Shown one piece after another: positions 1 to 64,000 of a DNA stretch of 64,000 nucleotides. The position numbers were made by a program, and so were the translations under genes. The notes under the pieces were generated by a model that ran no database searches, was not told where the DNA came from, and was given only the letters and a program-made list of their open reading frames with translations. Position 1 is the stretch's first letter; each line of letters opens with the position of its first letter. Source of the stretch: Rhodanobacter sp. B04 (GTDB taxonomy: Bacteria; Pseudomonadota; Gammaproteobacteria; Xanthomonadales; Rhodanobacteraceae); NCBI RefSeq assembly GCF_002001125.1, contig NZ_MUNV01000006.1:372001-436000 (forward strand), read 5' to 3'.

Positions 1-1
1 C

Positions 2-922
2 TTGTACGGCAAGCCGGGCGACCTGATTCCCGGCAGCCAGCGCAGCAACCTCGACGCGGCGCGCTACTTCGTCGAACTGTCCGACGAGCTGGGCGCGGAT
101 CTGCTGGCCGATGACGTCAACGAGAACATTCCGGCATCCACCTTGCGCGACGAGCTGGCCAGGACGCTCGACGAGTTCTTCGGCGCCGGCATGATAAAGG
201 TGGAGGTGGATGCCGAACTGACCGCGAAGGCGGCAGCGGGCGCCACCCGCATCCGCCTGCGCGACGGCACCCGTTTCAGCGAGTACGACCGCCACCAGTT
301 GCTGGCGCATGAGGCCTTCGTGCACTCGCTGACCGCGCTGAACGGCCGCCAGCAGCCACTGCTGACCTCGCTGGCGCGTACCTCGCCGCGGGTCACCGCG
401 ACGCAGGAAGGGCTGGCGGTATTCGCCGAGCTGATGTCCGGCGCGATCGACATCGCCCGGCTCAAGCGCATCAGCCTGCGCATCCTGGCGATCGACATGG
501 CGCTGAACGGTGCCGATTTCGTCGAGGTCTACCGCTACTTCAGCGCCTGCGGGCAAAGCGTGGCGGACAGCTTCCATTCGGCACAGCGGGTGTTTCGCGG
601 TGTGCCGCTGGACGGTGGCGCGGCGTTCGCCAAGGACAATGTATACCTGTCCGGCCTGCTCACCGTGCACACCTTCTTCCGCTGGGCGTTCAGGCAGCAG
701 CGGATGGATCTGCTGCGCAACCTGTTTGCCGGCAAGCTGACCCTGCATGACGTGATCGCGCTGCAGCCGCATTTCGCGTCCGGCGCGATTCTGCCGCCGC
801 GCTGGCTGCCGCCGTGGATGCAGCATGTGCACGGGTTGGCCGGCAAGCTGGCGTTCTCGGTCTTCATCAACGGCATCCACATGAACCGGGTGCACGGCGA
901 CGAGTTGCTGCAGAGCGTCTAG
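2..922 (+). CDS. QEGLA-motif protein (DUF1704/MATCAP-like metallopeptidase family), 5' end missing
   Basis: The reading frame is open from the window edge, so the true start lies upstream and only the C-terminal 306 residues are seen. An HEAFVH sequence (bases 308-325, the HExxxH zinc-binding pattern of this family) is followed by QEGLA (bases 403-417), the signature of bacterial 'flavohemoglobin expression-modulating QEGLA motif' proteins. DUF1704 also contains the eukaryotic tubulin carboxypeptidase MATCAP, so a zinc carboxypeptidase activity is a family-level inference; the bacterial substrate is unknown. No signal peptide can be judged. Followed by a strong hairpin and then maeB on the same strand. 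Confidence 0.85.
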   Translation: MYGKPGDLIPGSQRSNLDAARYFVELSDELGADLLADDVNENIPASTLRDELARTLDEFFGAGMIKVEVDAELTAKAAAGATRIRLRDGTRFSEYDRHQLLAHEAFVHSLTALNGRQQPLLTSLARTSPRVTATQEGLAVFAELMSGAIDIARLKRISLRILAIDMALNGADFVEVYRYFSACGQSVADSFHSAQRVFRGVPLDGGAAFAKDNVYLSGLLTVHTFFRWAFRQQRMDLLRNLFAGKLTLHDVIALQPHFASGAILPPRWLPPWMQHVHGLAGKLAFSVFINGIHMNRVHGDELLQSV

Positions 923-932
923 CGGGGTGCTC

Positions 933-951
933 GCGACCCGGTTCGGGTCGC
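933..951. terminator. Strong intergenic hairpin after the QEGLA gene
   Basis: A perfect 8-bp stem (GCGACCCG / CGGGTCGC) with a GTT loop lies 11 bases after the stop codon. No T-run follows, so this is a possible Rho-dependent pause site or mRNA 3'-end stabiliser rather than a canonical intrinsic terminator. Confidence 0.4.
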
Positions 952-1022
952 CCCGGTGCTAACATCACAGGCGGTCAGCCGCCTGTTGCGGGCACCGCCC
1001 CTCCCCCAATAAAAACGCACCC

Positions 1023-3314
1023 ATGGCCCTCCCCGAAGATCTGCGCCACGCCGCTCTCGAATATCACCGTCATCCGCGCCCCGGCAAAATCAAGGTCACG
1101 CCGACGACCTCGCTGCTGACCCAGCGTGATCTGTCGCTGGCCTATTCGCCCGGCGTGGCGTATGCCTGCGAAGCGATCGTGGCGGACCCCAATGCGGCCA
1201 GCGAGATGACCGCGCGCGGCAACCTGGTGGCGGTGATCACCAACGGCACCGCCGTGCTGGGCCTGGGCGACATCGGCCCGCTTGCCGGTAAACCGGTCAT
1301 GGAAGGCAAGGGCGTGCTGTTCCAGAAGTTCGCCGGCATCGACGTGTTCGACATCGAATTGAACGAGCGCGATCCGGACAAGCTGGTCGACATCATCGCC
1401 TCGATGGAGCCCACCTTCGGCGGCATCAACCTGGAAGACATCAAGGCACCGGAGTGCTTCATCGTCGAGCGCAAGCTGCGCGAGCGGATGAAGATCCCGG
1501 TGTTCCACGACGATCAGCACGGCACCGCGATCATCGTCGGCGCAGCGGTATTGAATGCGCTGGAAGTGGTCGGCAAGCGGATCGGCGACGTGAAGCTGGC
1601 CACCGCCGGCGCCGGCGCCGCCGGCATCGCCTGCCTCGACATGCTGGTGGCGTTGGGCCTGAAGCCCGAGCATATCCTCGCCTACGACCGCGAGGGCGTG
1701 CTGTATACCGGTCGCGACAAGATGGATCCGGACAAGCAGCGCTACGCGCGCGACACCGACAAGCGCAGCCTGGCCGAGATCGTGGCCGGCTGCGACATCT
1801 TCCTCGGCCTGTCGGCGGGCGGCGTGCTGAAGCCGGAGATGGTCGCCACGATGGCGGACAAGCCGATCATCCTGGCGCTGGCCAACCCGAATCCCGAGAT
1901 TTCGCCGGAAGACGCGAAACAAGTGCGCCCCGACTGCATCATCGCCACCGGCCGCTCGGACTATCCGAACCAGGTCAACAACGCGCTGTGCTTCCCGTAC
2001 ATCTTCCGCGGGGCGCTGGACGTGGGCGCCACCGGCATCAACGAGGCGATGAAGCTCGCCTGCGTGCGCGCGATCGCCGAACTGGCGCGGATGGAGGCAG
2101 GCGACCTGGCCGGCGCCTACGGTGGCGAGGTGCCTACGTTCGGCACCGAATATCTAATACCGCGCCCGTTCGATCCGCGCCTGCTGGTGATGCTGGCGCC
2201 GGCGGTGGCGCAGGCGGCGATGGATTCCGGGGTGGCCACGCGGCCGATCACCGACATGGAGGCGTACAAGGAGAAACTCGGCCAGTTCATCTACCGCACC
2301 GGTCTGCTGATGAAGCCGGTCTACGAACGCGCCCGCGCCGACCGCAAGCGCGTGGTCTACGCCGAAGGCGAGGAAGAGACCGTATTGCGCGCGGTGCAGA
2401 CGGTGATCGACGAGAAGCTGGCGTTCCCGATCCTGGTCGGCCGTCCGGACGTGATCGAGACGCGCATCCAGCGGCTTGGCCTGCGCATGCGCGCCGGCGT
2501 CGACTTCGAGCTGACCAATATCAACGACGACCCGCGCTTCAGCGAATACTGGCAGCAGTATCACGCGCTGACCGAGCGTCGCGGCGTGTCGCCGGCGGCG
2601 GCGAAGAACCTGTTGCGCTCGCGCCCCACGCTGATTTCCGCGCTGATGGTCGAGCGTGGCGAGGCCGATGCGTTGATCTCCGGCCTGGTCGGTCGCTTCC
2701 ACAAGAAACTCGGCTACCTGCGCAGCGTGTTCGGCCTCGATCCGGGCGTGCAGTGCACGTCGGCGATGACCGGCGTGATCAACGACAAGGGCGCCTGGTT
2801 CTTCGTCGACACCCACGTGCAGTGCGATCCCAGCGCCGAGCAGATCGCCGAAGCGACGCTGCAGGCTTCGTATCGGCTCAAGCTGTTCGGCGTCGAGCCG
2901 AAGGTGGCGCTGCTGTCGCACTCCAACTACGGCAGCCACGACAACCCCAGCGCGGCGAAGATGCGCCAGGTGTGGCAGATCCTGAAAACACGCGCGCCGA
3001 AACTGGAAATGGACGGCGAGATGCAGGCCGACACCGCGTGGGACGAGGCGCTGCGCCATCGGATGTTCCCCAGCACCACCCTGAGCGGGCGCGCCAACCT
3101 GTTCGTGCTGCCGAACCTCGATGCGGCCAATATCACCTACAACATGGTGCGGGTGATGACCGATGGCGTGGCGATCGGGCCGATCCTGATGGGTCTGGAC
3201 AAGCCCGCGCACATCCTTACGCCGGCCTCCAGCGCGCGTCGCGTGGTCAATATGACCGCCATCGCCGCCGTGGATGCGCAGATCCGCGCTGCACAGGGCG
3301 AACGGCGTAGCTGA
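1023..3314 (+). CDS. maeB: NADP-dependent malic enzyme with C-terminal phosphotransacetylase-like domain
   Basis: Oxidatively decarboxylates malate to pyruvate with NADP+ in the cytosol, linking the TCA cycle to pyruvate and supplying NADPH. The 763 residues match the roughly 760 of the MaeB hybrid class. The malic N-terminal domain (about 1-160) carries [17 protein letters not shown] and the metal-binding segment [10 protein letters not shown] Rossmann NAD(P)-binding domain follows (about 165-400), then a phosphate acetyl/butyryltransferase-like domain (about 430-755), which in this family acts as an allosteric acetyl-CoA sensor rather than a proven enzyme. The ATG at 1023 has only a weak ribosome-binding site. 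It lies upstream of aceE on the same strand, which consumes its product. Confidence 0.95.
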
Positions 3315-3422
3315 TGGATGGCAGCCGTGCCCTGTCGGTCGGGCACGACGTTCATTCCGTGCGCGGGCGCATGGACATCCATTTGGTGCTCGTGCGCGGC
3401 GGCGGCTAAACTCATGTGTTGA

Positions 3423-3445
3423 CCCGCCGTATCCCCGACGGCGGG
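3423..3445. other. Hairpin in the aceE upstream region
   Basis: CCCGCCGT and ACGGCGGG form a perfect 8-bp stem with a 7-base loop, 45 bases before the aceE start. The following bases (GGGAATCC then CAATGACG) resemble the arms of the intergenic repeat at 36099-36212, so this may be a degenerate copy of that repeat. It could fold in the aceE leader. Confidence 0.4.
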
Positions 3446-3490
3446 AATCCCCTCAAGCCTGGCGCCGCAATGACGCCGCGGAGAATCTTC

Positions 3491-6184
3491 ATGGATCAGC
3501 TCGACGATATCCTCAACCAGGACATCGACCCCACCGAAACCCGTGAGTGGATGGATTCCCTCGATGCGGTGATCCAGCACGACGGCACCGAGCGCGCGCA
3601 CTTCCTGCTGGAACGGATGGTGGATACCACGCGTCGTTCCGGCGGCTACCTGCCGTTCGACCCGACCACCGAATACGTCAACACCATCGCGCCCGGCAAC
3701 GAGGCGAAGATGTCCGGCGATGCGGCGATGGAATGGCGCATCCGCACGCTGATCCGCTGGAACGCGATGGCGATGGTGGTGCGCGCGAACCGCAAGCCGG
3801 GCGAGCTCGGCGGCCATATCGCCAGCTTCGCCTCGAGCGCCACGCTGTACGACGTCGGCTTCAACCATTTCTGGCGCGCGCCGAGCGCGGACCATCCGGG
3901 CGACCTGGTGTTCCACCAGGGCCATTCCAGCCCGGGCATCTATGCGCGTTCGTTCCTCGAAGGCCGCCTGGCCGAGGACCAGCTCGACCTGTTCCGCATG
4001 GAAGTGGTCGGCAAGGGCCGCGCATTGTCGTCGTATCCGCATCCGTGGCTGATGCCGGACTACTGGCAGGTGCCGACGGTGTCGATGGGCCTGGGCCCGA
4101 TCCAGGCGATCTACCAGGCGCAGTTCTTCAAGTATCTGGAACATCGCGGCCTCGTGCCGAAGAGCGACCGCAAGATCTGGTGCTTCCTCGGCGACGGCGA
4201 GACCGACGAGCCGGAGTCGCTCGGCGCGATCTCGCTGGCCGGCCGCGAAGGCCTGGACAACCTGATCTTCGTGATCAACTGCAACCTGCAGCGCCTCGAC
4301 GGCCCGGTACGCGGCAACGGCAAGATCATCCAGGAACTGGAAGGCGTGTTCCGCGGCGCCGGCTGGAATGCGCTGAAGCTGGTCTGGGGCAGCTACTGGG
4401 ATCCGCTCCTCGCACGCGACACCAAGGGCGTGCTGCGCAAGCTGATGATGGAAACCGTCGACGGCGAATACCAGGCGTGCAAGGCGTTCGGCGGTGCGTA
4501 CACGCGCGAGCATTTCTTCGGCAAGTATCCGGAGACGCGCGAGATGGTCGCCAACCTCAGCGACGACGACATCTGGCGGCTGAACCGCGGCGGCCATGAT
4601 CCGCACAAGGTCTACGCGGCCTACCACGCGGCCTCGAACACCAAGGGCATGCCCACGGTGATCCTGGCCAAGACGGTGAAGGGTTACGGCATGGGCGCGG
4701 CCGGCGAGTCGCAGAACCCGACCCACCAGCAGAAGAAGCTGGACGAGGAGGCGGTGCGCCATTTCCGCGACCGCTTCCAGATCCCGATCAGCGACGACAA
4801 GCTCAAGGACGTGCCGTACTACCACCCGGGCAAGGACTCGCCGGAAGTGCAGTACATGCTGGAGCGCCGCCAGGCGCTCGGCGGCTTCCTGCCGCAGCGC
4901 CGGCGCAAGGCCGAGGCGAAGCTGAAGGCGCCGGAGCTGGCCGCGTTCGAGCAGATCACCAAGGGCACCGGCGAGCGCGAGATCTCCACCACGATGGCGC
5001 TGGTGCGCGGCATCAACCTGCTGCTGCGCGACAAGCAACTGGGCGAGCGCGTGGTGCCGATCGTCGCCGACGAGGCGCGCACGTTCGGCATGGAAGGCAT
5101 GTTCCGCCAGATCGGCATCTATGCGCCGTTCGGCCAGAAGTACAAGCCGCAGGATTCCGACCAGCTGCTGTACTACCGCGAAGACCAGAAGGGCCAGGTG
5201 CTGCAGCAGGGCATCAGCGAGGCCGGCGGCATGGCGTCGTGGATGGCCGCGGCGACCAGCTATTCGATCAGCAACCAGGCGATGCTGCCGTTCTTCATCT
5301 ACTACTCGATGTTCGGCTTCCAGCGCATCGGCGACCTGTGCTGGGCCGCCGGCGACATGCGCTCGCGCGGCTTCCTGATCGGCGGCACCGCCGGCCGCAC
5401 CACGCTCAACGGCGAGGGCCTGCAGCACGAGGACGGCCATTCGCACCTGATGTCCGGCACGATCCCGAACGTGAAGTCGTATGACCCCACGTTCTCGTAC
5501 GAGGTCGCGGTGATCCTGCAGGACGGTACGCGCCGAATGATGCAGGAGCAGGAGGACATCTACTACTACATCACCGTGATGAACGAGAACTACAGCCATC
5601 CCGACCTGCCCGTGGGCAGCGAGGAAGGCATCATCAAGGGCATGTACCTGTTCAAGGACGGCGGCAAGCCGAAGAAGGGCGAGCCGCGGGTGCAGCTGCT
5701 CGGCTCCGGCACGATCCTGCGCGAGGTGATTGCGGCGGCCGAACTGCTGGAGAAGGACTTCGGCGTGAAGTCCGACATCTGGTCGTGCCCCAGCTTCATC
5801 GAGCTGCGTCGCGACGGCTTCGATGCCGAGCGCTGGAACCGCCTGCATCCGGAAGCCGAACAGCGTGTGCCGCACATCACGGGACTGCTGGATGGTCGGC
5901 AGGGCCCGGCGATCGCCGCCACCGATTACGTACGCGAATTCGCCGACCAGGTCCGCGCGTTCATGCCCGACGGCATGCGCTATACGGTACTGGGCACCGA
6001 TGGCTACGGCCGCTCGGACACCCGTGCGCACCTGCGCGAGTTCTTCGAGGTCGATCGTTACTGGATCGCGCATGCCGCGTTGGCCGCACTGGCGAAGGAC
6101 GGCATGGTCAACGCCAAGGACGTCAGCCGCGCGATCAAGGAATACAGGCTCGATCCGGACAAGCCGAATCCGCAGACGGTCTGA
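3491..6184 (+). CDS. aceE: Pyruvate dehydrogenase E1 component, homodimeric type
   Basis: Thiamine-diphosphate-dependent decarboxylation of pyruvate and transfer of the acetyl unit to the E2 lipoyl group. The 897 residues compare with 887 in E. coli AceE. The ThDP/Mg motif begins GDGETDEPES and continues to INCNLQRLDGPV. The ATG at 3491 (MDQLDDILNQDID) follows GGAGAA at good spacing, and 5' extensions to 3470 or 3416 run into the upstream hairpin. The E2 and E3 genes lie 25 kb away at 30642-33798, so the complex is encoded at two loci. A canonical terminator follows at 6227. Confidence 0.97.
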   Translation: MDQLDDILNQDIDPTETREWMDSLDAVIQHDGTERAHFLLERMVDTTRRSGGYLPFDPTTEYVNTIAPGNEAKMSGDAAMEWRIRTLIRWNAMAMVVRANRKPGELGGHIASFASSATLYDVGFNHFWRAPSADHPGDLVFHQGHSSPGIYARSFLEGRLAEDQLDLFRMEVVGKGRALSSYPHPWLMPDYWQVPTVSMGLGPIQAIYQAQFFKYLEHRGLVPKSDRKIWCFLGDGETDEPESLGAISLAGREGLDNLIFVINCNLQRLDGPVRGNGKIIQELEGVFRGAGWNALKLVWGSYWDPLLARDTKGVLRKLMMETVDGEYQACKAFGGAYTREHFFGKYPETREMVANLSDDDIWRLNRGGHDPHKVYAAYHAASNTKGMPTVILAKTVKGYGMGAAGESQNPTHQQKKLDEEAVRHFRDRFQIPISDDKLKDVPYYHPGKDSPEVQYMLERRQALGGFLPQRRRKAEAKLKAPELAAFEQITKGTGEREISTTMALVRGINLLLRDKQLGERVVPIVADEARTFGMEGMFRQIGIYAPFGQKYKPQDSDQLLYYREDQKGQVLQQGISEAGGMASWMAAATSYSISNQAMLPFFIYYSMFGFQRIGDLCWAAGDMRSRGFLIGGTAGRTTLNGEGLQHEDGHSHLMSGTIPNVKSYDPTFSYEVAVILQDGTRRMMQEQEDIYYYITVMNENYSHPDLPVGSEEGIIKGMYLFKDGGKPKKGEPRVQLLGSGTILREVIAAAELLEKDFGVKSDIWSCPSFIELRRDGFDAERWNRLHPEAEQRVPHITGLLDGRQGPAIAATDYVREFADQVRAFMPDGMRYTVLGTDGYGRSDTRAHLREFFEVDRYWIAHAALAALAKDGMVNAKDVSRAIKEYRLDPDKPNPQTV

Positions 6185-6226
6185 AGTAAACGAGCCGTCG
6201 CCCGGTGCATGCTGGGTCGCTTCAAG

Positions 6227-6250
6227 AAACCGCCGCAATGGCGGTTTTTT
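6227..6250 (+). terminator. Rho-independent terminator of aceE
   Basis: AAACCGCC / GGCGGTTT stem with a 5-base loop ending in six T residues, 42 bases after the aceE stop. The stem begins with AAA, so in the reverse direction it could also serve the convergent MFS gene. Confidence 0.9.
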
Positions 6251-6257
6251 GATGGCG

Positions 6258-7862
6258 CTATTCGGCAAGCGCCTCCTGGATCGCCTCCAGTCCATGGCCG
6301 CGTGTCTCGATGCCACTTCGCGCGAGCATCCAGCCTGCCACGGTCATCGGCACCGCAATCAACACGGCCGACAGCATGAAGTGGCCGAACAGGCCAAGCA
6401 CGCCCAGCGCGGCGCCGAGGATGCCGCCGAACTTCGAGCAGCCGGCCACCAGGCCGGCGCCGGTGCTGCGCAAATGCACCGGATAGATTTCCGCCGCGTA
6501 CGGAATCAGCGTGGCGATCACGCCGCTGATGCTGAGCAGCAGGGCCACTGTTCCAGCCGTCGTGGCAGCGGCGGAGCGCATATCGATCAAATCGATGCCG
6601 AAGAAGAACAGCAATGCCAGCGCGGTCAATCCGATGAACAGCACCAGGGTGCGGATGCTGCTCCAGCGCTGGTACAACCCCACGACCACGCCGATACCGG
6701 GCAGTGCGAGGATGGCCGAGCGTGCCAGCAGGGCGCTGCTGCCCTGGGCATCGATGCCCAGCTTGACGAGGTTGCCGGGCAGCCACAGCAGGAAGCCGAA
6801 GTTCACCAGTCCCCAGGCCACCGCGCACATCGCCAGTCCCCAGGTGATCGGTGCATGTCGTCCACGCAGCAGTTGGCCGAACCCTGCCACGGTGGGCGGG
6901 TGCGCCTGGGTAGATGTGGCCAGTGCGCGGACATCCGCCAATGTGGATACGGCGCCGGCGGAAAACCGCTGCAGCACGGCACGTGCCTGATCCTCCAGGC
7001 CGGCCAGGGCCAGAAAGCGTGGCGACTCGGGAATATAGCGATTGAGAAAGATGATCAGCGCGCCGGTCGGCAGATTGAGCAGCCACAGCGCGCGCCAGCT
7101 GTAAGCCGGCTCGAACAATGTCGCCGCACCCGAGGCCAGCAGGTAGCCGGCCGAGGTACCGATGCCGCCCAGCGCCACCAGCAACCAGCCGCGGTGCGCG
7201 GTCGGAATGGTCTCGGCCATCAGGGTGAAGGTGATCGGCAGCATGCCGCCGGCGGCGGCACCCATCATGAAACACATCAGCAGATTCCAGCCGAATGCGG
7301 GCATGGCACCGCAGATCGAGGTACCCATGAACATCAGCGCCGAGAGCAGGATGGTCGAGCGACGGCCAAACAGATCGCCCAGGCGGCCCCATAGGATCGA
7401 ACCGACGGTCGTGCCCGTCAGTGCCGATAGTGCGAGCAGGCCACCGGTCGAGGCACTGATCGCGTATTCGGCCGACATGCCCGGCATCACGAAACCGATC
7501 GTCGCCGGCTTCATCACATCCACCGCCAACGCGATGGTCAGTACCGTCACCAGTTTCCAGTGCTCGCGGTTGAGCGGTACGCCGTCGGCCATATGGAACG
7601 GCAGCGGACTGCGCTCGGTATGCAAGGTCCGCCGCATCTGCTCGATGCGCGGCATCAGTCCGTAGGCCGCCAACAGCACGCCGAGCGGCACCAACGCCAT
7701 GCCGATGCGCATCATGTTGTCCATCGGCATGCCGGCCAGGTGGTAATGCATCGGTGCGGCCATCGCCAACATCGGCAGATGTGACAGCACGCCGGCGATC
7801 ACGGTGGCACAGCCCAGCCAGAACGCCACCGGATGATGGAACGTGATGTCTCTCGACGGCAT
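6258..7862 (-). CDS. MFS transporter, sugar/acid porter type, with extra N-terminal membrane segments
   Basis: Inner-membrane secondary transporter of 534 residues. The motif-A loop GRLGDLFGRRST (between core helices 2 and 3) and PESPRFL after core helix 6 are typical of the sugar-porter/aromatic-acid:H+ symporter branches. The conserved core begins only near residue 100 (REHWKLVTVLTIALAVDV). Before it lie two additional hydrophobic segments (about 12-35 and 50-70), giving about 14 predicted membrane spans instead of 12. The substrate cannot be told from sequence. Convergent with aceE. The ATG at 7862 begins MPSRDITFHH. Confidence 0.85.
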   Translation of the reverse strand: MPSRDITFHHPVAFWLGCATVIAGVLSHLPMLAMAAPMHYHLAGMPMDNMMRIGMALVPLGVLLAAYGLMPRIEQMRRTLHTERSPLPFHMADGVPLNREHWKLVTVLTIALAVDVMKPATIGFVMPGMSAEYAISASTGGLLALSALTGTTVGSILWGRLGDLFGRRSTILLSALMFMGTSICGAMPAFGWNLLMCFMMGAAAGGMLPITFTLMAETIPTAHRGWLLVALGGIGTSAGYLLASGAATLFEPAYSWRALWLLNLPTGALIIFLNRYIPESPRFLALAGLEDQARAVLQRFSAGAVSTLADVRALATSTQAHPPTVAGFGQLLRGRHAPITWGLAMCAVAWGLVNFGFLLWLPGNLVKLGIDAQGSSALLARSAILALPGIGVVVGLYQRWSSIRTLVLFIGLTALALLFFFGIDLIDMRSAAATTAGTVALLLSISGVIATLIPYAAEIYPVHLRSTGAGLVAGCSKFGGILGAALGVLGLFGHFMLSAVLIAVPMTVAGWMLARSGIETRGHGLEAIQEALAE

Positions 7863-8139
7863 GGGGCCAACCTGATGGATACGCCAAAATTCAGCTTAGC
7901 AGCGGTCGCAGCGAGACGCGTCGCACCCAGGCGCTACGGTTTCGGAAACCTTCCCCCAACGGGCTTTCCGGGGAGTTAGCTGCCCGTCATGAGGGCCGTG
8001 GCATCGTTGCAGATGGCGTCAGCACGGCGATGCCCGAATGCCACCTTCGCGCCCATGGCATGGGAAGGGGCTGCGGCTGCATCCATGGCTGCCACCAAAG
8101 TTTCCTACAGGGCATCCGAGCACTTGGAGGACGGTGACT

Positions 8140-8667
8140 ATGAACAAGACGATCCGTATGGGCGCGATCATGGCGGCTGGCACGGCGGCACTGTTGCTGG
8201 CCGGCTGCCAATGTCCGGGCATGGTGGCCAGGCCGATGATGGTGATGCCGGCGCCGCCGCCGGCGCCGGTGCCACCGATGGTCGAGAGCAGGCACGAGCG
8301 CCTGTCGGCGGATGCGTTGTTCGCCTTCGGCAGGTCCGATATCGACAGCCTGACCAACCGCGGGCGCAATCAGCTGGACCGGCTGGTCGAAGAACTGCGC
8401 GATACCGGCAGGATCCGTTCAGTGAGCCTGGTCGGCTACACCGACCGCATCGGCAGCCGGGCCGGCAACGACGATCTTTCGCTCAAGCGCGCCAACGCGG
8501 TGCGCGACTACCTGGTCAGCCATGGCGTGGACGCCAGCCTGATCAGCACCGAAGGTCGCGGCGATGCCGACCCGGTGGCGCTGTGCCGGCAGCTTGCAGG
8601 TGAAAGGCTGCGCGACTGCCTCGCCCCCAATCGTCGCGTGGAAGTGAACATCGAGGCGGTCAGGTAA
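8140..8667 (+). CDS. OmpA-family peptidoglycan-associated lipoprotein
   Basis: Signal peptide with lipobox LLAGC (cleavage before Cys about 24), a short proline-rich linker, then an OmpA C-terminal domain (about 65-170) that binds peptidoglycan diaminopimelate. Conserved segments include TDRIGSRAGNDDLSLKRANAV and ending in NRRVEVNI. The ATG at 8140 is chosen because GGAGG sits at 8126-8130 and it gives a clean lipoprotein signal; the upstream frame to 8038 has none. It probably tethers the outer membrane to the wall. The 277-base gap to the divergent MFS gene contains a possible pseudoknot (7938-7987). Confidence 0.92.
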   Translation: MNKTIRMGAIMAAGTAALLLAGCQCPGMVARPMMVMPAPPPAPVPPMVESRHERLSADALFAFGRSDIDSLTNRGRNQLDRLVEELRDTGRIRSVSLVGYTDRIGSRAGNDDLSLKRANAVRDYLVSHGVDASLISTEGRGDADPVALCRQLAGERLRDCLAPNRRVEVNIEAVR

Positions 8668-8689
8668 GCCGGCATTGCCGTGGTGTCAT

Positions 8690-8719
8690 GCAGGGCCGGA
8701 TACATGTGTCCGGCCCTGC
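8690..8719. terminator. Bidirectional hairpin between convergent genes
   Basis: Perfect 11-bp inverted repeat (GCAGGGCCGGA / TCCGGCCCTGC) with an 8-base loop, midway between the stop codons of the OmpA lipoprotein and the small membrane protein. There is no T-run on either side, so its strength as an intrinsic terminator is uncertain. Confidence 0.6.
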
Positions 8720-8746
8720 CGCATCTTCAGGCAACGATCGCGCGGC

Positions 8747-9079
8747 TCATTCGTCGTCGCGGCTGCGGAACACGTGGCGAAGCAACAGGAACGCGCCGAT
8801 CGTGCCGGCGACAATCGCCACACTGGCCGTCGGATGGCGCGTGACCTGACGACGCAGGCGGCGATAGTGATAATTCGCCTCGTCGGCGAAATCTTCGGCC
8901 GCGTTGGTCAGCCGCTGGCTGTAATGGTTGCCGCGCTTGCCGAAACGTTCGCCAAGGCTGCGGCCACGGTCAAACAGATTCTGTGCGCTGCTGGCAGCGC
9001 CATCGGCATAGCGACGCACACGTTCGCCGGCTTGCTCGCCCGCGTCGCGGATCTGGCGCTCGATATCACGGTTACGCAT
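8747..9079 (-). CDS. Small C-terminally membrane-anchored protein (ElaB/YqjD/DUF883-like)
   Basis: 110 residues: a highly charged, helical N-terminal part (many Arg/Glu, residues 1-78), one membrane segment (ASVAIVAGTIGAFLLLRHVF, about 82-101) and a short RSRDDE tail. This layout matches the ElaB/YqjD group of inner-membrane proteins that in E. coli bind ribosomes in stationary phase; the assignment rests on architecture, not clear sequence identity. The ATG at 9079 follows AAGGAGA; an extension to 9142 has no ribosome-binding site. Last gene before the convergent hairpin. Confidence 0.75.
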   Translation of the reverse strand: MRNRDIERQIRDAGEQAGERVRRYADGAASSAQNLFDRGRSLGERFGKRGNHYSQRLTNAAEDFADEANYHYRRLRRQVTRHPTASVAIVAGTIGAFLLLRHVFRSRDDE

Positions 9080-9184
9080 CACTTTTCTCCTTGGCATCCG
9101 AGACACAGGCTGCCAGCGAGGTCGTGAGCGGTGCGTGGACAACGGCAGCGGGCACGGCTGTCCGTTCAGTTAGGGACGAGGGAA

Positions 9185-9856
9185 TCAGCTCCCGAGGCGG
9201 TATTCGCCACCGTTCTGCAACGCGCGCTGGTAGGCCGGCCGCGCGTGGATGCGCTGCAGGAAAGTCGACAACCGCGGGTAACCCGCGTCCAGCCCGCCGC
9301 GTGCCGCGAAGGCTTCCAGCGGAAAGCTCAGCTGGATATCGGCCACGCTGAAAGCGTTGCCGGCAAACCACTCGCTCTGGCCCAGCTCGCCTTCCAGATA
9401 GTCCAGATGCAATTTCAATTGCGGATCGACGAAGCTGCTCAATACCTTGTGCGCGATGCCCCTGGCGATCGGCTTCACGAAGAACGGCGCGGGCGCGCTC
9501 TCGACTTTGCGGAACACCAGCTTCAGCAGCAGCGGCGGCATCGCCGAACCTTCGGCGTAATGCAGCCAGTAATTGCAGCGCAGCCGTGCGGTTGTGCCGT
9601 GTGCGGGAATCAGCGTGCCGGCGCCGTAGCGGTCGGCGAGGTACTCGGTGATCGCGCCGGATTCGGCCAGGGTGAGCTCCCCATCCGTGATCACCGGCGA
9701 CTTGCCCAGCGGATGCACCGCGCGTAGCTCGGGCGGCGCCAGCATGGTTTTCGGATCGCGCTGGTAGCGCTTGATTTCGTAAGGCACGCCGAGCTCTTCC
9801 AGCAGCCACAGGATGCGTTGCGAGCGTGAATTGTTCAGATGATGGACGACGATCAT
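9185..9856 (-). CDS. Glutathione S-transferase family protein
   Basis: 223 residues. N-terminal thioredoxin-like domain (1-80) with the glutathione-binding segments SRSQRILWLLEELG, KSPVI (cis-Pro) and LAESGAITEYL, followed by an all-helical C-terminal domain. This is the bacterial GST group annotated in other proteobacteria as a detoxifying transferase. The ATG at 9856 gives MIVVHHLNNS, the normal N-terminus; the long upstream extension is out of family. It lies 59 bases after the amidinohydrolase gene and may be co-transcribed with it and the MFS gene upstream. Confidence 0.93.
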   Translation of the reverse strand: MIVVHHLNNSRSQRILWLLEELGVPYEIKRYQRDPKTMLAPPELRAVHPLGKSPVITDGELTLAESGAITEYLADRYGAGTLIPAHGTTARLRCNYWLHYAEGSAMPPLLLKLVFRKVESAPAPFFVKPIARGIAHKVLSSFVDPQLKLHLDYLEGELGQSEWFAGNAFSVADIQLSFPLEAFAARGGLDAGYPRLSTFLQRIHARPAYQRALQNGGEYRLGS

Positions 9857-9915
9857 GCAGCGCTCCGCGATTTCAGGGCGATCACCGGTATGGAATCGCT
9901 GCCGGGGTGTGATGC

Positions 9916-10833
9916 TCAGTAGATTTCGCCGACGCAGCAGCGCAGGCTGCCGCCGGCTTTTTCGATCTCGCTCAGATCCACGGCGCCGACGGCAAAACCG
10001 TAATCGGCGAGCGTCTCGCGCTGTTCGTCGGTCAGCGCGTTGGCGGCGCAAGCGCTCATCCATACACGTTGGTCGGACAAAGCGATCGCGTTGGCGGCGA
10101 ATGCCTGCTTCTGCGCCGGAGTCAGCCAGATCGCGCGATTGCCGTGGGCCTTGGCGATGGCCTGCGGTACGGCCGGATCGCGGAAACCGTCGGCGGCGAT
10201 GATCGCGGCGCGGCTGGCCAGCAGGGCCAGCACCACGTTGGTGTGGTATTCCGATTCGGCCAGCTCGAAGCAGAATGTCAGGCGCAGCTCGAACGCCTGG
10301 TGCATCGCGTGTGCGCCGGCCAGGTCGCAGCGCTCGCTGAGGCCGCAATAGCCGACCCCGCGGGCACGGTCGATGATCAACGAGCCGGTGAGTTCGGCGA
10401 CCAAGTCGTCGCAGCCGGACAGGTCGATCTCGTCGTAACCCAGTACCTCGCCGAAGAAGCCGCGGATGTCGTGTCGCTCGGCCTCGCGCTGGCGCACCGC
10501 ATGACGCATGCGACCGATGATCAACCGGCCCGGCGCGGTGGCGAACACGTTGTTCGGAAATACCGCATCGGGCGTGGCGGGATTGCCGGGAAACGTGATC
10601 ACCGGAAGATCCGCGCGCAAGGCCTGCGCCAGCACGCCATGCTGGGCCAGTGCTGTCAGCGGATCGACGGCGATGCTCAGGTCCATGTAACGGTTGTCGC
10701 GTGCCGATTCCGCCGCCAGCGAGAATTCGGCCGGGGCGACCAGATACGCCGCCCGCGCGGTGGCTGCGGCATCCGGCAACGGCGCCAGCGTGGCAAAGGC
10801 TTCGAGGAATTCGGTTGGCGACGTGGTGATCAT
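9916..10833 (-). CDS. Arginine deiminase-related amidinohydrolase (CtlX/DDAH-like)
   Basis: 305 residues of the guanidino-modifying beta/alpha-propeller superfamily. Visible active-site elements: FPNNVFAT near residue 99, the catalytic His in SEYHTNVVLAL and the nucleophilic Cys region GGSLRCCVGE close to the C-terminus. The family hydrolyses citrulline- or arginine-like substrates (CtlX is linked to citrulline use); the exact substrate is inferred only. The ATG at 10833 has GGAG upstream. The MFS gene 69 bases upstream on the same strand may export or import the substrate or product. Confidence 0.85.
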   Translation of the reverse strand: MITTSPTEFLEAFATLAPLPDAAATARAAYLVAPAEFSLAAESARDNRYMDLSIAVDPLTALAQHGVLAQALRADLPVITFPGNPATPDAVFPNNVFATAPGRLIIGRMRHAVRQREAERHDIRGFFGEVLGYDEIDLSGCDDLVAELTGSLIIDRARGVGYCGLSERCDLAGAHAMHQAFELRLTFCFELAESEYHTNVVLALLASRAAIIAADGFRDPAVPQAIAKAHGNRAIWLTPAQKQAFAANAIALSDQRVWMSACAANALTDEQRETLADYGFAVGAVDLSEIEKAGGSLRCCVGEIY

Positions 10834-10902
10834 GGCGGCTCCATCACGCTCAGGTTCGGTGCAGACCACGCCGATGGGTGTCTGTCTGCGCCGGGATCAG
10901 TG

Positions 10903-12168
10903 TCAAAGAGTATCTGTTGCCGCCGCTTCCGGTGCAGGGGTTTCGGCATGCAGCCGTTGGCGCCGGCGCAAGCCCGGGAACATCGCCATCCACAGCCCGA
11001 CCACCAGCAGCGTGCCGATGCCGCCGAGCACGGTGGCGTTCACCGCACCCAGCCAGGCCGCCAGCATGCCCGACTCGAACTCGCCGAGCTGGTTGGAGGT
11101 ATTGATGAAGATCGCATTCACCGCGCTGACCCGGCCACGCATGTCGTCGGGCGTGTCCAGTTGCACCAGGGCGCCGCGGATCACCATGCTGACCATGTCG
11201 AACGCGCCCAGCGCGAACAGCGCGAGCAGCGACAGCCACAGCGTGGTCGATACGGCGAATACCAGGGTGGCCATGCCGAAACCGGCGACCGCGGCAAACA
11301 TGATCGCGCCGACCTGCCGCTGCATGCTGTGCCGCGCCAGCCATACCGACATCAGCAGCGCGCCCACCGCCGGCGCGGCGCGCAGCAGGCCGAGACCCCA
11401 CGGACCGGTGTGCAGGATGTCCTTCGCGAAGATCGGCAGCAGCGCGGTGGCGCCGCCGAGCAACACGGCGAACAGATCCAGCGAGATCACGCCCAGCACA
11501 TCCTTGCGTGCGCGGATGAAATGCACGCCGGCGAACAGCGTCTTCAGCGTGGCCGGTTCGCGCCTGGGCGGCGCCTGCTCGTAGCGCAGCCGGCTCATCA
11601 GCGTGGCAGAGATCAGGTACAGCACGGCGGCCACCAGGTAGACCACGCCCGGTCCGGCCACGTAGAGCAAACCGCCCAGCGCCGGGCCCATGATCATCGC
11701 CGCCTGGCCGGCCGAGGCATTCACCGCCATCGCGCGTGGCAGGATCGACGCGGGCACCAGCGCCGGCAGCATCGACTGCAATGCCGGAAACTCGAAAGCC
11801 TTGGCCACGCCGATCACGAGCACCAGCAGCAGGATGCCGAGCTCATGGATGCCGTGGACCAGACTGAGCACGGCCAACAGGGCAATCGCGAGCCATTCCA
11901 CGATCTGCCCGAGCAACACGATCCGGCGCCGCTCGAACTGGTCGGCGACATGTCCGGCCGGCAACGCCAGCAGCACGGATGGCACGAACTGCACCAGTCC
12001 GATCAGGCCGAGGTCGAACGCGCGGCCGGTGATCGCATAGATCTGCCAGCCCACCGCCACCGACAGCATCTGGAAGCCGAAACTGGAGGTGATCCGGGCA
12101 AACCAGAACGCGACAAACGCGCGGTGCAGCAACAGCGAGTCCGCTGGCGGCGTGTTGGGAGATGGCAT
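10903..12168 (-). CDS. MFS exporter of the DHA3/EntS type
   Basis: 421 residues with twelve predicted membrane spans and the loop GHVADQFERRRIVLLGQ after helix 2, the pattern of EntS-like exporters (siderophore, macrolide or multidrug efflux). Start at 12168 (MPSPNTPPADSLL) with AAGGA upstream. The open frame runs further 5' but that part is not membrane-like and belongs to the divergent region. The upstream neighbour on the opposite strand is the DUF3247 gene, 157 bases away. Confidence 0.88.
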   Translation of the reverse strand: MPSPNTPPADSLLLHRAFVAFWFARITSSFGFQMLSVAVGWQIYAITGRAFDLGLIGLVQFVPSVLLALPAGHVADQFERRRIVLLGQIVEWLAIALLAVLSLVHGIHELGILLLVLVIGVAKAFEFPALQSMLPALVPASILPRAMAVNASAGQAAMIMGPALGGLLYVAGPGVVYLVAAVLYLISATLMSRLRYEQAPPRREPATLKTLFAGVHFIRARKDVLGVISLDLFAVLLGGATALLPIFAKDILHTGPWGLGLLRAAPAVGALLMSVWLARHSMQRQVGAIMFAAVAGFGMATLVFAVSTTLWLSLLALFALGAFDMVSMVIRGALVQLDTPDDMRGRVSAVNAIFINTSNQLGEFESGMLAAWLGAVNATVLGGIGTLLVVGLWMAMFPGLRRRQRLHAETPAPEAAATDTL

Positions 12169-12325
12169 CGGGTGTCCTTGCGGGGCGCCCATTATCGGGT
12201 CGCCGTCGACACAGGCAAAGTGCCGCAGCCCGGCCCTTCGTTCAGCTGGCAGACGGGCGAATTGACGGGTTCTTGCCGTTTTGCCGGCTAGCGTCCGGAG
12301 CCTAGGGCCATGCGAGGCGAGTCTC

Positions 12326-12628
12326 ATGGGCAAGCGCGCAGAGCGTGTGTACACGGATCGCGCCAGCATCCGGCAGCTTGAGTCGCTGATCGGCCAACTG
12401 CCGGCCCATGGGCATGTCGTGCTGGTCATGAAGGACGGCAGCAGCTGTGACGGGGTGGTCAGCGCGCAACCGCGCGTGCAGGTTTTTCGCGATGCCCACG
12501 AACGGGAAGGCATCAATGCCCGGGTGCAATTGCAGCGGCCGGACGTGCCGGAATGGAGCCGGCGCGTCTGGCTCGATCAGGTGGTTCGGGTCGAACACCT
12601 GGATTTGAGCATGGTGGGCGAGAGCTGA
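12326..12628 (+). CDS. DUF3247 family protein
   Basis: 100 residues; no signal peptide and no membrane segment. It begins MGKRAERVYTDRASIRQLE and has WLDQVVRVEHL near the end, which matches my memory of the Xanthomonadales-restricted DUF3247 family (small beta-rich protein of unknown function). The ATG at 12326 is preceded by GCGAGGCGAG. A TTGACG hexamer at 12262 could be a -35 element but I see no good -10. The stop lies two bases from the stop of the convergent acyltransferase. Confidence 0.8.
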   Translation: MGKRAERVYTDRASIRQLESLIGQLPAHGHVVLVMKDGSSCDGVVSAQPRVQVFRDAHEREGINARVQLQRPDVPEWSRRVWLDQVVRVEHLDLSMVGES

Positions 12629-12630
12629 GT

Positions 12631-13824
12631 TCAGCCGAGGTCGTCAGCCAGCCGCGCTGGCGCAGCGGGCAACCCGGGCCGCGCGTGGGATGCCTCCAGC
12701 CCGAACAGCGGCCGCAGCCAGTTCACGCGACGGATCACGCACTCATGCAGCAAGGCACAGCCGCCGATGGTGCCGAGCAGGATCAACGCCGGTTCGAATA
12801 CCGGGCCGAGTCCCAGCGGCATCAGCCGCCACGCGAAGAACAGCAGCAGGCTCTGGTGCAGCACATACCACGGGTACACCGCCTCGCGCGCATACGGCAG
12901 CCAGCGGAACGGGCGGTTGAGCAACGCCTGGCCCCAGCCAAGCACGGCAGCGATCGCGATCCACGTATAGCTGTAGCGCAGCCAGACCGCGAGAAGCTTG
13001 GCGGTGATCAGTGCGGTTCGGCCATGGATGAACTGCCCGGCGAACCGATCCAGGCACAGGTATGCCGCGAAGCAGGCCAGTGCCAGTGGCAGCGCGGCGC
13101 GACGCAGGCGCAATAGTTCAGCCCACAGGCCGTTGTCGGTGCCGAGCAGGTAGCCGTAGAAAAACATGGTGGCGTAGAGCGCCAGTGCATACCAGTCGCC
13201 GACCAGCGCATGTGATTCCGGGTAGCGCCAGGACAGCAGCACGCCATACGCGAACAGGGGCAGCACGGGATGTACCAGCAGGCTTGCGCCGCGCAGGGTC
13301 AGGCAACGGGCGCGCATTCGCTGGCCGAGCCGTGACTCCAGCAGCGGCATCAACAGCAACAAAAGCATCGTGTAGACCCACAGGTAGGGCAGGTACCACA
13401 GGTGGTTCCAGGTAAGCCCGTAGTCGCGGTAGCCATGCGTCCAGTAATGCAGCAGGAAAGGCCCGAAGCCTGCCGTGAGTTGTCCGTCCGCCAATCCCTG
13501 CACGTAGGGCTGGATCGGGATCACCACCAGCATGCCGAACGTCAGCGGCAGCAACAGCCGCACCGTGCGCTTCCATGCCAGTCCGGGCAGGCCGGTCTTG
13601 CCGCGCATGAAATGCATGGCCAGCCCCGAGATCAGGAACAGCAGTTCCATCCGCCAGCGGTTGAGGAACAACATCGGATATTGCAGCCACTCGGCCAGGT
13701 GGCTGCTCTTGAGATGGAATCCCCAGTCGCAAACCGGGGCCACATACAGCATGCCGGCGTGATAGAGGATCAGCAGGCTGAAGGCGAGGACGCGCAGGGC
13801 GTCGATATCATGACGGCGGTTCAT
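12631..13824 (-). CDS. Membrane acyltransferase, acyltransferase-3 (OafA/MdoC-like) family
   Basis: 397 residues with about ten membrane helices. The N-terminal motif RRHDIDALRVLAFSLLILYH contains the D-x-L-R...H pattern of acyltransferase-3 enzymes, which O-acylate surface or periplasmic glycans using cytosolic acyl-CoA. The overall look (MRGKTGLPGLAWKRTVRLLLPLTFGM) resembles MdoC-type glucan modification proteins. The ATG at 13824 is set by the conserved N-terminus. Divergent from the LytTR membrane regulator across 152 bases, a pairing that suggests it is the regulator's target. Confidence 0.88.
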   Translation of the reverse strand: MNRRHDIDALRVLAFSLLILYHAGMLYVAPVCDWGFHLKSSHLAEWLQYPMLFLNRWRMELLFLISGLAMHFMRGKTGLPGLAWKRTVRLLLPLTFGMLVVIPIQPYVQGLADGQLTAGFGPFLLHYWTHGYRDYGLTWNHLWYLPYLWVYTMLLLLLMPLLESRLGQRMRARCLTLRGASLLVHPVLPLFAYGVLLSWRYPESHALVGDWYALALYATMFFYGYLLGTDNGLWAELLRLRRAALPLALACFAAYLCLDRFAGQFIHGRTALITAKLLAVWLRYSYTWIAIAAVLGWGQALLNRPFRWLPYAREAVYPWYVLHQSLLLFFAWRLMPLGLGPVFEPALILLGTIGGCALLHECVIRRVNWLRPLFGLEASHARPGLPAAPARLADDLG

Positions 13825-13886
13825 GCGAGAGCTCCGGTAGAAAGTGCCGTGATCTTCATGCGCCGCCGCCCCGCCGGCCCGCGCCA

Positions 13887-13913
13887 AGTGACTGATGGAC
13901 GGGTGCTAGTGAC
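13887..13913. promoter_or_regulatory. Candidate LytTR operator (direct repeats, 21-bp period)
   Basis: AGTGAC occurs at 13887-13892 and again at 13908-13913, exactly 21 bases apart, each followed by a similar ACGG-containing stretch. LytTR-domain regulators bind direct repeats spaced about two helical turns. The site lies between the divergent acyltransferase and LytTR genes. Inference only. Confidence 0.3.
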
Positions 13914-13976
13914 GAACGGTGCGCAGCCGGGGACGAAGTCCGGAGCAATCGGCAGCGTTGCCCGTAGAATCGCCGC

Positions 13977-14855
13977 ATGACGAATCACGCGACTTTCGAT
14001 TACCGGGACTTCCAGCGCTGGCAGCGACCGTTCGAGGTCGGTTTCTGGGTGGTGATGTATGTGTTGAACGCGACGTTCAACAGCGTGACCTCGGCGATCG
14101 ATCATGCCGGACAGCCGGCGTGGCAGCCGTGGTCGTGGGAATGGAGCAGCGCGCTGGTATTGCTGGCCCTGTTGCCGGCGGTGATCGCCGTCGAGCGACG
14201 CTGGCCATTCCGCTTCGATACCTGGCGGCGCAGCCTGCCGTTGCACTTGCTGGCCAGCGTGCCGTTCAGCTTGATCCACGTCGGCGGCATGATCGTGCTG
14301 CGCAAGCTGGCCTATGCCATGGCAGGGCAGCATTACGATTTCGGCCCGTGGTGGGCCAATGCCGGCTATGAATATCTCAAGGACGTGCGTACCTACTTCT
14401 CTATCATCGCCATGCTGGCGTTGTATCGACTATGGCTGCTGCGCCTGCAGGGCGAGGCGCGACTGCTGGTGGCGCCCGAGGAAGGGCCGCCGGTCGAGCC
14501 GGTCGAGCGGCCGGAGCGGTTCCTGGTGCGCAAGCTGGGCCGGGAATTCCTGATCAATGCCAGTGAGATCGAATGGCTGCAGGCATCAGGCAATTACGTG
14601 AACCTGCATGTGCGCGGCCGCGACTATCCCTTGCGCGCAACGATGGCCGGGATCGAGGAGCGGCTCGATCCGGCCCGCTTCGTGCGCGTGCACCGCAGCT
14701 ATTTCGTGAATCTGGACTACCTCGCCGAGATCGAGCCGCTGGAAAGCGGCGACGCGCGCCTGCAGCTGCGCGATGGCATGAAGATTCCATGCAGTCGACG
14801 TTATCGCATGCAGTTGCGCGAACGTTTCGGCGAGATGGCCGCCAGCGCAGCGTGA
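13977..14855 (+). CDS. Membrane-embedded LytTR-type transcriptional regulator
   Basis: 292 residues: about four membrane helices in the first 160 (for example FEVGFWVVMYVL, SALVLLALLPAVIAVE, LPLHLLASVPFSLIHVGGMIV, YFSIIAMLALYRLWLL), then a LytTR DNA-binding domain (about 185-285) with FLINASEIEWLQASGNYVNL and FVRVHRSYFVNLDYL. There is no receiver domain, so the signal is probably sensed directly through the membrane part. The start at 13977 (MTNHATFDYRDF) is 152 bases from the divergent acyltransferase. Confidence 0.9.
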   Translation: MTNHATFDYRDFQRWQRPFEVGFWVVMYVLNATFNSVTSAIDHAGQPAWQPWSWEWSSALVLLALLPAVIAVERRWPFRFDTWRRSLPLHLLASVPFSLIHVGGMIVLRKLAYAMAGQHYDFGPWWANAGYEYLKDVRTYFSIIAMLALYRLWLLRLQGEARLLVAPEEGPPVEPVERPERFLVRKLGREFLINASEIEWLQASGNYVNLHVRGRDYPLRATMAGIEERLDPARFVRVHRSYFVNLDYLAEIEPLESGDARLQLRDGMKIPCSRRYRMQLRERFGEMAASAA

Positions 14856-14927
14856 AACGCGCACGGTTGCGCGATGCTGCCGGCTCGTTCCACTCTAGGC
14901 TCCTGTTCTCCCATGGATGCCCTGCCG

Positions 14928-15662
14928 ATGAAACCGTCATTCCATCGCCCCTGCGTGGCCCTGCTATGCGCCAGCTGGCTGCTCGCCGGATGCTCGCCCC
15001 AAGGCGGTCAGCCGGCCGCTTCGACAGCGCAGGTGCAACAACAGGCGCAGGAGGCCGATGCGGCGAGGAAACTCGATACCTATCAGCAATTGCTGCGCAT
15101 CAAGAATGACGAAATGGCCGTGACGATGGGGCATGACATTCTCGATCACTATCCCGGCACTGCAGCGGCGAAGCAGGTGCAGCAGAGCCTGCCCTCGATC
15201 GAGCAGCGCTGGAAGGAGAACAGCGAGAAAAACCGGCTGGCGGCGCTGTGGTTGTACCAGGTGTCGCCGATGGCTGGCGGTACGCAATCCACCGCCACCA
15301 TCGTCAGCAGCCAGCCAGCCGGTGGGGATCGCGTGCAACTGGTGCTGCGCCGGCACACCAGCTGGGGTTTGAGCGTGTTCCTGTACGGCAGCAAGCCCGG
15401 GTTCGTCTGCCACGGCAATTGCACGCTGGCCGCCACGGTGGATGGCAAGCCGGAGCATATCAAGGTGTTCGCACCGCCGACCGGCGAGCCGGCGCTGATG
15501 ATGGTCGACGACAAGGGCTTCATCGCCATGCTGCAGAAGGCGAAGAAGATCAGCCTGGAGGTGACCTTCGCCGACGGCGAGAAGAAGCGCACCCTGGTCT
15601 ACGAAGTCGGTGGCTTCGATCCGGCCAGGTGGGCCAGTCTCGACAAGGGAAAAAAGAAGTAA
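14928..15662 (+). CDS. Hypothetical lipoprotein
   Basis: 244 residues with a classic lipoprotein signal (MKPSFHRPCVALL then LLAGC). After the lipid-attached Cys comes a Gln/Ala-rich, helical stretch (about 30-100, probable coiled coil) and a beta-rich C-terminal part ending in lysines. Two cysteines (FVCHGNC) may form a disulfide. Family not recognised. An ATG at 14913 would add five residues; the ATG at 14928 gives the shorter, more typical signal. The gene follows the LytTR gene by 72 bases on the same strand. Confidence 0.8.
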   Translation: MKPSFHRPCVALLCASWLLAGCSPQGGQPAASTAQVQQQAQEADAARKLDTYQQLLRIKNDEMAVTMGHDILDHYPGTAAAKQVQQSLPSIEQRWKENSEKNRLAALWLYQVSPMAGGTQSTATIVSSQPAGGDRVQLVLRRHTSWGLSVFLYGSKPGFVCHGNCTLAATVDGKPEHIKVFAPPTGEPALMMVDDKGFIAMLQKAKKISLEVTFADGEKKRTLVYEVGGFDPARWASLDKGKKK

Positions 15663-15724
15663 CCGGTGTATGCCTGTGGTCTAGTGCTGCGTTATCAACC
15701 TTATCCTTGATCGAGGGTATCGCC

Positions 15725-16174
15725 ATGAAATCCATGCATCTAGTGTCCGGGCTGCTCATCGCCGTGCTGCTCGCCGGTTGCTCCAGCGTGCCTTATGCCC
15801 AGCGGCAGAGCCAGCGCCTGGCGGAGTACGCGGCGGCGGCCGGCGCCCCCGTGCGCAGTTTTCACTTCTTCAGCCCGATGTATTCGTGGGAATCGCTGAG
15901 CGACCAGCAGCTGGCCGTCTATACCCGGCCCAACCAGGCCTGGCTGCTGGATGTGGACAGTTGCCCGAACCTGACGTTTGCGAACGTGATCGGCCTGACG
16001 TCCAGTGTGCATGAGGTATCGGCGCGCTTCGACCGCGTGCTGATGGGGCGGAACAACTTCCCTTGCACCATCGTGCAGATCCGTCCGATCGACGTGAGTC
16101 GTTTGCGCGCCGCGCAGCAGGCCCAGCGCAAGATCGACGAAAAGCCGCGCGAGGCGGCTGCCGGCGCACAATGA
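15725..16174 (+). CDS. Small lipoprotein, DUF6491-like, paralogue 1
   Basis: 149 residues; signal peptide with lipobox LLAGC, then a compact domain containing GAPVRSF, YSWESLSDQQLAVYTRPNQAW and CPNLTF, with cysteines in DSCP and FPCT likely forming a disulfide. It shares the whole pattern with the next gene (16247-16723), so the two are a tandem duplication. The resemblance to DUF6491 lipoproteins of Xanthomonadales is from memory. Function unknown; probably outer-membrane anchored facing the periplasm. Confidence 0.82.
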   Translation: MKSMHLVSGLLIAVLLAGCSSVPYAQRQSQRLAEYAAAAGAPVRSFHFFSPMYSWESLSDQQLAVYTRPNQAWLLDVDSCPNLTFANVIGLTSSVHEVSARFDRVLMGRNNFPCTIVQIRPIDVSRLRAAQQAQRKIDEKPREAAAGAQ

Positions 16175-16246
16175 TGCGCTTGCCTGCGCGGGCTGCATGA
16201 GCGTGGACGCGGTGTCGGCAGGTCTCGTCTTACGGAGGGTGTGATC

Positions 16247-16723
16247 ATGCGCAGGCCGTATCTTGCATCGCTCGCTGCCGCAGCGGCCGGGCTGCTTGCG
16301 GCCTGTGCCGGCACGCCGGCTGCGCAGGATCTGCAGCAACGGCAAGCCGCCTATGTCGCGGTGGCCGGTGCGCCGGTGCGCAGTTTTCGGCTGGTGTCCG
16401 GGGCGTCGGTCTATTCGTGGGAGCCGCTCAGCGATACCCAACTGGTGGTCTATACCAGGCCTGCGCGTGCGTTCCTGCTCGACACCTGGCCGTGCAGCGG
16501 CCTGACCGTCGCCAACAGTGTCGGGTTCACCTCCTTTGCCGGTGAGGTATCGGCAGGCTTCGACAAGATACTGACGATGCGCGGCTATCTCCCCTGCGCG
16601 ATCAAGCAGATTCGGCCGCTGGACCTGGCGCGCTTCGAGTTCGGCAAGGAAGCGCAACGCCACGTCGACGTCATGGCTCGCGACGACACGGCTCTGACGC
16701 CAGCACCGGCCGGCAGTCACTGA
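16247..16723 (+). CDS. Small lipoprotein, DUF6491-like, paralogue 2
   Basis: 158 residues. The signal peptide ends LLAACAG, a less perfect lipobox. GAPVRSF, YSWEPLSDTQLVVYTRPARAF, EVSAGFDKIL and CAIKQIRPLDLAR align with the preceding paralogue. The ATG at 16247 has GGAGG eight bases upstream; a GTG at 16241 is possible but too close. Separated from paralogue 1 by 72 bases, so probably co-transcribed. Confidence 0.85.
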   Translation: MRRPYLASLAAAAAGLLAACAGTPAAQDLQQRQAAYVAVAGAPVRSFRLVSGASVYSWEPLSDTQLVVYTRPARAFLLDTWPCSGLTVANSVGFTSFAGEVSAGFDKILTMRGYLPCAIKQIRPLDLARFEFGKEAQRHVDVMARDDTALTPAPAGSH

Positions 16724-16759
16724 AACGCGGCCAGGCGCGGAGGACGTCGATCGATAGGC

Positions 16760-17581
16760 TCAATGCAGGAACAGCTTGCCGGTGATCCGCGCCAGCGGCT
16801 TTTCCAGCGCATTCTGCAACGGGGTCGGCAGATCCAGCGGCTTGAGCAGCATCTTCACCGTCATCGCGGCCGGGATGTGCCGGCGCAGCAACCCCTGCGC
16901 GCGATCGCTGATCCGGCGAAACTCCGTCTCGTTGCCCTGGTGTTGCGGATAGCACTGGTTGAACACGTGGCGCAGCGCGATGCTGCTGTCCTCGCCCTTG
17001 ATCTCGTTGACCCGGCGCAGGATCGCGCGGAACACCTTGTAGCGGCCGAAGCCCTCGCGCTCCCGGTACAACCGGTAATGCTGGTAGAAGTGCTTGTAGT
17101 GGCGCACTTCATCGCTCTTGATGTGGTTGGTCAGCTGTTTCAGCACCGGTTCGTCGGTGAGCTCGTGCAGGGCGCGGTACAGGCTGGCGGTGCCGGTTTC
17201 CACCACGCAGCGGGCGGCCAGTTCCAGCCCGCGGCAGGATTCGAGCTGCTCGGCGGTGCACACCGCACCGTATTCGTTCCAGAACGCCTTGAAGCCGCGC
17301 TCCCAGTCGAACTCTGGCCAGACCTGGCGGACATAGGCGGTCAGCGCACGGCCGTGCTGGAGTTCTTCATGCTCCCAGTGCTGGCGCAGCCAGGTCTGCA
17401 GCTCCTGGTCGCCGGCAAAATGATCGATCAGGTTCTGCGTGTACAGATCCGAGCCGCTCTCGACGAACGACGAGCTGCACAGCAGGAAGAACAGATCCTC
17501 ATCGTGGCGTACGCGCGCGACATCGATACGGCTGAGGTCCAGACTGTCCAGAGTCCAGGGCAGGGCGTGGGAATAACTCAA
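16760..17581 (-). CDS. Ferritin-like di-iron protein
   Basis: 273 residues, mostly helical and soluble. Spaced metal ligands are visible: Glu41 (SFVESGSD), E73-x-x-H76 (EHEELQH), a third-helix Glu (RCVVETGTASLY) and a second ExxH (SDEVRHYKH). This E...ExxH...E...ExxH arrangement is the di-iron site of the ferritin/desaturase/AurF fold. The activity (oxygenase, desaturase or storage) is not deducible. The start is a TTG at 17581 with AGGAC upstream; the first internal ATG is too far in to retain the metal site. Confidence 0.75.
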   Translation of the reverse strand: MSYSHALPWTLDSLDLSRIDVARVRHDEDLFFLLCSSSFVESGSDLYTQNLIDHFAGDQELQTWLRQHWEHEELQHGRALTAYVRQVWPEFDWERGFKAFWNEYGAVCTAEQLESCRGLELAARCVVETGTASLYRALHELTDEPVLKQLTNHIKSDEVRHYKHFYQHYRLYREREGFGRYKVFRAILRRVNEIKGEDSSIALRHVFNQCYPQHQGNETEFRRISDRAQGLLRRHIPAAMTVKMLLKPLDLPTPLQNALEKPLARITGKLFLH

Positions 17582-17723
17582 GCGGTCGTCCTGTGTGGTT
17601 TCGGGTGGACGGCGGTCACGAAGGCCGCTGTCGCATGACGAGGAATGCCCACAGGATACGGCTTCACGCCGGTGGTGGATTAACCTGCGCCGACTTGCGG
17701 ATGCGCGAATGCGCCAGCATGCC

Positions 17724-18140
17724 TCAGCGCACCACCGTCACCGGTACGTGGGCGCGTGCCAGAACATTGTTGGACACCGAGCCGAGCAGCCAGCGTGCGA
17801 GGGCGCCACGCTCGGTGTGGCCGATCACGATGTGGTCGACGCCATGCAGCGCGATCTGGCCCAGCAGCACATCGCCGGGGCTGCCATAGGTCAGTTCGAC
17901 ATCGACCAGGCTGGCGGCATCGGGCACGATCGCGGTCAATTCCTCCAGCAGCTCCTTGACGCGCTGTGTGCCGGAGTCGGCGATCATCAGGGTCGACGCA
18001 TCGGCGCCGCCTTCCGTGACCTGCAGCACCGACACCACGCGCACGCGGCCACCGCTGCAGCGAGCCAGATCGATCGCGAACTGAAACGCGCGCCGGGAGG
18101 CGTCGGAGCCGTCGTAACCCACCAATGCATACTTGACCAT
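17724..18140 (-). CDS. Universal stress protein, UspA family
   Basis: 138 residues, a single Usp domain. The ATP-binding signature Gly-x2-Gly-x9-Gly-Ser/Thr appears as GHTERGALARWLLGSVS, and the N-terminus LVGYDGSDAS is typical. Cytosolic; usually induced by growth arrest or stress. The ATG at 18140 (MVKYALVGYDG) is the family start. Divergent from an exported protein across 277 bases in which I see no further gene. Confidence 0.95.
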   Translation of the reverse strand: MVKYALVGYDGSDASRRAFQFAIDLARCSGGRVRVVSVLQVTEGGADASTLMIADSGTQRVKELLEELTAIVPDAASLVDVELTYGSPGDVLLGQIALHGVDHIVIGHTERGALARWLLGSVSNNVLARAHVPVTVVR

Positions 18141-18417
18141 GGTTTTCCTTCGCTGCGCTCCGGCTTCGGAGTCATCTCGAGTCTAGGCAGTGTTCTGACT
18201 TCGTCACAAGCCTCGGCCGGGTTTCACGCCATGTCCGGCAGTCTGCGCGGGCAGCTGTTATCGAATCATCAAGGCTGAAAACCTGAATGGACAGTCATGC
18301 TCGTGCACATCGCTGTCACGTCGCGGTGCACACGCTGTCTCCACCACGCAGCGGCGTGCTGCCCTTTGGGGAGCATGTTCGATCCTGTGCTGGCCGAACT
18401 CATTCAAGGAGATGATC

Positions 18418-18876
18418 ATGATCAAACATACTTTCGGAATGGCCGCCCTGGTGCTGGCTTGTGCGACGGCGACCACGGTGCTGCCGGTTTCCAGTGCGCA
18501 CGCGGACGAGGCCGCGGTGAAGTGCCATCTCAGGTTCAACCTTGCCGGCTGGTCGCTGATCTACAAGCACGCCGAGGGCAATGGCACGATCCGCTGCGAC
18601 AATGGGCAGAGCGCCAACGTCAAGATCAGCGTGGTCGGCGGCGGAATTACCGCCGGCAAATACCGCATCAACGACGGCAAGGGCGAGATCAGCAATGTGC
18701 ATGGCATCCGCGAGGTCTTCGGCGACTATGCGCAGGCCGGCGCCGAAGCTGGCGTGGTCAGGAGTTCCCAGGCGCAGGTATTGACCAAGGGCACCACGTC
18801 GCTGGCGCTGGCCGGTACCGGTGAGGGCGTCAACCTGGGTGTCTCGGTAGGCAAGTTCACCATCGAGCCGCGTTGA
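18418..18876 (+). CDS. Exported hypothetical protein
   Basis: 152 residues with a Sec signal peptide (hydrophobic core AALVLACATATTVLP, cleavage near AHA-DE). The mature protein is rich in glycine and beta-prone segments (VKISVVGGGITAGKYRI, EGVNLGVSVGKFTIEPR) and has two cysteines that may pair. Family not recognised. ATGs occur at 18412 and 18418; the second is chosen because AAGGAG (18406-18411) abuts the first. Followed by a strong terminator. Confidence 0.82.
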   Translation: MIKHTFGMAALVLACATATTVLPVSSAHADEAAVKCHLRFNLAGWSLIYKHAEGNGTIRCDNGQSANVKISVVGGGITAGKYRINDGKGEISNVHGIREVFGDYAQAGAEAGVVRSSQAQVLTKGTTSLALAGTGEGVNLGVSVGKFTIEPR

Positions 18877-18912
18877 GGGCTGAAGCTGGTCGGGCAAGCC
18901 TGATGTGACAAC

Positions 18913-18942
18913 GAAGGGCGCCGCATGGCGCCCTTCCCTTTT
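18913..18942 (+). terminator. Rho-independent terminator
   Basis: GAAGGGCGCC / GGCGCCCTTC, a perfect 10-bp stem with a GCAT loop followed by CCTTTT, 36 bases after the stop of the exported protein gene. Confidence 0.9.
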
Positions 18943-19000
18943 GGGCGCGTAAACTGCGGCGGCTGTATTTCCTCCTCCTTGCCATGCTGGAGATCCCGTG

Positions 19001-19531
19001 ATGCGCCGTGTTTCCTGTCTGCTGGTATTGACCCTGCTGTGTGCCCTGGTGGCGCCGGCTTTCGCCGCCACGCCACAGGTGGGCGATGCCGCGCCGACCT
19101 TTCGACTGCAGGATCAGCACGGCCACTGGCATGCGCCTGCCGATTTCCACGGTCACTGGCTGGTGCTGTATTTCTATCCGAAGGACTTCACGCCCGGTTG
19201 CACCACCGAGGTGTGCACCTTCCGCGACGACATCGCCAAGCTGCGCAAGGCCGGCGCCGAAGTGGCGGGCATCAGCCTCGACGACGTGAAATCGCATGCC
19301 GGGTTCGCCGCGAAATACCACGTGCCGTTTCCGCTGTTGGCCGATGCCGATCGCAGCGTGGCTACCGAGTACGGAGTACTTACCGAACACCTCGGCATGC
19401 ATTACGCCAAGCGCACCACCTTCCTGATCGACCCGCAGGGCAAGATCGCCAAGGTCTATGTGGACGTCGATCCCGAGAAGAATTCCGCCCAGGTGATGAA
19501 CGACCTGGCTGCCTTGAAGGCGGCAGGCTGA
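19001..19531 (+). CDS. Periplasmic peroxiredoxin, BCP/PrxQ type
   Basis: Reduces peroxides using a thioredoxin-like partner. 176 residues including a signal peptide (LLVLTLLCALVAPAFAA). The catalytic motif KDFTPGCTTEVCTF holds the peroxidatic Cys and a second Cys five residues later, the PrxQ arrangement of an atypical 2-Cys enzyme. Export is unusual compared with cytosolic E. coli Bcp but known in xanthomonads. The ATG at 19001 follows a GTG at 18998. The stop overlaps the next start by one base, so the two are translationally coupled. Confidence 0.93.
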   Translation: MRRVSCLLVLTLLCALVAPAFAATPQVGDAAPTFRLQDQHGHWHAPADFHGHWLVLYFYPKDFTPGCTTEVCTFRDDIAKLRKAGAEVAGISLDDVKSHAGFAAKYHVPFPLLADADRSVATEYGVLTEHLGMHYAKRTTFLIDPQGKIAKVYVDVDPEKNSAQVMNDLAALKAAG

Positions 19532-19965
19532 TGCCGGTGGTTATCCGCGACCGGCCCGAGCAGCCGCCCGGGCTGGCCATTTGGCGCGTGCTGGTCTGGG
19601 CGATGCTGCTGCTCGCCGCGCTTGGCTGCGTGCAGTATGTGCGCCACGCACAGCAGGTCTGGAAGCAACTGCGGACGCTGGCACCGGCGGAGCCTCACGT
19701 GGTCACGACCTTGCACGACATGCTCGGCTGGGACATGGCCTACCTGTTGGCCGCGTTAGCGCTGATCGTGATCTGCGCCGGCTGCATCCTGCGCCAGGCC
19801 TGGGCACGGCCGTGCATGCGCGTGGCGGCCTTGCTGCTGGCGGTCGGCTTGGTGTTCAGCGCCACGTTGCTGCTGTTCAAGGGAGTCGCCGTGCCACTGC
19901 TGCTCTGGCTGAGCTGGCGGCTGGGGCAGCCGGCAGTATTGGCGCAATTTCGGCTGCATCGCTGA
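19531..19965 (+). CDS. Integral membrane protein of unknown function
   Basis: 144 residues with three or four membrane helices (about 17-38, 72-95, 100-120, 122-137). The ATG at 19531 shares one base with the peroxiredoxin stop codon, so it is probably in the same operon. No family recognised; a role linked to the peroxiredoxin (for example electron supply) is only a possibility, and no cysteine pair supports it. Confidence 0.8.
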   Translation: MPVVIRDRPEQPPGLAIWRVLVWAMLLLAALGCVQYVRHAQQVWKQLRTLAPAEPHVVTTLHDMLGWDMAYLLAALALIVICAGCILRQAWARPCMRVAALLLAVGLVFSATLLLFKGVAVPLLLWLSWRLGQPAVLAQFRLHR

Positions 19966-20050
19966 CGTTCAGACGACGGGTTGTCGAATGGCTGCTTGCA
20001 TCGGTGCTGGGCGCTAGACTGCTCGCCAGACTTACCAATAGGGGGCAGGG

Positions 20051-20902
20051 ATGAAACGCTTATTGCTGGGGTTGTTTTGCGTATTGTTGTCGGGCGCGAC
20101 GCTGGCTGCGGGACCCAATGCGGTGCGCAAGCGGGCACAGGCAAGCATGTTGGTTACCGGTTCGGTCGAAGTGGCGCCGGACGGCAGCGTCCGCGGATAT
20201 GCCATTGATCAACCAGACCAGCTCCCGCCTGTCGTCGTCGATCTTATCCGCAAGAATGTTCCAACCTGGACATTCGTGCCTGTTCTCGTTGATGGTCGGC
20301 CCGTGGCTGCAAAAGCGAAAATGAGCTTGCGCATGGTCGCCAAACGGATCGACGATCAGCATGAATCGATCGGTATCACCGGTGCCCAGTTTGGTCAGAA
20401 GGATGCCGACGCCGCAGAAGATATCAGCTACAAAAACCACCCTTCGCCACAGTATCCGGGTCTTTCATTGAGAGCACATGTTTCCGGCACCGTATACGTA
20501 TTGGCGCGTGTTGACCGGCAGGGGCAAGTGACAGATGTGGCGGCTGAGCAGGTCAACCTCGGGGTCTACGCCAGTGACAACGACATGGCCGCGTTCCGCA
20601 AGGATCTCGCCAAGGCTTCCCTGGCGGCGGTCAAACAGTGGACGTTCAATATACCCACTCGCGGTAAGGAGGCAGCACGCGATTTCTGGGTGGCGCGGAT
20701 ACCGATCAACTACAGTGTGGACGGTTACACTCCTGTCGCGAAATACGGTCAATGGCAAGCCTATATACCTGGTCCAACCGAGTTCGTGCCATGGGCGCAT
20801 AAAGATCAGCTGCTCGCGGGGAGTGCCGATGCCACCCCTGACGGGTCGATCCAGCAGATCGGACAGGGCCTGCATCTGACGACGCAACTCGGTGGCACCT
20901 GA
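20051..20902 (+). CDS. Exported protein with TonB-C-like domain
   Basis: 283 residues with an N-terminal signal peptide (LLLGLFCVLLSGATLA). The middle segment SPQYPGLSLRAHVSGTVYVLARVDRQGQVTDV follows the P-x-YP...G-x-V...V-x-x-x-G-x-V pattern of TonB C-terminal domains, but there is no membrane-anchor/proline-rich region, so it is not a classical TonB. The first half may be a second, divergent copy of the same fold. Periplasmic role unknown. RBS GGGGGCAGGG precedes the ATG. The following 125 bases hold nothing recognisable. Confidence 0.75.
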   Translation: MKRLLLGLFCVLLSGATLAAGPNAVRKRAQASMLVTGSVEVAPDGSVRGYAIDQPDQLPPVVVDLIRKNVPTWTFVPVLVDGRPVAAKAKMSLRMVAKRIDDQHESIGITGAQFGQKDADAAEDISYKNHPSPQYPGLSLRAHVSGTVYVLARVDRQGQVTDVAAEQVNLGVYASDNDMAAFRKDLAKASLAAVKQWTFNIPTRGKEAARDFWVARIPINYSVDGYTPVAKYGQWQAYIPGPTEFVPWAHKDQLLAGSADATPDGSIQQIGQGLHLTTQLGGT

Positions 20903-21028
20903 TGTTGGAGTCAATGGACTAAAACAGCCGCGTACCTGCAGAGATGCTGTTGGCCGGTTTGCCGCATTCAGCATGTGTTGCTGAACGCCAAGGTATCGCT
21001 TGGCTGACATCTCTCGGGAGTTCATTCG

Positions 21029-21790
21029 ATGCGCATGCCTTGCGTGATTGCCGTCCTCGGCGCTGGACTGGCTATGTCGGCGCCATCTCCTCATGGACAG
21101 GAGTTGGCAACCACCTGCCATGCCAGCAGCAGTTACGACGTCACGTTGAAAGCGGACAGCCTGTTGTTCGATCGTCCGTCGCCGGCGCCGTTCCACGTCG
21201 AGCTGCAGCAGGGCGCATTGCGTACTGATGGCGCCGCTGTGGCCTTGAATGCGGAAGATCAGGATCGGCTGGCGTTGTTCGAACGGGAACTGCGTGCGCT
21301 GGCGCCGCGGGTGCGCGCCGTCGCGCGGAATGGGGTGGATATGGCGGTGCATGCGGTTCGCGCCGAGACCGCCGGCCTGGGCCTGAGCGACGATACGCGC
21401 GCCGAATTCGACCGCCGACTCGATGCCCACGCCAGCGAACTCAAGCAGCGTATCGCGGACAGCCGCAGCACCCACGACTGGCAGGGCGATGCGGCCAACC
21501 AGACCATGAACCAGATGGCGACCGACCTGGTGCCGCTGCTGGCGGCGGATCTTGGCCAGCAGGCGATCAACGCGGCACTGAATGGCGACTTGCAAGCCGC
21601 CGCCAGTCTGCGTGATCGCGCCACGACGATTGCCGCCGACCTGCAGCCACGCCTGCAACAGCGGCTGCAGGCGGCATTGCGCCCGCAAGTTGCGGCATTG
21701 TGCCCGTCGATCCAGCGGCTGGCCGAGTTGCAGCAGGGCGTACGCGGCAGCAATGGCCGCCCACTGAACCTGTTGCAGATCGATCCCTGA
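21029..21790 (+). CDS. DUF2884 (YggN-like) periplasmic protein
   Basis: 253 residues with a signal peptide and cleavage near SAPSPHG/QEL. The mature part contains ATTCHASSSYDVTLKADSLLFDR and a long helical C-terminus, the pattern of the E. coli YggN/DUF2884 family of unknown function. One cysteine pair (Cys near 31 and near 231) may be bridged. The ATG at 21029 is preceded by GGGAG at moderate distance. Confidence 0.85.
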   Translation: MRMPCVIAVLGAGLAMSAPSPHGQELATTCHASSSYDVTLKADSLLFDRPSPAPFHVELQQGALRTDGAAVALNAEDQDRLALFERELRALAPRVRAVARNGVDMAVHAVRAETAGLGLSDDTRAEFDRRLDAHASELKQRIADSRSTHDWQGDAANQTMNQMATDLVPLLAADLGQQAINAALNGDLQAAASLRDRATTIAADLQPRLQQRLQAALRPQVAALCPSIQRLAELQQGVRGSNGRPLNLLQIDP

Positions 21791-21925
21791 GCAGGCCGCC
21801 GGGCCCGGCACAGCCCGCTGCCGGCCGACTGCCATCGGGCGAGTTGCCCCGGATTAATCTCCCGCTAAGTCACCGAGGACGACGATGGCGCCGTGATCCA
21901 TCCTTCGTCCAGCCAGGAGGCGGCC

Positions 21926-22357
21926 GTGCCGCCACGTTCCCCCCAAGCCATCTGCCATGACCTGGTCCGGCGCAGCATCGATCTGCAGCGGCTGTATCGG
22001 CATGCGGCGGCTGCCTGCGAACCGGGCTTGCGGATGGTGCTGGGCGAGAATGCACACACGTTGGGCGTGTTGATCGCCGACCTGCAGCGTGCCAACGACA
22101 GCATGTTGCAGCAGCGCGGCAGTTGGCGTGGTACGGTGCATCGGCATGTCGCTGGATGCCTGGTGCGCACTGCCGCGCGTCGCGACCATGCCTGGATCCG
22201 CGTGCTGGCACACCACGAGAGTGCGCTGCTGCAGGCGTTCGAACGGGCGATTGCCGTGGTGCCGGCGGAGTCTGCCCGGGTCCTGCATCGCCAGCTGCCC
22301 CGCTTGCGCGGCATTCACCTGGATATGCACAACCTGGTCGGCAGCGCCCGTTACTGA
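21926..22357 (+). CDS. Small helical protein resembling DUF2383/PA2169-type four-helix bundles
   Basis: 143 residues, wholly helical, no signal or membrane segment. Length and the spacing of His/Glu in the helices (HAWIRVLAHHESALLQAFERA) resemble DUF2383 (PA2169) ferritin-like bundles, but the match is weak. The GTG at 21926 is chosen because AGGAGG lies at 21915-21920; the open frame extends to a GTG at 21893 without a ribosome-binding site. Just upstream of the DUF924 gene (8-base gap). Confidence 0.65.
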   Translation: MPPRSPQAICHDLVRRSIDLQRLYRHAAAACEPGLRMVLGENAHTLGVLIADLQRANDSMLQQRGSWRGTVHRHVAGCLVRTAARRDHAWIRVLAHHESALLQAFERAIAVVPAESARVLHRQLPRLRGIHLDMHNLVGSARY

Positions 22358-22364
22358 CGGCACG

Positions 22365-22943
22365 ATGATGTCCACAACTGCACGGGATGTGCTTGATTTC
22401 TGGTTTGCCGAAGCGAACATGGAGCACTGGTTCGATGCCGACACGGCATTCGATGAGAAGGTTCGCGGGCGCCTTGGCCATGCGTTAGATCCTGCGGCCG
22501 CCGGGCAGCTGGATGACTGGGCGGTCACACCAGCGGGTTGGCTGGCGTTGCTGATCCTGCTCGATCAGTGTCCGCGCGACCTGTACCGCGGCGAGCCGCG
22601 TGCCTGGGCGCAGGACGTCAAGGCTCAGCGCTTGGTGCTGTCGGGTCTGCTCCGTGGTGACGATCGGCGGTTGCCGCCACTGCAGCGCGTATTCGCCTAC
22701 ATGCCGCTGGAACACGCTGAAAACATGGAGCTGCAGCAGCGCTCGGTGGAACAGTTCGAGGCGTTGTGCGCCGAGGTTCCGCTGGAGCAGCGCGAACGCT
22801 TCGACGGGTTTCTCGATTATGCTCGACGGCATCGCGAGGTGATCGCGCGCTTCGGCCGCTTTCCGCATCGCAATGCCGCCTTGGGTCGTGGCAGCACGCC
22901 GGAAGAAGTGCTCTACCTGGCCCAGCCGGACGCCGGTTTTTGA
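22365..22943 (+). CDS. DUF924 family protein
   Basis: 192 residues, cytosolic and helical (TPR-like fold in known structures). Hallmarks: VLDFWF near the start, LILLDQCPRDLYRG, AYMPLEHAENMELQQRSVEQF and RFGRFPHRNAALGR. Function unknown in the family. Two ATGs at 22365 and 22368; either is possible. Preceded by the small helical protein gene and followed, after 29 bases, by the first DUF2845 gene. Confidence 0.92.
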   Translation: MMSTTARDVLDFWFAEANMEHWFDADTAFDEKVRGRLGHALDPAAAGQLDDWAVTPAGWLALLILLDQCPRDLYRGEPRAWAQDVKAQRLVLSGLLRGDDRRLPPLQRVFAYMPLEHAENMELQQRSVEQFEALCAEVPLEQRERFDGFLDYARRHREVIARFGRFPHRNAALGRGSTPEEVLYLAQPDAGF

Positions 22944-22972
22944 AACGCATTCATCGTACGAAGGAGAGTGCC

Positions 22973-23257
22973 ATGCGTCGTCTGTTGTTGATACCGTTGC
23001 TGGCTTTGAGTCTGAGTGTCTGCGCGAGCGAGACCCTGCGTGTCGGCCAGCGCGTGCTGGCGGTGGGGGATACCGCGGCGCGCACGCTCGATCTGCTGGG
23101 CACGCCGGCCTACAAGGAGCCGGTAGAGAACGAGTTCGGCGCGTTTCTCGGTGAGCGCTGGCAATTCAGCCGCGAGGACGGTCACGTGATCACGGTGACG
23201 ATCATCGCCGGCAAGGTTTCCGCGATCGAGGACCGCCTCGATGAGCGTCAGGGCTGA
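22973..23257 (+). CDS. DUF2845 secreted protein, copy 1
   Basis: 94 residues: signal peptide (LLLIPLLALSLSVCAS), then a compact domain with ETLRVGQRVLAVGD, RTLDLLGTPAYKEP and GHVITVTIIAGKVSAIEDRL. This matches DUF2845, a periplasmic SmpA/OmlA-like fold. AAGGAG lies seven bases before the ATG. The next gene is a paralogue. Confidence 0.88.
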   Translation: MRRLLLIPLLALSLSVCASETLRVGQRVLAVGDTAARTLDLLGTPAYKEPVENEFGAFLGERWQFSREDGHVITVTIIAGKVSAIEDRLDERQG

Positions 23258-23339
23258 ACCGGTGCCATCGCCGCGGTAAGGATTGCCGGATCTCATCGGG
23301 CGGATTTCATCAGGATTCCATCGGACCAGGGAGCAGGTC

Positions 23340-23657
23340 ATGCACATTCGTCTCGTCGTTGCCTTGTTCGTGTTCAGCGCCGCCGTACAGGCATCCAGCA
23401 CCTTGCGCGTAGGTAGCCAGGTGCTCGCCGCCGGTGACAGCCGCGAACGTGTCACTGAGCTGTTGGGCAAGCCATCGTCAAAATCGCACAAGCGCAGTTC
23501 GCCTGGTCGCAGCAGTCGTGGCGGCGGTCGCGGCGGTGTTCGCGTGGTGAGCAAGGACAAGGGTGGCGAGCAATGGCGTTACCGTCGCGACGGCCATGTC
23601 ACCGTGGTGACCTTCGCCGATGGGCGGGTCAGCGATATCCAGGATGAGCGGCTCTGA
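23340..23657 (+). CDS. DUF2845 secreted protein, copy 2, with Arg/Gly/Ser-rich insertion
   Basis: 105 residues: signal peptide, then STLRVGSQVLAAGDSRERVTELLGKP, which aligns with copy 1. Where copy 1 has a short linker, this protein carries a strongly basic Ser/Arg/Gly stretch (about residues 46-70, including GRSSRGGGRGG) before GHVTVVTFADGRVSDIQDERL. Tandem duplicate of the preceding gene, 82 bases downstream. The ATG at 23340 follows CAGGGAGCAGGTC. Confidence 0.86.
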   Translation: MHIRLVVALFVFSAAVQASSTLRVGSQVLAAGDSRERVTELLGKPSSKSHKRSSPGRSSRGGGRGGVRVVSKDKGGEQWRYRRDGHVTVVTFADGRVSDIQDERL

Positions 23658-23722
23658 CCTGATCGCGTGACCGTGGCCGGGCCGTCATGCGATAAAGGCG
23701 AAAATCCGCCGGAGGTCGCCGC

Positions 23723-24949
23723 GTGAGCCTTTCCTCGTCAGCCGATCCTGGCCGCCCGATGCGACGTGGCTTGCTGCGCACGCGCCACGCCGGTGGCCAC
23801 AGCCAGGTCACCAATATCGAGCTGTTCTTCGATCTGGTGTTCGTCTACGCGGTGACCCAGCTGTCACACACGTTGCTGCATGGCCTGAATACGACGGGTG
23901 CGCTGCAGGTGCTGCTGCTGTTCCTGGCGGTTTGGTGGGTCTGGGTGTTCACCAGTTGGGTCACCAACTGGCTGGATCCGGAACGCCCGCTGGTGCGGCT
24001 GTTGCTGCTGGCGCTGATGCTGGCCGGACTGCTGCTGTCGATCGCGCTGCCCGAAGCGTTCGGCGCACGCGGCTTGCTGTTCGCCGGCGCCTACGTGTTC
24101 ATGCAGGTGGGGCGCACGCTGTTCATGCTGTGGGCGCTGGGCGACGCCGCGCCGGCGAACACGCGCAACTTCCAGCGCATCACGGTCTGGCTCGCCATAT
24201 CCGGTGCGTTGTGGCTGGCGGGCGGATGGCTGGACGGCCAGTGGCGCTGGAGGTTGTGGATGGCCGCCTTGATGCTGGAATACCTCGGGCCGGCGCTGGC
24301 CTTCCCGGTGCCGGGCCTGGGAAGGTCGAGCACGACCGACTGGGATATCGACGGCGGCCACCTGGCCGAGCGCTGCAGCCAGTTCGTGATCATCGCGCTG
24401 GGCGAGTCGGTGCTGGTGACCGGCTCGAGCTTTGCCGACACCTTGGCGCAACCGCATGCGCTGCTCGCGTTCGTCAGCGCCTTCGTCGGCAGTGTGGCGA
24501 TGTGGTGGATCTATTTCGATCTGGGGGCCGAGCGTGGCAGCCGGGCGATCCGCCAATCGGCCGACCCGGGACGCACGGCGCGGGTCGCCTATACCTACCT
24601 GCATCTGCTGATCGTCGCCGGCATCATCGTCAGCGCGGTGGCGGACGAACTGACCCTGCGCGATGCATCGCAACGCGTCGACACGATCGGCGGCGCCGTG
24701 CTGCTGGGTGGCCCGGCGCTGTACCTGTGCGGCAACGCGTGGTTCAAGAAGACGGCGAACAGCACCAACCTGCCGCTGTCGCATCTGATCGGCCTCGGCT
24801 TGCTGGCGATCCTGGCGTCGACCCTTGCGCACTGGTCGGTGGCATCGCTGGGCATGGCGACGACGGCCGTGCTGGTGCTGGTGGCGCTGTGGGAGGTGTG
24901 TTCATTGCGCTCGGTGCGCCAGGCGCTGCGTGGGCCGGCCACGCACTGA
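23723..24949 (+). CDS. ltrA: Low temperature requirement protein A family membrane protein
   Basis: 408 residues with about ten to eleven membrane helices. The N-terminal signature NIELFFDLVFVYAVTQLSH and WVFTSWVTNWLDPE are typical of LtrA. The family name comes from Listeria; its molecular role is unknown. The GTG at 23723 has GGAGG seven bases upstream. Confidence 0.93.
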   Translation: MSLSSSADPGRPMRRGLLRTRHAGGHSQVTNIELFFDLVFVYAVTQLSHTLLHGLNTTGALQVLLLFLAVWWVWVFTSWVTNWLDPERPLVRLLLLALMLAGLLLSIALPEAFGARGLLFAGAYVFMQVGRTLFMLWALGDAAPANTRNFQRITVWLAISGALWLAGGWLDGQWRWRLWMAALMLEYLGPALAFPVPGLGRSSTTDWDIDGGHLAERCSQFVIIALGESVLVTGSSFADTLAQPHALLAFVSAFVGSVAMWWIYFDLGAERGSRAIRQSADPGRTARVAYTYLHLLIVAGIIVSAVADELTLRDASQRVDTIGGAVLLGGPALYLCGNAWFKKTANSTNLPLSHLIGLGLLAILASTLAHWSVASLGMATTAVLVLVALWEVCSLRSVRQALRGPATH

Positions 24950-25027
24950 TCCAAGCGCGGCTCCGCCGCTGAATTCTTCATGGCAGGTTTGCTAGGCTGG
25001 CGCCGGTTTTTCTGCGAGCCGCCAACC

Positions 25028-25876
25028 ATGCACGATTTTCTGGAACGCCTACTCGGCCACGATCTTGCCGAAGCCGCCATCACGAACGGACTGCACCTGC
25101 TGGAAGCCATGCTGATTCTTTTGCTGGGCATCTGGCTGGCCGCACGGCTGGCCAATGTCATGCAGCGGGCACTGCAGCGCGCGCGAGTGGACACCACGCT
25201 GAGCGGCTTTCTGCGCAACCTGATCTATGGCGTGCTGGTGGCGGTGCTGATCGTGATGGCATTGACCCAGGCCGGCATACCTTCAGCGCCCCTCGTCGCC
25301 GCCCTCGGTACGGCCGGGCTGGCGGTCGGGCTGGCGCTGCAGGGCTCGCTGAGCAATCTGGCCTGGGGCGTGCTGCTCGTCGTGTTCCAGCCTTTCCGTG
25401 TCGGTGACTACGTGATCGTCGGTGGCATCGAGGGCACGGTGCAGACCATCAACCTGATGCATACGCTGCTGATCCTTCCGGACAACCGCGAGGCGATCGT
25501 GCCGAACGCGAAAATCGGCGGTGACGCCATCCTCAATTTCAATCGCCGCGGCACGCGACGCTTCGAGTTGAAGTTCGGCGTCAGCCATCGCGACGACATC
25601 GACAAGGTGATGGCCGCCATCACGCGGCTGTTCGAAGCCGATGCGCGGATCTTGAAGGACCCGCCGCCGGGCGTATCGATCGCCAGCCTGGCCGGCGAGA
25701 CGGTGAACCTGGCGGTGCGCGGCTGGACGCGCGTCAGCGACAGCACGGGAGCCCAGGCCGACCTGCTGCGCGCGATCAAGCAACGGATCGATGCGCAGGA
25801 GATCGGCATACCGACCCCGCCGCTGGATATCCGCCTGGTCCAGGGCGTGGTTCCGCCTGTACCGAAACCGGACTGA
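25028..25876 (+). CDS. Small-conductance mechanosensitive channel, MscS family
   Basis: 282 residues, the size of minimal MscS. Three membrane helices (about 18-40, 58-80, 85-107), with the pore-lining TM3 rich in Gly/Ala (GTAGLAVGLALQGSLSNLAWG), then the cytosolic beta domain beginning FQPFRVGDYVIVGGIEGTVQ and PNAKIGGDAI. Releases solutes under hypo-osmotic shock. The ATG at 25028 (MHDFLERLLG) fits family N-termini better than the ATG at 24980. Convergent with the ABC-peptidase gene, 7 bases apart. Confidence 0.95.
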   Translation: MHDFLERLLGHDLAEAAITNGLHLLEAMLILLLGIWLAARLANVMQRALQRARVDTTLSGFLRNLIYGVLVAVLIVMALTQAGIPSAPLVAALGTAGLAVGLALQGSLSNLAWGVLLVVFQPFRVGDYVIVGGIEGTVQTINLMHTLLILPDNREAIVPNAKIGGDAILNFNRRGTRRFELKFGVSHRDDIDKVMAAITRLFEADARILKDPPPGVSIASLAGETVNLAVRGWTRVSDSTGAQADLLRAIKQRIDAQEIGIPTPPLDIRLVQGVVPPVPKPD

Positions 25877-25883
25877 GCTGCCG

Positions 25884-28800
25884 CTACTGCAACGTCACCG
25901 GTCGCCGGTTGTCGCTGGAGACGCGGTCGATCAGTTCGTTGTACGGATCGATGCCGGCGTCGAACGGCTTGCCGTCGACGGTCACGGTGATCGTGCTGTC
26001 GCCGTTCGCCACCATCTGCTTCTTCAGGTACAGCGGCTTGCCGTCCTTGCCGTCGGCTGGTGCAGCGAACACGCCGATATCGATCGGGATGTCCGGCACG
26101 GCATCGGTTTCCTTGCCGGTGCCGTCGACATAGACCTTGCCCGCGTGCACCTTCATGGTCACTTCGTACTTGCCGTCCGGCAGCTTCTTCGCGGTCGCCT
26201 CGGTCATGCGGTTGTCGAACAGGGTGATCTTCCAGAAGAAGTCATCCAGCAGGGGTTGCCACTTCGGGCCGGCGGCCTTGGCCAGGGCATCCATGAACTC
26301 CTGCGAGGTGGTGTAGGGCGGTTGCTGGAAACCCTTGTCGATCAGGAACTGCTTGAGCATCGCGTCCAGCGTGTTTTCGCCGATGTAATCCTGCAGCGCG
26401 TAGAACACCAGCGAGCCTTTGCGATAGTGGATGTATTGCTGGTTCTCCACCTTCGCCAGCGGTTCCTCGGCCAGCTTCTCGGTGGCGCGACCCACCAGAT
26501 AATTGTCCAGTTCGTACTTCAGGAACTTGTGCATCTGGTCGGCGCCGTACTTCTGCTTCATCACCATCAGCGCGGAGTACTGCGCCAGCGACTCGCTGAG
26601 CATGGTCGAGCCCTGCATGTTCGCGCCGATCACCCGGTGCGCCCACCACTGGTGCGCTACTTCGTGGGCGGTGACGTAGTAGACGTAGTCGATCTTCGAC
26701 TTGTCGCGCAGGTCGGCGATGAAGCCGATCGATTCGGAGAACGGGATCGTGTTCGCGAACGACTGCGCGAAGGCGGCGTAGTTCGGGAATTCCAGGATGC
26801 GCAGCTGGTGGAACTGGTATGGCGTGTAGTTGGCGTCGTAATAATCCAGCGCATCCTTGGCGCCCTGGATCATCCGGTCCACGTTCCAGGCGTGCGCCGG
26901 GTTGTAGTACACCGACACATCCACGCCCTTCCACGTCTCGTGCTTCACCGCATAGCGCGCCGACAGATACGCGAAGAACGGCAGCATCGGCTGGTCCATG
27001 CCGTCCTGGGTCATCGTGTAGTGGAAATAGCGCCGTCCGTTCGCGGTCCACTCCTTCTGCAGATAGCCTGGCGCCACCGCAATCTGGTCCGCGGCGGTGG
27101 AGACGGTGGTGTCGAAGCTGATCCAGTCCGCGTCGTTGCTGAGGTAGGTGTTGGCACGCGCCTTCTCGTCGTCGAGTTTGGGCATCCGCGCTGCCTCGCC
27201 CTTCAGGCCGTACTTGCGGCGGTCGTTGCGGTCGGTGATCTGCGCCTGCGTCTGGTAGCCGAACTGCGGCAGCACACCGCTGTTGAAGAAAGTGCCGTTG
27301 TAGGCGAGGAAGGTTCCATCCGGGCTGTTGGTGAAGCCCTTCGGGGCGTATTCCAGGTCGAAGCCGAAGTCCATCGACGCGCCCGGCGCCAGCGGCGTCT
27401 TCAGCTTGTAGATGGTGTAACCGAGATCCTTGTCCGCATCCACCGTGTCGTGCGGCGCGAAATCCAGCGACTTCAGCCTGAAGCCGTCGGTGTAGTTCAC
27501 GTGCAGCTCGCTGATCGCGGTGTCGTGCTTGTTGACCAGCGTGTAGTGCCCGTGGATCTCCAGCCTGCGCTGGTAGGGATAGATGTCGACATCCGCCTTC
27601 ACCGCCGTGATGCGCGGCTGCGGCAGATCCTTGTACTTCGCGTATTTCTTTTCGTAGTCGGCGCGTTGTTTCAGCTTGTCGCCGCTGCTCAGGTAATGAT
27701 TGAGCACGTTGGTGTTGTAGTAGATCCACGCGCCGCTGCCGACGAAGGCAAGCAGGCCGAGTGCCATGGCGATCTTTGCCGGTGCATGCAGTCGTGCCCG
27801 TGCCTCGCGTAGTCGTTCATCCCATGCCTGGCCGGTGCCGCGCACCCAGAACAGCGCGGCCAGCACCAGCAGGACCACGGCACAACTTGCCCAGTAGAAA
27901 TCGAACCACAGCGCGGCCTTGAGGAAATGACCGAAGCCGTTCATGTCCGAGTACGGCGTGGAAGGCACGCTGCCGTAGTTGTACAGATTCTGTTCCCAGT
28001 GCAGCAGGCCGAAGCCGATCTGGCAGACGAACCAGACGATGGTCAGCAGGTAGCCGAGGAACTTGTTGTTCGACAACACCTGCAGGAACAGCGCCAGCGC
28101 GGCCAGCAGTGCGAACGGGACCGTATCCAGCGCCAGCGTCTCCAGATAAAGGCCGAGCTCCAGATGGGTGTAGCCATGCGCAAGCTGCCAGCCGATGCCG
28201 ACCAGCGAGCCGGCCAGTTGAAACACCATGATCACCGCCAGCAGGGCACCGAGCTTGGCAGTCGGCGGAATCCAGTCCGGCAGCGGAAATGCATCGGTGA
28301 CCTCGGCCGAGCGTTGACTGCGCTCGCGCCACACCAGTTCGCCGGCATAGAAAGTGATGATGATGAACAGCAGCCACTGGAAGCTGCCGCGTATACCTTC
28401 CAGCACCTGATGCGTGACGGGCCAGGTCGCGGTGCCATAGATCTGTCCCGACAGCATCAGCGCGCCGAACAGGTTCGCCAGCCCCAGCGCCAGCATGATC
28501 AGAAACGGTACGCCGCGAAGCACGCCCAACGTGTCGAAGCCGAACTGGGTGCGCAGCTGCAGCAGGTGCGCGCGCAGATTGTCGGCCAGATGCACCTTGG
28601 GCAGGGTCAGCGCGGCATGGCCGGCCTGCGGGCGCAGCATCGGCGGTTCCGCGCGTTTCTTGCGTCGCGGCAGCTGCAGGCCTTCACGGTTTGGTCGGAA
28701 CAGCGCGAACGTGGCGACGAACATGGCCAGGCTGACGCCGATCCACAGCAAACGATTGAACAGCAGCACGCCGGTCAGTGCTGGCAGTTCATGATTGGAC

Positions 28801-29480
28801 TGGTACGCCGACCAGTAGCGGGTGACCAGCCCCACCGTGCGGCCGCCGAACGGGTCGAGCATGGCGGCAACGAACAGATTGTTGACGTCCTTGGTCAGCT
28901 GGCCAACGATGCCTTGCAGCACGAAGTAGACGATCACCCCGATATAGGTGGCCAACAGCGAACGCGTGGTGCTGGCCAGCAGGAACAGCAGTGCCGCGAT
29001 GAACAGCATGTCCGGCACCACCATCACGCCGAATGCCCACGCATAGCCGTGCCAGCTGGACGGGCCCAGTCGTGCGGCGTCGATCCACGGCATCAGGCCG
29101 CCGGAGGCAATGCCCAGCGCGCAGGCCAGCATGATCGCCAGCGAGGCCAGGTAGCCGGCGGCGAAGCGTCCGCCGAGATAGGCGCCACGGCTCATCGGCG
29201 TGGTGAAGAACAGCTCGGCGGTGCGCTGGTCGAAGTCGCGCAGGGCGGCGCCGGCGACGAATACGGTCACCAGGAACATGCTGAGTATGGTGAGCACGCT
29301 GAGCAGGCGGACGATCACCAGCGGTGCATTGCGCAGCACGTTGCCGCTGGAGCCGCCGATGATCACCGCGTCGGTCGTCACCAGGGTGAAGGCGAGCGCG
29401 CCGAACACTGCCGCAATGATCCAGAACAGCGGCGCCTTCAGCTGCTGGCGCAATTCGAATCGCAGTATCTCGAAGAACAT
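25884..29480 (-). CDS. ABC-2 type permease fused to M1-family zinc aminopeptidase
   Basis: 1198 residues. Residues 1 to about 590 contain two sets of ABC-2 permease-like membrane helices (12 or more). The rest is an extracytoplasmic M1 peptidase-like domain with the zinc motif H939-E-V-A-H943 followed by Glu963 (LSESLAQY). The spacing from the second His to Glu is 19 intervening residues, one more than in standard M1 enzymes. The exopeptidase GxMEN motif is replaced by FANTIPFSESIGF. The ATPase is encoded immediately upstream (29529-30413). The family is known but its substrate is not; it may process a peptide during transport or sense one. The ATG at 29480 is clear. Confidence 0.92.
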   Translation of the reverse strand: MFFEILRFELRQQLKAPLFWIIAAVFGALAFTLVTTDAVIIGGSSGNVLRNAPLVIVRLLSVLTILSMFLVTVFVAGAALRDFDQRTAELFFTTPMSRGAYLGGRFAAGYLASLAIMLACALGIASGGLMPWIDAARLGPSSWHGYAWAFGVMVVPDMLFIAALLFLLASTTRSLLATYIGVIVYFVLQGIVGQLTKDVNNLFVAAMLDPFGGRTVGLVTRYWSAYQSNHELPALTGVLLFNRLLWIGVSLAMFVATFALFRPNREGLQLPRRKKRAEPPMLRPQAGHAALTLPKVHLADNLRAHLLQLRTQFGFDTLGVLRGVPFLIMLALGLANLFGALMLSGQIYGTATWPVTHQVLEGIRGSFQWLLFIIITFYAGELVWRERSQRSAEVTDAFPLPDWIPPTAKLGALLAVIMVFQLAGSLVGIGWQLAHGYTHLELGLYLETLALDTVPFALLAALALFLQVLSNNKFLGYLLTIVWFVCQIGFGLLHWEQNLYNYGSVPSTPYSDMNGFGHFLKAALWFDFYWASCAVVLLVLAALFWVRGTGQAWDERLREARARLHAPAKIAMALGLLAFVGSGAWIYYNTNVLNHYLSSGDKLKQRADYEKKYAKYKDLPQPRITAVKADVDIYPYQRRLEIHGHYTLVNKHDTAISELHVNYTDGFRLKSLDFAPHDTVDADKDLGYTIYKLKTPLAPGASMDFGFDLEYAPKGFTNSPDGTFLAYNGTFFNSGVLPQFGYQTQAQITDRNDRRKYGLKGEAARMPKLDDEKARANTYLSNDADWISFDTTVSTAADQIAVAPGYLQKEWTANGRRYFHYTMTQDGMDQPMLPFFAYLSARYAVKHETWKGVDVSVYYNPAHAWNVDRMIQGAKDALDYYDANYTPYQFHQLRILEFPNYAAFAQSFANTIPFSESIGFIADLRDKSKIDYVYYVTAHEVAHQWWAHRVIGANMQGSTMLSESLAQYSALMVMKQKYGADQMHKFLKYELDNYLVGRATEKLAEEPLAKVENQQYIHYRKGSLVFYALQDYIGENTLDAMLKQFLIDKGFQQPPYTTSQEFMDALAKAAGPKWQPLLDDFFWKITLFDNRMTEATAKKLPDGKYEVTMKVHAGKVYVDGTGKETDAVPDIPIDIGVFAAPADGKDGKPLYLKKQMVANGDSTITVTVDGKPFDAGIDPYNELIDRVSSDNRRPVTLQ

Positions 29481-29528
29481 CGGTATTCCCGTCCCTGTAA
29501 TGGAAGACTGCCGTCGATGCGGCGGGTG

Positions 29529-30413
29529 TCAGGCGGCTCGGGCGGTGGCCTGTTCGCGCAAGCGGCCGAAGTAGACGTCTTCCAGATCGGGCGCGACGGC
29601 CTCGAAACCTTCTTCCGGCCGGGTATCGGCCAGCACGTGCAGCAGGGTGCGGCCGCCGGCGAGGCGGGTGGACAGGATGTTCATGCGGGCGCGGTAGCCG
29701 TCCAGCTCGGCCTTGTCGATCGTGCGTCGCCACACGCGGCCGTCGAGCGAGCGGATCGCCTCGACCGGCTCGCCGCTCAGCAACACCTGGCCCTGGCCGA
29801 TGATCGCCATGCGCGAGCACAGGTCGGTGACGTCCTCGACGATATGCGTCGACAGGATCACCACCACCCGCTCGCCGATCTCGGCCAGCAGGTTGAGGAA
29901 GCGGTTGCGTTCCTCCGGGTCGAGGCCGGCGGTGGGCTCGTCCACGATCACCAGCCGCGGGTCGCCGATCAGCGCCTGGGCGATGCCGAAGCGCTGGCGC
30001 ATGCCACCGGAGTAAGTACCCAGCTTGCGCTTGCGCACGTCCCACAGGTTGACCTGGCGCAGCAGCGCCTCGACCAGTTCGCGCCGCTCGCTCTTCACGG
30101 TGACGCCCTTGAGCACGGCGAAATGCTCCAGCATCGCCTCGGCGGAGACCTTCGGATACACGCCAAATTCCTGCGGCAGGTAGCCGAGCAGACGGCGGGT
30201 GGCCTGCTTGTCGGCCATCAGGTCCATCTCGTCGAGCTTGATCGTGCCTTCGTCCGGATCCTGCAGGGTGGCGATCGTGCGCATCAGTGACGATTTGCCC
30301 GCGCCGTTGGGGCCGAGCAGGCCGAACATGCCGTTGGGAATATCCAGCGACACGCCGCGCAGCGCCCGCACTCCGTTGGCGTAGGTTTTCGACAGGTCAC
30401 GGATCGTCAGCAT
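29529..30413 (-). CDS. ABC transporter ATP-binding protein partnering the permease-peptidase
   Basis: 294 residues. Walker [10 protein letters not shown] (about 34-42), Q-loop LPQEFGVYP, signature [10 protein letters not shown], Walker [18 protein letters not shown] and H-loop [10 protein letters not shown]-terminal extension of about 75 residues follows the nucleotide-binding domain. The ATG at 30413 ([14 protein letters not shown]) follows AGGGA; the open frame further upstream lies in the divergent promoter region before aceF. Upstream gene of a two-gene operon, 48 bases from the permease gene. Confidence 0.94.
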
Positions 30414-30552
30414 GGTTTGCTTCCCTGTACGCCCGGGCGGCGTTGGCTGAGCTCCAGAGTAGGGCATGAGTTGGGCGCGCGCGTGCGCTCAAGGTCATGC
30501 ATACGCGTGCGCATGGTTGGCGTTGGCGCGGGCTTGCCGTGCTTTGGTGCAA

Positions 30553-30580
30553 TACGGATCGGGTGCAGCTTCGCTATGAT
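30553..30580 (+). promoter_or_regulatory. Possible aceF promoter
   Basis: TATGAT at 30575-30580 is a good -10 hexamer 61 bases before the aceF start. The -35 (about ATACGG at 30552-30557) is poor, so this is tentative. Confidence 0.25.
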
Positions 30581-30641
30581 TAAGGCCTTGTTCGCGTCCG
30601 CCATCCCCGAGCGGCACGCCCTCGCCATCGCAGGAGTCCCC

Positions 30642-32003
30642 ATGGCCGATCTCAAAGAAGCCCTTGTTCCCGATATCGGCCATGCCGACGTGCCCGTCAT
30701 CGAGGTGCTGGTGAAAGTCGGTGACCGCGTGGAGAAGGAACAGAGCCTGATCACGCTGGAGTCGGACAAGGCCACGATGGAAGTGCCCGCACCGTTCGCC
30801 GGCACGATCAAGGAGTTGAAGCTGAAGGTGGGCGACGAGGTGTCCGAGGGCGCGCTGATCGCGATCATCGAGGCAGACGGCGCCGCCGCTGCGCCTGCCG
30901 CCGAGGTTCCGAAAGCCGCCGCGCCGGCTCCCACCCCGGCGCCTGCGCCAGCCAGGGTGGCAGCGCCGCAGGTCGAAGAAAAGCCCGCGCCGATCGGTGG
31001 TCGCAGCGTGCTGCCCGGTAGCGTGCCGGAGGGTGACGTGTCGCCAGCGGCGCGACCGCCGCTGGATGCACGCCTGGTGATGCCCGGCGATGCGCCGTAC
31101 GCCAGCCCGGCGATCCGTGCGTTTGCGCGCGAGCTTGGGGTCGACATCACCCAGGTGAAGGGTTCCGGCCGCGGTGGCCGCATCCAGCGTGAGGACGTGG
31201 CCGCTTGGGTGAAACACGCGCTCGCTTCCGGCGCGCGGCCGGTCGCCGGTGCATCCGCCTCGCTCGGCGGCCTCAGCCTGCTGCCATGGCCGAAGATCGA
31301 CTTCGCCAAGTTCGGCGAGATCGAGGAGAAGCCGCTCTCGCGCATCCAGAAGATTTCCGGCGCCAACCTCGCGCGCAACTGGGCGATGATCCCGCACGTC
31401 ACCCAGCACGACGATGCCGATATCACCGAGCTGGAAGCGTTCCGCAAGAAGCTCGGCGAAGAGAACAAGGACCTGAAGGTCACCCCGCTGGTGTTCCAGA
31501 TCAAGGCGGTGGTGGCGGCACTGAAGCAGTTCCCGCAGTTCAACGCCTCGCTCGACGAGAGCGGCGAGAAGCTGATCCTGAAGAAGTACTTCCACATCGG
31601 CATCGCGGTGGACACGCCCGATGGCCTGGTGGTGCCGGTGATCCGCGATTGCGACAAGAAGGGCCTGCTCGACCTGGCCCGCGAGCTGGGCGAGATCTCG
31701 AAGAAGGCGCGCGACAAGAAGCTCGGCCCCGCCGAGATGTCCGGCGGCTGCTTCTCGATCAGCTCGCTCGGCGGTATCGGCGGCACCGGGTTCACGCCCA
31801 TCGTCAATGCGCCGGAGGTGGCGATCCTCGGCGTCTCCAAGGCCGCGACCAGGCCGGTCTGGAACGGCAAGGAGTTCGCGCCGCGGCTGATCCTGCCGCT
31901 GTCGCTGTCGTACGACCATCGCGTGATCGACGGCGCGCTCGCCGCGCGCTTCGCGTCCTTCCTGGCCACCCAGCTCGGCGACATCCGTCGCCTGTTGCTC
32001 TGA
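30642..32003 (+). CDS. aceF: Pyruvate dehydrogenase E2, dihydrolipoamide acetyltransferase
   Basis: Transfers the acetyl group from lipoyl-lysine to CoA and forms the core of the pyruvate dehydrogenase complex. 453 residues: one lipoyl domain (1-80, lipoylated Lys in ESDKATMEV), an Ala/Pro linker, an E3/E1-binding domain (about 145-185, [16 protein letters not shown] then GRIQREDV), and the catalytic domain (about 225-453) ending with [16 protein letters not shown], which holds the active-site His and Asp. E. coli AceF has three lipoyl domains; here the second lipoyl domain of the locus is on LpdA. The ATG at 30642 has CAGGAG upstream; longer 5' frames are leader sequence. Confidence 0.96.
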
Positions 32004-32013
32004 CGGGAGACGG

Positions 32014-33798
32014 ATGATGGCGAACACGATGGAAGTGAAGGTTCCCGACATCGGCGGCAATCACGATGTGCCGGTGATCGAAGTGCTGGTGAAGGCCGGC
32101 GACACGGTGACCAAGGACCAGAGCCTGATCACGCTGGAGTCGGACAAGGCCACGATGGAGATCCCCTCCAGCGCCGCCGGCGTGATCAAGGAATTGAAGG
32201 TGAAGGTGGGCGACGAGCTGTCCGAAGGCGCGGTGATTGCCGTGCTTGAGGTCGCCGGCGATGCTGCTGCACCCAAGGCCGAGACCGCACAAACCGAAGC
32301 GCCGAAGGCTGTTGCACCCGCTGCCGCTCCGGCTCCGGCCAAGGCAGCGCCGGCGCCATCGGCAGCGAGCGCTTCCGGTCGCAAGGCCGACATCGACTGC
32401 AAGCTGGTCGTGCTCGGCTCCGGCCCCGGTGGCTACTCGGCCGCGTTCCGCGCCGCGGATCTCGGCGTCGACACTGTGCTGGTGGAACGCTATGCCACGC
32501 TTGGCGGTGTCTGCCTCAACGTGGGCTGCATCCCGTCCAAGGCGCTGCTGCATGCGGCGGCAGTGATCGACGAGGCCGCCTCGATGGCCGCGCACGGCGT
32601 CAGCTTCGGTGCGCCGAAGATCGACATCGACAAGCTGCGCGGTTTCAAGACCAAGGTGGTCGGCCAGCTCACCGGCGGCCTGACTTCGATGGCGAAGCAG
32701 CGCAAGGTGCGCACCCTCGAAGGCAACGGCAGCTTCGTCTCGCCGAACGAAATGGAAGTCCAGACCAAGGACGGCGTGAAGCTGGTCCGCTTCGAGTACG
32801 CGATCATCGCCGCCGGTTCGCAGTCGGTGAAGCTGCCCTCGTTCCCGTGGGAAGACGAGCGCATCGTCGACTCCACCGGCGCGCTGGAGCTGAAGGACGT
32901 GCCGAACAAGCTGCTGGTTGTCGGCGGTGGCATCATCGGCCTGGAAATGGCCACGGTGTACAGCGCGCTCGGCAGCGAAGTGACCGTGGTCGAGTTCATG
33001 GACCAACTCATCCCCGGTGCCGATGCCGACCTGATCAAGCCGCTGGCCAAGCGCATCGGCGGCAAGCTCAAGGGCGTGCACCTGAAGACCAAGGTGGTCG
33101 AGGCTAAGGCGACCAAGAAAGGTATCGAAGTCAGCTACGAAGGCGACAGCATTCCCGAAACCACTTTGTTCGATCGTGTGCTGGTATCGGTGGGCCGCTC
33201 GCCGAACGGCGGCAAGATCGGCGCCGACAAGGCCGGTGTCGCGGTGACCGATCGCGGTTTCATCAACGTCGACAGCCAGATGCGCACCAACGTGCCGCAC
33301 ATCTTCGCGATCGGCGATCTGGTCGGCCAGCCGATGCTGGCGCACAAGGCCACGCACGAGGCGAAGGTCGCCGCGGAAGTCGTTGCCGGGCAGAAGAGCC
33401 ACTTCGATGCACGGGTGATTCCGTCGGTGGCCTATACCGACCCGGAAATCGCCTGGGTCGGCGTGACCGAGCGCGAGGCGAAGGAAAAGAGCCTGAAGAT
33501 CGGCGTGGGCAAGTTTCCGTGGGCCGCCAGCGGCCGCGCGATCGGCATCGACCGGACCGAGGGCTTCACCAAGCTGATCTTCGACGAGGACACCCATCGC
33601 ATCGTCGGCGGCGGCATCGTCGGCGTGCATGCCGGCGAGCTGATCTCCGAAGTCGCGCTGGCGATCGAGATGGGCAGCGAGGCGGCCGACATTGGCCTCA
33701 CCATCCATCCGCATCCCACGCTGAGCGAGTCGATCGGCATGGCGGCCGAGGTGTACGAAGGCACGATCACCGACCTGTACCTGCCGAAGAAGAAGTAA
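32014..33798 (+). CDS. lpdA: Dihydrolipoamide dehydrogenase (E3) with N-terminal lipoyl domain
   Basis: Reoxidises dihydrolipoamide with FAD and NAD+. 594 residues, about 120 longer than plain E3 because of an N-terminal lipoyl domain (1-80, [12 protein letters not shown]) and an Ala/Pro-rich linker (about 82-125). The flavoprotein part has the FAD motif [17 protein letters not shown], the redox disulfide [13 protein letters not shown], the NAD motif [13 protein letters not shown] and the C-terminal His-Glu dyad in HPHPTLSE. The same layout occurs in the Neisseria P64k protein. Ten bases after aceF; ATGs at 32014 and 32017. Confidence 0.96.
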
Positions 33799-33848
33799 GT
33801 CGCGCCGCTGCGATAAAACAAAACTCGGGTCGCCCCGAAGGAGCCGTG

Positions 33849-35630
33849 ATGAGTCATTCGCAGATCCGGATCGGCGCTGCCGTCGCCCTGCTGGTGGGGC
33901 TGACGGCCGCGACGCATGTCAATGCCGATGTCGGCCGGGGTGATCGCTACTCCGGCCATCCCTGGGCCTCCCGTTCGCCGGTGCTGGCCCAGCACGGCAT
34001 GGCGGCGACCGAGCAGCCGCTGGCCTCGCAGATCGCGATCGACATCCTCAAGAAGGGTGGCAGTGCAGTGGATGCCGCGATTGCGGCGAACGCGGCGCTC
34101 GGCCTGATGGAGCCGGTGTTGAACGGCATCGGCGGCGACTGCTTCGTGATCGTGTGGGATCCGAAGACGCACCAACTCTACGGCTACAACGGCTCCGGCC
34201 CGTCGGCGAAGGGCCGCGACCTGGCCAAGATGCAGGCCGAGGTCAAGGCCGCGTATCTCAAGGCCGGGCTGCCGGCGAAGGATCACATTCCCGCCGTCGG
34301 CTCGCTGCCGATCACCGTGCCGGGCACGGTCGATACCTGGGGCGCGCTGCACGACAAGTTCGGCAAGCTCTCGCTGGCCGACGATCTGGCGCCGGCGATC
34401 GGCTATGCGCAGAACGGTTTCCCGGTTACCCAGCTGGTTGCTCAGTACTGGAAGGGCAACATGGCGGCGTTCGAGCGGATGCACGGACTGATCGAGGAAA
34501 GCGCGAATGCGCGCCACACCTATCTGATCGACGGCCACACGCCGGCCGAAGGCGAGGTGTTCCGCAATCCCGATCTGGCCCATACCCTGACGCTGATCGC
34601 ACAGGGCGGCCGCGATGCGTTCTACAAGGGCGCGATCGCACACACCATCGATGCCTACTTCAAGCGCATCGGCGGCGACCTGCGCTACGAGGATTTTGCC
34701 GGCTACCACGGCGAGTGGGTGACGCCGCAATCGGTGAACTACCACGGCTACGACGTCTACGAACTGCCGCCGAACGGACAGGGCTTCGCCGCGCTGGAAA
34801 TGCTGCAGCTGCTCAAGGGCTTCGACCTGAAGAAGATGGGCGTGGGCAGCGCCGATGCGCTGACCGCGATGCTGGAAGCCAAGCGTCTCGCCTATGAGGA
34901 TCTGGCCAAGTACTACGCCGATCCGCGTTTCGTCGATGTGCCGATGAAGGGCCTGCTGTCCGAAGGCTATGCCGACCAGCGGCGCAAGCTGATTCATCTC
35001 GACCACGCCAACGCGGGCATCGGTCCCGGCGATCCGAAGCTGTTCAACGGCGACACCACGTACTTCACCACCGCCGACAAGGACGGCATGATGGTGTCGA
35101 TCATCCAGTCCAACTACCGCGGCATGGGTTCGGGCCTGGTCGCCGATGGTCTCGGCTTCATGTTCCAGGATCGTGGCGAGCTGTATTCGCTCAAGCCCGG
35201 CGCGGCCAACGTCTACGCTGCCGGCAAGCGACCGTTCCACACCATCATCCCGGGCTTCGTGATGAAGGACGGCGCGCCGTACATGTCGTTCGGCCTGATG
35301 GGCGGCGACATGCAGCCGCAGGGTCACATCCAGGTGCTGACCAACATGATCGACTACGGCATGAACGTGCAGGACGCCGGCGATGCCGCGCGCTGGCGCC
35401 ACTACGGCAACGCCGAACCCACCGGCGAGGCCTCGCAGGGCATCGGCACGGTGGAGATGGAGTCGGGTTTCGATCCCGCGGTGAAGGCCGAGCTGGTCAA
35501 GCGCGGCTACAAGGTCGTGCCTGGCACCGGCAACTTCGGCGGCTACGAGGCGATCATGTTCGACGCCAAGCAGCACGTGTACTGGGGCGCCACCGAGATG
35601 CGCAAGGATGGCGAGGTGATCGGGTATTGA
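33849..35630 (+). CDS. ggt: Gamma-glutamyltransferase, periplasmic precursor
   Basis: 593 residues with a signal peptide (AAVALLVGLTAATHVNA). An Ntn-hydrolase: autocleavage before Thr403 (GDTTYFTTADKDG) would give large and small subunits, Thr403 becoming the nucleophile. It hydrolyses or transfers gamma-glutamyl groups of glutathione and its conjugates. MAATEQPLASQIAIDILKKGG near residue 50 is the N-terminal GGT signature. Downstream of lpdA by 50 bases, with AAGGAG before the ATG. The 98 bases after it hold no clear terminator. Confidence 0.95.
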   Translation: MSHSQIRIGAAVALLVGLTAATHVNADVGRGDRYSGHPWASRSPVLAQHGMAATEQPLASQIAIDILKKGGSAVDAAIAANAALGLMEPVLNGIGGDCFVIVWDPKTHQLYGYNGSGPSAKGRDLAKMQAEVKAAYLKAGLPAKDHIPAVGSLPITVPGTVDTWGALHDKFGKLSLADDLAPAIGYAQNGFPVTQLVAQYWKGNMAAFERMHGLIEESANARHTYLIDGHTPAEGEVFRNPDLAHTLTLIAQGGRDAFYKGAIAHTIDAYFKRIGGDLRYEDFAGYHGEWVTPQSVNYHGYDVYELPPNGQGFAALEMLQLLKGFDLKKMGVGSADALTAMLEAKRLAYEDLAKYYADPRFVDVPMKGLLSEGYADQRRKLIHLDHANAGIGPGDPKLFNGDTTYFTTADKDGMMVSIIQSNYRGMGSGLVADGLGFMFQDRGELYSLKPGAANVYAAGKRPFHTIIPGFVMKDGAPYMSFGLMGGDMQPQGHIQVLTNMIDYGMNVQDAGDAARWRHYGNAEPTGEASQGIGTVEMESGFDPAVKAELVKRGYKVVPGTGNFGGYEAIMFDAKQHVYWGATEMRKDGEVIGY

Positions 35631-35728
35631 GGTGACGGGTGAAAAGCTCCTCGCTGGAATGACGGCAATGGCCTATTCGGACCAAGCTTGGCTAGATCTT
35701 GATCAGAAGATCAATGCGGTATCGACAA

Positions 35729-36049
35729 CTATTGCGACGAATCGGCCAATAGAAACGCCAGCTTCCGCTTCCGCGGCAGCTGCTTGATCTGCCATTCCGC
35801 ACGCGAAGCGCTGGCGCGATCCGGATAGCGGCGAAATCCCAGCAAGCGCAGCGGCGGGTTGGCGCGGGTATAGCGCGCGCCGCGGCCGGCCACATGGGCC
35901 GCATAGCGTGCGTCAAGGCGGTTGGTTATGCCTGCGTAGTAGCTGCCGTTGCGGCATTCGATCAGGTACAGGCACCAAGCACCGTCGGCTTCCGGCGATT
36001 GCGATGCTGCGTCGGCGGCTGGCGTTGCAGTCACGAGGTCTCGTTTCAT
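35729..36049 (-). CDS. GIY-YIG nuclease-superfamily protein
   Basis: 106 residues. The GIY-YIG core is present as [37 protein letters not shown] (in pieces: YLIE, YYAGIT and the conserved Arg of the helix), followed by [13 protein letters not shown] as in the UPF0213/YhbQ group. About 20 extra residues precede the domain. The biological role of these stand-alone domains is not settled. Convergent with ggt. Confidence 0.9.
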
Positions 36050-36098
36050 GTCGGTGGCAGCTGAATCGGGTCGGTGCGGAATGGTGCCTACGTAGGCT

Positions 36099-36212
36099 CG
36101 TCATTCTCGCGGAAGCGGGAATCCAGCGCCTCTCGCTATACCCGAAACCTTGCAGTTGCTGGATTGAGCAGCTTCGCTGTTGTGGCGATTTTTTGCTTGC
36201 GCAGGAATGACG
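36099..36212. repeat. Intergenic inverted-repeat element
   Basis: Bounded by CGTCATTC (36099-36106) and GAATGACG (36205-36212). Inside, GCGGGAATCCAGC is matched by GCTGGATT, and there are further complementary pieces. This resembles the dispersed 'CGTCATTCCCGCGAAAGCGGGAATCC' repeats common between genes in Xanthomonadales. It occupies most of the 291-base gap upstream of the DapB-like gene. Confidence 0.6.
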
Positions 36213-36341
36213 AAAGATGAGGCTTCCTGCTCAAGCGAGTGCCATTTGGGTCGGTGCGTTCAATCGTCGCCGGTGATTCGGGACAAGCGTGCCACGCGCA
36301 GATTACTCTGCGCCGATCACGACAAGAACCACGAGGTCACC

Positions 36342-37142
36342 ATGTCACTGAAGGTATGCGTTGCCGGCGCCACCGGCTGGGCCGGCTCCGAGCTGGCACG
36401 CGGCATCGCCACGGCCGATGACCTCTCGCTGGTTGCGGCGGTAGCCCGCAAGCACGCGGGACAAAAACTCGGCGAGGTGCTGGGCGAGCCCCGACTGGCG
36501 ACACCGGTCTTTGCCAGCGCCACCGAGGCGCTGACACAGCCCTGCGATGTCTTCGTCGAATACACCAAGCCGGACAGCGCGAAGGCGAACATCCTTGCCG
36601 CGCTGGAACATGGCGCGCACGTGGTGGTCGGCACGTCGGGGCTCACCGACGAGGATTACGCGCAGATCGACGCGCTGGCGCGCGAGCGGCAACGTGGCGT
36701 GCTGGCCTGTGGCAACTTTGCGCTGACCGCGGTGCTGCTGATCAAGTTTGCCGAGATGGCGGCGAAGCTGATTCCGCAATGGGAGATCATCGACTACGCC
36801 TCGGCCGGCAAGCCGGATGCGCCCAGCGGCACCGTGCGTGAGCTGGCCGGACGGCTGGGCAAGGTGCGCCAGCCGACACTGGAGGTGCCGCTGGAGCAGA
36901 CCATCGGCATGCGCGAAACACGCGGCGGCACGCTGGCCGGCAGCCAGGTGCATGCGCTGCGCCTGCCGGGTTTCGTGATCGGGGTCGAGACGATCTTCGG
37001 CATGCCGGACCAGACCTTGAGCCTGCGCCACAACGCCGGCAGCAGCGCGAAGCCTTATGTCGGCGGCGCGTTGCTGGCGATCCGCAAGGTGTCGGGGCTG
37101 CTTGGCGTGCAGCGCGGGCTGGATGCCGTGCTGGATCTGTGA
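36342..37142 (+). CDS. DapB-like dihydrodipicolinate reductase family protein lacking the catalytic His pair
   Basis: 266 residues: N-terminal Rossmann domain with VAGATGWAGSELARG (NAD(P)H-binding G-x-x-G-x-x-G) and GTSGLTDEDY, then the reductase domain. True DapB (E. coli) has EAHHRHKVDAPSGT; here the aligned segment is DYASAGKPDAPSGT. The Lys and the APSGT anion-binding loop are kept but both His residues (E. coli His159/His160) are replaced by Ala/Ser. The protein may be a paralogue with another substrate rather than the lysine-pathway enzyme, so I give no gene symbol. The ATG at 36342 follows ACGAGG. Confidence 0.8.
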   Translation: MSLKVCVAGATGWAGSELARGIATADDLSLVAAVARKHAGQKLGEVLGEPRLATPVFASATEALTQPCDVFVEYTKPDSAKANILAALEHGAHVVVGTSGLTDEDYAQIDALARERQRGVLACGNFALTAVLLIKFAEMAAKLIPQWEIIDYASAGKPDAPSGTVRELAGRLGKVRQPTLEVPLEQTIGMRETRGGTLAGSQVHALRLPGFVIGVETIFGMPDQTLSLRHNAGSSAKPYVGGALLAIRKVSGLLGVQRGLDAVLDL

Positions 37143-37175
37143 GCAACCGTGATCGGCCGGCGCATATGTCCTGCG

Positions 37176-37652
37176 TCAGTCGCGTCCATGTTTGTGCTGC
37201 TGCCATGAGCCCAGCAGCCACGACATGCCGATGCATCCAGCGAAGGCCAGCAGCCAGCGGATGGCCGATGGGTCGGGCGCGGGTAGTGTCGCGCTGATCG
37301 AGGGCAGCCATGCGCTGCCGTAGCTCGCCGTCGCCCAGCCGGCGGCGAGCGCGAAGATGATGAGGAGCGAGATCGTCAGGGCAAATTCGAAGCGGATGCC
37401 GGTTGTCGGTTTGGCCGCCATGCCGGCCGCGGCCAAGGCGGCCACGTGTCGTGCGAAATCGGGCGGCAGTGACTCCTGCAGCGGTTGCCGCAATGCATGC
37501 GCCAGCATCCGATAGCGCAAGGCCTTTGCATCATCGCCTGCAGGGTCGAGGTGCAGGCGTTCGCGCCGCATGGCGCGTTCCTGCAGCAGCCATTCGCGTT
37601 CGTGGGCCGCATCGTCGAAAGGAGGGGTGGTGTCGTCGATGTCGTGGTTCAT
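37176..37652 (-). CDS. Putative anti-sigma factor, membrane-bound
   Basis: 158 residues: a charged cytosolic N-terminal part (1-90, HEREWLLQERAMRRERL), then two membrane helices (about 92-112 and 131-150). Its ATG overlaps the stop of the upstream ECF sigma gene by four bases, the usual sign of a sigma/anti-sigma pair. No ZAS motif (HxxxCxxC) is present. The assignment rests mainly on position and topology. Confidence 0.7.
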   Translation of the reverse strand: MNHDIDDTTPPFDDAAHEREWLLQERAMRRERLHLDPAGDDAKALRYRMLAHALRQPLQESLPPDFARHVAALAAAGMAAKPTTGIRFEFALTISLLIIFALAAGWATASYGSAWLPSISATLPAPDPSAIRWLLAFAGCIGMSWLLGSWQQHKHGRD

Positions 37653-38230
37653 GCTGCAACTCCGGTCCGGGCCTCGAGCGCGCCGCGAAGGCGCAGTCGT
37701 GAGCGGAACAAGTGGCTCTTGATGGTGCCGCTGGCCAGCCCGGTGATCCGGGCAATCTCGGGTATCGTGATTTCTTCAAGGTAATACAGCGTCAGCACGG
37801 TCCGCTGCAAGGGCGGCAGCGCCTCGATGGCGGCGTGCAGGTGCTGCGTCGTTTCCGCGTCGGCACAGGCGGCTTCGAGGTCGAAGCCATCGCCGATGTT
37901 TTCCACCAGCGCATAGTCGTCGCCGTCCTCGGTGTTCTCCAGCAGCGGGATGCGCTTGTGCTGCAGGTGGCGCAGCGCGATCGTGTAGGCCACGCGCCCG
38001 ATCCACGATTTCAGCGCGCTCTCGTAGCGATACTGGTGCAGGCACTGGTGCACGCGCAGAAAGGTGTCCTGGCACAGCTCCCGTGCGTCCTCGGGGTGGC
38101 GCACCATGCGATGGATGATGTGCCAGCACAGGCCCTGATACTCGCGGACCAGGCGCTCGAACGCGCCCGGCCGGTTGGCCAGCACGGCATCGACCAGTTC
38201 GCGGTCCGGGCTGTTGGGGATGTCTTCCAT
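37649..38230 (-). CDS. ECF-type RNA polymerase sigma factor
   Basis: 193 residues. Sigma region 2 (AFERLVREYQGLCWHIIHRMVRHPEDARELCQDTFLRVH, about 22-60) and region 4 (LPPLQRTVLTLYYLEEITIPEIARITGLASGTIKSHLFRSR, about 135-177) with the helix-turn-helix. The ATG at 38230 is the first ATG; a TTG at 38281 would add 17 residues without family support. It overlaps the anti-sigma gene downstream by four bases. Divergent from a small membrane protein gene. Confidence 0.92.
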   Translation of the reverse strand: MEDIPNSPDRELVDAVLANRPGAFERLVREYQGLCWHIIHRMVRHPEDARELCQDTFLRVHQCLHQYRYESALKSWIGRVAYTIALRHLQHKRIPLLENTEDGDDYALVENIGDGFDLEAACADAETTQHLHAAIEALPPLQRTVLTLYYLEEITIPEIARITGLASGTIKSHLFRSRLRLRGALEARTGVAA

Positions 38231-38351
38231 GCCGCAAGGGATACGCGCATCGCCATAATGGTTGCAAGTGGATTTCTGCAACCGTCGGCAGGGTGGCCGT
38301 ATCTATGGTCCCGACAGTCAGTCATTCCGCCATCAACCCAAGGAGAGCCCC

Positions 38352-38678
38352 ATGAATTTCGGCGACTTCATCCCGATCAGCCTGTTCATCTGCATTGCCT
38401 ACTCGATCAAGGTCTGCGTCGACGCCATGGTGCGCCGGCACATGGTCAACGCGGGCGGTTCCGAGGAGCTGGTCAATTCGATCCTGCGCGACGAGGCACT
38501 GCGCCGGCGCTACACGTCGCTGCGCTGGGGCATCGTACTGGTGTCGGTCGCGGCTGGCTTCGGCCTGATCCAGTGGTTCAACTGGCAGGAAGTCACCCCG
38601 GGGCTGGTGGCCGTGCTGGCCGGTGCCACCGGCCTGGGCAACCTGGCGTTCTTTGCGATCTCGCGCAAGCTTGGCTAG
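38352..38678 (+). CDS. Small two-helix membrane protein
   Basis: 108 residues with an N-terminal membrane segment (FIPISLFICIAYSIKVCV) and two further hydrophobic stretches near 58-75 and 84-100, the middle being charged. The position, divergent from the sigma/anti-sigma operon, is typical of DUF6249-like proteins in xanthomonads, but I am not sure of that family. AGGAGAG precedes the ATG. It could be under control of the adjacent sigma factor. Confidence 0.75.
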   Translation: MNFGDFIPISLFICIAYSIKVCVDAMVRRHMVNAGGSEELVNSILRDEALRRRYTSLRWGIVLVSVAAGFGLIQWFNWQEVTPGLVAVLAGATGLGNLAFFAISRKLG

Positions 38679-38722
38679 GCGATCCGAGGGGTGCGACCAT
38701 GTCGCACCCAGGCTGGAGAGTC

Positions 38723-39127
38723 ATGAGCATGCATGCCAGTGGCACGTTCGAAGTGAAGATGATTCCACAGCCGGCGGAAGACGGTGTCGGTGATGCCAGT
38801 ATCGGCCGGATGGCGCTGGACAAGCAGTACCGCGGCGACCTCATGGCGACCGGCAAGGGCCAGATGTTGGCCACCCGCATCGCGATCGAGGGTTCGGCCG
38901 GCTATGTCGCATTGGAGCGCGTCAGCGGTACGCTGCAGGGACGCAGCGGCGCGTTCGCGCTGCAGCACAGCGGCACCATGACGCGTGGTGCGCCACAGCT
39001 GACCATCATGGTAGTGCCCGATTCCGGCAGTGACGAATTGCAGGGACTGGCCGGGACGCTGGCGATCACGGTCACCGACGGCCGGCATTTCTACGATTTC
39101 GAATACACGCTGCCCGAGCAGGGCTGA
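38723..39127 (+). CDS. DUF3224 family protein
   Basis: 134 residues, a beta-barrel-like (allene-oxide-cyclase-like) fold judged by alternation of short beta segments. ASGTFEVKMIPQP at the N-terminus, GYVALERVSGTLQGRSGAFALQHSG and GTLAITVTDGRHFYDFEYTL are the DUF3224 hallmarks. Cytosolic, function unknown. GGAGAG before the ATG at 38723. Confidence 0.9.
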   Translation: MSMHASGTFEVKMIPQPAEDGVGDASIGRMALDKQYRGDLMATGKGQMLATRIAIEGSAGYVALERVSGTLQGRSGAFALQHSGTMTRGAPQLTIMVVPDSGSDELQGLAGTLAITVTDGRHFYDFEYTLPEQG

Positions 39128-39158
39128 GTGCACGCGGGCATCAGCTCACCGCCAGCGG

Positions 39159-39836
39159 TTATCGGCTGCCCTGCGTCTCGTCCGGTACGGCGTCGACGAG
39201 ATGTTTCTCCAGTTCCTGCAGGTTGTTCTTCAGGCTGGTGTTGGTCGTATTCAACTGCTGCAGTGTGTAGAGAAACGCCTGGGGATCCACGTCGTGGTCC
39301 AGGTCGAGGTCGGTCTTGAAATTGATCACCTTGGGCATGTCCAGCATCAGCATGCTGTCGTGCTGCACCCAGTCGTTCAATTCACGCTGGGCTGCGTAGG
39401 CGGCGGAATACCTCTTCAGGCTGGCCGGTTCGATCCAGCTCACCGATTGATTCGCCACGGCCACATCCCAGGCTGACGAAGGCAGGCTTGGCCAATTCAG
39501 ATTGAGCAGGAAACCCGCTTTTTGTGCACGGATGTGCTGGTTGATCGTGGCTGCCGGCAGGCCGCTTTTAAGGTCGGCGATGACCATCGCGTCGAGCTTC
39601 CCGACAGCCCGCAGGGTCGCGTCGTTCCGTCGCAGCGAATCGCGTGTCTCGGCGAGATTGTGGCGCAGCTCGGCCGTCATCTGTCGACTCGCCGCCTCTG
39701 CGGCATGGGTGTGATGCGCATGCTCGATCCATGCCTCCAGCCCAAGCGCCGTGAGGATGCTGAGCACGATCATCAGGTAATGCTTGAGAAAGTCCTTCAG
39801 CGAATGGATGCGGACTCTGGGCAGTTCGAAATGCAT
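39159..39836 (-). CDS. Hypothetical protein with one N-terminal membrane helix
   Basis: 225 residues. A short cytosolic lead (MHFELPRVRIHSLKDFLKHY) precedes one membrane segment (LMIVLSILTALGLEAWI, about 21-37); the remainder is a helical extracytoplasmic domain rich in His/Ala then Leu/Asn. Family not recognised. The ATG at 39836 is chosen because upstream codons to 39932 are basic and low in family-like features. Convergent with DUF3224. Confidence 0.7.
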   Translation of the reverse strand: MHFELPRVRIHSLKDFLKHYLMIVLSILTALGLEAWIEHAHHTHAAEAASRQMTAELRHNLAETRDSLRRNDATLRAVGKLDAMVIADLKSGLPAATINQHIRAQKAGFLLNLNWPSLPSSAWDVAVANQSVSWIEPASLKRYSAAYAAQRELNDWVQHDSMLMLDMPKVINFKTDLDLDHDVDPQAFLYTLQQLNTTNTSLKNNLQELEKHLVDAVPDETQGSR

Positions 39837-40005
39837 GTCGCTGTTCCAGTCACGGACAATGCGGGGCACACAGCGTACACGATCTGCGTGGCGCAGCTGG
39901 CGATGGTTCATGCGCACTCTGCCATAGGTCATCTACGTGCTTTCGCGGCTGCATGCTATTTTCGCGCAGGGGGCCGCGTGCCCGACAGGCCAGGGACAGG
40001 GGACC

Positions 40006-40956
40006 ATGCCATCGCCTAGCGTCAGTGTCGAATCCGTCACCAAGCGGTTTTCAGGACATACCGCCGTCAACCGCCTTTCGCTGCAGGTTTCCGCCGGCGG
40101 CATCTTCGGGCTGCTCGGGCCGAACGGCGCGGGCAAGTCCACCACGATCCGCCTGATCATGGGCATTCTCGAACCGGACGAAGGCAGCGTGTCGCTGTTC
40201 GGCTCCGCGCATGGCAGTCGCAAGCTGTCCGCACGCATTGGCTACCTGCCGGAGGAGCGCGGGCTGTACAAGAAGATGAAGGTGCTCGATCACCTGATCT
40301 TCCTGGGCGAGACCAAGGGCATCTCGCGTGCCGACGCACGCCGGCGCGCGCTGGCGTGGCTGGAACGGCTGGGCATCGGCGAGTGGGCGCTGAAGAAGGT
40401 CGAGGACCTGTCCAAGGGCATGCAGCAGAAGGTGCAGTTTGCCGGTGCCTTGCTGCACGAGCCGGAGCTGGTGATCCTCGACGAACCGTTCTCGGGTCTC
40501 GACCCGGTCAACGCCCAGGTGATGAAGGACATCGTGGTGGAGATCGCCGCCAGCGGACGTACCGTGCTGTTCTCGACCCACGTGATGGAGCAGGCCGAGC
40601 GCATGTGCGACCGCATCGCGATCATCGCGCGCGGCCAGACCGTGGTCAGTGGCACGGTGGCGCAGGTCAAGGCGGACTTCGGCGGCCGGCATGTGGCACT
40701 TGGTTTCAGCCACGACAAGTCGCGTGCCGAGGCGATCCTTGCCGACCGTTCGCTGATTGCCCGGGTCGACGATTACGGCGCTTCGGCGGAGCTGCAGATG
40801 GTCGATGGTGCCGACCCCGGGCAATTATTGGCGGCGCTGGTGCATGCGGGGGTCGGCCTGCGCCGGTTCGAAGTGGTCGAGCCGTCGTTGCATGCCATTT
40901 TCATTGCCAGGGTCGGCGCCGATGCCGCCGTTGCGCATGCCGGAGCAGCCGCATGA
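40006..40956 (+). CDS. ABC transporter ATP-binding protein, Nat-type exporter
   Basis: 316 residues. Walker [10 protein letters not shown], signature LSKGMQQKVQFAG, Walker B ELVILDEPFSGLDPVNAQ, H-loop FSTHVMEQAERM. The LSKGMQQK signature is characteristic of NatA-like Na+/drug export ATPases. The C-terminal 80 residues form a DUF4162-like extension. Its stop overlaps the permease start by four bases (ATGA). Start at 40006 (MPSPSVSVESVTKRF) after GGGGACC. Confidence 0.94.
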   Translation: MPSPSVSVESVTKRFSGHTAVNRLSLQVSAGGIFGLLGPNGAGKSTTIRLIMGILEPDEGSVSLFGSAHGSRKLSARIGYLPEERGLYKKMKVLDHLIFLGETKGISRADARRRALAWLERLGIGEWALKKVEDLSKGMQQKVQFAGALLHEPELVILDEPFSGLDPVNAQVMKDIVVEIAASGRTVLFSTHVMEQAERMCDRIAIIARGQTVVSGTVAQVKADFGGRHVALGFSHDKSRAEAILADRSLIARVDDYGASAELQMVDGADPGQLLAALVHAGVGLRRFEVVEPSLHAIFIARVGADAAVAHAGAAA

Positions 40957-42269
40957 AGAAGATCATCGCCGTGATCCGCCGGGAGTTCGTCGAGCGCGTG
41001 CGAACCCGGGCGTTCCTGATTTCCACGATCCTGCTGCCGGTGTTCATCGTGATGATGGCGGTGCTGCCGGGGCTGATGATGAGCGGCTCGGACCGCACCA
41101 GCCGGGTCGCCGTGGTCGATGCGTCCTCGGTGGGGTTGGGGCAGTCGGTCAGTCAGGCAATGCAGTCCGAGAAGCTGGGGGATGGCTCCTCGACCAATGC
41201 GCGCTACAGCGTGCAGGTGTTTCCCGCCACGACAGCGAACCTGGCTGCGGTACGCGACGGTCTGATCGCCAGTACCGGTTTCTCCGGCAAGGGGCAGAAA
41301 GACGGCTGGGACGGCGTGCTGGTGCTCACCGACGATACCCTGGCCAGCGGCAAGCTGGACTACTACGGCAGCAACGTCGGTTCGCTGCAGTCGATGTCTA
41401 AGCTGCAGCGAACCGTGTCCAATGCGCTTGCCGGCGTGCGGCTCGGCAAGTCAGGCGTGGACGAGGCGCTGGTGAAGCGCGCGATGGCGCCGGCCGACAT
41501 GGATACCACCAAGGTGTCCGACGGCAAGTTGACCGGGCAGAGCGGCGAGGATTCGTTTCTGATCGCCTATTTCATGGGCTTCGTCCTGTACATCTCGATC
41601 CTGCTCTACGGCCAGCAGACGATGACCTCGGTGATCGAGGAGAAGAGCTCGCGCATCATGGAGGTGCTGACTTCGTCGCTGACGCCGTTCCAGATGCTGC
41701 TCGGCAAGGTGCTTGGCGTGGGCATGGCCGGTCTCGCGCAGATGGCGATCTGGGGCGGCTCGGTGTTCCTGGTCAGCAGCCAGCGCGTGCACCTGGCTGG
41801 CATCTTCGGCATGAGCGCGGATGCGGTACGCAGCTTTCCGATCCCGAGCATGGCGCCGGGCCTGCTGGTGGTGTTCCTGCTCTACTTCGCGCTGGGCTTC
41901 CTGCTTTACGGCGCGCTGTACGCGGCGATCGGCGCGATGTGCAACACGATCCAGGAGACCCAGCAGTACGCGGTGTTCGTCACCATGTCGATCCTGCTGG
42001 GTTTCTTCTCCGTGTTCAGCCTGATCAAGGATCCGACCGGCAGCCTGGGCGTGACGATGTCGTACATCCCGCTGTTCGCGCCGTTCACGATGCCGGTGCG
42101 CTGGTCGTTGAGCTCGGTACCTCCATTGCAGTTGGCGCTGTCGCTGGGCCTGATGGTGCTTGCGCTACTCGCCTGCGTCTGGCTGGCCGCGCGGATCTAT
42201 CGCACCGGCATCCTGATGTACGGCAAGAAGCCGTCGTGGCGCGAACTGTGGCGCTGGATCAGGGCCTGA
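40953..42269 (+). CDS. ABC transporter permease, NatB/ABC-2 type
   Basis: 438 residues: one N-terminal membrane helix (about 20-42), a large extracytoplasmic domain (about 45-210), then five to six helices (about 215-425). VRTRAFLISTILLP and EEKSSRIMEVLTSSLTPFQMLLGKVLGVG are the NatB signatures. Translationally coupled to the ATPase gene. The last 11 bases overlap the 3' end of the convergent dinB. Confidence 0.94.
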   Translation: MKKIIAVIRREFVERVRTRAFLISTILLPVFIVMMAVLPGLMMSGSDRTSRVAVVDASSVGLGQSVSQAMQSEKLGDGSSTNARYSVQVFPATTANLAAVRDGLIASTGFSGKGQKDGWDGVLVLTDDTLASGKLDYYGSNVGSLQSMSKLQRTVSNALAGVRLGKSGVDEALVKRAMAPADMDTTKVSDGKLTGQSGEDSFLIAYFMGFVLYISILLYGQQTMTSVIEEKSSRIMEVLTSSLTPFQMLLGKVLGVGMAGLAQMAIWGGSVFLVSSQRVHLAGIFGMSADAVRSFPIPSMAPGLLVVFLLYFALGFLLYGALYAAIGAMCNTIQETQQYAVFVTMSILLGFFSVFSLIKDPTGSLGVTMSYIPLFAPFTMPVRWSLSSVPPLQLALSLGLMVLALLACVWLAARIYRTGILMYGKKPSWRELWRWIRA

Positions 42270-43365
42270 CTTCCGACACCACCGGGTTGTCGAACAGGTC
42301 GCTCTGCGCCTGGTAGCTGTCCTGCTCGACGAAGCCGGCCAGGCCGACGCCGACGAGCCGGTAACGGCTGTCGGCAGGGCGCTCGACGCGTTCGCGCAGC
42401 GCGCACGCGATGTCGGCCAGCTCGTTTGCCGAGAGCGGTCGTTGCACCGGGGTGAGGCTGCGCGTCAGCGTGCGGAAGTCCGCGGTCTTCAGTTTCAGCA
42501 CTACGGTGCGTGCCACGCGACCCTGCTCGCGCTGGTGCCCGGCCCAGGCTTTCTCGGCGAGCCGGCGGATGTGCGGTTCGAGTTCGTCGAGCAGCAGGTC
42601 GTGCTCGAAGGTGTCTTCGGCGGAGACCTGCAGGGTGAGGCGCTCCGGTTGCACCGGATGCTCGTCGATACCGCGCGCCAGCTCGTGCAGGCGGCGGCCC
42701 CAGCGTCCGAAGCGCTGCTCCAGTTCGGCCAGCGCAAATGCGCGCAGTTCGCCCACGGTGGTAATGCCGAGCACGGCCAGCTTCGCCTCCATTACCTTGC
42801 CGACGCCGGGCAGCCGGCCGATCGGCAATGGAGTGAGGAAGGCCTCGACCTGCTGCGGGCGGATCACGAACAGGCCATCCGGCTTGCGGAAATCCGAGGC
42901 GATCTTGGCCAGGAACTTGTTCGGCGCCACCCCGGCCGATGCGGTCAGCATGGTCTCCTCGCGGATCGCGGCGCGGATCGCCTCGGCGGTAGCCGTGGCC
43001 GAGGGCAGGCCGCTCTTCGTCACGGTGACGTCGAGATAGGCCTCGTCCAGCGACAGCGGCTCGATCAAGTCGGTATGTCGCGCGAAGATCTCGCGCACCT
43101 GCCGCGACACCGCCTTGTAACGCACGAAATCCGGCGGTACGAAAACCAGCTGCGGACACAGCCGTTCGGCGCGGATCGCCGGCATCGCCGAGCGCACGCC
43201 GAACACGCGGGCCTCGTAGCTCGCCGCGCACACCACCGAACGCGCACCGCGCCATGCCACCGCCACCGGCTTGCCGCGCAGCGACGGGTCGTCGCGCTGC
43301 TCCACCGACGCATAGAACGCGTCCATGTCGATATGCAGGATCTTGCGTGCGGCTGGGACGGACAT
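42259..43365 (-). CDS. dinB: DNA polymerase IV, Y family
   Basis: Error-prone translesion polymerase, 368 residues (E. coli 351). Palm motifs ILHIDMDAFYASVEQRDDP (catalytic Asp) and SLDEAYLDVT (catalytic Asp-Glu), helix-hairpin-helix near GRLPGVGKVMEAKLA and a little-finger domain in the last 110 residues. The C-terminus lacks an obvious beta-clamp motif beyond QSDLFDN, which fits the QxxLF clamp-binding pattern. No LexA-like palindrome is seen in the 9-base gap upstream. Confidence 0.96.
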   Translation of the reverse strand: MSVPAARKILHIDMDAFYASVEQRDDPSLRGKPVAVAWRGARSVVCAASYEARVFGVRSAMPAIRAERLCPQLVFVPPDFVRYKAVSRQVREIFARHTDLIEPLSLDEAYLDVTVTKSGLPSATATAEAIRAAIREETMLTASAGVAPNKFLAKIASDFRKPDGLFVIRPQQVEAFLTPLPIGRLPGVGKVMEAKLAVLGITTVGELRAFALAELEQRFGRWGRRLHELARGIDEHPVQPERLTLQVSAEDTFEHDLLLDELEPHIRRLAEKAWAGHQREQGRVARTVVLKLKTADFRTLTRSLTPVQRPLSANELADIACALRERVERPADSRYRLVGVGLAGFVEQDSYQAQSDLFDNPVVSEVRP

Positions 43366-43374
43366 GCGGTGATT

Positions 43375-44304
43375 CTAGGGCGTCGCTGTCTGCCTGTCGG
43401 TGCTGTGCGGAAGTTGTCGATTACCGGGAAGCCGGTTCGCCACCAGTTGCGCCAGCCGGTCGGCCGCTGCCGGATGCTCGGCGAGATGCAGGAACGGCTC
43501 GATCAGCTCCAGCTCCATGATCAGGAAGCGGCCGGCGCAGACCACGCCGTCGACGCGTGCATAGGCTTGATCGCGATGCCCGATATCGGCGACTGCAGCG
43601 AGTGCACGTTCGGCAGCGCCCAGCGTCGCGGCATTCGGCACGATCGGATCGGTGCTGCCGCCGTACTCGCCCTGCACGCGATAATCACCGGCAGCTGGCC
43701 GCTTGATCACGGCGTGACTGAACTCGCCGCCGAAATACAGCAGCGACCACTCGCCGTCGCTGACGATCTCCGGCACGAACGGCTGCACCAGATAATCGTA
43801 TTCACGCGGCAGCTGCGTCACCGCCTGGGCGAAGGTCTCGGCGCCGACGGTGCCGCGCAGCGTATGCCAGGCGCCACCGCTTATCGTCGGCTTGATCACC
43901 ACCTGCTGCGCCGGCATCGTCGACAGCACGTCGCCCAGCTCATGCGCACTGGCGAGCTGCGTCGGGATGATGCCGATGCCGCGTTCGGCGAGTTCGAGCA
44001 GGTAGCGCTTGTCGCTGTTCCAGCGCAGCAGGGCGCTGTCGTTGATGGTGGGGATGCCCAGTCGGTCGAGCCGGTCGAGCCAGGCCAGGAACGCCGCATG
44101 GTGCTTGAAGTAATCCCAGATCGTGCGGATCAGCACCGCATCGAACGTCGGCCAGTCGACGTCCGGGTCATTCCACACGCAGACGATCGGCTCGAGGCCG
44201 AGGCGCTCCAGCGATGTGGCCAGACCGACATCATCAGGCTGGATGGACGGGTAGTCCGCGGAGGTGGCGAAAGCGAGCCGGCGAGCGGCAGCGTGAACAG
44301 ACAT
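43375..44304 (-). CDS. ATP-grasp ligase resembling RimK/DcsG
   Basis: 309 residues. The N-terminal pattern RRLAFATSADYPSIQPDDVGLA and VWNDPDVDW followed by AVLIRTIWDYF are characteristic of the ATP-grasp group containing the cycloserine-pathway ligase DcsG. VIKPTISGGAWHT is the ATP-binding loop and ARVDGVV / LIMELELIEPFLHL holds the metal-binding Glu/Asn-equivalent segment. Substrate unknown; such enzymes couple a carboxylate to an amine. CTGGAG precedes the ATG. It starts 9 bases upstream of dinB and may share its transcript. Confidence 0.85.
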   Translation of the reverse strand: MSVHAAARRLAFATSADYPSIQPDDVGLATSLERLGLEPIVCVWNDPDVDWPTFDAVLIRTIWDYFKHHAAFLAWLDRLDRLGIPTINDSALLRWNSDKRYLLELAERGIGIIPTQLASAHELGDVLSTMPAQQVVIKPTISGGAWHTLRGTVGAETFAQAVTQLPREYDYLVQPFVPEIVSDGEWSLLYFGGEFSHAVIKRPAAGDYRVQGEYGGSTDPIVPNAATLGAAERALAAVADIGHRDQAYARVDGVVCAGRFLIMELELIEPFLHLAEHPAAADRLAQLVANRLPGNRQLPHSTDRQTATP

Positions 44305-44580
44305 GGCGACATCTCCAGTAAGTGGAAAGGGCGCCCTTGCGATGGAGTCGCATGCCGAGCGTGGCGGACGGAGGTCCGCTGCAGCACCCCTCGGCGACGA
44401 CGACGCAACGAAGTCGCCGCTGCGTCATGAATCGGCAGTGTGTGTCGCACTGCGATGCCAGTGTTCCGAGACAAAAGCCGCTTGTCAATTTGCGGTTGGC
44501 GCCGCTGCATACCGCCTGAAAAGGTTCGTATGCGACGCGGGACTGGCCGAAGCGGTGCCCACAATGGCATGGTAGCGGCC

Positions 44581-45912
44581 ATGCTGACCGAACCCGCCAA
44601 TGCCTATGCCCGTCGCCTGAACACCTGGGACGCCGCGATGATCGTCATCGGCGGCGTGATCGGGGCGGGCATCTTCATCACGCCGGCCACGGTGGCGCAG
44701 AACACCTCGTCCGGCCTGCAGGTGCTGATCCTGTGGGCGATCGGTGGCCTGCTGACCCTCGCCGGCGTGCTGTGTTACGCCGAGCTCGGCGCGCGACGGC
44801 CGCAGGCGGGTGGCATCTATGTGTACCTGCGCGAGGCGTTCGGCTTGCTGCCGGCGTTCCTGTTCGGCTGGACCATGGCGCTGATCAACTATCCCGGCAG
44901 CGTGGCGGCGGTGGTGACCAAGTTCGCCGTCTATTTCTGTCGGGCGCTGGGCTTGAGCCGGCTCTGCGAAATGCCGGTGGCGGTCGGCGCGATCGTGTTC
45001 ATCGTCAGCATCAACCTGTTCGGCATCCGCGCCGGCGCGTGGATGCAGAACATCTTCACCGTGCTCAAGGTGATGGCGATCGCCTTGCTGGTGGTGGCTG
45101 GCATGGTGCTGGCACATGGCCACTTGGGACTGGTGCTGGTGCCGGACAACACGCAACCGGTGTCGTCGTGGGCGTTTGCCGGCGCCCTGCTGCCGGTGCT
45201 GTTCGCCTATGGCGGTTTTCATTACCTCAACGACCTGGCCGGCGAAGTGCGCAACCCGCAGCGCACCCTGCCGCGCGCGCTGGGCATGGGCATGGCCGGC
45301 GTGGTGCTTTGCTATGTGCTGGTCAACTTCGCCTATCTGGCCGGGCTCGGTCACGCCGGTCTCGCCACCAGCCTGGCGCCAGCAGCCGACCTCATGCAGA
45401 AGCTTTTCGGTGTGCACGGCGCCACCGTGATCGAGGTCGGTATTGCCTGCTCCACCTTCGGCTATTGCAGCATCGCGATCGCCGGCGGTGCGCGCGTGCT
45501 GCAGACGATGGGTGCGGACGGCGTGTTCTTCCGTGCGACCGGACGCGTCGATCCGCGCACGCGTGCGCCACAGATCGCGCTGGCCGTGCTCGGCTTGTGG
45601 GCGATCGTGCTGACCGTGTCGGGCAGCTTCAACCAGCTGCTCAACTACACCACGGTAGGCGAGTGGCTGGGCCACGTGTTCGGCATCGGCACGCTGTTCT
45701 GGTATCGCAAGCACTTCATCGACCAGCCGGCGCCGTACCGGGTGCCGTTCTATCCGCTGCTGCCGCTGATCTTTGTGACCACCGTGTTCGGCGTGATCGT
45801 GGCCAGCGCCATCCACGAGCCGGGCGATGCCGGCATGAGCCTGCTGATCATCGCGCTGGGTGTGCCGGTGTATTACGGCTGGCAGTGGTGGTCGCGCCCG
45901 CGCGAGGCGTAA
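44581..45912 (+). CDS. APC-superfamily amino acid permease
   Basis: 443 residues with twelve membrane helices. Helix 1 motif MIVIGGVIGAGIFITPATVA holds the Gly-rich substrate-binding break of APC transporters. Subfamily is LAT/basic amino acid-polyamine type by general look; the substrate is not certain. The ATG at 44581 (MLTEPANAYARRL) is used; an ATG at 44569 would add four residues. The 276 bases before it, shared with the divergent ATP-grasp gene, hold nothing I can name. Confidence 0.92.
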   Translation: MLTEPANAYARRLNTWDAAMIVIGGVIGAGIFITPATVAQNTSSGLQVLILWAIGGLLTLAGVLCYAELGARRPQAGGIYVYLREAFGLLPAFLFGWTMALINYPGSVAAVVTKFAVYFCRALGLSRLCEMPVAVGAIVFIVSINLFGIRAGAWMQNIFTVLKVMAIALLVVAGMVLAHGHLGLVLVPDNTQPVSSWAFAGALLPVLFAYGGFHYLNDLAGEVRNPQRTLPRALGMGMAGVVLCYVLVNFAYLAGLGHAGLATSLAPAADLMQKLFGVHGATVIEVGIACSTFGYCSIAIAGGARVLQTMGADGVFFRATGRVDPRTRAPQIALAVLGLWAIVLTVSGSFNQLLNYTTVGEWLGHVFGIGTLFWYRKHFIDQPAPYRVPFYPLLPLIFVTTVFGVIVASAIHEPGDAGMSLLIIALGVPVYYGWQWWSRPREA

Positions 45913-46107
45913 CGGGCAGGTGGCTTTCCAACGGAGCCGCTCCGCAAGCGCAGCAAGCCTTGCCGCTCCCTTCCAATTCCGTCATTCCGCGCATGCCGGT
46001 GTCGCACTTCGCCTCCCGCCAATCCAGCGCAGGCGCCAGCTTTGTGTGTTGTACTTTGCCGTGCCCTCGCATAATGCCCGGGCACCCCGCCCCAAGGCCG
46101 GTTGCGC

Positions 46108-48234
46108 ATGAATCGTCGAGTATCGATCTGGCTATGCCTGTGCTGTCTGGGCGCCTGTCATGCGGCGAGCATCCCCGCTGTCGCGGATCTCGCCAGCCAC
46201 GATGCCATGGCACAAGTAGGCTTCGATCAGGTCCGACGCGTGGGCGACGCCGAACATGCCGCTGACGGCGTGGCGCAACAGCGCTATGCCTTCCAGGCCG
46301 CGGCGCATCCGCAGATCGTGCTGACCCCTGTTCATGGCGTGTGGGACTGGTCGAAGCAGGGCGAACTTCATCTGCGCGTGCAGAACGCGATGGCATGGTC
46401 GGTGACGCTTGCCGTCGATATCGACGATGCTTCCGGCCGGCATCTGCACGCGACCGTGGGCGTGCCGGCCGGCCCGGCGCAGACGCTGGTGATGCCACTG
46501 CACGCCGAGTCGCCGCGTGGCGAGGGGATGCAGGTGGGGCCGCCGATGCCGTTCGACGATCATGGCCGGCCGACCTTGCTGGCAACCGCGGTGCAGGGTG
46601 CCCTGGACTTGCACAAGATCAGCGCGATCCGCCTCGGCGTACCTGCGCCGCAGGCCACGCAAATGCTGCTGTTCGGTCGTGTCGACACCGCGCCAGGCGG
46701 GACCACGCTGCACGATGCGTATGCCGGCATCGTCGATCGCTACGGACAATTCACGCGGGGTCAGTGGCCGGAGAAGATCGATGCCGATGCTGCCTTGCGC
46801 GCAGCCGGGAAGGCGATCCTGGCCGCAGCGCCGACCGCAGGACTCGATGCCTACGGTGGGCGTCTGGACAGCCAAGGGTCGAACAAGACCGGCTGGTTCC
46901 ACGCGCGGAAAACCGACGGTCGCTGGCAACTGGTGACGCCCGATGGTCACGCGTTCTTCTCGCTCGGCGCCAACGCGGTGGTCGCCGATGGCGGTCGCAG
47001 CTATGTCGAAGGCCGCGAGTTCATGTTCCGTGACCTTCCGCCGGCCCATGGTGAATGGGCGGCGTTCTACGGCAGAGGCGACAACCGCGACAAGGATCAG
47101 GGCGCCAGCCAGGGCATCGGCTACGACCATGGTCGCTGGTTCGATTTCTACGCGGCGAACCTGTATCGCATCGATGGCAGGAACTGGCTGGATGCATGGC
47201 GCTCACGCACGCTGGATCGCCTGCAGGCGTGGGGCTTCAACACCATCGGCAACTGGAGCGACGATGCGTTGGGTCGCACGCATCGGTTGCCGTATACGCG
47301 TTCGATCAATATCGACGGCGACTACGCGAATGTCTCCAGCGGCTACGACTACTGGGGCCGCATGCCCGACCCGTTCGATCCGCGTTTCGTGCAGGCCACC
47401 GAGGTGGCAGTGACCAAGGCGAGCGCCGACGTGCGCGATGATCCGTACCTGCTCGGCTATTTCGCCGACAACGAGCTGGCCTGGGCCGGCAGCGGCCCGC
47501 AAGGGCGCTGGGGGCTGGCCATCGGCACGCTGGCCGGCGACGCGAAAAGCCCGGCCAAACAGGCCTTCATCGCGATGCTGCGCAAGCAGTACGTGGCGCC
47601 GGAAACGCTGTCCGCCGCGTGGGGCATCGCGCTGGGCTCATGGGATGCACTGGATGTCGCCGGTTTCGCCGCGCCGACGCCGAACGAGGCGCATCCGGCG
47701 ATTGCCGCCGATTACAGCGCATGGCTGCGGCGCTACGCCGACACCTATTTCCGCACCGTGGGCGAAGCGATCCGCCGGCACGATCCGCACCACCTGTTCC
47801 TCGGCGGCCGCTTCGCGGTGAACACGCCCGAAGCGGTCGCCGCCTGCGCGCAGTATTGCGACGTGGTCAGCTTCAACGTCTACGCCGACCTGCCGCAGCA
47901 CGGTTTCGACGCAGCGGCGATGCGGCAGCTGGACAAGCCGGTGCTGATCAGCGAGTTCCACTTCGGCTCGGACGACCGCGGCCCGTTCGGCAAGGGCGTG
48001 GTGTCGGTATGGAACGAACAGCAGCGTGGCGAGGCGTACGCGAAGTTCATCGCTGCCGCCGCGGCCGACCCGGATATCGTCGGCGCGCACTGGTTCCAGT
48101 ACACCGACCAGCCGGTGACTGGCCGCCTGCTCGATGGCGAGAACAGCCATATCGGGCTGGTGGGGATCACCGATATTCCGTTTGGCGGGTTTGTTGAGGC
48201 CGTGCGCACAGCGAACAAGGCTGTGGATCATTGA
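46108..48234 (+). CDS. Agarase-like glycoside hydrolase, exported
   Basis: 708 residues. A signal peptide with a Cys-containing end (CLCCLGACHAA) suggests export, possibly as a lipoprotein. A beta-sandwich-like N-terminal part (about 25-240) precedes a TIM barrel of clan GH-A: WQLVTPDGHAFFSLGANAV, INTIGNWSD-like NTIGNWSDDALG, the acid/base Glu456 in YFADNELAW and the nucleophile Glu616 in LISEFHFGS. This matches proteins annotated as beta-agarase/GH50-like; a soil or plant beta-galactan substrate is more plausible than agar here. The ATG at 46108 is used. Confidence 0.85.
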   Translation: MNRRVSIWLCLCCLGACHAASIPAVADLASHDAMAQVGFDQVRRVGDAEHAADGVAQQRYAFQAAAHPQIVLTPVHGVWDWSKQGELHLRVQNAMAWSVTLAVDIDDASGRHLHATVGVPAGPAQTLVMPLHAESPRGEGMQVGPPMPFDDHGRPTLLATAVQGALDLHKISAIRLGVPAPQATQMLLFGRVDTAPGGTTLHDAYAGIVDRYGQFTRGQWPEKIDADAALRAAGKAILAAAPTAGLDAYGGRLDSQGSNKTGWFHARKTDGRWQLVTPDGHAFFSLGANAVVADGGRSYVEGREFMFRDLPPAHGEWAAFYGRGDNRDKDQGASQGIGYDHGRWFDFYAANLYRIDGRNWLDAWRSRTLDRLQAWGFNTIGNWSDDALGRTHRLPYTRSINIDGDYANVSSGYDYWGRMPDPFDPRFVQATEVAVTKASADVRDDPYLLGYFADNELAWAGSGPQGRWGLAIGTLAGDAKSPAKQAFIAMLRKQYVAPETLSAAWGIALGSWDALDVAGFAAPTPNEAHPAIAADYSAWLRRYADTYFRTVGEAIRRHDPHHLFLGGRFAVNTPEAVAACAQYCDVVSFNVYADLPQHGFDAAAMRQLDKPVLISEFHFGSDDRGPFGKGVVSVWNEQQRGEAYAKFIAAAAADPDIVGAHWFQYTDQPVTGRLLDGENSHIGLVGITDIPFGGFVEAVRTANKAVDH

Positions 48235-49595
48235 TCGTGTTTGCCACGCTCACGCTTGCGATGCTCACCCTCGGCGATGACCTTGTAACGGTTGAATGAC
48301 TGCAGCCAGAGTGCGTTCTGGCTGGCGTCGCTCTCATGCGTGGCCTCGTTCTCGCTCTTCGTATCGGGCACGCGATTGAACGGGATGCGCATCGGCGCGG
48401 CGTCGTGTTCGAGTGCCAGCTGCATGCTGCCGAAGTAGAGCTTGTTGTAGCCGAACTTCGCGTTGATGCGATCGACCAGAGCGTCGACACGGCGCGTATC
48501 CTGCGTTGGCGCGAACAACGAACCGCTGCTTTGAGTGCGCGGGACCAATCGCATCAAAGTCACGCTGACCGATAGCGGCGTGGCGTTCACCGGTCCCGGC
48601 AACAAGCGACGGCGATGGCCGCTGTCCAGCATGCCGTTCAACAGGCGCAGCAGTTCGCGGCTGTCGTCGGTGGGATCGAAGGCGAGGTCGCATTCCCAGC
48701 GCTGGTCGTGGCCGATGAAGCGGATGCGCACGGCCAGCGCACCGCTGAGCATTTCCTCGCGGCGCATGCGCATCGCGGCCTTCACCAGCAGTTTCTTCAG
48801 CACCGCGCGGGCACCGACGGCGCTGCGCAGTTCCGGTCCCAACACGTGCGAATGGCCGATCGAGCCGCGTTCGGTGGGCGCGGCCGGCAGCCACGCGCCG
48901 CGCAGCAGGCCCCACATGCGCTCGCCCTCGATGCCGCCCCAGGCGTGCCGCAACCGATGCTTGTCGGCGGCGACGAGTTGCGCCACGGTGGTGATGCCGG
49001 CTTCGTGAAGGCGCGCCTCCATCGAGCGGCCGATGCCGCACAGGTCGCGCAGTTCCAGGCCGTGCAGGGCGTGCGGCAGGTCGGCTTGCTCGATCACGGT
49101 GAGGCCGTCGGGTTTGCGCATGTCCGAGGCGGTCTTGGCGAGGAAGTCGTTCGGCGCGATGCCGATGGAACAGCGGATCGCGCCGCCGGGGGCGGCCAAG
49201 GCCACTTCGTCTTTCACCTGCTGCGCGATGGCTTCGGCCACGTCGCGCTGGCGCTGGCGACCGACCAGCTCGCAGGCGACTTCGTCGATCGAGCCGACGC
49301 GGGCGATCGGGATCGCGTGGTCGATCGCCTCGATCAGGCGGTGGTGCCAGTACACATAACGCTCTGGCCGAGCCACACGGATTTCGATACCGGGACAGAG
49401 CCGCCTTGCCTCGCGCACCATCGTGCCGGTGCCGACGCCGAACGCCTTGGCCTCGTAGCTGGCGGCGATCAGGCTGGTGGTTTCGGCGGCCACCGGCGCC
49501 ACGCCGACCGGGTGCCCGCGCAGGGTCGGATCCTCGTGCTGTTCGACCGAGGCGAAGTAGCTGTTGAAGTCGACGAACAGGCTGCGCAGGCTCAT
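48228..49595 (-). CDS. Second Y-family DNA polymerase (UmuC/DinB-related)
   Basis: 455 residues. Catalytic motifs are intact: FVDFNSYFASVEQHEDP and RVGSIDEVACEL (Ser-x-Asp-Glu). Unlike dinB it has a longer little finger and a C-terminal tail with FNRVPDTKSENEATHES. It lacks the DUF4113 tail of UmuC and is not next to imuA/dnaE2, so neither the UmuC nor the ImuB name fits well. The ATG at 49595 (MSLRSLFVDFNSYF) is the family start. It overlaps the end of the glycoside hydrolase gene by seven bases (convergent). Confidence 0.88.
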   Translation of the reverse strand: MSLRSLFVDFNSYFASVEQHEDPTLRGHPVGVAPVAAETTSLIAASYEAKAFGVGTGTMVREARRLCPGIEIRVARPERYVYWHHRLIEAIDHAIPIARVGSIDEVACELVGRQRQRDVAEAIAQQVKDEVALAAPGGAIRCSIGIAPNDFLAKTASDMRKPDGLTVIEQADLPHALHGLELRDLCGIGRSMEARLHEAGITTVAQLVAADKHRLRHAWGGIEGERMWGLLRGAWLPAAPTERGSIGHSHVLGPELRSAVGARAVLKKLLVKAAMRMRREEMLSGALAVRIRFIGHDQRWECDLAFDPTDDSRELLRLLNGMLDSGHRRRLLPGPVNATPLSVSVTLMRLVPRTQSSGSLFAPTQDTRRVDALVDRINAKFGYNKLYFGSMQLALEHDAAPMRIPFNRVPDTKSENEATHESDASQNALWLQSFNRYKVIAEGEHRKRERGKHDQ

Positions 49596-49758
49596 GGGGC
49601 ATCTCGTAAGCGAGCGGGTGGTATAGCTTGCTCCGGTCTCGCCGGAGGAGACAGTGCTATCGCTCATGCGACGGTGGAATCAGCTAGGCTGGCGCCACCG
49701 TCGGGAGGGGGCATGGGGGTGCCGCGCGACGGTTTCCACTACTTCAAGGGGAGGCTTT

Positions 49759-50190
49759 ATGGGTACTTCTTCGTTGGCTGCGCTTGCCGGCATGGGGATG
49801 TTCGCCATGCTGGTCATGATCGTAGGTGGCATCCTGCTCGGCGCACTGATCCTGTGTCTGTCATTTCGTATTGCAGTCGGCTACATGCCGTCGTATTTGC
49901 GCTCTATCGGCGCGATTCTGCTGACATTTGTTGCCGTGATCGTGGTGTTGATCGTGTTGAGGATGGTCCTCCCGCAAGGGATGGGTGCTCCTCTGTCGGT
50001 GGTTGCGGACCTGCTCGTGGGTGCTGCCGTGGTCAATTATCTATTGCTGTCCAAGGACGGCAGCCAGATCGGCTACGGAAAGGCGTGTCTGGTGCAGCTG
50101 ATCTATATGGTGATCTTCTTTGTGTTTTCCCTGGTCATTGGTGTGATCATGGGGATGGTGTTCGGCGCGGCGCTGTTCGGCATGCACTGA
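49759..50190 (+). CDS. Integral membrane protein of unknown function
   Basis: 143 residues with four membrane helices (about 6-30, 43-64, 70-92, 108-140) and few charges. GGGGAGG lies eight bases before the ATG at 49759; the upstream open frame to 49654 is not membrane-like. Followed by a bidirectional terminator. No family recognised. Divergent from the Y-family polymerase across 163 bases. Confidence 0.8.
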   Translation: MGTSSLAALAGMGMFAMLVMIVGGILLGALILCLSFRIAVGYMPSYLRSIGAILLTFVAVIVVLIVLRMVLPQGMGAPLSVVADLLVGAAVVNYLLLSKDGSQIGYGKACLVQLIYMVIFFVFSLVIGVIMGMVFGAALFGMH

Positions 50191-50226
50191 GTTCGGAAGC
50201 CGACTTTCAGCGTTTCTCAAAGACAG

Positions 50227-50253
50227 AAAGGGGCGGATGAAATCCGCCCCTTT
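50227..50253. terminator. Bidirectional Rho-independent terminator
   Basis: Perfect 12-bp stem AAAGGGGCGGAT / ATCCGCCCCTTT with a GAA loop, flanked by TTTCTT on the right and AAAG on the left, between two convergent membrane-protein genes. Confidence 0.93.
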
Positions 50254-50273
50254 CTTGTAGCGAAGCCCCCGGA

Positions 50274-50681
50274 TCACGCCAGGCTGGTGGCGATGCCGAA
50301 ACTGATCGCCATGATCGTCGCCACCGCCATGCAGGCGCTGCCGGGGCGGATGCGGTGCGCATCGACACGCGGGGTCAGCCGCCACAGCAGGAACGTGCCG
50401 ATCAGCATGTCCAGCACCAGGGTGCAGCGCAGCAGGCCGGAGTCGAGCAGGGCTGCGTAGGGCGGGTGCAGGTGGCCTTCGTACGCGGCCACGCCGGTGA
50501 TCAGCAGCAGGCCGATCATGGTCCACAGCAGGCAGGCCAGGTAGATGCGGTTGAACACCACCGCGCAGCGTTCGGTCCAGCGCAGCACCGACCAGCCGAT
50601 CAGGGCGAAGAGCAGCGCGCCGATGCTGCTGTAGAGCACCCACCAGAGCAGGGTGCTGATCAGGGTAAGCAGGGTTGTCAT
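50274..50681 (-). CDS. Integral membrane protein of unknown function
   Basis: 135 residues with four membrane helices (about 5-30, 44-64, 80-100, 112-132). Start at 50681 (MTTLLTLISTLLWW) overlaps the stop of the DUF962 gene by four bases (ATGA), so the two are translationally coupled and may function together at the membrane. Confidence 0.8.
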   Translation of the reverse strand: MTTLLTLISTLLWWVLYSSIGALLFALIGWSVLRWTERCAVVFNRIYLACLLWTMIGLLLITGVAAYEGHLHPPYAALLDSGLLRCTLVLDMLIGTFLLWRLTPRVDAHRIRPGSACMAVATIMAISFGIATSLA

Positions 50682-51148
50682 GTGGTCTGCTTGAATCCCA
50701 GTCGGCGCAGCAGCTTGGCCATCAGCCAGGCGGGGCCGATCAGCAGGTACGACAGGTCGGTGAGGAAACTGGGGCGGCGCCCCTCGAACTTGTGGCCTAT
50801 GAACTGGCCGACCCAGGCGACCACAAAGACGCCGATGGCCAGATAGCACAACGACGCGCCGCCGAGCCGGTAGTACAGGAAATTGGTGAGCAGGCCCAGC
50901 ACGGCGAATGCGAGCAGCAGCGCAAAAGCCAGCCGGTGCGAGCGCCGCCAGTACCAGTAGAACGCCAGCACCATCGCCAGCACTGACCATGCGCCGGGAC
51001 GGAGGAACGCCGCCGGCACCGGAATCGTCCACAACAGCGCGATCACCGACCACACGATCGGCGGCACGCACAGCCAGTGGAACACCTGGTTGGTCGGGTT
51101 CTGGTGGTCGCTGCTGTAACTGTCGAGCCAGTCCTGCATGGTGCGCAT
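50678..51148 (-). CDS. DUF962 (Mpo1-like) membrane protein
   Basis: 156 residues with four membrane helices. Conserved DUF962 features: YSSDHQNPTNQVFHWLCVPP near the N-terminus and WVGQFIGHKFEGRRPS, whose His residues are iron ligands in yeast Mpo1, a 2-hydroxy fatty acid dioxygenase. The bacterial activity is inferred from the family. The ATG at 51148 has CGGAG at good spacing; an ATG at 51139 is the alternative. Confidence 0.92.
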   Translation of the reverse strand: MRTMQDWLDSYSSDHQNPTNQVFHWLCVPPIVWSVIALLWTIPVPAAFLRPGAWSVLAMVLAFYWYWRRSHRLAFALLLAFAVLGLLTNFLYYRLGGASLCYLAIGVFVVAWVGQFIGHKFEGRRPSFLTDLSYLLIGPAWLMAKLLRRLGFKQTT

Positions 51149-51176
51149 GGGGCAACTCCGCGTTGAGTTGGATCGT

Positions 51177-52073
51177 CTAGTCGAGCTTGAGTCCGGCCAG
51201 TCGCTGCAATGCCTCGGCGTATTTGGCGGCGGTGGCGGCAATCACGTTATCCGGAATCACCGGGCCCGGCGCGGTCTTGTTCCAGTCCTGCGTCTCCAGG
51301 TAATCACGCACGAACTGCTTGTCGTAGCTGGGCGGGCTGATGCCGACGCGGTATTCGTCGGCGGGCCAGAAGCGCGAGGAATCCGGCGTCAGCATCTCGT
51401 CCATCACGTACAGCTTGCCGCTGGCGTCGGTGCCGAACTCGAACTTGGTGTCGGCGATGATGATGCCGCGTTCGGCCGCATAGGCGGCGGCCCACTGGTA
51501 GATCGCCAGCGTGGCGTCGCGCACCTTGCCGGCCAGTTCGGCGCCCACCGCGTTGACCACTACGTCGTAGCTGACGTTCTCGTCGTGGTCGCCGACGGCA
51601 GCCTTGGTCGACGGGGTGAAGATCGGTGCGGGCAGCTGCTGCGCCTGCCGCAGGTCCGCTGGCAGCTGGATGCCGCACAGCGCGCCGGTGGCCTGGTAAT
51701 CCTTCCAGCCCGAGCCGATCAGGTAGCCGCGGGCGATCGCCTCCACCGGCACCGGCTTCAGCCGCCGCGCCACCACCGCGCGTTTCTCGTACAGGGCCAG
51801 GTCGGTGCCGGGCGGCAGCACTTCAGCCAGCGGTACGTCGAGCAGATGGTTGGGCACCAGGTGCGCGGTCTTGCCGAACCAGAAGTTGGAGATCTGCGTG
51901 AGCATCTCGCCCTTGCCCGGGATCGGGTTGGGCAGCACCACGTCGAACGCCGACAGCCGGTCCGTGGCGACCATCAGCAGCCGATCGTCGGACAACGCGT
52001 AGACATCGCGCACCTTGCCACGATGGAGCAGCTCCAGGCCGGGCAGGTTCGATTGCGGCAAGGTGGTCGGCAC
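51177..52073 (-). CDS. purC: Phosphoribosylaminoimidazole-succinocarboxamide synthase
   Basis: Joins CAIR and aspartate using ATP in de novo purine synthesis. 298 residues, the longer form (E. coli PurC has 237). Signatures: [13 protein letters not shown] with the ATP-binding start, [31 protein letters not shown] and [16 protein letters not shown] start at 52073 with a weak site (GTGGAA) upstream. The 131 bases to the divergent cytochrome gene carry no clear purine operator that I can recognise. Confidence 0.97.
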
Positions 52074-52205
52074 GGCGAAGGTTCCACGGAGGGGAGGAGA
52101 GCGCTCATTCTAGCTGCTGCGGCCGATCTGCCGGAAAGCCGCACCCGGCAGGCCGCATTCCCGGGCGCTGCTAGAATTGCCTGTCTTCATCCCCATGTGT
52201 TGCCG

Positions 52206-52532
52206 ATGCGAACCCTACTGATAGCGGCGCTGTGTCTGGTCGCCGCCACGCCAGCCCTTGCCCAGAGCCAGACCGCGGCGCCGCCGCGACCCAGCCGGCT
52301 GGGCCTGTGCGCCGCCTGCCACGGCGAGACCGGGCACGCCAGCATGCCCGGCGCGCCGAACCTGGCCGGCCAGCAGCTGGACTACCTGCGCAGTGCGCTC
52401 AAGCAATATCGCAACGGTGGCCGCGATGTACCGCTGATGCGCGCGGCGATCGGCCCGGTCAGCGATGCCGATCTCGATGCGCTGGCTCGCTGGTACAGCG
52501 CGCAATCGCCGCAACCCCAGGCGCACCCATGA
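52206..52532 (+). CDS. Small periplasmic cytochrome c, class I
   Basis: 108 residues: signal peptide (LLIAALCLVAATPALA), haem-binding CAACH (about 35-39), and an axial Met in either SMPGAPNLAGQQ or PLMRAAIG, as in cytochrome c4/c5-like domains. A single haem. The stop overlaps the djlA start by four bases. Electron carrier of unknown partners. Confidence 0.93.
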   Translation: MRTLLIAALCLVAATPALAQSQTAAPPRPSRLGLCAACHGETGHASMPGAPNLAGQQLDYLRSALKQYRNGGRDVPLMRAAIGPVSDADLDALARWYSAQSPQPQAHP

Positions 52533-53353
52533 GCTTCTCCTACACCCTGTGGTTCGCATTCTTCGGCCTGTATCTCGGCCATTTGCCTGGCGCGATCACC
52601 GGCGCCGTGGTCGGCTTCATTTTCGACAACCTTCGTCATAGCCAGCGCAAGAACGCCACGCCGGAAGCGGGCGGCTACGTCGGGCCGCTGTTCACCCTGC
52701 TCGGCGCGGTGGCGAAGTCCGATGGCCGCGTGTCGGAGGCGGAGATCGCGGTGGCCGAACGCCTGATGACGCGGATGGGGCTGGATGCCGAGCAGCGCAA
52801 GCAGGCCGCGGTCAGCTTCAACGTCGGCAAGCAGCCGGAGTTCGATGTCACCCAGACCATCACGGCATTGCGCAACTGGGTCGGCATGCGTCGCGACCAC
52901 GCGTTTCCGGTACTCGATGTGGTGATCGAAACCGTGCTGGCCGAGGGCAATCCGGCGCCGGAAAAGATGGCGATCCTGCGCCAGCTCGCGTTCGCGCTGC
53001 GGGTCAGCGACATGGAGCTGATGGCGCTGATGGCGATGAAGGGTTACGCGTGGAATGCCGGCGGCGGCCAGCGCGGCTACGGTTACGGCCAGCAGCAGGG
53101 CCATGGTTCGACCGGCGGCGGCTACGTGCCGCCACAACGCACGCCGCAGGGGCCGGATCCGTACGCGGTGCTCGGCATCGATCGCAGCGTCGACGATCGT
53201 GCGGTGAAGCGTGCCTACCGCAAGCTTATTTCCGAGCACCATCCCGATCGCCTCGGCGACCTGCCCGAAGACATGCGCAAACGCGCCGAGTCGCGCGCCA
53301 GCGAGATCAATGCCGCTTACGACCGTATCAAGGAACAGCGCGGCTTCAAGTAA
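52529..53353 (+). CDS. djlA: Membrane-anchored co-chaperone DjlA
   Basis: 274 residues: N-terminal membrane helix with glycines (FFGLYLGHLPGAITGAVVGFIF), a TerB-like helical domain (about 45-165), a Gly/Gln-rich linker (170-205), and a C-terminal J domain (about 208-272) with the HPD motif in SEHHPDRLGD. Stimulates DnaK ATPase at the inner membrane. Translationally coupled to the cytochrome gene, which is not the usual djlA partner. Confidence 0.95.
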   Translation: MSFSYTLWFAFFGLYLGHLPGAITGAVVGFIFDNLRHSQRKNATPEAGGYVGPLFTLLGAVAKSDGRVSEAEIAVAERLMTRMGLDAEQRKQAAVSFNVGKQPEFDVTQTITALRNWVGMRRDHAFPVLDVVIETVLAEGNPAPEKMAILRQLAFALRVSDMELMALMAMKGYAWNAGGGQRGYGYGQQQGHGSTGGGYVPPQRTPQGPDPYAVLGIDRSVDDRAVKRAYRKLISEHHPDRLGDLPEDMRKRAESRASEINAAYDRIKEQRGFK

Positions 53354-53421
53354 CCTAATATGGCAAAACCGGGCATCCTGCCGCGGTTCGCAAACAAACT
53401 GCCGCGGCAAAGCCGCGACAG

Positions 53422-53435
53422 CTTGTCGCGACAAG
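53422..53435. repeat. Palindromes between djlA and rpe
   Basis: A perfect 14-base palindrome CTTGTCGCGACAAG. Just before it GCCGCGG occurs twice, and CCGCGACA follows. The 150-base gap has no other feature; this could be a small dispersed palindromic repeat or an operator. Confidence 0.35.
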
Positions 53436-53503
53436 TGCTCGCGCATTCGTCGCGTCGGCACATCCCTGTGCCGGTTTGGCAAGTTCCTGCTCCGAGAAAA
53501 AAC

Positions 53504-54172
53504 ATGACCAAGCAATCCCCGATCATCGCCCCGTCCATCCTCGCCGCCGATTTTGCGCGACTGGGCGAAGACACTGCCGCGGCACTGGCCGCCGGCGCCG
53601 ACTGGGTGCATTTCGACGTGATGGACAACCATTACGTGCCGAACCTCACGATCGGCCCGATGGTGTTGCAGTCGCTGCGCGGGTATGGCATCACTGCGCC
53701 GATCGACGTGCACCTGATGGTCAAGCCGGTCGACCGCATCGTGCCGGACTTCGCCAAGGCCGGCGCCAGCCTGATCAGCTTCCATCCGGAAGCGAGCGAG
53801 CACATCGACCGCACGCTCGGCTTGATCAAGGAATCGGGCTGCCAGGCCGGGCTGGTGTTCAACCCGGCCACGCCGCTGGATTACCTCGACTACGTGATGG
53901 ACAAGCTCGACTTGATCTTGATCATGTCGGTCAACCCCGGCTTCGGCGGCCAGAAATTCATCCCCGGCGCCCTGGAGAAGCTGCGCCAGGCGCGCCAGCG
54001 CATCGAGGCCAGCGGCCGCGCGATCCGGCTGGAAGTGGACGGCGGCGTCACCGCCGACAACATCGGTGCGATCGCCGCGGCTGGCGCCGACACCTTCGTT
54101 GCCGGTTCGGCGATCTTCCACGCCAAGGATTACCGCGCCGAGATCGCCGCGATGCGCAAGGCGATCGCTTGA
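53504..54172 (+). CDS. rpe: Ribulose-phosphate 3-epimerase
   Basis: Interconverts ribulose 5-phosphate and xylulose 5-phosphate. 222-residue TIM barrel. Markers: [41 protein letters not shown]-type [28 protein letters not shown] and [14 protein letters not shown] with the metal and phosphate ligands. The ATG at 53504 is the conserved start. Its neighbourhood, with trpE downstream, is the classic rpe-trp arrangement although a 0.8-kb region and a two-component system lie between. Confidence 0.97.
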
Positions 54173-54219
54173 GCGTTCCTGCCGCCTTGTGCCAGGCGAT
54201 CGGCTGAGCGTCATGCATA

Positions 54220-54251
54220 AAAATCCCGGCGCATGGAATGGATGCGCCGGG
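54220..54251 (-). terminator. Intrinsic terminator of the minus-strand RNA
   Basis: Perfect 10-bp stem CCCGGCGCAT / ATGCGCCGGG with a 7-base loop; read on the minus strand it is followed by ATTTTTATG. On the plus strand the stem is preceded by A residues and followed by ACAAACG, so it is oriented to stop leftward transcription. It begins about 50 bases beyond the rpe stop. Confidence 0.85.
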
Positions 54252-54470
54252 ACAAACGTCGTCGGATGACGTGAGAGGAAACACTGTTGACTGGTGTGCC
54301 GTTGATTGGTGTGTGCCGACACGGCCGCATCGGAGGGAGGGGTCGCGGCCGTATCGGCACATTCCACGGCAATGGAACGGGCACCAATCGGTAACTCTGA
54401 CCGGGACGATCCGGTTTGGTTCCGGGAAAATTTCTGAACGCGCTGAATCGGCGGGTCGCCCCGATTCAGG
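54220..54470 (-). ncRNA. Candidate structured small RNA with C-rich loop
   Basis: On the minus strand this stretch folds as follows, 5' to 3'. (a) A perfect 9-bp hairpin, CTGAATCGG / CCGATTCAG (54461-54469 / 54443-54451). (b) A nested hairpin, ACCAA...TTGGT around ACCGG/CCGGT (about 54385-54420). (c) A 5-bp hairpin, TTCCA/TGGAA. (d) A 16-bp hairpin (54313-54360) with loop GACCCCTCCCTCCGAT. (e) A tandem 15-nt repeat, CACACCAATCAACGG then CACACCAGTCAACAG (54284-54313). (f) An intrinsic terminator. The only non-Watson-Crick pair in the 16-bp stem is G-U on the minus strand but a C-A mismatch on the plus strand, which supports minus-strand transcription. The C-rich loop could pair with Shine-Dalgarno sequences. 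No convincing ORF. The promoter is not identified. Confidence 0.6.
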
Positions 54471-54473
54471 TTC

Positions 54474-54498
54474 AAAAAAATCCCCTCGCAAGGAGGGG
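54474..54498 (-). terminator. Intrinsic terminator of the micro-ORF operon
   Basis: Read leftward: CCCCTC, loop CTTGC, GAGGGG, then ATTTTTTT. It lies 44 bases after the stop of the 38-residue peptide and separates that unit from the downstream RNA candidate. Confidence 0.85.
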
Positions 54499-54541
54499 AA
54501 AGTAACCACCATGTCGGACGGAATGCGGGTGCGGTGGGGCG

Positions 54542-54658
54542 TTACACGGGCTGCCAGTCCGGGTCAGGATCTTCCTGGCCCGCGTCCGGCGCGATTCCCT
54601 TCGCGCCGGACGCACCCATGCCTTCCACGGCTGAAAGCTTGAAGATGTTCGTGTGCAT
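54542..54658 (-). CDS. 38-residue acidic peptide
   Basis: The predicted peptide begins MHTNIFKLSAVEGMG and ends EDPDPDWQPV, net acidic, with a Gly/Ala-rich middle and no Cys. High G/C third positions fit the host. It starts 15 bases after the upstream micro-ORF stop, with GGAATCGG as a modest ribosome-binding site, and ends before an intrinsic terminator. A perfect 13-bp inverted repeat (54582-54613) lies inside, so the region could instead be a structured RNA. Function unknown; a secreted or modified peptide is only speculation. Confidence 0.45.
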   Translation of the reverse strand: MHTNIFKLSAVEGMGASGAKGIAPDAGQEDPDPDWQPV

Positions 54659-54673
54659 GGCGCCGATTCCGAT

Positions 54674-54793
54674 TCAATGCATGCCGAGGATCAGGCCGAG
54701 CAGCAGCGCGCCCAGCGCCAGCGTCACCCGCAGCGGTTCGAAGCTGCGCAGCTCGGCATTCGGATCACGTTCGGTGGATTCGATTTTCGACAT
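54674..54793 (-). CDS. 39-residue single-span membrane microprotein
   Basis: Charged N-terminus (MSKIESTERDPNAELRSF) followed by one membrane segment (VTLALGALLLGLILGMH) running to the C-terminus. GGAG is placed seven bases before the ATG, a good ribosome-binding site, and codon third positions are G/C rich. It is divergent from pdsR (176-base gap) and first in a two-micro-ORF unit. By analogy with small membrane regulators such as MgrB it may modulate the neighbouring kinase, but that is inference. Confidence 0.6.
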   Translation of the reverse strand: MSKIESTERDPNAELRSFEPLRVTLALGALLLGLILGMH

Positions 54794-54969
54794 CGTCCGG
54801 CTCCATGCGTGGTGCATGGTTCACATCAAACATCCGGCCGCGGCGCTGGTGCCGGCACAATCGGGCCGGCTTGCCGCTGGCTTGTGGCAAAACGCGGGCA
54901 CGGCTGGCATACGGCTTGCGCGGCGGCGGTCCGCATAGCACGCTGCGCGCACTACCAAGGGAGCGCGCC

Positions 54970-55659
54970 ATGGGCCGCAGCATTGCCATTGTCGAAGACG
55001 AGCCGCTGATCCGCGCCAACTACGTCGAGGCGCTCAACCGCTTCGGCTACGATGCACGTGGCTACGGTTCGCGGCGGGAAGCCTCCACGGCATTCGCCAT
55101 GCGCCTGCCGGAACTGGTGATCATCGACATCGGCCTCGGCGACGAGCCCGAAGGCGGCTTCGACCTGTGCCGCGAACTGCGTGCGAAGTCGGCCACCCTG
55201 CCGATCATCTTCCTTACCGCGCGCGATTCGGATTTCGACGTGATCTCCGGCCTGCGCCTGGGCGCCGACGACTACCTCAGCAAGGACACCAGCCTGCACC
55301 AGCTGGCCGCGCGCATCGCCGCGCTGTTCCGCCGCATCGAGTCGCTGAAGGCACCAGCCTCCAGTGAGACCGTGATCGAGCATGGCCCGCTGAAAATGGA
55401 ATCCGAGCGCATGCGGATCAGCTGGAACGGCGAGGAGGTTCCGCTCACCGTCACCGAGTTCTGGATGGTGCACACGCTGATCCGCTTCCCCGGCCACGTG
55501 AAGAATCGCGACCAGCTGATGCGCGAGGCGGAACTTGTCGTCGACGACGCCACCATCACCTCGCACATCAAGCGCATCCGCAAGAAGTTCATCGCGGTGG
55601 CGCCGGAGTTCGACGCGATCGAGACGGTGCATGGCGTGGGTTATCGGTGGAAGCCGTGA
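54970..55659 (+). CDS. pdsR: Response regulator, PdsR type (proteobacterial dedicated sortase system)
   Basis: 229 residues: receiver domain (1-120) with acidic residues Glu9-Asp10, phosphoacceptor Asp53 in LVIIDIGLGDEPEGGFDLC, and Lys in DDYLSKD; winged-helix OmpR-type DNA-binding domain (about 135-229) ending ETVHGVGYRWKP. The IDIGLGDEPEGGF stretch is, in my memory, specific to the regulators that accompany dedicated sortases in proteobacteria. No sortase or sortase target is visible in this window. The ATG at 54970 follows AAGGGA. First gene of a three-gene operon. Confidence 0.88.
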   Translation: MGRSIAIVEDEPLIRANYVEALNRFGYDARGYGSRREASTAFAMRLPELVIIDIGLGDEPEGGFDLCRELRAKSATLPIIFLTARDSDFDVISGLRLGADDYLSKDTSLHQLAARIAALFRRIESLKAPASSETVIEHGPLKMESERMRISWNGEEVPLTVTEFWMVHTLIRFPGHVKNRDQLMREAELVVDDATITSHIKRIRKKFIAVAPEFDAIETVHGVGYRWKP

Positions 55660-56246
55660 TGCCGCGTACGGTGATGCGACAGGTGCTGTTGGCGCTGGCG
55701 CTGCTTGTCTCCGTCGTGGCGCAGGCCGGTATGGGTCCGGACAACGTGCTGGCGCGTGGTGCGCGTGATGGCAACATGCCGGCCTGGGCGATCGCCGTCG
55801 TCGCGCCGGCTGGCTGGACGCGCGATTGCTGCACCTATGCCAAGGCCATCGGCGTCGATGCGGTGCTCTACCAGGGCGAATGGAGCGGCAAGCCGCAGCG
55901 TGTGATGGTGTTGAACGTGTGGCCGCGCAAGCTGCCTACACTGGCGGCGGAAATGCAGGGTGACCTCAAGCATTACCGCCAGATCGATCCGGCGGCCAAG
56001 GCCACGCCCATTGTCGTGCGGCATCCTGCCATGCCATGCGAGGCTACCCTCTACCAGAGCACCGATCATGTCGATGACGTGGTGGTGTTCTGCGATCCGG
56101 GCCAGGCCAGCGGTATCCGGCTGAGCTGGTCGATGACCTTCGACGACGCCGACCCGATGCGGCGCACACTGCTCGACGATTTCATGCGGGTGGTGATGGC
56201 CTCGCGCTACCTGCGTGATGCGGCATCGCCCGCACATGGCGCCTGA
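55659..56246 (+). CDS. Exported protein of the pds operon
   Basis: 195 residues with a signal peptide (QVLLALALLVSVVAQA). The mature protein has four cysteines (CC near residue 57, and PCEAT and FCDPG further on) that could form two disulfides. It lies between the response regulator (one-base overlap with its stop) and the kinase (26-base gap), so it may act as a periplasmic input or accessory protein of the two-component system. Family not recognised. Confidence 0.8.
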   Translation: MPRTVMRQVLLALALLVSVVAQAGMGPDNVLARGARDGNMPAWAIAVVAPAGWTRDCCTYAKAIGVDAVLYQGEWSGKPQRVMVLNVWPRKLPTLAAEMQGDLKHYRQIDPAAKATPIVVRHPAMPCEATLYQSTDHVDDVVVFCDPGQASGIRLSWSMTFDDADPMRRTLLDDFMRVVMASRYLRDAASPAHGA

Positions 56247-56272
56247 CGGCCCATCGTGATGATGGTCGCACG

Positions 56273-58288
56273 ATGACCCTGCGCCGCAAGCTGTTGCTGG
56301 TGGCCTTGTGCACGTTGGCATTGCCGGTGGCGGGCTGGCTTTACGTGCGGCAGATGGAAACCCTGCTGCGCGAGGGGCAGGCGCAGGCCTTGCTGGCGTC
56401 GGCGCGTGCGGTGGCGCGCAGCCTGGTGGTGACCGATGCGGTCGTGTCGGGACAGGGCAAGGGCTGGTATGTGCAGCAGACGCCGGACCCGATCACGGTG
56501 GACGGCTATGGTGACGACTGGGCGCCATTGACGCCGTGGAGCCAGCCGCTGGAGCAGCGCGGCCGCCTGCTGCTCGCCGAGGACGATGCCGGCCTGTACC
56601 TGTATGCCGATGTGCCGGATACCCGGCGTACCCGGGCCGATACCGAGGATGCCAATGCACTGGCAGCCGATCACCTGATTCTCTCGCTCGGCAATGCCTC
56701 CGGTCAGCGCCGATACCTGCTGGCCAGCGCCGCACCGGGGCCGCTGACGGCGCGCCCGCTCGATCCGGTGGTGGAGGGCTTGCCCGACCTGATCACGGCG
56801 CAGTGGCAGGAGGATGGCAGCGGCTACCGGGTCGAGCTGCGCCTGTCGCGCAACCTGTCGCTGCGCACGCTCGGGGTGGGCGTATATGACGCCCATGCCG
56901 GCGGCGATCCGATGGCGGCCGACACGCGCCCGTTGCTGCGCTTCTCCGGCACGCTTTCCGAGGAGTTGGCAAGGCTTGCGCCCGACCAGGTACAGGCGCG
57001 CGTGTTGTCGCCGCAAGGCTGGCTGCTGGCGCGCAGTGGCCGCCTCAATACGCTGCCCGGCAGTGATGGCCAGCCGGGCTGGTTCGCTTCCCTGATCTAT
57101 CGTTCGCTGCTGGCGACCCGGCTGGAAGATGCCAACCTGTGGGCGCAGGACGTGCCGCGCCTGGATACCCGCGAGGTCACTACGGCGAGTACCGGCAAGC
57201 CGGTCAGCGTCTGGCGCAACGGCGAGGAGCGCGGCAGCGTGGTACTGGCTGCCGCGGTGCCGATCGAGCGTGCTGGCCAGGTCGATGGGGTGCTGCTGCT
57301 GGAGCAGGCCAGCCGCATCGTGCCGCTGCTGGCCAACCGCGCACTGCTCGGCCTGCTGCTGACCAGCTTCGGCGTGCTGCTGGTTGCGGGCGGTATCCTG
57401 CTGGCGTTCGCCACCCGGCTCAGCCTGCGTCTGGGTCGCCTGCGCAACGCAGCCGAACGCGCGCAGCTCAACGATGGACGTCTGGACGGCCTGTTCGAGC
57501 AGGGCCGCTTTCCGATGACCGATGCCACCGACGAGATCGGCGACCTGGCGCGCAGCTTCGAGCGCCTGTTCGAGGTGGTCGGCGGCTACACCGACTACCT
57601 GCGCACGCTGGCCTCGAAACTCTCGCACGAGCTCAACACGCCGCTGGCCATCGTCAAATCCTCGTTGGACAACCTCGAGCACGCGACGCTCCCCGCCGAG
57701 GCGCAGCCGTACCTGGCGCGTGCCCGCGACGGCGTGGCGCGACTCGGCGCGCTGGTGCGCGCGATGAGCGAGTCGAGCCGGATGGAACGCTCGATCACGG
57801 CGGCGGAACCGGAAGACGTCGACCTGCGCGACGTGGTGCGTGGCTGCGCGGATGCGTACCGTCCGCTGATCGGCCAGCGCCAACTCGAGTGCGTGCTGCC
57901 CGAGCTGCCGCTGCATCTGCATTGCGCGCCGGAGCTGATCGCGCAGGCGCTGGACAAGCTGCTCGACAACGCGCTGTCGTTCACGCCGGAGCATGGCTGG
58001 TTGCGGCTGAGCCTGCGGGTGGCCGATGCCGGCGCCGAGATCGAGCTGGCCAACCAGGGGCCGCTGCTGCCCGAAGCGATGCAGGGTCGGCTGTTCGATT
58101 CACTGGTCAGCCTGCGCGACAAGGCCACACCGGGCGATGCGCCGCATCTGGGTCTGGGCCTGTACGTGGTGCGGCTGGTGGCCGAGCGCCACGGCGGCGT
58201 GGCGTCGGCCCGCAACCTCGACGATGGCAGCGGCGTGGCCTTCAGCCTGCAGCTGCACGGCATGCCACGGCAGCGATTGAGTGGCTGA
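56273..58288 (+). CDS. pdsS: Sensor histidine kinase, PdsS type, with CBM9-like periplasmic domain
   Basis: 671 residues. Membrane helix 1 (about 7-26); large periplasmic region (27-350) whose first half (ITVDGYGDDWAPLTPW ... GLYLYADVPD) resembles CBM9-type carbohydrate-binding folds; membrane helix 2 (about 352-375); HAMP-like linker; DHp box KLSHELNTPLAIVKSS with phospho-acceptor His452; ATPase domain with DKLLDNALSF (N box) and GLGLYVVRLV (G2 box). This matches the TIGR03785-type kinases of dedicated sortase systems. Last gene of its operon, 57 bases before trpE. Confidence 0.88.
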   Translation: MTLRRKLLLVALCTLALPVAGWLYVRQMETLLREGQAQALLASARAVARSLVVTDAVVSGQGKGWYVQQTPDPITVDGYGDDWAPLTPWSQPLEQRGRLLLAEDDAGLYLYADVPDTRRTRADTEDANALAADHLILSLGNASGQRRYLLASAAPGPLTARPLDPVVEGLPDLITAQWQEDGSGYRVELRLSRNLSLRTLGVGVYDAHAGGDPMAADTRPLLRFSGTLSEELARLAPDQVQARVLSPQGWLLARSGRLNTLPGSDGQPGWFASLIYRSLLATRLEDANLWAQDVPRLDTREVTTASTGKPVSVWRNGEERGSVVLAAAVPIERAGQVDGVLLLEQASRIVPLLANRALLGLLLTSFGVLLVAGGILLAFATRLSLRLGRLRNAAERAQLNDGRLDGLFEQGRFPMTDATDEIGDLARSFERLFEVVGGYTDYLRTLASKLSHELNTPLAIVKSSLDNLEHATLPAEAQPYLARARDGVARLGALVRAMSESSRMERSITAAEPEDVDLRDVVRGCADAYRPLIGQRQLECVLPELPLHLHCAPELIAQALDKLLDNALSFTPEHGWLRLSLRVADAGAEIELANQGPLLPEAMQGRLFDSLVSLRDKATPGDAPHLGLGLYVVRLVAERHGGVASARNLDDGSGVAFSLQLHGMPRQRLSG

Positions 58289-58345
58289 GCGCGCGCTTCG
58301 CCTACAATGGCCGTTCCTTCCGTTTGGCCATCCGGATTTCCCCAC

Positions 58346-59836
58346 GTGATCTCTCCCAATAAAATCAGCCGAGACGAATTCGACGCGCTGGTTGCCCAGG
58401 GGCATACGCGCATCCCGCTGGTGCGCGAGGTGTTTTCCGATCTCGACACGCCGCTGTCGGTATACCTGAAACTGGCCGACGGCCCGTACACCTTCCTGTT
58501 CGAATCGGTCGAGGGCGGCGCCACCTGGGGACGCTATTCGATCATCGGCCTGCCGGCGAAGCGGGTGTATCGCCTGCGCGGGCACGAGCTGGAAGTGGAG
58601 GACTCCGGCGAGATCACCGAGCGCCGCCACCTGGACGACCCGCTGGGCGAGATCGAGAAGCTGCGCCAGCAGTACCACGTGCCGCGCCTGCCACAGCTGC
58701 CCGCGTTCAGCGGTGGCCTGGTCGGCTACTTCGGTTTCGAGACGATCGGCTATATCGAACCGCGGCTGGCGCAGTGGGATCGCGCCGACGAACTTGGCAC
58801 GCCCGACGTACTGCTGATGCTGGCCGAGGAAGTCGCGGTATTCGACAACCTCAAGGGCCGGCTGTACCTGATCGTGCACGCCGATCCGTCGCAGCCGCAG
58901 GCATACGCCGCCGCGCAGCGCCGGCTCGATGCGCTGGTCTACCGGCTGCGCCAGGGCGGCGCCTCGTATCCGCAGCTCACGCAGTCGATCGCGCTGGACG
59001 AGGGCGATTTCAAATCCTCGTTCACCAAGCAAGAATTCGAGGCGATGGTCGAGCGCGCGAAGGAATACATCCGCGCCGGCGATATCTTCCAGGTGGTGCC
59101 CTCGCAGCGTCTCAGTGTCGGTTTCAACGCGCGGCCGGTCGATGTGTATCGCGCGCTGCGTGCATTGAACCCGTCGCCGTACATGTATTTCGTCGACCTG
59201 GGCAACACCCAGATCGTCGGTTCCTCGCCGGAGATCCTCGCGCGCCTGAAGGACGGCAAGGTGGTGGTGCGTCCGCTCGCCGGCACGCGCAAGCGCGGCG
59301 CGACGGAAGCGGAAGACCAGGCGCTCGAAGCCGAGCTGCTGGCCGATCCGAAGGAGCGCGCCGAGCATGTGATGCTGATCGACCTCGGCCGCAACGACAT
59401 CGGCCGCATCAGCGAGACCGGCAGCGTCGAGGTGAGCGAGTCGTTCGTGATCGAGCGCTACTCGCACGTGATGCACATCGTCTCGCAGGTGCAGGGCGCC
59501 GCGAAGCCGAACCTCAGCTACATGGACGTGCTCAAGGCCACGTTCCCCGCCGGCACGCTCAGCGGCGCGCCGAAGATCCGCGCCCTGGAAATCATCCAGG
59601 AGCTGGAGCCGTACAAGCGCAACATCTACGCCGGCGCGATCGGCTGGATCGGCTGGTGGGGCGACGCCGATACCGCCATCGCGATCCGCACCGCCGTCAT
59701 CCAGGACGGCCGCCTGCACGTGCAGGCGGGCGCCGGCATCGTCTACGACTCCGATCCCGCGGCCGAGTGGGAAGAGACGATGAGCAAGGGGCGCGCGTTG
59801 TTCCGCGCGGTGGCGCAGGCGGCGAAGGGATTGTGA
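58346..59836 (+). CDS. trpE: Anthranilate synthase component I
   Basis: Converts chorismate and ammonia or glutamine to anthranilate. 496 residues from the GTG at 58346; an ATG at 58307 gives 509 and an N-terminus not seen in relatives. Markers: LLESxxGG-like FLFESVEGGATWGRYS (tryptophan-binding Ser region), RAGDIFQVVPSQRL, GSSPEILARL, RPLAGTRKRG, DLGRNDIGR, VQGAAKP and GWIGWWGDADTAIAIRTAV. No tryptophan-rich leader peptide is seen in the 57-base gap upstream, so attenuation is not evident. Followed by a hairpin. Confidence 0.96.
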   Translation: MISPNKISRDEFDALVAQGHTRIPLVREVFSDLDTPLSVYLKLADGPYTFLFESVEGGATWGRYSIIGLPAKRVYRLRGHELEVEDSGEITERRHLDDPLGEIEKLRQQYHVPRLPQLPAFSGGLVGYFGFETIGYIEPRLAQWDRADELGTPDVLLMLAEEVAVFDNLKGRLYLIVHADPSQPQAYAAAQRRLDALVYRLRQGGASYPQLTQSIALDEGDFKSSFTKQEFEAMVERAKEYIRAGDIFQVVPSQRLSVGFNARPVDVYRALRALNPSPYMYFVDLGNTQIVGSSPEILARLKDGKVVVRPLAGTRKRGATEAEDQALEAELLADPKERAEHVMLIDLGRNDIGRISETGSVEVSESFVIERYSHVMHIVSQVQGAAKPNLSYMDVLKATFPAGTLSGAPKIRALEIIQELEPYKRNIYAGAIGWIGWWGDADTAIAIRTAVIQDGRLHVQAGAGIVYDSDPAAEWEETMSKGRALFRAVAQAAKGL

Positions 59837-59859
59837 GCGGCGTCAGCGCCTGAATCGGG

Positions 59860-59884
59860 CCGACCCGCGAAGCGGGCTCGGTTT
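59860..59884 (+). terminator. Probable terminator after trpE
   Basis: CCGACCCGC / GCGGGCTCGG hairpin with a GAA loop and one bulged C, followed by TTTG. A short T-run makes it of moderate strength. It lies between trpE and the convergent GNAT gene. Confidence 0.5.
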
Positions 59885-59894
59885 GATGGAATGG

Positions 59895-60374
59895 TCAGAC
59901 AATCAGCTTCAATTCATAGAAGCGGGTGCCGGGCAAATGCGTGCTGTTGTACGCGGGGATCTCGGAAAAGCCAAGCGAACGATACAGGCCTTGCGCCGAC
60001 GCCATGGTGGGGAGCGTATCCAGCCGGAGCGTGCTGTAGCCAGCGCGGCGAGCGGCCTGGATGGTTTCACCAATGAGACGCTTGGCTAGCCCCCAGCTGC
60101 GAAACGCTGGCCTTACATACAGGCGCTTCATCTCGCCGGTCTGCTCGTCAAGGCGCCGAAGGGCGACGCAGCCAGCCGCCTCGTCCTTGATCCAGGCGAT
60201 GAACAGGGCGCCATGCGGCGGCACGTAAGGCGACGGCAACGCGGCAAGCTCCGCCGCGAAACCCTGGTATTCAAGATCCACGCCGATCGCTGCGGCGTAC
60301 TCAAGGAAAAGTTCGCGTGCGGCGGCGACTAGCTCCTGGCTTTCTACTGGTACGAGTGTGATGGTATTCGACAT
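59895..60374 (-). CDS. GNAT family N-acetyltransferase
   Basis: 159 residues. The acetyl-CoA-binding motif appears as KRLYVRPAFRSWGLAKRLIG (R-x-x-x-W/G-A/L), with TMASAQGLYRSLGF as the C-terminal motif B region. Substrate unknown. The ATG at 60374 is the family start. Convergent with trpE; the gene sits in the trpE-trpG interval. Confidence 0.93.
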   Translation of the reverse strand: MSNTITLVPVESQELVAAARELFLEYAAAIGVDLEYQGFAAELAALPSPYVPPHGALFIAWIKDEAAGCVALRRLDEQTGEMKRLYVRPAFRSWGLAKRLIGETIQAARRAGYSTLRLDTLPTMASAQGLYRSLGFSEIPAYNSTHLPGTRFYELKLIV

Positions 60375-60441
60375 GCGTGTTTTGTTTGGTGCTGGAGTCT
60401 AGCAGCGGCGTAACTGTCCGTCTTGAACGAAATGCCGGGCA

Positions 60442-60846
60442 TCATGGTATTTCGGCTGGGCATACTGCTGGACTTGCAACATATGTTTTCAGGTTAACGT
60501 GCGTGGCTTCGTCCCGGTACGCTTGGATGTTGTCGACAGCACCCACATCGGCAACGGTGAGCAAGTTCGTCTCTTTGCAAAACTCCAACGCTACGTAAAA
60601 GCCGCCCGAGCCGCTGGTGCCTGCAAAAGTTACAAAGACAAGGTGCCGGTTGCGAGCAGCTATGGCGGATGAAACCAGCGCATGGTTCTCGCTGGCGTAG
60701 CCATTTTCATCTGGATGTTGCCGATTGAATGCGTTCAGGTACGCGCGCGCGAGGTCCATTGCCAGACGTTGATCGTAGCGAAATGCAGCGGCAGCGGAAG
60801 CGTCGAAGCTGATGAAAATCGCAAGGGCTGCAAGAAGGCTCTTCAT
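60442..60846 (-). CDS. Exported hypothetical protein
   Basis: 134 residues with a signal peptide (SLLAALAIFISFDASAAAA). The mature part has two cysteines (FCKE and AVCPAE) that may pair and alternating beta segments (HLVFVTFAGTSGSGGFYVALEF). Family not recognised. The codons have somewhat more A/T third positions than the neighbours. The ATG at 60846 is used; upstream codons to 60963 do not look coding. The 256 bases to the next gene hold nothing I can name. Confidence 0.7.
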   Translation of the reverse strand: MKSLLAALAIFISFDASAAAAFRYDQRLAMDLARAYLNAFNRQHPDENGYASENHALVSSAIAARNRHLVFVTFAGTSGSGGFYVALEFCKETNLLTVADVGAVDNIQAYRDEATHVNLKTYVASPAVCPAEIP

Positions 60847-61102
60847 GATGCCTAACTCGAAGTGAGCCCCAGTCGGGGGATGGCGCCGGATGTTCAGGCC
60901 CCGTGGGTATGTCGTCAAGTTGCAATGGCATTGCGGCATCAACGCTTTGTTCGATAGCCGCACGATCCGTTATGGATGAGCTTGATGCTGTTCCTTAGCC
61001 ATCGAACCATGCGCCGATGGGGCTGATCCGCCGCCGTCCATGACGTCGTGGTGCTGCAGTTATCATGCTGGCTGCGCATCCGAGCGCCATCCAAGGAACG
61101 CC

Positions 61103-61786
61103 ATGAGCCCACCAACTAAGCGCAACGGTGCGATTGTGCTTCTGGCATGGTTGTGCGCGTTGCCCGTCGTAGCTCGCGAGTTCGCACCAAGCTGGCCCGA
61201 TACGCTGCTAGGCCGTACGCAGGCTCTGGCTGAGTTGCAGACGTTGAATGCCGATCTGCTGAGTCATCCGAGCGCCACGCTGACGCTGGAGCGCTGGTGC
61301 AGCTCGCATCACCTGGCCGCCGAGGCGAAGATCGTGGCGCATCGCGTGCACGGTGCGGACAAGCCATTGCCGGAAGGTGCCCGCGCGCAGCTCGGCATCG
61401 GGCCGGATGAGCCGGTGCGCTATCGGCGTGTGCAGCTGGCTTGTGGGGATATGGTGCTGTCGGATGCGGACAACTGGTATGTGCCGGCGCGACTCACGGC
61501 GGCGATGAATCGGCAGCTCGACAGTTCCGATATGCCGTTCGGCAAGGTCGTGCAGCCGCTGCATTTCCGTCGCCAGACGCTTTCCGCCGACGTGCTGTGG
61601 TCGCCGCTGCCAAGCGGTTGGGACAGCGGCGCAGCGCTGCCGCCGCCCAGCGACAAGCCGCTGATCATCCCAGCCCATGTGCTGCAGCACCGTGCGCTGC
61701 TGGTCACCCAGGACAACCAGCCCTTCAGTCTGGTGATCGAGAGCTATACCGCGAACGTGCTGCGGCCTGTGCACGCCGGGCCTTAG
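61103..61786 (+). CDS. Chorismate lyase-like (UbiC-fold) protein with signal peptide
   Basis: 227 residues. A hydrophobic N-terminal segment (AIVLLAWLCALPVVA) looks like a signal peptide. The rest aligns to UbiC: VRYRRVQLACGD (active-site Arg region), MPFGKVVQP (TPLG loop) and QPFSLVIESYTANVL (active-site Glu, E. coli Glu155). UbiC converts chorismate to 4-hydroxybenzoate in the cytosol, so export is unexpected. It lies between trpE and trpG, both chorismate-using genes. AAGGAA precedes the ATG. Confidence 0.75.
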   Translation: MSPPTKRNGAIVLLAWLCALPVVAREFAPSWPDTLLGRTQALAELQTLNADLLSHPSATLTLERWCSSHHLAAEAKIVAHRVHGADKPLPEGARAQLGIGPDEPVRYRRVQLACGDMVLSDADNWYVPARLTAAMNRQLDSSDMPFGKVVQPLHFRRQTLSADVLWSPLPSGWDSGAALPPPSDKPLIIPAHVLQHRALLVTQDNQPFSLVIESYTANVLRPVHAGP

Positions 61787-61908
61787 TCATTACGCCTCCA
61801 TGCTTCGGCCACGCGCGGTCCGATGCGGGTTGGCGCATGGCGGTGGTCTATCCCATGCGATCCTGCGAGTATCATTCCCCATCCGCAGCGCAAGCCGATG
61901 AGCCATCC

Positions 61909-61932
61909 ATGCTCCTGATGATCGACAACTAG
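61909..61932 (+). pseudogene. trpG: 5' end of trpG (first seven codons), left junction of an integrated element
   Basis: ATG CTC CTG ATG ATC GAC AAC then TAG: Met-Leu-Leu-Met-Ile-Asp-Asn, the invariant start of anthranilate synthase component II, where the next residues would be Tyr-Asp-Ser-Phe. The reading frame is cut at the eighth codon (TA then G instead of C/T). It follows the trpE region as expected for trpG, has GATGAG before the ATG, and the integrase gene begins 154 bases further. I take AACTA as part of the att core. The remaining trpG should lie at the far end of the element, outside the window. Confidence 0.75.
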
Positions 61933-62085
61933 CATCGGTATCCAAGCATATCCATGACGGTCCGCGCAATTGCATAAACATCCTTAAAAACAAGGATTTT
62001 TATGCCGTAGGTGTCCGTGCTGGTCCGTTGTAAGCCAGAGAAATTGCGGGTACCGTTGTGGGTATCAAAGCCCGATACCCGCACC

Positions 62086-63381
62086 ATGTCGCTGACTGAC
62101 GCCAAGATCCGCAACACCAAACCTGGTCCGAAACCTATCAAGCTGGCGGATGGTGGTGGCCTCTATCTAGAAGTGCGCTCGACCGGGACGAAGCTCTGGC
62201 GTTTCCGCTATCGCATCGTGGGCAAGGAGAACGTCTTTGCTATTGGTGAGTACCCGAGCATCGCCCTTGCCGAGGCGCGCACCGAGCACGGCAAGGCGCG
62301 GGCGCTCGTCAAGCAAGGCATTCACCCTTCACACAACCGACAGGCCGAACGGCTATCGAACCATGCGGCGAATGCGAACACGTTCGAAGGTGTTGCTAAG
62401 GAGTGGATTTCCAAGAAGTCTCCCGGGTGGACGCCGTACTACCTGCGTCAGGTGGAGCGGTTCCTGGGGTCAGATGTATTTCCCCATGTGGGTAGGTTGC
62501 CGATTCGCAGCGTATCGGCGGCACATCTGCTTGAAATCATCCGTCGCATCGAAGGGCGCGGAGCCGAGACGGTTGCCTTGTTGGTTCGCCAGTGGTCTTC
62601 GGCCATCTTTAGGTACGCCGTTGCCACACTGCGCGCCGATGGCGATCCCGCCGCTGCATTGAAAGGGGCCATTCATCGCCCGAAGGTCGAACATCACAAG
62701 CCGCTTTCATGCAATCAGATCGTCGACTTCACCAAAGCGTTGGGAAAGTACGGTGGGTATCGCACAACCGTAATCGCACTACGACTGATGCTGCTTACCT
62801 TTGTTCGAACTGTCGAACTTCGCAAGGCTGAGTGGTCGGAGTTCAACCTGGACAACGCCGAGTGGCGGATACCCGCAGAGCGTATGAAGATGCGGGAACC
62901 GCACATCGTTCCATTGTCAAAGCAGGCGGTCTGTCTGTTGCGTGAGTTGAAGACCTATACGGGAGGGCGCGATGTGTTGTTCCCGAACTATCGCAGGCCA
63001 AAGGAGTGCATGACTGCCACGACCTTGAATCGCGCACTGGAGCGCATGGGATTCAATGGCAAGGACAGCATCGGTTTCTCGGCTCACGGCTTCCGCGCTA
63101 CGGCGTCGACCATCCTCAATGAGATGGGCTATCGCTCAGATGTGATCGAGCGTCAGCTGGCGCACGCCGAACGCGACAAGGTGCGTGCGAGCTACAACCA
63201 TGCTGAGTACATGGCGGAGCGGATAGCAATGATGCAGGAGTGGGCGGACTTCCTGGTTGACCCGATGCGCAGTGTTAGAAAAGGTGCTGCGTCTCGAAAG
63301 GCCAAATCTGATTTAACTGCAAAACGTCAGCTATCTACCCACCGTCGCCAACCAGGTGTCCATTCCCGGCATCAAACCTGA
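62086..63381 (+). CDS. Tyrosine recombinase, DUF4102-type island integrase
   Basis: Site-specific integrase, 431 residues. An N-terminal DUF4102 arm-binding domain (SLTDAKIRNTKPGPKPIKLADGGGLYLEV), a core-binding domain (about 100-180), and a catalytic domain with Arg in TFVRTVELRKAEW, HxxR as HGFRATAST, and Tyr in RASYNHAEYM. Base composition is more A/T rich than the host genes. A hairpin (62060-62080) ends five bases before the ATG. The last 17 codons run into what looks like another gene's 3' end on the other strand. Confidence 0.95.
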   Translation: MSLTDAKIRNTKPGPKPIKLADGGGLYLEVRSTGTKLWRFRYRIVGKENVFAIGEYPSIALAEARTEHGKARALVKQGIHPSHNRQAERLSNHAANANTFEGVAKEWISKKSPGWTPYYLRQVERFLGSDVFPHVGRLPIRSVSAAHLLEIIRRIEGRGAETVALLVRQWSSAIFRYAVATLRADGDPAAALKGAIHRPKVEHHKPLSCNQIVDFTKALGKYGGYRTTVIALRLMLLTFVRTVELRKAEWSEFNLDNAEWRIPAERMKMREPHIVPLSKQAVCLLRELKTYTGGRDVLFPNYRRPKECMTATTLNRALERMGFNGKDSIGFSAHGFRATASTILNEMGYRSDVIERQLAHAERDKVRASYNHAEYMAERIAMMQEWADFLVDPMRSVRKGAASRKAKSDLTAKRQLSTHRRQPGVHSRHQT

Positions 63382-63480
63382 CCGCAAGCGCGAGGGGAGC
63401 CGCTGCGCCAGCGCGCGGCCATCGCTGGGATCGCGCAGGACCAGTTCGTCGGAAGCGTAGCGGTCGGGAAGGGCTTTCCT
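63331..63480 (-). pseudogene. Possible 3' remnant of an unidentified gene
   Basis: The minus-strand frame ending at a TAG (63331-63333) reads RYASDELVLRDPSDGRALA and then QRLPSRLRSGLMPGMDTWLA, with G/C third positions like host genes, but no start codon and no continuation upstream of about 63480. It overlaps the integrase tail. It could be a truncated chromosomal gene at a recombination boundary. Family not recognised; low confidence. Confidence 0.25.
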
Positions 63481-63638
63481 GTGGTGAGGGGAGCAGTGAA
63501 TCCCGAAGCCATCTCACCCCCGTGAGATAGCTGCGAGGGATCCTGGGGTTGAAACCGCGTTTGAAGCCGTATGCAGTCACCGCGCTAAGCCCTTGATCTG
63601 TCTCAGGTGGTTTGGCGCAGCTTTTTTTCATCTTCCAT

Positions 63639-63658
63639 TTTCACCTAAATAGGTGAAA
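63639..63658. promoter_or_regulatory. Palindromic operator at lexA (probable LexA box)
   Basis: TTTCACCTA - AA - TAGGTGAAA: a perfect 9-bp inverted repeat with a 2-base spacer, ending two bases before the lexA ATG. Position at a lexA gene suggests autoregulation. The sequence differs from the E. coli box (CTGT...ACAG) and from the TTAG...-type box of Xanthomonas LexA. Confidence 0.7.
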
Positions 63659-63660
63659 CT

Positions 63661-64000
63661 ATGCGAGTCATGACCATCCAGATCACCCAGCGTCAATTGA
63701 ACGTCCTCGCTTTCATCCGCGCCCGGATTGAGCGGGATGGACAGGCGCCCACGCTTGAAGAAATCGGCGACGCACTGAGCATCGGCAACGTCAGTGCGGT
63801 GCTCAAACACGTCCGTTCGCTCGAAGCGAAAGGTCGGCTGACGATCGAACCCAGCCATGCCCGCGGTATCCGACTGGTGCGCGAATCCGATCCCTTGGAT
63901 GCCGACACGCTGGAACTGCCGCTGATTGGTCGCATTGCGGCCGGCGAGCCCCTGTTTTCGGAGTCACGGGTCGATCGCAGCCTGCGTGTGTCCCGTTCGC
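63661..64000 (+). CDS. lexA: LexA repressor, 3' end beyond the window
   Basis: 113 residues are visible. Winged-helix DNA-binding domain: ITQRQLNVLAFIRARIERDG, APTLEEIGDALSIGNVSAVLKHV, RSLEAKGRLTIEPSHARGIRLV, followed by LPLIGRIAAGEPLF with the Ala-Gly self-cleavage bond of LexA. ATGs at 63661 and 63670 are both possible. It sits 279 bases after the island integrase, so it may be the extra LexA that accompanies imuA-imuB-dnaE2 cassettes in xanthomonads and on mobile elements rather than the main chromosomal lexA. Confidence 0.93.
   Translation, partial: MRVMTIQITQRQLNVLAFIRARIERDGQAPTLEEIGDALSIGNVSAVLKHVRSLEAKGRLTIEPSHARGIRLVRESDPLDADTLELPLIGRIAAGEPLFSESRVDRSLRVSRS

Follow-up and report, generated by a model that had tools for sequence, protein, structure and literature searches.

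A structured minus-strand RNA beside rpe in Rhodanobacter, probably a new family of small RNAs behind an ECF-type promoter motif

The gap between rpe and a response-regulator gene that points away from it in Rhodanobacter sp. B04 contains a stretch (54220-54470) in which an earlier note had described a structured minus-strand RNA with its own terminator. The question is whether a separate RNA gene lies there, where it would begin and end, and on what it might act. Positions are those of the window, the 64,000-nt stretch of contig NZ_MUNV01000006.1 that was analysed. The neighbouring genes, the predicted RNA and its parts are as follows.

53504-54172, plus strand: rpe (TIGR01163, 310.3 bits), convergent neighbour of the RNA
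from 54970, plus strand: response-regulator gene (TIGR03787, cut-off 335.7, score 363.4 bits)
54396-54423, minus strand: GGAACC-N16-GTCAGA, conserved motif, putative promoter of the ECF (RpoE-like) type
54217-54389, minus strand: predicted sRNA, 173 nt, the conserved unit and match of RNA model R1 in the own genome
54383-54389, minus strand: 5' arm of P1, GATTGGT, closing a multi-branch domain; double changes at 7/7 P1 pairs
54361-54378, minus strand: P2, GTTCCATTGCCGTGGAAT with the near-invariant UUGCCGUGGA, conserved in sequence
54313-54360, minus strand: P3, 16-bp stem with a C-rich loop; double changes at 13/13 model pairs
54304-54310, minus strand: 3' arm of P1, ACCAATC, with a private second copy, ACCAGTC, at 54295-54289
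54284-54313, minus strand: tandem 15-nt repeat, CACACCAATCAACGG / CACACCAGTCAACAG
54275-54287, minus strand: candidate seed ACAGUGUUUCCUC, unpaired in the folds and in the consensus
54256-54272, minus strand: P4, small hairpin ACGTC..GACGT; 84.9% of cells paired, double changes at 2/5 pairs
54223-54253, minus strand: stem of the intrinsic terminator, followed by a T-run to 54217; 97.6% of cells paired

TIGR03787 describes the response regulator of the proteobacterial dedicated sortase system. Beyond this gene, a histidine kinase (56273-58288, plus strand) was nearest to TIGR03785, the kinase of the same type of system, at 464.2 bits, which is below the cut-off of 612.2.

Fold, strand and extent of the RNA

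The stretch 54220-54470 folded on the minus strand with z = -7.0, and the RNA trimmed to 54389-54217 gave -83.3 kcal/mol (z = -7.5); in neither case was any of 200 shuffled sequences as good. In the consensus, the closing stem P1 encloses P2 and P3 and is followed by an unpaired UGGUG-YUCCUC stretch, P4 and the terminator. The P3 arms GTGCCGATACGGCCGC (54360-54345) and GCGGCCGTGTCGGCAC (54328-54313) form 16 bp around the loop GACCCCTCCCTCCGAT (54344-54329, minus strand), so the 16-bp stem with a 16-nt C-rich loop reported earlier is present, and its lone irregularity is a U-G pair. Neither of the two consensus pairs of P2 showed double changes, and at minimum energy the RNA of the own genome pairs the P2 stretch differently.

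Compensatory changes were sought in two alignments. A1, in which 45 sequences from DNA-search matches were aligned with MAFFT, was not fitted to the RNA model, and had double changes at 24 of 37 pairs. A3 is family-wide, with 88 loci and 87 distinct sequences; in this alignment, whose fitting to the RNA model favours structure, 94.1% of cells were paired, double-sided changes occurred at 28 of 37 pairs, and the covariation score was 0.334 compared with 0.150 for shuffled alignments (0/500 as high) and at most 0.060 when the partners were slid. Three weak loci (L159, at 33.4 bits, L160 and L161) were excluded from A3, the matches in G417, G304 and G408, of the genus with a 100-nt form, lie outside it, and L039, L040, L045 and L047 were swapped for longer stretches of the same four genomes. 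Compensatory changes and conservation of the loop had been proposed earlier as the check on this RNA; the stems bear the first out, and the second was borne out by half, as described below.

Read as minus-strand RNA, A3 contained 202 G-U or U-G cells and 58 A-C or C-A cells, and the RNA strand is therefore the minus strand, since the opposite asymmetry would be expected for the plus strand. P4 taken singly ran opposite to the whole RNA in this test (9 G-U and 25 A-C cells). The terminator has a GC-rich stem, in which we counted 12 pairs where 10 bp had been claimed, and it is followed by TTTTTAT on the same strand. These results bear on the view that there is no separate gene and that the hairpins are the 3' end of the plus-strand rpe message or leftover inverted repeats. 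The plus strand folds well too (z = -5.0), as any inverted repeat must, and the convergent rpe adjoins the RNA in 84 of 88 A3 loci, with its end at a median distance of 40 nt. Against this, the wobble excess, the T-run and the promoter motif all belong to the minus strand, and the RNA was kept in the 4 of 88 loci with no rpe within 900 nt downstream; we regard this explanation as very improbable. Less credible still is that a minus-strand coding frame accounts for the conservation. A frame of 697 codons from TTG (54475-52382) is open through the RNA, and the promoter site lies inside an open frame of 548 codons; the longer frame is antisense to rpe, the A1 sequences are 125 to 173 nt long and differ by gaps whose lengths are not divisible by three, and conservation tracks the stems and the unpaired motifs. 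The open frame over the promoter, likewise antisense to rpe, was taken as spurious. Covariation, wobble asymmetry and the conserved promoter motif thus uphold the earlier description, and a structured minus-strand RNA with its own terminator is strongly supported by these sequence comparisons.

The earlier extent did not hold. In A1 the conserved region opens with GGAACC, and the ECF-type promoter layout is followed by GATTGG, which begins 12 nt past the start of GTC in 38 of 45 A1 sequences (an automatic count requiring the exact string), as would suit a transcription start. We therefore place the predicted RNA between about 54389, at GATTGG, and 54217, after TTTTTAT. This gives about 173 nt instead of a transcript of about 250 nt over 54220-54470. 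The match of model R1 in the own genome (C24:426217-426389, minus strand) corresponds to window 54217-54389, and it was the single match in that genome from the RNA model and from the DNA search alike. The hairpins noted earlier do exist in the sequence, but the one formed by TGAATCGG and CCGATTCA (54468-54444, minus strand) lies upstream of the conserved promoter motif, outside the conserved unit. Similarly, the two copies of the tandem repeat are identical at 13 of 15 positions, as had been stated, but the repeat is not part of the conserved RNA: it was found in only 1 of 45 A1 sequences, that of the own genome, where it doubles the 3' arm of P1 and alters the seed.

Distribution, promoter motif and conserved parts

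The DNA search found matches in 47 of 120 genomes, the own genome included. Among 398 genomes of the order, the RNA model had matches in 72, every one of them belonging to the family of the window itself, and model R2, run on 369 genomes of the class, matched the own genome and two others (33.0 and 30.6 bits), the order and class searches having used stricter Infernal filters with which weak copies may be missed. The two weak class-level matches, both without UUGCCGUGGA and the promoter, were set aside. Named records with the strict core pattern (24 stretches) were from Rhodanobacter species, one Dyella record and MAGs. These calculations show that, in the genomes searched, the RNA is restricted to one family.

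GGAACC-N16/17-GTC was present in all 45 A1 sequences (spacing 16 in 41, 17 in 4), and GGAACC-N15-18-GTC occurred within 60 nt upstream of the RNA in 86 of 88 A3 loci (spacing 16 in 81, 17 in 5); it was absent from those 60 nt in L153 and L157. The promoter is not part of the RNA model, which begins with the transcript. Of the A3 loci, 47 came from the model search and 4 of these repeat genomes of the first set; the motif was found in 41 of the 43 genomes newly added. For the sigma-E promoters of rybB and micA, PMC1804206 gives GGAACTTTT and GTCAAA, with which the present motifs agree. A sigma-E-type promoter is thus present as a motif directly before the RNA.

A single RpoE of the own genome clears the curated cut-off, at 322.5 bits; ten other ECF-like matches score lower. 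GAACTT and GTCTGA stand upstream of its rpoE gene at a spacing equal to that of the sRNA promoter. A genome-wide search for GAACY-N16/17-GTCWGA gave 5 matches, namely that of rpoE, which lies outside any long open frame, that of this RNA and three in open frames of 346-823 codons. Strict promoter patterns showed no genome-wide excess over the reversed control (8 matches against 23, and 5 against 8), and in one promoter-pattern search 10 of 11 matches were the sRNA loci themselves. From the motif, we infer that the sRNA is under RpoE (sigma-E) control. Among the weaker ECF-like genes is one at 37694-38212 (minus strand), with 82.6 bits to TIGR02939, below the cut-off of 236.15.

Within the RNA, UUGCCGUGGA is the most conserved internal part, with GCCGTGGA in 84 of the 87 distinct A3 sequences. 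One could envisage that the RNA is driven by another ECF sigma factor and binds a protein through the UUGCCGUGGA hairpin, and does not act by base pairing. The conservation of UUGCCGUGGA, the ten further ECF-like matches below the RpoE cut-off and the failure of the strict promoter patterns to reveal an RpoE regulon would fit this explanation; the RNA has two GGA triplets in 173 nt, so it is no usual CsrA/RsmA sponge, and none of the other ECF-like loci scanned in the own genome has a GGAAC..GTC promoter. We consider it rather unlikely.

The unpaired stretch has a YUCCY-type (YTCCY) core in 80 of the 87 sequences and keeps TGGTG or GTGGT in 77, of which 44 have no CACC in the preceding 45 nt as a pairing partner, which speaks for an outside partner of the UGGUG stretch. 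In the genus, the candidate seed takes the form AUGGUGUYUCCUC; its exact complement is GAGGARACACCAU, which, if a G follows, reads as a Shine-Dalgarno sequence, a spacer and AUG.

The earlier note had laid its emphasis on the C-rich loop, and this emphasis is justified within the genus but not beyond it. By a count from alignment columns with a loose pattern, the window's genus had the loop in 39 of its 41 sequences, other genera in 21 of 46. Genus g14 (11 A3 loci, e.g. L142-L148) has a short RNA of about 100 nt; these forms lack P3 and the C-rich loop and keep the promoter, UUGCCGUGGA, CUCCUC, P4 and the terminator. Since the loop is nearly universal in one genus, patchy elsewhere and missing in g14, it appears to be a part gained or lost by lineages. 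It could nevertheless be argued that the CCCUCCC loop is the active part, pairing with G-rich ribosome-binding sites, and that the rest is scaffold. In favour of this are its near-universal presence in the genus and the precedent of sX13, which, according to PMC3771888, needs its own C-rich loops and G-rich target motifs. Its patchiness in other genera, and the 100-nt forms that do without it while keeping the promoter, UUGCCGUGGA and CUCCUC, argue against it. We hold such a loop-centred regulator to be unlikely, if the least unlikely of the alternatives considered.

Fold, strand, terminator, promoter motif, family restriction and the conservation of UUGCCGUGGA and the unpaired YUCCUC are calculated results. 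We infer from them transcription, RpoE as the sigma factor, action in trans and UGGUG-YUCCUC as the seed; a translational regulator with an anti-Shine-Dalgarno element is the most reasonable reading of the locus. An explanation to which we give somewhat better than an even chance is that the RNA is an envelope-stress sRNA, transcribed by RpoE, that masks the Shine-Dalgarno sequence and start codon of other messages. Under envelope stress, RpoE would transcribe the sRNA leftward from the ECF-type promoter, the UGGUG-YUCCUC seed would pair in trans with the Shine-Dalgarno sequence and start codon of target messages, and translation of these would be blocked at the masked ribosome-binding sites. 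The C-rich loop of Rhodanobacter might then be a second anti-Shine-Dalgarno contact with which other lineages dispense, and, if this is true, such a loop can come and go around a family-wide RNA core.

Candidate targets and the upstream element

The seed complement GACGTGAGAGGAAAC, with up to 3 mismatches, gave 40 matches in the own genome and 46 in the reversed control, and this approach was rejected. The sole exact match was the sRNA's own locus. Eight other matches were inspected, none of which was an evident leader, and three of the GAAGTGAGAGAAA type were low-complexity repeats. At three own-genome loci (L186, L195 and L208), intergenic low-complexity repeats rich in GTGAGGAGAGAGGAGTGAG were seen, with inverted copies nearby.

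Shorter strings before ATG were searched in 41 genomes. The own-genome match of GAGAGGAAA translates to a 34-codon frame. With AGGGAGGG, seven own and six other sites were read among the matches listed; there the leader AGGGAGGGTGCAG recurred, which precedes rplN in all three genomes read, and a second recurrent leader preceded a PsiF-like gene in two genomes (both named by eye). The rplN leader was rejected as a candidate: its string also occurs in G005 and G016, in which the RNA was not found, and recurrent AGGGAGGG leaders in such genomes speak against the C-rich loop as the active part. Sigma-E-dependent trans-acting sRNAs repress messages for outer-membrane proteins by base pairing; here, exact GAGGAAACACCATG was found upstream of TonB-receptor-like frames in no genomes but G001 and G007. 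In a search of 44 Rhodanobacter genomes with 1 mismatch, GAGGARACACCATG had 5 matches in the own genome and 0 in the reversed control among the matches listed, which proves little because the reversed control is no ribosome-binding site. Exact GAGGARACACCATG preceded the TonB-receptor-like frames of G001 and G007, an esterase-like frame in the own genome and in G042, a ferredoxin-like frame in G037 and a pilin in G032 (these frames, like the TonB-receptor-like ones, were named by eye). The exact sites at TonB-receptor-, esterase- and ferredoxin-like frames and at the pilin are single or few cases.

pilA recurred with GAGGAACCACCATG: 16 of 25 sites fetched begin a type IV pilin and 9 other frames, as judged by eye. 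The genus-form seed had looked better against pilA, 8 of 254 start windows being as strong, for a gene that had been chosen for its match. When the sRNA-pilA duplex was ranked against the same 254 start windows (taken from the window and from 15 20-kb stretches of the own genome, with starts guessed by a simple rule), it was ordinary, with a median rank of 0.15, a place in the top 5% in 2 of 19 genomes and a rank of 0.55 in the own genome. pilA is the best target lead, yet we do not claim it as a target. The type IV pilin leader itself, GGTTAGCTAACC..AGAGGAACCACCATGAA, hardly varies among the Rhodanobacter genomes in which it was read (L316, L330, L322 and 16/25 of L334-L358).

Upstream of the RNA, on the same strand, lie two further features.

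54474-54513, minus strand: separate upstream element CATGGTGGTTACTTTCCCCTCC with its own terminator; CATGGTGGTT in 17/21 loci
54542-54658, minus strand: small frame of 38 codons, ending ..DPDWQPV; a hairpin with the loop AAGGGAA overlaps it

The element consists of CATGGTGGTT, A or C, and CTTTCCCC, followed by the terminator. In 8 of 21 Rhodanobacter loci, which do not include that of the own genome, the element has the full CATGGTGGTTCCT, complementary at all 13 nt to AGGAACCACCATG at the pilA ribosome-binding site. Against the background windows, pairing of the element with pilA was among the best 5% in 5 of 11 genomes and ranked 0.059 in the own genome. The 38-codon frame is followed by CATGGTGGTTACTTTCCCC and the terminator (54658-54474, minus strand). 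A DPDWQP-like end of the frame is kept in 19 of 21 Rhodanobacter loci although the stop codons differ, which suggests a real peptide; the frame matched no Pfam or NCBIfam family, and outside the genus it is often closed just before its core. A frame of 39 codons farther upstream (54793-54674, minus strand), with one membrane stretch by eye (MSKIESTERDPNAELRSFEPLRVTLALGALLLGLILGMH), also had no Pfam or NCBIfam match, and a similar frame occurs in the upstream sequence of other genera.

The motif order of the upstream element resembles that of the sRNA. In 30 of 52 loci, a full-length secondary R2 match on the same strand ended between 1 and 130 nt upstream of the RNA; 11 of 52 had one downstream within 130 nt, and 1 lay on the opposite strand. 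All were weak (best 26.3 bits), and the idea of tandem paralogues drawn from them is suggestive only. On this idea, the locus would encode two related RNAs, a downstream envelope-stress sRNA and an upstream dual-function RNA with a 38-residue peptide and, before its terminator, an antisense to the pilA ribosome-binding site and start codon, which together would couple envelope stress to pilus production. We regard such a pair as improbable, and lowered our already small estimate slightly because the full 13-nt antisense occurs in 8 of 21 loci and not in most. Our preferred reading remains the single envelope-stress sRNA.

Comparison with known RNAs

In an Rfam scan of the window at the gathering threshold, no family matched at the RNA, in agreement with the earlier note, which had recognised none. 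The sole match was an SAH riboswitch elsewhere (RF01057, 44322-44398, minus strand, 39.7 bits against a cut-off of 37). The nearest Rfam families are anti-hemB and ar14, and both fail the cut-off. Like anti-hemB (Burkholderia RNA 7, RF02837), the RNA has a hairpin with the loop CCUCCCU and, after it, a CCCGGCG terminator, and 5 of 20 loci had sub-threshold matches of 24.5-30.5 bits at the RNA. The cut-off of 49.5 was missed in the window (29.7 bits) and in the 20 relatives' loci (at most 30.5), and the match skips 48 nt and omits P1 and P2. ar14 (RF02344), of the C-rich sRNAs of alphaproteobacteria, likewise shares a C-rich loop and a terminator, at 22 bits in the window and 28.9 in L102 against a cut-off of 58.8. 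Cuckoo RNAs have twin hairpins, whereas the present RNA has one C-rich hairpin.

CsrB/RsmY-type sponges carry several GGA motifs in hairpin loops; one of the two GGA triplets here lies in the terminator. By rule of thumb, the T-run of TTTTTAT is short for an Hfq-dependent sRNA.

The likeness to sX13 of Xanthomonas consists in a strong structure, a C-rich loop suited to G-rich ribosome-binding sites and occurrence in the same order. According to PMC3771888, sX13 is a neighbour of polA and has three stems, whose apical loops are 4C/5C, whereas the present RNA lies at rpe and has one C-rich loop; moreover, all of its 72 matches in the order are in another family than that of Xanthomonas.

Envelope-stress sRNAs are well studied in enterobacteria; none was found described for Rhodanobacteraceae in the literature searched, and no earlier description of this RNA was found in that search, which lay mostly outside subscription journals. 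A covarying RNA that is single-copy in its own genome and stands behind an rpoE-type promoter motif offers a starting point from which stress control in Rhodanobacter can be tested. The RNA shares with MicA and RybB, the sigma-E-dependent sRNAs of enterobacteria, GGAAC and GTC in a -35/-10 layout, a conserved intergenic place and an intrinsic terminator (PMC1804206). It had no sequence match to either through the Rfam models. MicA and RybB are about 70-80 nt long in E. coli according to the same paper, compared with 100-173 nt here, and, unlike theirs, the candidate seed is internal, before the terminator, within a multi-branch fold. Based on these comparisons, we conclude that the RNA probably represents a new family, a structured and trans-acting sRNA behind an ECF-type promoter motif.
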